Source of the DNA: an uncultured Phaeodactylibacter sp.
GTDB taxonomy: Bacteria > Bacteroidota > Bacteroidia > Chitinophagales > Saprospiraceae
Length of the DNA stretch: 20,975 nt
Assembly (NCBI GenBank): GCA_913062745.1
Contig: CAJXXJ010000004.1
Span: forward strand, 1-20,975
Direction: 5' to 3'
Shown: piece by piece, positions 1 through 20,975 of the stretch
Position numbering within the stretch: position 1 is the stretch's first letter
Layout of the letters: the number at the start of each line of letters is the position of its first letter
Made by a program: the position numbers and the translations under genes
The notes under the pieces: generated by a model
Seen by the model: only the letters and a program-made list of their open reading frames with translations
The model's database searches: none
Told to the model about the DNA's origin: nothing

Positions 1-662
1 AAGCGGGTGCGGAAGGTGAACGGGCCTATGAATATGCTGGTATCCATTTCCGAGCAGTTGCCGGCCAGATAGACATCATATTCGGTGTCTTCCATCAGGT
101 TGAATAAGGTGGTGCCGGCTCCGGAGGCTAGTTGGTACTCCCCGCTGCCGGGCAGAAAGCCGGAGGGGCCAAACTCCAGGAGTGTGGACGCCAGCGGGTC
201 GGTAGGTATCCAGCTTACGTCTGCCTGAAAAGCCCGGATGTCTTCAATATCCACTGAATTGCTGAAGGGGGGCGTACAGGAGGGGCAGTCTGCGGTGCCG
301 TTAAAAACTTCACCCAGCATGACCGGAGCGCCGAAGCCATCCGAGAATACGGGCAGGAAGTTAGCGTCAATTAATTCATAAGACACCTCCGTGACGAATA
401 ATCCACTGGTGAAGGAGATAATAATAGTGTCTCCGCTCACTACCGGGATAGAGAAGGAATTGGACAGGCCGTCGTCATCTATACCGTTGAGGGTATAGCT
501 GGTGGTGTCATCCCCAGTGATGACAGTAACGAGGTTGCCATTCCAGCCATCACCGAAGGAGTCGAAAAGGTTCAGCGTATAAAAGCAGCTGTCCTGAGCA
601 CTTGTGGTGTTCGAGAGTAGGAGGGAAAGGAAAAAGAAAAATAGGGTAAAACTCCGCTTCAT
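1..662 (-). CDS. Secreted protein with DGWNG motif and fibronectin-III-like segment (partial, C-terminus off window)
   Basis: The reading frame opens with ATG at 662 and stays open for 220 codons to the window edge, so the C-terminal part is missing. Residues 1-23 form a clear signal peptide (MKRSFTLFFFFLSLLLSN, then TTSAQ with likely cleavage after SAQ or SA). The mature protein starts with a beta-rich segment containing DSFGDGWNGN, a motif common in secreted Bacteroidota surface proteins. From about residue 140 there is a fibronectin-III-like segment (VDIEDIRAFQADVSW, later LMEDTEYDVYLAGNC, then PFTFRTR). Proteins of this build are usually long, multi-domain and exported, often with a type IX secretion C-terminal domain; that end is not visible, so export route and function are inference. 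No neighbouring gene in the window clarifies its role. Confidence 0.8.
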   Translation of the reverse strand, partial: MKRSFTLFFFFLSLLLSNTTSAQDSCFYTLNLFDSFGDGWNGNLVTVITGDDTTSYTLNGIDDDGLSNSFSIPVVSGDTIIISFTSGLFVTEVSYELIDANFLPVFSDGFGAPVMLGEVFNGTADCPSCTPPFSNSVDIEDIRAFQADVSWIPTDPLASTLLEFGPSGFLPGSGEYQLASGAGTTLFNLMEDTEYDVYLAGNCSEMDTSIFIGPFTFRTR

Positions 663-785
663 AGTTGCATTTTTTGTTCATACAGGCGGCCGGCTTGGCG
701 AAGCTGCGAACCGGAATCTGATTGATGAAGCTAAAATTAAAGAAAAAATCCAGAACTGCGCTTTCCATTGGCGTCTGCCAGATGG

Positions 786-816
786 CGAAAGTAGGATTGT
801 CAGGCGAGCGCTGAAA
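786..816 (-). promoter_or_regulatory. Candidate Bacteroidota-type promoter for the secreted protein
   Basis: Read on the minus strand, TTTC is followed after exactly 19 bases by TACTTTCG. This resembles the Bacteroidota pattern TTTG-N19-TAnnTTTG with one mismatch in each box. It would start transcription near 779, leaving a leader of about 117 bases before the ATG at 662. Support is pattern matching only. Confidence 0.3.
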
Positions 817-935
817 ATTGCGCGCAGGTGAATGTATTATATTTAAACATTTTTTTGGTACTGCTGTTAGAGCTTTGTTCTGACCATAAAACCCGCACAT
901 TCAACGTAAGTAGTTGATTTAAAACAATTTGTAAA

Positions 936-1859
936 GTGGCCGTTTATTCCATAAAAGACTTGGAAAAGCTTTCGGGTATTAAAGCTCACACGCTGCGGGT
1001 GTGGGAGCAGCGGTATGATATTATCCATCCTAAGCGGACTAAAACCAATATTCGGTATTATCTTGACGAAGATCTTAAGTTTATCCTCAATATAGCACTG
1101 CTGAATAAAAACGGGATTAAGATTTCCAAAATCGCTCAGATGAGCCGGGAGGAAATTGCCGAAAAGGTGGCAGCTATTTCTGAGATCAACTTCGAATATG
1201 GTACTCAGCTCGACGCACTGACCATCTCGATGATTGAGATGGATGAATATAAATTTGACCGCATCATCCGCACCAACATACAGCAGCTGGGCTTTGAGCG
1301 AACGATGCTGGAAATTATTTATCCTTTCCTCGACAAGCTGAGCGTACTCTGGCTTACCGGCTCCATCAATCCGGTGCAGGAGAACTTCATGAGCTACCTC
1401 ATCCGTCAAAAGATTGTAGTCGCTATTGATAACGAGCCGCTCGTCACCGGCAAGGAAGTGAACCGTTTTCTGATTTATTTGCCGGAAGGCGAAAAGCAGG
1501 AGCTGAGCATGCTGTTTATGCACTACCTGCTCAAATCCCGGGGCAACCACGTCACTTACATCGGGCAGGATATCACCCTCACTGACCTCAAAGACGCCTC
1601 CAATATCTACAAGCCGGATTATATCTTCACGATGATCACAGAAGCCTTTAGCAAGGAGCCGCTGCAAAAGTATATCGACCGCTTGTCGGATAACTTTGAG
1701 GACTGCCAGCTTCTGCTTTCCGGCTATCAGGTGGTGGCGCAGGCCGTGAAGTTGAACAAGAATGTGAAAATCCTGCGCAGCCTGAATCAAACCATGCACT
1801 TTTTGGACGAGCTCAAAGAAAAAACAAGCGATGACTCTAAAGCCGTTAAGACAGGCTGA
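936..1859 (+). CDS. MerR-family regulator with degenerate cobalamin-binding-like domain (CarH/LitR-like)
   Basis: A 307-residue DNA-binding regulator. Residues 3-70 are a MerR winged helix (YSIKDLEKLSGIKAHTLRVW, then RYDIIHPKRT). Residues about 85-165 form the helical bundle that precedes a B12 domain, and about 175-290 resemble a cobalamin-binding Rossmann domain (FLIYLPEGEKQELSMLF, HVTYIGQDI, LLLSGY). In CarH-type photoreceptors the bundle carries W-x9-EH and the Rossmann domain carries an E-x-H-E-x-G-like loop. Here W139 and E149 are kept, but the following His is Asn150, and the loop reads GEKQELS with Gln188 in the place of the axial His. Light sensing by adenosylcobalamin is therefore doubtful. 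The start is GTG at 936: the frame has a stop at 915-917 and the protein begins exactly where MerR domains do. Next gene: YceI, 52 bases downstream, same strand. MerR family is certain; ligand is unknown. Confidence 0.9.
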   Translation: MAVYSIKDLEKLSGIKAHTLRVWEQRYDIIHPKRTKTNIRYYLDEDLKFILNIALLNKNGIKISKIAQMSREEIAEKVAAISEINFEYGTQLDALTISMIEMDEYKFDRIIRTNIQQLGFERTMLEIIYPFLDKLSVLWLTGSINPVQENFMSYLIRQKIVVAIDNEPLVTGKEVNRFLIYLPEGEKQELSMLFMHYLLKSRGNHVTYIGQDITLTDLKDASNIYKPDYIFTMITEAFSKEPLQKYIDRLSDNFEDCQLLLSGYQVVAQAVKLNKNVKILRSLNQTMHFLDELKEKTSDDSKAVKTG

Positions 1860-1911
1860 TTACCTTTACACCTCTGGTTTTAATCAACACACTATATAAA
1901 CCACCACCTTT

Positions 1912-2616
1912 ATGAAAAACAAGTTTCAGTTCATGCTCCTTGCCCTGGCTCTGTTCGGGCTCGCCGCTTGCGGCAGTGAAGCGCCTGAGGGCGAAAAAGT
2001 AGAAGCCGGCGAAGCAATCGAAACCACCGATGAAAATGCCGCTTCCGGCACCACTTACATGGTCAATACGGAAGAAAGCCAGATCGACTGGGTCGGCAGC
2101 GAAGCCATCGGCGGAGAACACACCGGCTACATCAACCTGAAGGAAGGAAAGCTAATGGTGGAAGATGGCAACATCACCGGCGGCTCTTTCGTAATCGACA
2201 TGACCACCATCACGGACACGGACCTGGCGCCGGAAGATGGCAAGGCGAAGCTCGAGGGGCACCTGAAAAGCGATGACTTCTTCAATGTATCTGAACATCC
2301 GACGAGCACCTTCGAAATCGTAAGTGTGGAAGCAGTGGAAAGCGACACAAGTGGGGTGAGCCACCGCATCACCGGCAACCTGACGATGCGCGGCATCACC
2401 AAGAGCGTCACTATCCCGGCTAATGTTTCTATGGCAGACGGCAAGCTGATGGCTTCCACGCCTCAGTTTACAATAGACCGTACCAAGTGGGACGTCATGT
2501 TCCGCGCTTCTATGACCAATACCGCAAAAGAGAAAATGATCAACGACCTGATCGGCCTGAAAATCAATCTGCAGGCTGCTCCGGAAGGCGAAATGACAGA
2601 GAAAATGGACTCCTAA
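1912..2616 (+). CDS. YceI-family lipoprotein
   Basis: A 234-residue YceI-domain protein. Residues 1-19 are a lipoprotein signal peptide with lipobox LAAC (Cys20), followed by an acidic linker (about 21-45) typical of Bacteroidota surface or periplasmic lipoproteins. The YceI lipocalin-like barrel covers about 47-225: SQIDWVGSEAIGGEHTGYI, LKSDDFFNVSEHPTSTFEI, GNLTMRGITKSVTIPA and FTIDRTKWDVMF are all family hallmarks. YceI proteins bind long isoprenoid or amphipathic lipids in the periplasm; the E. coli member is base-inducible. Here it follows a MerR regulator and ends at a strong terminator, so it may be a target of that regulator (inference). The ligand cannot be read from sequence. Confidence 0.92.
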   Translation: MKNKFQFMLLALALFGLAACGSEAPEGEKVEAGEAIETTDENAASGTTYMVNTEESQIDWVGSEAIGGEHTGYINLKEGKLMVEDGNITGGSFVIDMTTITDTDLAPEDGKAKLEGHLKSDDFFNVSEHPTSTFEIVSVEAVESDTSGVSHRITGNLTMRGITKSVTIPANVSMADGKLMASTPQFTIDRTKWDVMFRASMTNTAKEKMINDLIGLKINLQAAPEGEMTEKMDS

Positions 2617-2639
2617 GTAAAGCAGAGCTTCTGCTTGCT

Positions 2640-2683
2640 TCCCCGCCCGGTAGCTTAATGGCTTCCCGGCGGGGATTTTTTTT
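2640..2683 (+). terminator. Rho-independent terminator after the YceI gene
   Basis: A GC-rich stem (CCCCGCC at 2641-2647 paired with GGCGGGG at 2668-2674, extended by T2640-A2675) is followed directly by eight T residues (2676-2683). It lies 24 bases after the YceI stop codon and separates the MerR-YceI pair from the glycosyltransferase. Confidence 0.88.
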
Positions 2684-2719
2684 ACAGCAATCAACGGCTT
2701 CCCCGGTGGTTGTGCTGTC

Positions 2720-3889
2720 ATGCGCTCTGCCTTTCGGCAAAAGCGATTCTTTCCTATTTTGTGCTTAAATCCAAACGCCTTGTTTTTGAGTGCAGAACAC
2801 CTCTTGTTGGGAGCCTTTCTTTTAGCGACAGCGGTACAGCTTGCTTTTTGGCTCGGGCCCTTCCTGAAATTTGCCCGACACCGGCCCGCGCCACCTCCGG
2901 AAGTGCCCCCGGAGCCGGTCTCCATCATCATCTGTGCACGCAATGAAGCGGAAAACCTAAAGGAAAACCTGCCGTATTTTCTGTCGCAAGACTATCCGGA
3001 TTACGAGATAATCGTGGTAAACGATCAATCTTCCGATAAAAGTTTGGAAGTTCTCTTGGAGATTCAGCAAAAAAGCCCCATATTGCGTCTCATAAGCATC
3101 ACTACCAAAGATGCACGTGGGAAAAAAGCAGCTCTGAGCAAGGGCATCAAAGCTGCAAAACATGAAATTCTTTTATTATCTGATGCCGATTGCCGCCCGG
3201 CAAGCTCCAAATGGCTGGAGCAAACACAAGCATTCATTCGGGATAGGGCGGAAATCGGGCTAGGATACAGCCCTTATTTACGTGGGAAAGGCATGCTGAA
3301 TGCCTTTATTCGCTTTGAGACCGTCTATTCTGCTATCCAATATCTTTCCTTTGCATTCGTTGGCATGCCCTATATGGGCGTAGGTCGCAATTTAGCGTAC
3401 CGCAGTTACCTCTTTCATCGAGCAGGAGGTTTCGCCATGCACGCTGATGTCACTTCCGGAGATGATGATTTGTTCATCAATCAGGTAGCGACAGCAAGCA
3501 ACACTCGGGTCATCATGAGCCCCGATGCATTCGTTTTTTCAAGAGCAAAAAGTAGTTGGAGAGGCTACTATCGCCAAAAAAGGAGGCACCTGAGCACAGG
3601 AAGCCGATACCGCTGGAAGCACAAGCTTTTGCTTGGTGCGCTATCTGCCAGCCACTTCGGCCACTATGTATTCGGCCTTGCCTCTATCCTATTTTACAAC
3701 TTGGCAATAATCGTAATCTTTAACTATCTGGCACGGATAGTGGTAGTCTCTACGGTGTACTTTTTAACATTGAGAAAACTACGTGACCCCTCACTTTTTT
3801 TCTGGGTCCCCATTTTTGACACCCTGTACATCCTATACTACCTGCTCTTCGCGCCGGCCCTTTTTAAAACAAAGGAACCATGGACATAG
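2720..3889 (+). CDS. Membrane-anchored family 2 glycosyltransferase
   Basis: A GT-A fold inverting glycosyltransferase that would move a sugar from a nucleotide-sugar donor to an unknown acceptor on the cytoplasmic face of the inner membrane. Residues about 25-50 are a membrane helix. The catalytic domain spans about 66-295: VSIIICARNEAENL, VVNDQSSD (usual VVDDGSTD), the DxD metal site LLSDADC (154-158), GDDDLF near the base position and YRQKRRHLSTG, equivalent to the Q/RxxRW motif. Two or three membrane helices follow (about 310-385). The start is uncertain: ATG at 2720 gives an unusual 22-residue arginine-rich lead, and TTG at 2780 would begin just before the first helix. The 3' end overlaps the next gene by 10 bases (ATGGACATAG), suggesting translational coupling with the sigma factor. 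The middle of the gene is visibly poorer in GC than its neighbours, a possible sign of transfer. Confidence 0.87.
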   Translation: MRSAFRQKRFFPILCLNPNALFLSAEHLLLGAFLLATAVQLAFWLGPFLKFARHRPAPPPEVPPEPVSIIICARNEAENLKENLPYFLSQDYPDYEIIVVNDQSSDKSLEVLLEIQQKSPILRLISITTKDARGKKAALSKGIKAAKHEILLLSDADCRPASSKWLEQTQAFIRDRAEIGLGYSPYLRGKGMLNAFIRFETVYSAIQYLSFAFVGMPYMGVGRNLAYRSYLFHRAGGFAMHADVTSGDDDLFINQVATASNTRVIMSPDAFVFSRAKSSWRGYYRQKRRHLSTGSRYRWKHKLLLGALSASHFGHYVFGLASILFYNLAIIVIFNYLARIVVVSTVYFLTLRKLRDPSLFFWVPIFDTLYILYYLLFAPALFKTKEPWT

Positions 3890-4539
3890 CAGTACAGACC
3901 CAGCCCAAAAACTTCAACGCGGTTAACATAACTACCGCTTCTGAGGACTACACCATTGTGAAAGCCGCTATTAAAGGCAACCAAAAAGCGTACCAGATTC
4001 TGCTGGAGCGCTACCGCAGCCCGATCTTCCACATGATGCTGAAGATGGTCAACAACCGGGAAGATGCCGACGACCTCACGATCGAGGCTTTCGGCAAAGC
4101 ATTCGACAAACTGTCGAGCTACACCCCGCGCTACGCCTTTAGCACCTGGCTGTTCCGCATCGCCATTAATAATGGTATTGACCATATCCGCAAGAAGCGC
4201 CTGCACATGCTGTCAATCGATGAGCCGATTGACGGAGAAAGCAGCACCGACTACTCGCACAGTATTCCATCTTATACCCTCGACCCGGAGCAGGATTTCA
4301 TCCGTGACCAGCGCCTGCAGCTGATGCGCGACCTGCTCGGCCGGCTCAGCGGCAAGTACCGCCTGATGATTGAGCTGCGTTACTTCGAGGAGCTCAGCTA
4401 CGAAGAAATAGCCACCGAACTCGACATCCCGCTCGGCACCGTCAAAGCCCAGCTCTTCCGCGCTAAGGAAGTACTGAGCAACCTGCTGAGCAAGCCCGGC
4501 GCAAGCGACTACATCGATCAGGTCTGCCGCCGGGCCTGA
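3880..4539 (+). CDS. ECF-type RNA polymerase sigma factor
   Basis: A 219-residue sigma-70 family protein of group IV type. Region 2 is at about 35-107 (AYQILLERYRSPIFHMML, NREDADDLTIEAFGKAF, then FSTWLFRIAINNGIDHIRKK), contacting core polymerase and the -10 region. Region 4 is at about 148-200 (LSGKYRLMIELRYFEELSYE, then DIPLGTVKAQLFRAKEVL), the helix-turn-helix for the -35 element. The linker of about 40 residues (LDPEQDF) is usual for the family. No anti-sigma gene is adjacent; upstream it overlaps the glycosyltransferase by 10 bases and downstream lies the photolyase, both on the same strand. Its targets are unknown; ECF factors beside MerR/B12 regulators and photolyases often serve light or oxidative stress, which is inference here. 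Confidence 0.93.
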   Translation: MDIAVQTQPKNFNAVNITTASEDYTIVKAAIKGNQKAYQILLERYRSPIFHMMLKMVNNREDADDLTIEAFGKAFDKLSSYTPRYAFSTWLFRIAINNGIDHIRKKRLHMLSIDEPIDGESSTDYSHSIPSYTLDPEQDFIRDQRLQLMRDLLGRLSGKYRLMIELRYFEELSYEEIATELDIPLGTVKAQLFRAKEVLSNLLSKPGASDYIDQVCRRA

Positions 4540-4563
4540 TATGCGCAAGCAGAAAGCTGACGA

Positions 4564-4594
4564 AAGGGCTGTGCTAAACCATGTGCACGCCCTT
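4564..4594 (+). terminator. Weak hairpin after the sigma factor gene
   Basis: AAGGGC-T-GTG (4564-4573) can pair with CACGCCCTT (4586-4594), a nine-pair stem with one bulged T and a 12-base loop. The following bases (CCGTTACCTTTC) are only mildly T-rich, so it may attenuate rather than stop transcription into the photolyase gene at 4618. Confidence 0.35.
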
Positions 4595-4617
4595 CCGTTA
4601 CCTTTCTAAACTCGACT

Positions 4618-6021
4618 ATGCCGAAACGCAGCCTGCTGTGGTTTCGCAAAGACCTCCGCCTGCACGACAACCCGGTGCTCCATCGTGCTCTGCAAGAGAG
4701 CGATGCGATCCTTCCCGTTTTTATCATCGACCCCCGCTGGTTCCGGAAGCTCCCGTTAGGTTTCCGGAAAACCGGCGCTAACCGTACCGCTTTTCTGTTG
4801 CAATGCTTGCAGGACCTGCGGGAGCGCCTGCAAAGCAGAGAAGGCGCGCTGCTGATTGGCTACGGCCATCCGGAAAAGCTACTGCCTGAGCTGGTCCGTG
4901 AGTACCAGATCGAAGCGATTTATACCCAACGAGACATCGCCTGGGAAGAACGCCGCAGCGCTGCCGCTGTACAGCGGGCAGTTGCTCCGCTTGGCTGCCT
5001 TTTCAACCGGGAATGGAGCCACCTTCTCTACCATCCGGATGACCTGGATTTCTCTCCTCAGCAGACGCCTGCCACCTTCAAAACTTTCCGGAAGCACCTC
5101 CGCCGCAGCCGAGTGCGGGAACTGTTGCCCGAAGTAGCCCGGTTCCCCCTGCTGCCGCCAAAGGAAGAAGCCCCCCTTCCCGGCCTTCCCGACCTGGGGC
5201 TGTATGCTGAACCGCAACCTGCCTATCCGGGTGGAGAAACTGCTGCACTGCAGCGCCTGCAGCACTACTTTTTTGATACCGAAGCCCTCACCCGCTACAA
5301 GTGGACCCGCAATCAGTCTCTGGGCGATGATTACAGCTCCAAGTTTTCGCCCTATCTGGCGCACGGCTGCCTCTCACCCCGTCTGGTGTACCGGGAAAAT
5401 AAGCGCTATGAAGCAACCGTCAGGAAGAATATTTCCACCTACTGGCTCCTCTTCGAGCTAAAATGGCGGGAATTTTTTCAGTACCTCGGCATGCGGCACG
5501 GCAACCGGATGTTTTTCCCGGAAGGGATCAAAGGGCGGGAGCGCGCGTGGAAAGAGGATAAGGAGCTGTTTGAGCGCTGGCGAAAGGCGCAGACCGGCAT
5601 CCCTTTTCTGGATGCCCACATGCGGCAAATGAATCAAACGGGTTTCATGTCTAACCGGGGGCGGGTCAACCACGCGAGTTTTCTGGCTCAGGAATACGGC
5701 ATCAACTGGACGTGGGGCGCCGCCTGGTTTGAGGCCCGGCTTATTGACTACGATGTATGCAGCAACTGGCTCAACTGGAATACACAAGCCACAGAACAAC
5801 GCTTTACCAACCCCATCTGGCAAAGCAAAAAGTACGACCAGAAAGGCGAGTACGTGCGGAAATGGCTGCCCGAGCTCCGGGATGTGCCAGTGCCTCAGCT
5901 ATACGCGCCATTCACCATGAGCGAGGAAGAGCAGGCGGAGCATGGCGTGAAAATCGGGGAGGACTATCCGGCACCGGCTACGCTGTCCGGTAAGCTGGAA
6001 TGGGCGGTAAAACGGCTCTGA
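4618..6021 (+). CDS. Cryptochrome/photolyase family protein, CRY-DASH type
   Basis: A 467-residue flavoprotein expected to bind FAD and repair cyclobutane pyrimidine dimers with blue light, chiefly in single-stranded DNA if it behaves like known CRY-DASH enzymes. Residues 1-130 are the antenna-binding alpha/beta domain (LLWFRKDLRLHDNPVL). The FAD domain (about 200-460) shows TRYKWTRNQSLGDDYSSKFS, YLAHGCLSPRLVY, TYWLLFELKWREFF, FMSNRGRVNHASFLAQEY and LIDYDVCSNWLNWN, then GEYVRKWLPEL. The WTRN...DDYSSKFSP and TYW-FEL-WR-FF blocks are the CRY-DASH signature rather than class I CPD photolyase. The ATG at 4618 starts exactly at the conserved N-terminus. It stands 78 bases after the sigma factor on the same strand and converges on the S41 peptidase gene, with only three bases between the stop codons. 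Photolyase versus signalling role cannot be settled from sequence. Confidence 0.93.
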   Translation: MPKRSLLWFRKDLRLHDNPVLHRALQESDAILPVFIIDPRWFRKLPLGFRKTGANRTAFLLQCLQDLRERLQSREGALLIGYGHPEKLLPELVREYQIEAIYTQRDIAWEERRSAAAVQRAVAPLGCLFNREWSHLLYHPDDLDFSPQQTPATFKTFRKHLRRSRVRELLPEVARFPLLPPKEEAPLPGLPDLGLYAEPQPAYPGGETAALQRLQHYFFDTEALTRYKWTRNQSLGDDYSSKFSPYLAHGCLSPRLVYRENKRYEATVRKNISTYWLLFELKWREFFQYLGMRHGNRMFFPEGIKGRERAWKEDKELFERWRKAQTGIPFLDAHMRQMNQTGFMSNRGRVNHASFLAQEYGINWTWGAAWFEARLIDYDVCSNWLNWNTQATEQRFTNPIWQSKKYDQKGEYVRKWLPELRDVPVPQLYAPFTMSEEEQAEHGVKIGEDYPAPATLSGKLEWAVKRL

Positions 6022-6024
6022 TTG

Positions 6025-7020
6025 TTAGTCAATTAAGCTTAGCGCACGCTCGAGGATCGCATCCCGGGCAGCGAGGCTGTCTTCCCGGCTGATCCATTGC
6101 AGATGATCTGGCGGCAAGCCAATACCCTCAAACGAAGCTCCGTCCGGGCCCTGCATTTGCCAGTGCGAAAGCCGGTACACCCACCCGTTAGACAGCTCCC
6201 GGAAGATGGGGTTGCCCGAGCCGCCGCCGGTTGTGTCGCCTACGCTTTGCACCTGCTCGTACTGCCGCATGGCGAGGATGAAATCTTCGGTAGCGCTGAA
6301 GCAGCGGCGGTTGGTCAGCAAATAGACGGGGGAAGTATAGGGAGCTGCCGGGCCGGCCGGTTGAATAAAGTCCTCTATCCAGTCCGAAAACTGATCATGC
6401 CCGGGCCCGTTGCGGTAGCGAAACCGGCGGTACAGCCGGCGTTCAGTAGCAAAGCGGCTGGCGATCAGTTCGCTAAACCGGTCAGAGCCGCCGCCGTTGT
6501 CCCGCAGGTCGATCAGCAGCGCTTTGGTGTCAGCCAGTTCCCGGAGGATGTCATCAATACCGGCAAAATCAGCCTCCTCTCCGCTGAAGCGCGCGATACG
6601 CAGATAAGCTATTTCCGGGCGGGACTGCAGCCTGCCGTAAGCAAGGGCCGGGCTCAGGCTGGTCAGCCCACTCAGGTAGCCGGCAGCGTGTAGCGGAGTG
6701 TTGGCAGGGGCTTTCGCCCAAAAACGGTAACCACAGCTGCCTTCAGGGGTGTACAGGTTGACATGCCCGTCCTGCAGCTCGCTGAGCATCTGGCAGAGCA
6801 AACCCCGCAGCTCCGCAGGGCTGGCCGCCGCTGCCTGTGGAGCATATCGGCTGTAGGCTGCTTCCCAGTCCACTTGCTTGTAGGTAAAGTAGGCGTAGTG
6901 ACGGTCAAATTCTTCCCATAGCTCCTCAAATAACGCGGCGGAAGTGGTACTGGCCTCTTCCCGGAGACAGGCGGGGAGGGTGAGCAAAAGCCCGAGCAGC
7001 AAGAATGCCGATTTATTCAT
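6025..7020 (-). CDS. S41-family peptidase lipoprotein (C-terminal processing peptidase-like)
   Basis: A 331-residue lipoprotein: signal peptide with lipobox LPAC (Cys18). Residues 25-90 are the helical N-terminal region common in Bacteroidota S41 proteins (LFEELWEEFDRHYAYF, LQDGHVNLYTP). The S41 core follows from about 135: EIAYLRI, ALLIDLRDNGGGSD, PVYLLTNRRCFSATEDF with the probable nucleophile Ser242 in S-A-x-E, GDTTGGGSGNP and FEGIGLPPD. The stretch between the N-terminal region and the core (about 90-135) is too short for a full PDZ domain, so it is a PDZ-less S41 form. It likely cleaves C-termini of envelope proteins. Its start overlaps the stop of the upstream outer-membrane-like gene by eight bases (ATGAATAA), so the two are probably co-translated and may work together (inference). 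Confidence 0.9.
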   Translation of the reverse strand: MNKSAFLLLGLLLTLPACLREEASTTSAALFEELWEEFDRHYAYFTYKQVDWEAAYSRYAPQAAAASPAELRGLLCQMLSELQDGHVNLYTPEGSCGYRFWAKAPANTPLHAAGYLSGLTSLSPALAYGRLQSRPEIAYLRIARFSGEEADFAGIDDILRELADTKALLIDLRDNGGGSDRFSELIASRFATERRLYRRFRYRNGPGHDQFSDWIEDFIQPAGPAAPYTSPVYLLTNRRCFSATEDFILAMRQYEQVQSVGDTTGGGSGNPIFRELSNGWVYRLSHWQMQGPDGASFEGIGLPPDHLQWISREDSLAARDAILERALSLID

Positions 7021-7771
7021 GTTTTCCCAGTTTTAGCACGCCGCCCAGCAGTACGCTGTGCTGCAGTTGCTGTACGTGCAGGTACTCGTAGTATTGGAGT
7101 TGGTAATGCAGCGCAAGAGATAGCCTGCTGCTCAGCCGTTGTTCAGCGCCACCGCCGAGCTGCAGCAGCGTATACTGCCCCGGGCCTCTGAAATTGGACC
7201 ACCGGCTCAGCATCTCCCGTTGGAAGTAGCGTGGGCTGTAATCTTTGCTGGCCACGTAGTTGAACAAGGCCCAGCCCAGATGCGCCTGTAGCTGCAGGCC
7301 CGGCCTCCAATGCCACAAGCCTCCGGCAGCCGGGCCGAATCCAATGGCACCCTCAAATTGGTCTTCGGAAATACCAGCCAGGTAATGGTGTCTCCGGTAG
7401 GCAATGGTCGCGTGCCCCAAAAAGCCGCCGTAGAGGGTCAGGGGTTCCTGGCGGTGCAAAGCCCACAGCTCTCGCTGCGTAAACTGGCCGAGGTGGAAGC
7501 GGTTGGTGTTGGAGCCTGCGGCAAAAGTATGGCTTACCGGGCTGTGCAGCCAGGCGGAGGCGTAGCTCAGCTGCAATTGCTGCCAGCGCTCTTCGGATAT
7601 TTTGGCGAAAGCCAATCCGGTAAGCATGCTGCTGCCGGATAAAAGGCGGGGGCTAAGCTGCGGGTCATGGAGCTGTACTGCCGTAATGCCCGAGCGAAGG
7701 CTGAGCCCCACCCGCTGCGCAACGAGCAGCGTAGCGGCAAAGAGCAGTATTGTGGCCAGTAAGTATCGCAT
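7013..7771 (-). CDS. Putative outer-membrane beta-barrel protein of unknown function
   Basis: I do not recognise the family. The 252-residue protein starts with a signal peptide (MRYLLATILLFAATLLVAQ) and continues as alternating hydrophobic/polar strands rich in aromatic residues and glycine (RVGLSLRSG, LTLYGGFLGHATIAYRRHHY, LQAHLGWALFNY, YTLLQLGGGAEQRLSSRLSL, LHYQLQYYEY, HSVLLGGVLKLG), as in small outer-membrane barrels. The ATG at 7771 is preferred because it begins the signal peptide directly; an in-frame TTG at 7816 would add 15 residues before it. The stop overlaps the S41 peptidase start by eight bases, implying one transcript. Barrel topology is inference from pattern; the C-terminus (GKHE) lacks the usual terminal aromatic residue. 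Confidence 0.7.
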   Translation of the reverse strand: MRYLLATILLFAATLLVAQRVGLSLRSGITAVQLHDPQLSPRLLSGSSMLTGLAFAKISEERWQQLQLSYASAWLHSPVSHTFAAGSNTNRFHLGQFTQRELWALHRQEPLTLYGGFLGHATIAYRRHHYLAGISEDQFEGAIGFGPAAGGLWHWRPGLQLQAHLGWALFNYVASKDYSPRYFQREMLSRWSNFRGPGQYTLLQLGGGAEQRLSSRLSLALHYQLQYYEYLHVQQLQHSVLLGGVLKLGKHE

Positions 7772-8036
7772 GCCTGAGTGGTTTAAAGGGCCGTAGAACA
7801 TAACTAATGTGCTCAAGATAGGCGGAACGGCCTTTTATTTGAAATGACAATTCTCAATCCGAGGGATGGAAGCGGTGCAGGCAAACAATGATGGCTTTAA
7901 GTTTTTATTAACCAGGAGCGATGCCTTCCGGATGCGCCAAAATTTTCTTCTGCTGCATCTGTGGTATGGTTCCCTGTTTGAAAAACTATAACTTTAAGGC
8001 ATGGAATATCAAGCCATGGATCAAACAAACAACTTC

Positions 8037-9113
8037 ATGATAAAATATGCCCGTTTATTGCTCTTTGTACTCCCATTGCTGATGCTGACCAACTGCACAG
8101 AAGAAGCGCAGCGCGGTATGCGCGCGGTGCCTACTGCCTTTGGCCAGCTCAACGAGATTGTGGTCGTGATGGACCAGGAGCTTTGGGACAGTCATGTGGG
8201 CGATACCCTGCGTTACTATTATTCATCCGCCTACCCGCTGTTGCCGCAGCCGGAGCCGGTTTTTGACTTGCGCCACTTTACGCCGGAGGACCTGAAGAAA
8301 GACCCGCTGCGCAAAGAACTGCGTACCTACATGTTTGTCGCTAACCTCGCCGAGGAAGATTCGCCGACCAGCCAGGTAATCCGCAAAGATGTGGGGCAGC
8401 AGAAAACGGACGAGGCGCGGGACAACCTGGAAATCAACAACGCCGCTGGCCGGGACAAATGGGCTAAGGGGCAGCTGCTGGTTTATCAGTTTGCTTACTC
8501 CCGGGATGCGCTCATTGATGCGCTCAAGGCAAATTTTCCGGCCGTGAAGCGCCGCGTCAATGAGTTTGACAAAAAGAAGCTGGAATCCTACATCTACCTC
8601 GACGGGGTCAACAACAGCCTGATCAAGGAGGTGCGCGACAGCATGGGGGTGGAGCTGCGCCTTCCGAACGATTACTTCATGGCGGTCAATGACGGAGAGG
8701 TGATCTGGATGCGGAAAGAAACGGATAAGACCTCTCAGAACCTGCTGCTCAAAAAAATGAAGTACGAAGACAAGGCGCAGCTTACGGAAGCCTATCTGCT
8801 TTCCCTTCGTGATTCTATCGGGCGGCAGTACATTTCCTCCACCATCGAGGACAGCTATATGCGGGTGAATAATGAAGACCTGCCGATCGTCTTTAATACC
8901 ACCAAAGTGAATGGCAACTTTGCGGTGGAAGCCCGGGGTATCTGGGAGATTGTGGGAGATTACATGGGCGGCTCCTTCATCAGCTATATGGTGCTGAACC
9001 CGAATACCAATGAGCTGCTGTTCATCGATGGTTTCCTGCATGCCCCCGGCGAGGACAAACGCGACCTGATGGAGCATCTGGATTACATCATCAATACGCT
9101 TAAGTTCCGGTAA
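8037..9113 (+). CDS. DUF4837-family lipoprotein
   Basis: A 358-residue lipoprotein of a family found almost only in Bacteroidota and of unknown function. The signal peptide MIKYARLLLFVLPLLMLTNC ends in lipobox LTNC (Cys20). Family-like features follow: GQLNEIVVVMDQELWDSHVG near the N-terminus, DPLRKELRTYMFVANL, then DYFMAVNDGEVIWMRKET and GIWEIVGDYMGGSFISYMV, then TNELLFIDGFLHAPGEDKRD and a C-terminal helix ending TLKFR. An in-frame ATG at 8001 would add 12 polar residues before the signal peptide; I prefer 8037, since lipoprotein signals normally have short leads. It stands alone between a divergent OMP/peptidase pair and the sigma/anti-sigma pair, so context says little about role. Confidence 0.85.
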   Translation: MIKYARLLLFVLPLLMLTNCTEEAQRGMRAVPTAFGQLNEIVVVMDQELWDSHVGDTLRYYYSSAYPLLPQPEPVFDLRHFTPEDLKKDPLRKELRTYMFVANLAEEDSPTSQVIRKDVGQQKTDEARDNLEINNAAGRDKWAKGQLLVYQFAYSRDALIDALKANFPAVKRRVNEFDKKKLESYIYLDGVNNSLIKEVRDSMGVELRLPNDYFMAVNDGEVIWMRKETDKTSQNLLLKKMKYEDKAQLTEAYLLSLRDSIGRQYISSTIEDSYMRVNNEDLPIVFNTTKVNGNFAVEARGIWEIVGDYMGGSFISYMVLNPNTNELLFIDGFLHAPGEDKRDLMEHLDYIINTLKFR

Positions 9114-9275
9114 CGGACATCCCCTCCGGTGATGCTCTGCCGCTTGTTTGCAGACAGGGCAGCGCATCATCAGAGTGGTTGCTTTCGCGCTCAGTCATTT
9201 TCGGCAAAGAAACGGCAATCTGCTGCTTTGTCACTGATGCTCCGACTTTTATACTTGCTTTTGCTTTTTATTCCT

Positions 9276-9283
9276 TATTTTAG
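9276..9283 (+). promoter_or_regulatory. Candidate -7 box just ahead of the sigma factor start
   Basis: TATTTTAG resembles TAnnTTTG, and TTG at 9255-9257 lies 18 bases upstream, a normal spacing. The predicted transcription start falls near the ATG at 9288, which would make the message almost leaderless. Pattern match only. Confidence 0.25.
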
Positions 9284-9287
9284 AGGG

Positions 9288-9902
9288 ATGAAGCTCTTCG
9301 TACGCTCTTCGGCCCGCTCCGACTACAAAAGGTGGGAGGATAACAAGTTGCTGCAGCACTGGCGGGCTTCCCGTGAGCGTGCCTGTTTTGACGAGCTTTA
9401 CGACCGTTACGTACACCTGGTATACGGTACCTGCAAAAAAGCGCTCGACGATTCGCAAGACAGTAAAGACGCTACCATGCAGGTGTTTGAAGCCTTACTC
9501 CACCTTCCCCGTGAAAAGCCGATTCACAATCTGCGCAGCTGGCTGTACGTAACAGCGCGCAATACCTGTATTTCTTACTACCGGAAGCGGGCTCAATCCC
9601 CGGTTTTCCAGGAGGATTCCACTTTTTTTGAAAAAAGTGCTGAAAAATTTATGGAAAATGAAGGGTTGACGCGACTCCTTAGCAGAGAACACCCTCAACT
9701 GCTCGATCAGCTTGCCGATGCACTGGAGCAATTGGAGCCGGCACAGGCGGAATGCCTGGAGCTCTTTTTCTTTGAAGAGCGCAGCTACAAAAGCATTAGC
9801 GAAGAAACCGGCTACAGCCTGAAACAGGTTAAAAGCTATCTGCAAAATGGCAAGCGCAAGCTGAGTATAATTTTAAAAAATGATTTAGCAAGTGAGGAAT
9901 AA
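9288..9902 (+). CDS. ECF-type RNA polymerase sigma factor (paired with anti-sigma)
   Basis: A 204-residue sigma factor from ATG at 9288. Region 2 is at about 33-101 (CFDELYDRYVHLVYGTCKKA, then DSKDATMQVFEALLHL, NLRSWLYVTARNTCISYYRK) and region 4 at about 140-195 (LEPAQAECLELFFFEERSYK, ETGYSLKQVKSYLQNGKRKL). The frame is open upstream to 9129, but that extension (arginine- and leucine-rich, no family similarity) is unlikely to be translated. The stop is 12 bases before a zinc-finger anti-sigma gene on the same strand, the usual arrangement for a sigma factor held inactive at the membrane. The linker (about 103-137) is charged and poorly conserved. Targets and trigger are unknown. Confidence 0.9.
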   Translation: MKLFVRSSARSDYKRWEDNKLLQHWRASRERACFDELYDRYVHLVYGTCKKALDDSQDSKDATMQVFEALLHLPREKPIHNLRSWLYVTARNTCISYYRKRAQSPVFQEDSTFFEKSAEKFMENEGLTRLLSREHPQLLDQLADALEQLEPAQAECLELFFFEERSYKSISEETGYSLKQVKSYLQNGKRKLSIILKNDLASEE

Positions 9903-9914
9903 CAAGTCTGGAGA

Positions 9915-10664
9915 ATGAAAAACATATTTTTTAAGGAGCGCACGTGCCTTTCCCGCCGTGAGCTCAGGCAGTACCTCCACGGGCAGTGTTCCCGGGAGGA
10001 ACGCCAATCGATTGAGCACCACCTGCTGGATTGCCCGCTGTGCTCGGATGCCGTGGACGGCCTGGCCGGGGCGGCAGATGGAGCTGTGCTGGAAGAGGAA
10101 CTTTCTGAATTGCCGGATACCTTTCACCGCTCCGGCATCAACAACAGCTGGCGATGGCCAAACTGGGCTGCGGCCGCCGTACTCCTGCTGGCCGGAGCTT
10201 ACGCTCTGATACAGTACCGTACTGCTAAAACGGATGAGCACTTGTTTATAGCCTATTTTGAGCCGGTTTCCACCTCCTACCTTACCCTGCGCGGTGCCCG
10301 CGGCATTAATCCGCTGGAAGGGAAGCCGGAGCTGCAACAGGCCCTGGCTTATTACCTGGAGAGCGATTTCGCGTCGAGCTTGCCGCATTTCAGCAATTAC
10401 CTTCAAAGCTATCCGGAAGACGACCGCGCGCATCTGCTTTGGGCAAATGCACTGCTGGGGGCAGGCAAAAGCCGCCGGGCCAGAAATGTGCTGCAGCAGC
10501 TGTACGAAGCATATCCGCAGCGCAGTGAACTGCTATGGTACCTGGCGCTGGCACATGTGAAACTTGGAGAGAAGCCGAAGGCAGAGGCACTGCTGCAACA
10601 ACTAATCCGGACCGCGCCGGACTACCGCGCCGAAGCAGAAAAGCTCTACGAAGCGCTGCGGTAA
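9915..10664 (+). CDS. Anti-sigma factor with zinc finger, one membrane helix and TPR domain
   Basis: A 249-residue single-pass membrane protein. Residues 10-50 form a ZAS-type zinc-binding domain (LRQYLHGQCSREERQSIEHH, then LLDCPLCSDAV) with His36-x3-Cys40-x2-Cys43, which normally grips the sigma factor in the cytoplasm. A membrane helix lies at about 83-100 (WAAAAVLLLAGAYALI). The remaining 150 residues, placed outside the inner membrane by topology, are TPR-like helices (ELQQALAYYLESDFASSLPH, DRAHLLWANALLGAGKSRRA, SELLWYLALAHVKLGEKPKA), ending at a bidirectional hairpin. It follows its sigma gene by 12 bases. TPR as sensor or partner-binding module is inference; the inducing signal is unknown. 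Confidence 0.87.
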   Translation: MKNIFFKERTCLSRRELRQYLHGQCSREERQSIEHHLLDCPLCSDAVDGLAGAADGAVLEEELSELPDTFHRSGINNSWRWPNWAAAAVLLLAGAYALIQYRTAKTDEHLFIAYFEPVSTSYLTLRGARGINPLEGKPELQQALAYYLESDFASSLPHFSNYLQSYPEDDRAHLLWANALLGAGKSRRARNVLQQLYEAYPQRSELLWYLALAHVKLGEKPKAEALLQQLIRTAPDYRAEAEKLYEALR

Positions 10665-10704
10665 AAAAACGAACTGCCGGACAGCATAGCGCCGCCCGGC
10701 AGTT
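10663..10704 (-). terminator. Rho-independent terminator of htpG, shared with the anti-sigma gene
   Basis: A perfect nine-pair stem, AACTGCCGG (10672-10680) with CCGGCAGTT (10696-10704), has a 15-base loop. On the minus strand it is followed by CG and a run of seven T residues, a classic terminator for htpG. On the plus strand it also lies right after the anti-sigma stop but has only a weak T-rich tail, so it may serve both convergent genes. Confidence 0.82.
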
Positions 10705-10719
10705 GCACCGTGGTTTCCT

Positions 10720-10740
10720 TTTCCTGATTATTTCAGGAAA
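10720..10740. repeat. Inverted repeat spanning the htpG stop codon
   Basis: TTTCCTGA (10720-10727) and TCAGGAAA (10733-10740) form a perfect eight-pair stem whose five-base loop contains the htpG stop codon. It could slow release or protect the mRNA 3' end, but nothing proves a function. Confidence 0.5.
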
Positions 10741-12593
10741 TTCATACTCTTGTTGATGAAAGCAGTAAGCTCCGCACCGGTCAGCATATTTTGGTTGAGC
10801 AAAGCGAGCTTGTAAAGATAGTCGGCCACTTCCTGCGTACCTTCTGCCTCTTCCTGCCCTGCCAGTTTGCTGGCAATCAGCGGGTGGTTGGAATTGACCA
10901 CTACGTTCACGCTGTCCGGGAAGTCACCGAACTGCATACCCTGCAGCGTCTGCATTTCCTTCATGCGGCGCATAAACTCCGGCCGGGTGATGGTAACGGG
11001 CTGATCTTCCGGAGAGAGGGCTTTCATCACCACCGTATTGCCCGGTTTGTCCGCTACTTTTTCAAACAGCTCTTTGACCTTGTTCTGCTGCTCTTCGCTC
11101 AGTACGGATTCGGTCTCCTCGTCTTTCTGCACCAGATTGTCCACCGTATCCGAATCGACGCGCACGAAAGTCACATCTCCAAACTTCTGCTCCAGATGCT
11201 GCATGAAATGGTTGTCGATCACATTATCGAATAAGACCACATCGTAGCCCTTCTTCTTCGCCGCGGAGATGAAGCTGTCGTGCTGCTCAGGAGCATTGGT
11301 GTACAGCACCACGATTTTATCGTATTTATCGGTTTGCTGCTCCTTCACCTTGTCCTTGTAGGCTTCCACCGGCGTGAAGCTGCCGTCAATGCTCTTCAGC
11401 AGCGAAAACGGCAGGGCCCGCTCGTAGAATTTCTCGTCGGAGATCATTCCGTACTTAATGAATACGCCGAGGTCGTCCCACTTAGCCTTGAAATTCTCTT
11501 CGTCTTTCTTGTAAAGCTCTGCCAGCTTATCTGCTACTTTTTTAGTGATGTAGCCGGTGATTTTACGCACGTTGCTGTCGCTTTGCAGGTAACTGCGGGA
11601 CACGTTCAGCGGAATATCAGGAGAATCAATCACACCGTGCAGCAGCGTCAGGAATTCCGGTACAATTTCCTTGACATCATCCGTGACGTACACCTGATTG
11701 CTGTACAGCTGTATCTTGTTTTTCTGCAGCTCAAAGTTATTGCCGAGCTTAGGGAAGTACAGTATACCCGTCAGGTTGAACGGATAGTCGATGTTGAGGT
11801 GAATCCAGAACAGCGGCGGCGTGCTGAAAGGGTACAGCTCGTTGTAGAATGACTTGTAGTCTTCGTCCGTCAGGTCTGCCGGCTGCTTGCGCCAGGCCGG
11901 GTCCGGGTTGTTGATGATGTTGTCGACTTCAATCTGCTTTTCCTCGGCGTCGTCTCCTTCGCCTTCCGTCACCGTTTCGGTTTTGGTGCCGAACTTAATA
12001 GGCACAGGCAGGAATTTGCAATACTTGTCGAGCAACTGCTGAATGCGGTGCTCTTCCAGAAACTCTTTGTTCTCCTCATTGATGTAGAGGATAACATCAG
12101 TCCCCCGGCTTGATTTGTCGTTTTCCTCCAGGAAGTACTCCGGGTTGCCCTCGCAGACCCAGGTAGCGCCGCCTGCTCCTTCCTGGTAAGACAGGGTGCG
12201 CACTTCTACCTTGTCGGCTACCATAAAGGCCGAATAAAACCCGAGGCCGAAATGCCCGATGATGGAGGCATCGTCTTTATACTTTTCCAGAAACTCTTCA
12301 GCACTGGAGAAAGCCACCTGGTTCAGGTACTTTTCCACCTCTTCGGAGGTCATGCCGATGCCTTTGTCCCGGATGGTCAGGGTCTTTGCCTCTTCATCGA
12401 TCAGGATTTCGATGGTGGTATCCCCGAGCTCGCCGGTAGTCTGGCCGCGGCGGGAAAGTGCTTTAAGTTTAGTCGTGGCGTCTACGGCATTGGACACCAA
12501 TTCGCGGAGGAATATCTCGTGGTCAGAATACAAGAACTTCTTGATAATCGGGAAGATATTCTCCGTTTGAACAGATATGTTACCTTTTGGCAT
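10728..12593 (-). CDS. htpG: Molecular chaperone HtpG (bacterial Hsp90)
   Basis: A 621-residue cytoplasmic ATP-dependent chaperone. The N-terminal GHKL ATPase domain shows FLRELVSNAVDATTKL (catalytic Glu and Mg-binding Asn), IRDKGIGMTSEEVEKYLNQV and IIGHFGLGFYSAFMVAD with the glycine-rich lid, then SRGTDVILYI. The middle domain carries PLFWIHLNIDYPFNLTGILY and the conserved SRSYLQSDSNVRKI arginine loop region. The dimerisation domain follows to NMLTGAELTAFINKSMNFLK. Length matches the family. The ATG at 12593 gives the standard start MPKGNISVQTENIFPI; the frame extends upstream to 12674, but that extension is unlike the family. The stop codon sits in the loop of a small 8-bp hairpin and a strong terminator lies downstream. 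No CIRCE-like operator is visible upstream, so heat-shock control by HrcA is not supported. Confidence 0.97.
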   Translation of the reverse strand: MPKGNISVQTENIFPIIKKFLYSDHEIFLRELVSNAVDATTKLKALSRRGQTTGELGDTTIEILIDEEAKTLTIRDKGIGMTSEEVEKYLNQVAFSSAEEFLEKYKDDASIIGHFGLGFYSAFMVADKVEVRTLSYQEGAGGATWVCEGNPEYFLEENDKSSRGTDVILYINEENKEFLEEHRIQQLLDKYCKFLPVPIKFGTKTETVTEGEGDDAEEKQIEVDNIINNPDPAWRKQPADLTDEDYKSFYNELYPFSTPPLFWIHLNIDYPFNLTGILYFPKLGNNFELQKNKIQLYSNQVYVTDDVKEIVPEFLTLLHGVIDSPDIPLNVSRSYLQSDSNVRKITGYITKKVADKLAELYKKDEENFKAKWDDLGVFIKYGMISDEKFYERALPFSLLKSIDGSFTPVEAYKDKVKEQQTDKYDKIVVLYTNAPEQHDSFISAAKKKGYDVVLFDNVIDNHFMQHLEQKFGDVTFVRVDSDTVDNLVQKDEETESVLSEEQQNKVKELFEKVADKPGNTVVMKALSPEDQPVTITRPEFMRRMKEMQTLQGMQFGDFPDSVNVVVNSNHPLIASKLAGQEEAEGTQEVADYLYKLALLNQNMLTGAELTAFINKSMNFLK

Positions 12594-12833
12594 AGCTCCT
12601 ACTTTTTTTATACCCATCAGTACAAAGCCTGTGCCAGCTAAAAAAAACTGACAACTTGACGTAACCTCTTGCAAATACTGCCGTACAAAGAGGCGTGCGC
12701 AGCCGAAAGGCAGAGAGCAACAAGCTGTTTACACAAAATTGCAACAAGCGGTTGAAAAAAATAGCAGAAATGCCTAATTTGCGCCCAAAGAGAGCAACGG
12801 GATAAAAAATCCCTTTCAAAAGAGCTATACTAC

Positions 12834-12865
12834 AAAAAAAAGAGGGGGAGAATTTTTAATTCCCC
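12834..12865 (-). terminator. Minus-strand terminator upstream of htpG
   Basis: On the minus strand GGGGAAT pairs with ATT-CTCCCC (seven pairs with a small bulge, loop about five bases), followed by CTC and eight T residues (plus-strand A run at 12834-12841). It would end minus-strand transcription arriving from the right before the htpG promoter region. Since rpiB already has its own terminator, its natural client is unclear; it may insulate htpG. Confidence 0.65.
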
Positions 12866-12950
12866 GAGGGCAATAGCCTCCTGTCTACGTACCAAAACTT
12901 CAAATCAAGAGATAATCAGGCACCGAATACGATGTGCTGCACAGCGGCCT

Positions 12951-13109
12951 GAAAATGCGTGGTGCCTTCACGAAGATCTGATGCTTATTGCTTCGGCAAT
13001 CTGCAAAAGTCTATTGTTGTGAGCAGCGAGGCTGATACTGGGGGGTAGTCAGTCCGTTGCTCGCGCAATAGGTTTTACAAATGCATTTAAGAAGTGACCT
13101 GGCCTTTTC
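12951..13109 (+). ncRNA. Candidate structured RNA, possibly 6S-like
   Basis: The region folds into a long rod when read by eye. The inner arm is nearly continuous from 13011 to 13071: CTATTG/CAATAG, then GTGAGCAGCG/CGTTGCTCGC (two wobble pairs), GGCTGA/TCAGTC and TAC/GTA around a G-rich loop. AAAA (13005-13008) and TTTT (13073-13076) extend it. A side hairpin on the 5' strand, ATTGC-TTCG-GCAAT (12987-13000), has the very stable C(UUCG)G tetraloop, which favours the plus strand. Outer pairing is patchy: ATGC/GCAT, TCT/AGA, TCAC/GTGA, GAAAA/TTTTC. A long arm, a bubble with a hairpin and a closing stem in about 160 bases is the build of 6S RNA, which binds housekeeping RNA polymerase, but I cannot match a family consensus. 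Strand and ends are uncertain, and no clear promoter is seen. Confidence 0.4.
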
Positions 13110-13140
13110 TTTCTGGGGGGTAAGGATTGGCTATGGTCCA

Positions 13141-13190
13141 CACAAATTGGGCGGAGAACCTCGGTTCTTCGCCCTTTTGTGATTTTAGCG
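13141..13190 (+). terminator. Strong plus-strand terminator-like hairpin
   Basis: GGGCGGAGAAC (13150-13160) pairs with GTTCTTCGCCC (13165-13175 region) over eleven pairs including one G-T, closed by a CTCG loop. CACAAA (13141-13146) and TTTGTG (13176-13181) extend the stem. The 3' side runs into TTTTGTGATTTT. No plus-strand protein gene lies upstream, so it is best explained as the end of a noncoding transcript. Confidence 0.65.
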
Positions 13191-13221
13191 GGCAGGTTTA
13201 CGCTTCTTCGCAGTCAACAAC

Positions 13222-13267
13222 AAAAAAAGTGGTCAGTACCCATTCGGGGGCGCTAACCACTTTTTTT
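13222..13267. terminator. Symmetric terminator after rpiB
   Basis: A perfect twelve-pair stem, seven A plus GTGGT (13222-13233) with ACCAC plus seven T (13256-13267), lies 20 bases after the rpiB stop. The A and T runs make it a potential terminator on both strands: for rpiB on the minus strand and for anything reading rightward on the plus strand. Confidence 0.88.
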
Positions 13268-13287
13268 ATGCGGCTTTTCGTTCCGGC

Positions 13288-13734
13288 TTATCCGCTGCAG
13301 GCAATTTTACCGACCCGCCGTTCGTGCCGGCCACCTTCAAATTCAGCACTCAGAAAAGCTTCGGCAATCTCCATGGCCGTTTCTTCCGTGATGAAGCGTA
13401 CCGGCAGCGCCAGCACATTAGCATCGTTGTGCTGCCGGGCCAGTTCGGCCAGTTCCGGCGTCCAGCAGAGCGCCGCGCGGATGCCCTGATGTTTGTTGGC
13501 CGTTATAGCCACACCGTTTCCGCTGCCGCACATGACGATGCCCAGAGCGGCACTTCCGCTCTCCACTGCTTCCGCTACCGGGTGCACAAAGTCGGGGTAG
13601 TCTACAGACTCCTCAGAGTGGGTGCCAAAATCCTGTACTTCGATGCCGCGGTGCTGCAGCATCGCGACGATGCGGGCCTTGTAAGGAAAGCCCGCGTGGT
13701 CGCAACCGATTGCGATTTGCTTAACGTCCGCCAT
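13288..13734 (-). CDS. rpiB: Ribose-5-phosphate isomerase B
   Basis: A 148-residue cytoplasmic enzyme of the LacAB/RpiB family that interconverts ribose 5-phosphate and ribulose 5-phosphate in the pentose phosphate pathway. Visible motifs: IAIGCDHAGFPYK with Asp12-His13 in the substrate site, DFGTHSEESVDYPDF, the catalytic MCGSGNGVAITANK with Cys69, and RQHNDANVLALPVRFI with His102. Length fits the family (about 145-150). The start ATG at 13734 lies inside the upstream DUF2723 gene: the two overlap by 14 bases, so rpiB is probably translated from the same message. A symmetric terminator follows. Confidence 0.95.
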   Translation of the reverse strand: MADVKQIAIGCDHAGFPYKARIVAMLQHRGIEVQDFGTHSEESVDYPDFVHPVAEAVESGSAALGIVMCGSGNGVAITANKHQGIRAALCWTPELAELARQHNDANVLALPVRFITEETAMEIAEAFLSAEFEGGRHERRVGKIACSG

Positions 13735-16700
13735 TGCCTGGTATACTGTTTTGGTCTGGTATCATACTGTAAGGCTCGAACAGCTCGGTCAGCTCCTGTG
13801 CGAATTCATCATCACCGGCCTGCCGGGCAGCGCGCTTGAGGTCATCCGTTGTACGCATAGCCAGCAGGTAGTCTTGCTGGAAGCTCCCCTCCAGTACCTG
13901 CGCTTCGATAGAGCTGTAGAAGTCGAGTGCATCAGCCATGCGCTGTGCCAAAATCTCCATATGCTCTTTTGCCTCGTCATAGGCATCCGCCCGCAGGTAC
14001 ACATCGATCATATAAAACGCCCGATAGTCGTACGGGAAGTTCATATCCGGGAAGGCTTCGAAGTACTTGTCGATCAGTTCTACGGCCTTTTCTTTTTTGC
14101 CTTCGCGCACCATCTGCAGAGCCGCCCGGCGCATCATCAGCTGGTGGCTCTGTACGCTAGGTGCGTAGCTGCGGTCTACGAAGAGGCGCTTCTCATCAAA
14201 GTTGCCCCACTTGAATTCCTCCATGACGTTTTCATACACCTTTTCGGTATGCACCCGGCCGCTGCCGATGATGCCGTACTGCGGCTCGCTCTGCGACTTA
14301 ACCGGCACAAGGCGCAAGCCCAGGCCCTCCAGCTGCATGTAGTCGTCAAGCCCGAAGAGTTTCTCCTGCCGGCTGGTTACGGCAAAGTAAATCGGGCGCT
14401 CCCAGATATTGGAAGCGATCAGGTCGAGAATAGCCAGCTCATCCTTGATGAGATAGTCTTTATCCTGAAGCTGCAGCGGAATAGCATCCACAATATTAGC
14501 AGTATCTGCTTCGCTGACTACGCCGGCGCTGAGGACTTGCTGCTTATTGACCGGAATATAAATCTGCCGGGAATCAAAGTAGCTTTCCACCTCGCGCGCT
14601 CCGGAAGAGAACGGCAGGTTAATCGGGTGGTCTTCGCCAATGAAGCGGATGAGATTCTGCAGCGTCATCGGGCGGTCCTGCCCGCTCGGGTTGTAATAGA
14701 ACACCTGATTGCGCTTGTCGCCCCGGATAGCATCCGGCGGGATCGTCAGCTTGATAGGTGGAGAGTCGTTCACCTTGCGGCGCAACAGATTGATGTACCA
14801 GTCTACAGCAATCAGGCTCAGGTTGACCACCCGCACGTCCGTACGGATGCCTTCCACCTCCTGTGCGTACCAAAGCGGGTAGGTATCATTATCTCCGTAG
14901 GTAAAGATGATCGCGTCCTCTTCCACGCTTTCCAGGAAGTTGGCAGCGTAGTCGCGCGCGCCGGTATGGTGCATGCGGCTGTGGTCATCGAAGTTTTCGA
15001 AGCCCATCAGTGCCGGTGCGACGAGGATGATGGCCGCAGCTGCAATTGCTGCCACCGGGCCGCCCAGTTTAGCCCGCTCGCGCAGCAACGAGAAGAGCGC
15101 CAGCACGCTCATGCCGATCCAGATCGCGTAGGTGAAGAAGGAGCCCACCAGTACATAATCCCGTTCACGGGGCTCATTAGGCGGCTGATTGGAGTAGATG
15201 ATAATACCGATACCGGTAATAACGAACAGCGCCAGCAGCCCGATCGACTCATTCTGCCGCCGTTTGATGTGGAAGAACAGCCCAATCAGCCCGAACAGGA
15301 ACGGCAGCATGTAGTACTCGTTGCGCGCCTGCTCGTTTTCGACGGCTTCCGGCAGTTTATCCTGGTTGTAAAGCCGGGCTTCGTCAATCAAGTCAATGCC
15401 CGAAATCCAGTGGCCGGAAGATTTATCCCAGGGGTAGAAGCCCTGTTCGCCGTTTTGCCGGCCGGAAAAGTTCCACATGAAGTAGCGCCAGTACATCCAG
15501 CCCAGCTGGTAGTTGACCAGGAAGCTGATGTTGTCGCCCTGATTAGGCCGGCCCGGAGGCAGTGGTTTGCTGGGGTCCATCCCGAGCCACTGTTTATAGA
15601 GCTGCGGGCGCCCCTGTGTATAGTCGCCTACCCGGGGGAAGAGCATTTTGTCCTGATCCCGGTAGATGTAAGAAATCTTTTGATCAACGATATCGTACTT
15701 GTCACCGGCACGTCCGTAGCGGTCTTCCACCTCGGTTTGCACTGGCCGTGCTTCAAAGTGCGGGCCCCGCAGCAGCGGCCGCTCGCCGTACTGCTCCCGG
15801 TTGAGGTAAGGCAGCAGGCGCATAGCATCCGTCGGCGCGTTCATATTGACCGGCGGGCTTGCATTGGCGCGGATAACCACTACACCTATGGAGGAGAAGG
15901 CTACGATGACCAGGGCTGCACCCACCGCAAACAGTTGTGCTTCGCGGCGGTATTTATTCACGATGGTACCCATGAAGTAGCCAGCACCGGCAATAACAGC
16001 CGCCCGGCCCAGCAAACGCCACAGGCGGCCGCCGCCCATTGTGCTTTCCGCGTACAGCGCAATCAGTACAAAGACGCCGGCGAGGGCGTACATCGGTACC
16101 GGTGAGGTGATCTTTTCGTGTACGTACATCAGCAGCAGCACGATGATAGCGCCTACCAGCAGTACAGTCGGAATAATGCCGGAGTGGAAAGGCAGCCCCA
16201 GCCCGTTCACCATCATCAGCTCAAAGGTGGACCACAGGCCCGGGATGCCGACGATGACAAAGTTCTGAATGGCCACGATAATGGCTACGCCAATGGCAGC
16301 TGCGATCAAAATGCCTTTCCAGCTGTGCGTTTGGTTTTTCTTGAAGTAGTAGAAAAGTGCCAGGGCCGGGAAAGTAAGGATGCTCAGGAGGTGGACTCCG
16401 GTAGACAGACCGGCTGCGTATACCGTAAACAGCAGCCAGCGGTCTGCTGCCTGTGAGTCCGGCAACCGATACCACTTCATCATCGCCCACAGCGTGAGGG
16501 TAGTAAAGAAGGTGGACATAGCGTACACCTCGCCTTCCACAGCCGAGAACCAGATGGAAGTAGCAAAAGCGGTAGTCAGGCCAGCTACGATGCCGGCACC
16601 TGCGAGCGCTATGTTCTGTCCGCTGTCCGGGCTGCCATCACGGCCTACGAGCGCCATCTGGCCCAGGATGATGGTAATCCAGCAAACGAATGCAGCCGCA

Positions 16701-16975
16701 AAGGCCGTGCACATACCGGACATGAGGTTGACTGCGAAAGCGATATCCGCAGGGTTGTCAGAAAACACTTCTGCCAGCCAGGTGAACATGCGGCCCACGA
16801 GGATGAATAAAGGCGCACCGGGCGGGTGAACCACCTGCAGTTTGTACGCTCCCAGGATAAATTCCCCACAGTCCCACAGGCTGCCCGTCCGTTCAGCCGA
16901 GAAGAAATAGACCGTCATTGCGATGGCAAAGACCAGCCAGCCGGCGATAGTGTGTAAGCGGTTTGTTGATCCCAT
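13721..16975 (-). CDS. DUF2723 multi-spanning membrane protein, possible protein O-mannosyltransferase-like enzyme
   Basis: A 1084-residue inner-membrane protein. The N-terminal half has roughly a dozen membrane helices and the DUF2723 signature near the first external loop: SAERTGSLWDCGEFILGAYK (Asp35, Glu38) then LQVVHPPGAPLF. More helices lie around the middle (YYMLPFLFGLIGLFF, VLVGSFFTYAIWIGMSVLAL), and a large soluble C-terminal part from about residue 680 (YGDNDTYPLWYAQEVEGIRT, ending with helical TPR-like repeats). DUF2723 is related to GT-C glycosyltransferases, and vertebrate TMEM260, which shares the domain, is an O-mannosyltransferase; bacterial substrates are unknown. ATG at 16975 is chosen because the longer frame (to 17143) begins upstream of the likely promoter at 17049-17057. 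It overlaps rpiB by 14 bases. Confidence 0.9.
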   Translation of the reverse strand: MGSTNRLHTIAGWLVFAIAMTVYFFSAERTGSLWDCGEFILGAYKLQVVHPPGAPLFILVGRMFTWLAEVFSDNPADIAFAVNLMSGMCTAFAAAFVCWITIILGQMALVGRDGSPDSGQNIALAGAGIVAGLTTAFATSIWFSAVEGEVYAMSTFFTTLTLWAMMKWYRLPDSQAADRWLLFTVYAAGLSTGVHLLSILTFPALALFYYFKKNQTHSWKGILIAAAIGVAIIVAIQNFVIVGIPGLWSTFELMMVNGLGLPFHSGIIPTVLLVGAIIVLLLMYVHEKITSPVPMYALAGVFVLIALYAESTMGGGRLWRLLGRAAVIAGAGYFMGTIVNKYRREAQLFAVGAALVIVAFSSIGVVVIRANASPPVNMNAPTDAMRLLPYLNREQYGERPLLRGPHFEARPVQTEVEDRYGRAGDKYDIVDQKISYIYRDQDKMLFPRVGDYTQGRPQLYKQWLGMDPSKPLPPGRPNQGDNISFLVNYQLGWMYWRYFMWNFSGRQNGEQGFYPWDKSSGHWISGIDLIDEARLYNQDKLPEAVENEQARNEYYMLPFLFGLIGLFFHIKRRQNESIGLLALFVITGIGIIIYSNQPPNEPRERDYVLVGSFFTYAIWIGMSVLALFSLLRERAKLGGPVAAIAAAAIILVAPALMGFENFDDHSRMHHTGARDYAANFLESVEEDAIIFTYGDNDTYPLWYAQEVEGIRTDVRVVNLSLIAVDWYINLLRRKVNDSPPIKLTIPPDAIRGDKRNQVFYYNPSGQDRPMTLQNLIRFIGEDHPINLPFSSGAREVESYFDSRQIYIPVNKQQVLSAGVVSEADTANIVDAIPLQLQDKDYLIKDELAILDLIASNIWERPIYFAVTSRQEKLFGLDDYMQLEGLGLRLVPVKSQSEPQYGIIGSGRVHTEKVYENVMEEFKWGNFDEKRLFVDRSYAPSVQSHQLMMRRAALQMVREGKKEKAVELIDKYFEAFPDMNFPYDYRAFYMIDVYLRADAYDEAKEHMEILAQRMADALDFYSSIEAQVLEGSFQQDYLLAMRTTDDLKRAARQAGDDEFAQELTELFEPYSMIPDQNSIPGNGGR

Positions 16976-17048
16976 TGACTTGATGGATTTTTGTGCGGTG
17001 GTCAGCAGCAGGGGTAAACCTGCTCTGCTGCCGCCTGTTTTTTGAATT

Positions 17049-17057
17049 GCAAAAGTA
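17049..17057 (-). promoter_or_regulatory. Bacteroidota -7 promoter box for the DUF2723-rpiB operon
   Basis: The minus strand reads TACTTTTGC, an exact TAnnTTTG match with the frequent trailing C. Transcription would begin near 17042, giving a leader of about 67 bases before ATG 16975. No good -33 TTG was found at the expected distance. Confidence 0.5.
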
Positions 17058-17128
17058 AAAAAAAATTGCAGTGGGGCTTGGCTATGCAGCACAGCTTTGC
17101 GTTTTCTGGAGGTTATATAAACCAAATC

Positions 17129-17148
17129 CCCGATTGGGTTCAATCGGG
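17129..17148. repeat. Perfect inverted repeat between divergent genes
   Basis: CCCGATTG (17129-17136) and CAATCGGG (17141-17148) form a perfect eight-pair stem with a GGTT loop, in the space between the DUF2723 and DUF4834-like genes. On the plus strand five T residues follow after six bases, so it could be a weak terminator; it could also be a dyad operator. Neither is proven. Confidence 0.5.
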
Positions 17149-17201
17149 CTCACCTTTTTGTAGGGCTTATGTTGTTCTGTAACTAGCAAAGAATACCGCT
17201 T

Positions 17202-17375
17202 ATGTTAAAACTACTCCTGACCGGACTGATCGTTTACGTACTCTACCGCTATTTCTTCGGAGCCAACTCCCTCAATAGCGGGCAGCGCGACGAAGACCAG
17301 AAAATCCATCACCGGGACAGCAGCGCCTCCGGCAAAAACGATGATGACTACATCGACTACGAAGAGGTAGATTGA
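17202..17375 (+). CDS. Small DUF4834-like membrane protein
   Basis: A 57-residue protein, easily missed because of its size. Residues 2-20 are a membrane helix (LKLLLTGLIVYVLYRYFFG); the rest is a charged cytosolic tail (SGQRDEDQKIHHRDSSASGK) ending in DDDYIDYEEVD. A single N-terminal helix, a polar linker and a terminal D/GxYxDYEE motif is the build of DUF4834 proteins of Bacteroidota, whose function is unknown. It starts at ATG 17202 and ends 104 bases before the DUF5687 start on the same strand. Family call is by memory of the pattern. Confidence 0.72.
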   Translation: MLKLLLTGLIVYVLYRYFFGANSLNSGQRDEDQKIHHRDSSASGKNDDDYIDYEEVD

Positions 17376-17479
17376 CGAGAGCCGTCCGGTTATCGAAAAA
17401 ATGAGCAGGATTATAGAAGATCGTTGCAGGCCGTAGCCGGAACTGCGTACATTGAGTGAGAACTGAAGAAAACCTCACT

Positions 17480-18955
17480 ATGCTGTTTCGTTTACTCCGG
17501 CAAAGCGTGCTGTCGCAGCTGCGCTCTGCTTTCTGGGAGCGGAGCCTCGTCGTCAATATCCTCGTGGCTTTGCTGGCACTGTACCTGCTGCTCAATTTCC
17601 TTGTCCTGGGTTTCTTCCTGGATGCTATTCTGGGGGAGTCTTTTCCCGGGCAGGATATCATTGAGGTAGCCAATGGCTTTTTATTGTATACCCTTATTGC
17701 CGGATTGATCTTCCGCTTTGTGGTGCAGAGCTTTCCGGTATTGCACATACAGCCTTATCTGGTACTGCCTATCCGGCGCACCAGGCTCTACCACTATCTG
17801 CTGCTTCGATCCTTATTCAACATCGCTAACCTCTTTCCGCTGGTGCTGGCGGTGCCTTTTGCCGTCAAGGTAGTTTTCCACAAGCTGGGCACAGCTTCCG
17901 GTACCGCCTGGGTGCTGGCTATCGTCGGCTTCAGCCTGTTCAATCATTACCTGGCATTTTACCTCAAACGGCAGTTCAATATCCGGCCACTTGCCATACT
18001 GGGGGCACTACTGTTGCTGGGTGGGCTGCTAACCCTGGATATTAAAGAGGTGCTGCCGCTTTCGGACGGCTTCGCAGCTTTGATGCAGGCCATTCTGGAT
18101 AATCCGCTGCTGTCGGTGCTCCCGCTGCTGTTAGCCGCGGTGGCTTACGTAATCATGTACCGGGCACTGCACTATTACTCCTATCTGGATACTGCAGAAC
18201 AGCGCAGCGAACGCGTGGAAAGCACAGAAGGGATCAGTGCGCTGCGGCGCCTGGGCAAAGCCGGGCACTTCATGCAGCTGGAGCTATTGCAAATCTGGCG
18301 CAACAAACGGCCTAAGACGATGCTCATCATGAGCCTCTTTTTTGTGCTTTATCCCTTTCTGATGTTTATCGGGGATGGCGACGGCGATGTACATTCCTCC
18401 TACACCTTTATGTTGATGGCGATTGCCATTTCATTTCCAATGATCAACTACGGGCAGTTCCTCATCGCCTGGGAGAGTCAGTATTTTTCGTTGCTGATGA
18501 CGCGTAACGCCACTTTATATGATTACTTGAAGGCCAAGTTTTATCTCTTTCAAACCTTCAATTTGATCACCCTGTGCATTTGTTTGTTCTACGGCCTGCT
18601 GGACGTACACCTGATTCCCGTAGTAATTGCCGGAAGTCTTTTTGTGGCCGGAGTTACGGTATACTTCGTCCTGTTTCTGGCTACCTACAACTCAAAGGCG
18701 GTGGATCCGCAGAAAAGCGCATTTATGAACTGGGAAGGGGTAAGCGGCTCGCAATTCGTACTCCTGCTCCCTGCTTTCCTGCTGCCGCTTCTCCTCTATT
18801 TTCCGGTAGCGGTACTGGCTGGGTTTCAGTGGGCGCAGCTCAGCATGGGTGGGCTTGGCCTGCTCGGGTTGCTGATGCATCAGCCGCTCCTCCGGCGCAT
18901 CGAGCAGCAACTGAAAGCCCGCAAGCATATTCTCATTGACAGCTACAAACAGTAG
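17480..18955 (+). CDS. DUF5687-family membrane protein, probable ABC exporter permease
   Basis: A 491-residue inner-membrane protein with about 10-12 hydrophobic helices (for example VVNILVALLALYLLLNFLVL, FSLFNHYLAFYLKRQFNI, FVLLLPAFLLPLLLYFPVAV) and a cytosolic loop in the middle (HYYSYLDTAEQRSERVESTE, then MQLELLQIWRNKRPKTMLIM), the usual coupling region. DUF5687 proteins are Bacteroidota-specific and normally sit beside an ABC ATPase, as here: the ATPase gene starts eight bases after its stop. ATG at 17480 is chosen because it begins MLFRLLRQSVLSQLRSAFW, the expected amphipathic lead; GTG at 17456 would add eight polar residues. The exported substrate is unknown. Confidence 0.87.
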   Translation: MLFRLLRQSVLSQLRSAFWERSLVVNILVALLALYLLLNFLVLGFFLDAILGESFPGQDIIEVANGFLLYTLIAGLIFRFVVQSFPVLHIQPYLVLPIRRTRLYHYLLLRSLFNIANLFPLVLAVPFAVKVVFHKLGTASGTAWVLAIVGFSLFNHYLAFYLKRQFNIRPLAILGALLLLGGLLTLDIKEVLPLSDGFAALMQAILDNPLLSVLPLLLAAVAYVIMYRALHYYSYLDTAEQRSERVESTEGISALRRLGKAGHFMQLELLQIWRNKRPKTMLIMSLFFVLYPFLMFIGDGDGDVHSSYTFMLMAIAISFPMINYGQFLIAWESQYFSLLMTRNATLYDYLKAKFYLFQTFNLITLCICLFYGLLDVHLIPVVIAGSLFVAGVTVYFVLFLATYNSKAVDPQKSAFMNWEGVSGSQFVLLLPAFLLPLLLYFPVAVLAGFQWAQLSMGGLGLLGLLMHQPLLRRIEQQLKARKHILIDSYKQ

Positions 18956-18963
18956 AAATACCT

Positions 18964-19674
18964 ATGATTAACATCGAAAATCTTAGCAAGCAGTACGGCG
19001 ATAAAATCGTCCTGAATGTCCCCGAACTACGCATTGAGCCCGGCCAGCGCTTCGGCCTGGTGGGCAACAACGGAGCCGGCAAAACAACCCTGTTCAGCCT
19101 ACTGCTCGACCTGATACAGCCCGGCAGTGGCCGCGTGCTCTCCAAAGGAGCGGATGTGGCGCAGTCTGAAGACTGGAAAACCTACACCGGGGCCTTCGTA
19201 GACGATTCCTTTCTTATCGGCTTCCTGACGCCGGAAGAGTACTTCAATTTTATAGGAGGCCTTTACGGCAAAAACCCGGCGGATGTGCTGGCTTTCCTGC
19301 AACAGTTTGAAGACTTCTTCAACGGAGAAATCCTGAACAGCGGCAAGTACGTCCGCAATATGTCCAAGGGCAACCAGAAGAAAATCGGTATCGCCGGTGC
19401 CCTGCTCGGCGACCCGGATATCGTCATCCTCGACGAGCCCTTCGCCAATCTCGACCCCAGCTCCCAAATCCGCCTTAAGCAACTGATCAACGAGCTGCCG
19501 GAGGAAATGACCATCCTGATTTCCAGCCACGATCTGGCGCATGTCACGGAAGTATGCCGCCGTATCGTACTGCTGGAGCGCGGCGAAGTGATACGCGATA
19601 TCACCGATGCGCCGGAACGCACACTGGAGGAGCTGGAGGCTTACTTTTCGGGCCGGGGAACGGTGGAGCAATAA
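18964..19674 (+). CDS. ABC transporter ATP-binding protein
   Basis: A 236-residue single-domain ATPase that would power the DUF5687 permease just upstream (eight-base gap). Motifs in order: A-loop Tyr in LSKQYGDK, Walker A GNNGAGKTTLF, signature MSKGNQKKIGIAGAL (variant of LSGGQ, here SKGNQ, typical of the CcmA/DRI-like export group), Walker B DIVILDEPFANLDP and H-loop ISSHDLAHV. The C-terminus (ERTLEELEAYFSGRG) matches the tail of exporter ATPases of this group. ATG at 18964 begins the conserved MINIENLSKQYG. No strong terminator follows. Confidence 0.95.
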   Translation: MINIENLSKQYGDKIVLNVPELRIEPGQRFGLVGNNGAGKTTLFSLLLDLIQPGSGRVLSKGADVAQSEDWKTYTGAFVDDSFLIGFLTPEEYFNFIGGLYGKNPADVLAFLQQFEDFFNGEILNSGKYVRNMSKGNQKKIGIAGALLGDPDIVILDEPFANLDPSSQIRLKQLINELPEEMTILISSHDLAHVTEVCRRIVLLERGEVIRDITDAPERTLEELEAYFSGRGTVEQ

Positions 19675-19688
19675 GGGCATGTTTGCCA

Positions 19689-19696
19689 TAGCTTTG
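19689..19696 (+). promoter_or_regulatory. Candidate -7 promoter box upstream of the potassium channel
   Basis: TAGCTTTG is an exact TAnnTTTG match in the gap after the ABC ATPase gene. Transcription would start near 19703, leaving about 180 bases before ATG 19882. No TTG was found at the -33 position, so confidence is modest. The rest of the 207-base gap shows no gene. Confidence 0.35.
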
Positions 19697-19881
19697 AAAA
19701 ATGTAAGCTTGTCGCTGCCAGATGATTGACCGGAAAGAGCAGCGCTTATCCAAAGGTTCCCGGCAGTAGTTCAAATGAATTCATTCGGGGACTGTTGCTG
19801 AGCATTCCGCCACGGAAAAGCCGAAAGTTCTCCACACAATCTCCACTTTTCCAGTGTTTAGTCCCAAAAGCGATTCCAACT

Positions 19882-20975
19882 ATGCATTTTATCTACGAAC
19901 TCAACCGGCGGTTCAGAGCGGTGCGTCAGTCCCTGGGCGGGGACGAGGGCCGGCAAATTTATGTGCTTGGGCTGCTGTTCTTGCTGCTCATGGTGCTGCA
20001 CGTCATCGCGATGATGGTTTTCGAGGAGATGACCATAGGCGATTCCGTCTGGTTGACCATCACGACGGCCACTACGGTGGGTTACGGCGATTATTCCGCA
20101 GTGAGCACCGGCGGCCGTATTGCCACTATTGTGCTGATGTACCTGGGCGGCATCTTTGTACTGGCGCAACTGGGCAGCCTGGTATTTGAAATGTCGGCAG
20201 AAAAGCGGGAGCAGCGGCTGAGCGGCAAGCTGTCGCTAAAAGTAAAAGACCACATCGTCGTCTTCGGCTGGCGGCAGGAGTACGTCACGGATTTGATTCG
20301 GGAAATACGTTGCAGCCTTGCCCCCCTCCACGATGCAGAGATCGTCATCGTCAGTGAGAACGAGACTACGCTGCCCGGCGATTTGCGCAAGCAAAAAATT
20401 CGCCATGTGGTAGGCCCTTACTACGACCCGGAGACTTTTGAAAAAGCAGCCCTGCAAAAAGCTTCCGCAATTGTGGTTATTCCGGAAAATGAAGAGCGTT
20501 CTTCTGATTTTCTCACCATTGACCTGATTGAGCGCCTGCAGGAGCAGGAGGTGCAGGCCCCGGTGATTGCAGAATTGCTTAATGCGGATCTGATCCCGCA
20601 GGCCCGCCGTACCGGTAAAGCGCATGTACAGCTTTTCAACCCCAATTACCCGGATATGCTGGCACGGTCGGTGCTGGCACCGGGCTCGGAATCGATGTTT
20701 GATGAGATCATTAAAGACTCCCGCACGGAGATGGTGGTGCTGCGCCTGCCCATACAGAGCACCGCCGGCAAAGTGCGGGAGTCCGTAGCGGGCATGGCAA
20801 CACTGCTTGCCGTTCAGCTACCGGATGACACTTATGCGCTTGACCCGGATGAGGAAGATACTCTTGAAGACCAAGCATTAGTCTTTTTGGTGGATACGCA
20901 ACCCTTTGATTCCGACAGCGCCGCCCGCCGGGCTATTGCGGAGCGGCTGCAGCCTTTGACTGCATCAAGGGAGGT
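19882..20975 (+). CDS. Two-helix potassium channel with RCK (TrkA-N/TrkA-C) domain (partial, C-terminus off window)
   Basis: An open frame of 364 codons runs off the window. Residues 25-48 are the first membrane helix (QIYVLGLLFLLLMVLHVIAM), followed by the pore helix and selectivity filter ATTVGYGDYS (TVGYGD at 65-70), the hallmark of K+ selectivity, and the second helix (about 79-104, RIATIVLMYLGGIFVLAQLG). A cytosolic RCK domain begins at about 123 (KDHIVVFGWRQEYVTDLI), with EIVIVSENE at the second strand; a TrkA-C-like part is seen near 300-355 (MVVLRLPIQSTAGKVRE, ALVFLVDT). The nucleotide-binding glycine motif GxGxxG is replaced by GWRQEY. This is the MthK-like layout, usually a ligand-gated tetrameric channel. 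The ATG at 19882 gives a short basic lead before helix 1. Confidence 0.92.
   Translation, partial: MHFIYELNRRFRAVRQSLGGDEGRQIYVLGLLFLLLMVLHVIAMMVFEEMTIGDSVWLTITTATTVGYGDYSAVSTGGRIATIVLMYLGGIFVLAQLGSLVFEMSAEKREQRLSGKLSLKVKDHIVVFGWRQEYVTDLIREIRCSLAPLHDAEIVIVSENETTLPGDLRKQKIRHVVGPYYDPETFEKAALQKASAIVVIPENEERSSDFLTIDLIERLQEQEVQAPVIAELLNADLIPQARRTGKAHVQLFNPNYPDMLARSVLAPGSESMFDEIIKDSRTEMVVLRLPIQSTAGKVRESVAGMATLLAVQLPDDTYALDPDEEDTLEDQALVFLVDTQPFDSDSAARRAIAERLQPLTASRE

Follow-up and report, generated by a model that had tools for sequence, protein, structure and literature searches.

The intergenic region between htpG and rpiB of an uncultured Phaeodactylibacter very probably encodes a real structured RNA that is not 6S-like (around positions 12951-13109 of the window, as we call the whole stretch of 20,975 nucleotides that was analyzed). 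This RNA almost certainly belongs to a genuine family of structured RNAs, in which the stems covary while a loop of six guanines (G6) stays nearly invariant. A sequence-only reading of this DNA had proposed either a divergent 6S RNA or a new RNA family; conservation, covariation, synteny and the lack of any Rfam match support the latter, and the hallmarks found are a hairpin with a G6-U loop, a covarying stem and an orientation divergent from htpG. The family is strongly supported, and we infer its partner and its function. Taken as a whole, our best explanation, a lineage-specific regulatory small RNA that would use repeated G6 loops as a contact surface, stands in our opinion an even chance of being right.

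As had been read from the letters, the region is free of genes over 694 bases, from the htpG start (12593) to the rpiB end (13288). The RNA most likely lies on the plus strand, since this strand folds better and a terminator follows on it. We distinguish the following features:

10728-12593, minus strand: htpG (HSP90; Pfam PF00183), transcribed away from the RNA
12620-12636, minus strand: sigma54-like -24/-12 site of the divergent htpG, TGGCACAGGCTTTG; a neighbour of the RNA that could reflect co-regulation
12752-12782, plus strand: putative promoter-like site, TTG-N20-TAATTTGC, found as an expression match
12788-13181, plus strand: presumed whole small RNA of about 390 nt, from the promoter-like site to the terminator, with inferred ends
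12818-12830, plus strand: conserved 5' block around AAAGAGCTAT; 13 of the 17 sequences aligned, a set of the window's type that was picked by eye and includes the window, have AGAGC here
12885-12897, plus strand: box CTACGTACCAAAA (mostly CTACATACCAA in the others), predicted mostly unpaired
12980-13004, plus strand: small hairpin P0 with a UUCG loop; its arms vary between relatives and are still paired
13011-13071, plus strand: hairpin P1, the 61-base arm, with G6 at 13040-13045; match of the covariance model R1 at 13009-13072
13094-13141, plus strand: hairpin P3, the second loop copy, with G6 at 13115-13120
13139-13181, plus strand: Rho-independent terminator, with a stem of 11 pairs at 13149-13174
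13288-13734, minus strand: rpiB (Pfam PF02502), transcribed towards the RNA

Just past the rpiB stop, at 13222-13267, the window also holds an inverted repeat with T-runs on both sides, likely a bidirectional terminator. A protein of about 535 aa, absent from the window, adjoins the RNA on the rpiB side in L041, L042, L043 and L045, and is an M28 peptidase by Pfam in L043, the one tested (G numbers denote genomes and L numbers loci; L093, for example, is G021:C1).

Folding singles out P1. Over 13009-13072 it reaches -37.0 kcal/mol, against -17.6 +/- 2.5 kcal/mol for 500 dinucleotide shuffles (z -7.8), none of which was as stable, so that the 61-base arm noticed at first sight is sound. The whole of 12951-13109 gives a z of -4.4 on the plus strand (0/200 shuffles as stable) and of -3.1 on the minus strand (1/200). 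The UUCG side hairpin had also been rightly recognized and lies at 12980-13004, where the different sequences of relatives still pair. The outer closing stem that had been drawn around these elements did not survive: by eye its 5' arm is not conserved, and what had been taken for its 3' arm forms the 5' arm of P3, a hairpin which had been overlooked. P3 carries the same loop as P1, (C/U)UGGGGGGUA, and is present in 10 of 10 sequences, namely the window and nine relatives, among which its stems differ. Its own arms pair better than mixed arms (mean -23.3 vs -15.2 kcal/mol), and the window's P3 taken alone is not significant (z -1.3). The window and nine close relatives share the order P0, P1, linker, P3 and terminator, the linker often containing a small hairpin, and the nine closest relatives folded have the terminator at the corresponding place. 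Terminators reading outward had been announced on both strands. The one on the plus strand was found, while the one on the minus strand (stem 12847-12865) is one of two terminator-like matches where shuffles give 1.1, falls within what is probably the 5' portion of the plus-strand transcript and has no conserved counterpart by eye.

One could assume that these inverted repeats, placed beside a regulated gene, work as DNA, either as a cruciform or as a binding site for a protein. This is most unlikely, as the stems of the plus strand contain G-U pairs, the plus strand folds much better than the minus strand (-60.5 vs -42.7) and the terminator follows directly on the plus strand.

The element is longer than the 12951-13109 first outlined: two blocks further upstream, at 12818 and 12885, are conserved, and the promoter-like site lies at 12752-12782. 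It is quite probably a separate small RNA. PMC9723704, on Flavobacterium psychrophilum, describes the boxes TAnnTTGY (SM5) and TAnnTTTG (sigmaA), and the -7 box of the window, TAATTTGC, fits the former or, loosely, the latter. A promoter-like expression of the TTG-N-TAnnTT(T)G type was matched in 12 of the 17 sequences picked by eye. Among 58 element loci, it lies upstream on the RNA strand in 15, on the other strand in three and downstream in one; these loci, like the sets of 59 and 94 used below, come from related, partly repeated genomes, and the 58 and 59 were all already known to carry the G6 hairpin. The CTACATACCAA-like box is matched in all 17 aligned sequences and, across all loci, in 19/58, vs 5 downstream and 3 antisense. 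In the window, the predicted probability of being unpaired is 0.85-0.99 for seven of the eight bases tested in this box and 0.29 for the first. Within the window's subtype, the box is kept even at L034, where no htpG is seen nearby.

We then come to the covariation of the stems. For P1 in the window and nine relatives, 269 of 270 cells are paired, against 31-50% in slid controls, 10 cells are changed on both sides, compared with 4.4 in shuffles (0/500), and the covariation score lies above all 500 shuffles. Four P1 pairs show double changes, a number reached by 51/500 shuffles, and the 14 pair types are reached by 98/500; 18 of the 27 pairs are invariant and give no evidence either way. For the core hairpin, 15 sequences (alignment A4) show changes on both sides in 13 of 15 pairs vs 6.2 in shuffles (0/500). 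Since these 15 hairpins were chosen out of 49 for core pairing, the percentage of paired core cells in A4 is a selected one; the outer GUGAG/CUCAC helix, unselected in A4, has 76% of its cells paired and double changes in 5/5 pairs. The compensatory changes among relatives that the sequence-only reading had suggested to look for are thus found, in the core hairpin as well as in P1.

The 49 hairpins themselves come from 30 of the loci then available, chosen by us with L058 left out, and runs shorter than G6 or without a following T were dropped, including one hairpin of L052. Their ungapped cores pair in 285 of 441 cells, vs 217 +/- 13 with arms dealt anew (0/2000). In this set, preselected for G6 followed by T, a T precedes the run in 41/49 and an A follows the T in 44/49. 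RNAalifold found no structure in the unrefined MAFFT alignment of the 49, we think because the hairpins differ in register. A count in reversed sequences (162 vs 153) is uninformative because reversal keeps stem-loops.

A BLAST search with 12860-13200 matched six of 98 relative genomes, in addition to the window's own. At E<=0.1, R1, a covariance model of the P1 arm, matched 12 genomes among the 248 of the family, eight of them at E<=2e-20. An exact pattern gave 12 matches in named genomes, of which 10 are genuine. Two of these are isolates, Phaeodactylibacter xiamenensis KD52 and P. luteus KCTC 42180; the other eight are MAGs, whose titles read Phaeodactylibacter, Saprospiraceae, Chitinophagales, Bacteroidetes/Bacteroidota or bacterium. 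The two remaining matches, L022 and L025, were judged chance on inspection. Phaeodactylibacter is placed in Saprospiria. Carriage of the RNA by phages was rejected, as one exact pattern matched 0 viral contigs.

Distant members were reached through the loops. Two GGGGGGTA words 71-131 bases apart occur in eight of 396 order genomes, and the reversed pattern in none. Four of the eight are genuine (G025, G020, G035 and G145), with stems that differ from those of the window, less so in G025, and with loops and layout that agree; the matches L033, L035, L038 and L040 were judged chance on inspection. R2, a covariance model of the core hairpin made from 15 hairpins of relatives, matched, at E<=0.01, 125 of the 248 family genomes sampled, spread over 65 of 112 genera, and 91 of them at E<=1e-5. 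Two to four matches, usually a few hundred bases apart, occur in 41 genomes. All 30 top R2 loci carry a G6-loop hairpin; among 40 further matches that were opened, mostly weaker ones, 37 have G6, two (G133 and G221) have G5 and one, the second match in G035, has neither. In 395 class genomes, R2 had no match outside the family at 1e-5. The weaker matches L112 and L113 (outside the family) and L114 (inside it) have no G6 loop, and R2 matches above about 1e-5 therefore include chance hairpins; five of six matches opened at 2e-5 to 6e-5 carry G6. R2 does not match the window's own genome, and the two types are bridged by G050 and G194, where R1 finds one hairpin of an element and R2 the hairpin next to it. 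An element has two hairpins in the window and one to four elsewhere.

Arrays deserve a remark of their own. In L104, L105, L054-L056, L093, L101 and L102, the units often have a 5' module of their own, consisting of a TTTTTGC-like word, one or two C5-6 runs, GGGATAAA..GCAAAGATCTT, a small hairpin and the G6 hairpin, and look as if each were its own gene. L093, in G021, is a second array, on a contig other than that of the htpG-linked one.

How does this RNA relate to known families? At gathering score, none of the 4227 Rfam families is present in the window, nor in 18 relative loci (87 kb), which agrees with the initial impression that no family consensus could be matched; the best sub-threshold match, mir-14 with 22 of 53 bits, is taken as chance. 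The element does resemble 6S RNA (RF00013) and 6S-Flavo (RF01685), which are likewise stand-alone structured intergenic RNAs with a long hairpin, and RF00013 finds no 6S RNA in these genomes (0/99, vs 4 of 14 control genomes, under strict filters), which would leave the place vacant. A divergent 6S RNA, as once proposed, is nevertheless barely credible. No 6S family is among the 11 matches listed at E<=10 in 12600-13400, and the 6S-like layout is unsupported because it rested on the outer closing stem, which is not kept in relatives. In contrast with 6S and 6S-Flavo, the RNA has no conserved closing stem with a central bubble; P1 runs almost unbroken, and its G6 loop recurs on P3, a hairpin of its own, the number of such hairpins being variable. 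With 6S-Flavo, 0/99 genomes passed the cut-off of 85 bits, nor did any control genome, which weakens this negative, and one weak match of 38 bits was seen, in G033. No earlier report of this RNA was found in our literature search, a 2017 survey of 224 candidate structured RNAs lying outside it.

We next consider the position beside htpG. An htpG start lies within about 1.5 kb of 26 of the 30 top R2 loci, always divergent, the exceptions being L086, L090, L093 and L103. Some of the hairpins behind R2 came from htpG neighbourhoods, and a fair count is therefore limited to genomes outside its building set, where htpG stands beside 20 of 22 loci. In G145, G050 and G214, the RNA is divergent from htpG with stems unrelated in sequence, and htpG is beside both L018 and L019, which have one G6 hairpin. 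Starting conversely from htpG, we examined upstream regions (<=1500 bases) in 29 further family genomes, the order-level L079 being left out of a set of 30 htpG loci: 17 contain one to three G6-loop hairpins, all on the divergent strand, and 12 contain none. Reading 11 kb at the G020 copy and 8 kb at the G035 copy showed no htpG, and in G194 the contig stops next to the copy. Altogether, htpG is a usual, not a universal, neighbour of the RNA family.

This position raises the question of whether the hairpins are simply transcription terminators or insulators acting in cis on the htpG region, rather than parts of a free regulatory RNA. Supporting this idea, a T-run directly follows the hairpin in L064, L069, L071 and L075, and in about half of 40 opened R2 matches by eye. 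However, a terminator hairpin could just as well form the 3' end of the small RNA, termination does not call for a conserved loop, and the window has a separate terminator after both hairpins. The conserved upstream elements would also go unexplained, and some copies are not seen near htpG (L093, G020). We thus regard a purely cis role as quite unlikely and favour the regulatory small RNA. In the single-copy members L127, L131, L139, L149, L150, L157 and L158, which have a common upstream word of about AAGGGATTAAGTATTGGA, a T-run mostly follows the G6 hairpin without a gap, which makes the G6 loop look like part of a short RNA's terminator.

Another aspect of this neighbourhood is the presence of sigma54-like sites. 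The site TGGCAY-N5-TNG precedes htpG in 73 of 94 htpG loci, a redundant set. This is in line with published work, since in Flavobacterium psychrophilum, according to PMC9723704, promoters of sigma54 type (SM4) precede groES/groEL, lon, dnaK, grpE/dnaJ and htpG. On the RNA side, a TGGCAY-N5-TTG-like site occurs in 22 of 58 loci, often in array-type relatives, against three downstream; shuffles, which for promoter and sigma54 sites alike preserve base composition alone, give 0.5 on average and at most 4. The sites on the other strand (24/58) we read as htpG's own. No sigma54-like site belongs to the RNA of the window itself.

The nearly invariant G6 loop is likely to be a contact site. Several observations bear on its partner. 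Of the 29 later hairpins in arrays, 18 have a run of at least five C (C5+) at 45-150 nt upstream, vs 0/29 for the G5+ control, tandem copies not being independent. For first hairpins, the C5+ run is upstream in 15 of 59 loci and the G-run control in 5 of 59, and the window element has none upstream of its hairpin. These counts suggest that loop and tract may pair in the array subtype. The htpG leader was rejected as a target: no C5+ run is found around the htpG start in any of 94 htpG loci, which makes htpG no obvious target. A genome-wide excess of the loop-complementary word TACCCCCC was rejected too, as the word does not consistently outnumber its reversed control across 30 genomes (the window's genome has 79 vs 43, G033 has 66 vs 126 and G054 has 12 vs 40). 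Contact through base pairing, slightly short of an even bet, would come before contact with a protein, which is possible and rather doubtful.

A parallel can be drawn with RNAs that repeat one loop. The CsrB/RsmZ-type sponge RNAs have several hairpins with an identical GGA loop, and the present family likewise has several hairpins with the same loop, which is UGGGGGGUA instead. On the other hand, multi-loop base-pairing sRNAs, such as some rhizobial families, repeat identical C-rich loop seeds; here too a repeated identical loop could be a seed, but it is G-rich whereas theirs are C-rich. In this respect, an RNA-binding protein could recognize both the G6 loop and the GUGAG/CUCAC helix some 20-22 nt before it, the copies acting as a sponge or scaffold that titrates this protein. 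The variable copy number (one to four model matches per genome) fits with it, as do the exact GTGAG of 31 of the 49 hairpins, which has its start 18-25 nt ahead of G6 (at 20-22 in 28), and the loop kept where the C-run is absent. Against it, the known partner CsrA is found in 0/18 member genomes (3 of 14 control genomes were positive) and the loops have no GGA, so that a CsrA sponge was rejected, and the C-runs complementary to the loop in arrays would be left unexplained. We consider such a sponge doubtful. An Hfq-dependent sRNA was likewise rejected, Hfq being found in 0/18 member genomes and in 5 of 14 control genomes. Bacteroidota are known to have an sRNA family with paralogues, FopS/GibS of Bacteroides thetaiotaomicron, the FopS consensus being described in PMC11697453 as consisting of a single-stranded 5' stretch, which holds the seed, and a terminator hairpin. 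The conserved unit of the present family differs from this FopS consensus: it is a hairpin loop, often in tandem, beside htpG.

We propose that the element belongs to a family of regulatory small RNAs that is new and lineage-specific and whose members would be independently transcribed. Its working parts would be stem-loops of variable stem sequence that expose the same loop, (C/U)UGGGGGGUA, and the G6 loops would form a base-pairing surface. In relatives with tandem copies, they could be met by the C5-6 runs upstream of the hairpin at the same locus; elsewhere, their partners could be C-rich stretches of other RNAs. The weakest step is that the RNA might act with the protein-quality-control regulon, a link drawn because htpG adjoins and sigma54-like sites precede htpG and many RNA copies; we hold this tie to proteostasis as tentative. 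A bolder and rather unlikely hypothesis would be a new class of self-contacting RNAs, in which modular units of a C5-6 tract and a G6-loop hairpin, duplicated in tandem, lock onto themselves or one another by pairing of loop and tract, with stress on protein folding triggering their release or assembly, within a sigma54 chaperone regulon.

What would be the benefit of studying this RNA? The family is widespread and conserved with no Rfam match, and neither Hfq nor CsrA was found in the 18 host genomes tested, so that it offers a direct way into the use of small RNAs by bacteria of this kind. Its position by htpG, together with the sigma54-like sites, connects it with a stress response that can be tested, and cultured hosts exist, P. 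luteus and P. xiamenensis.
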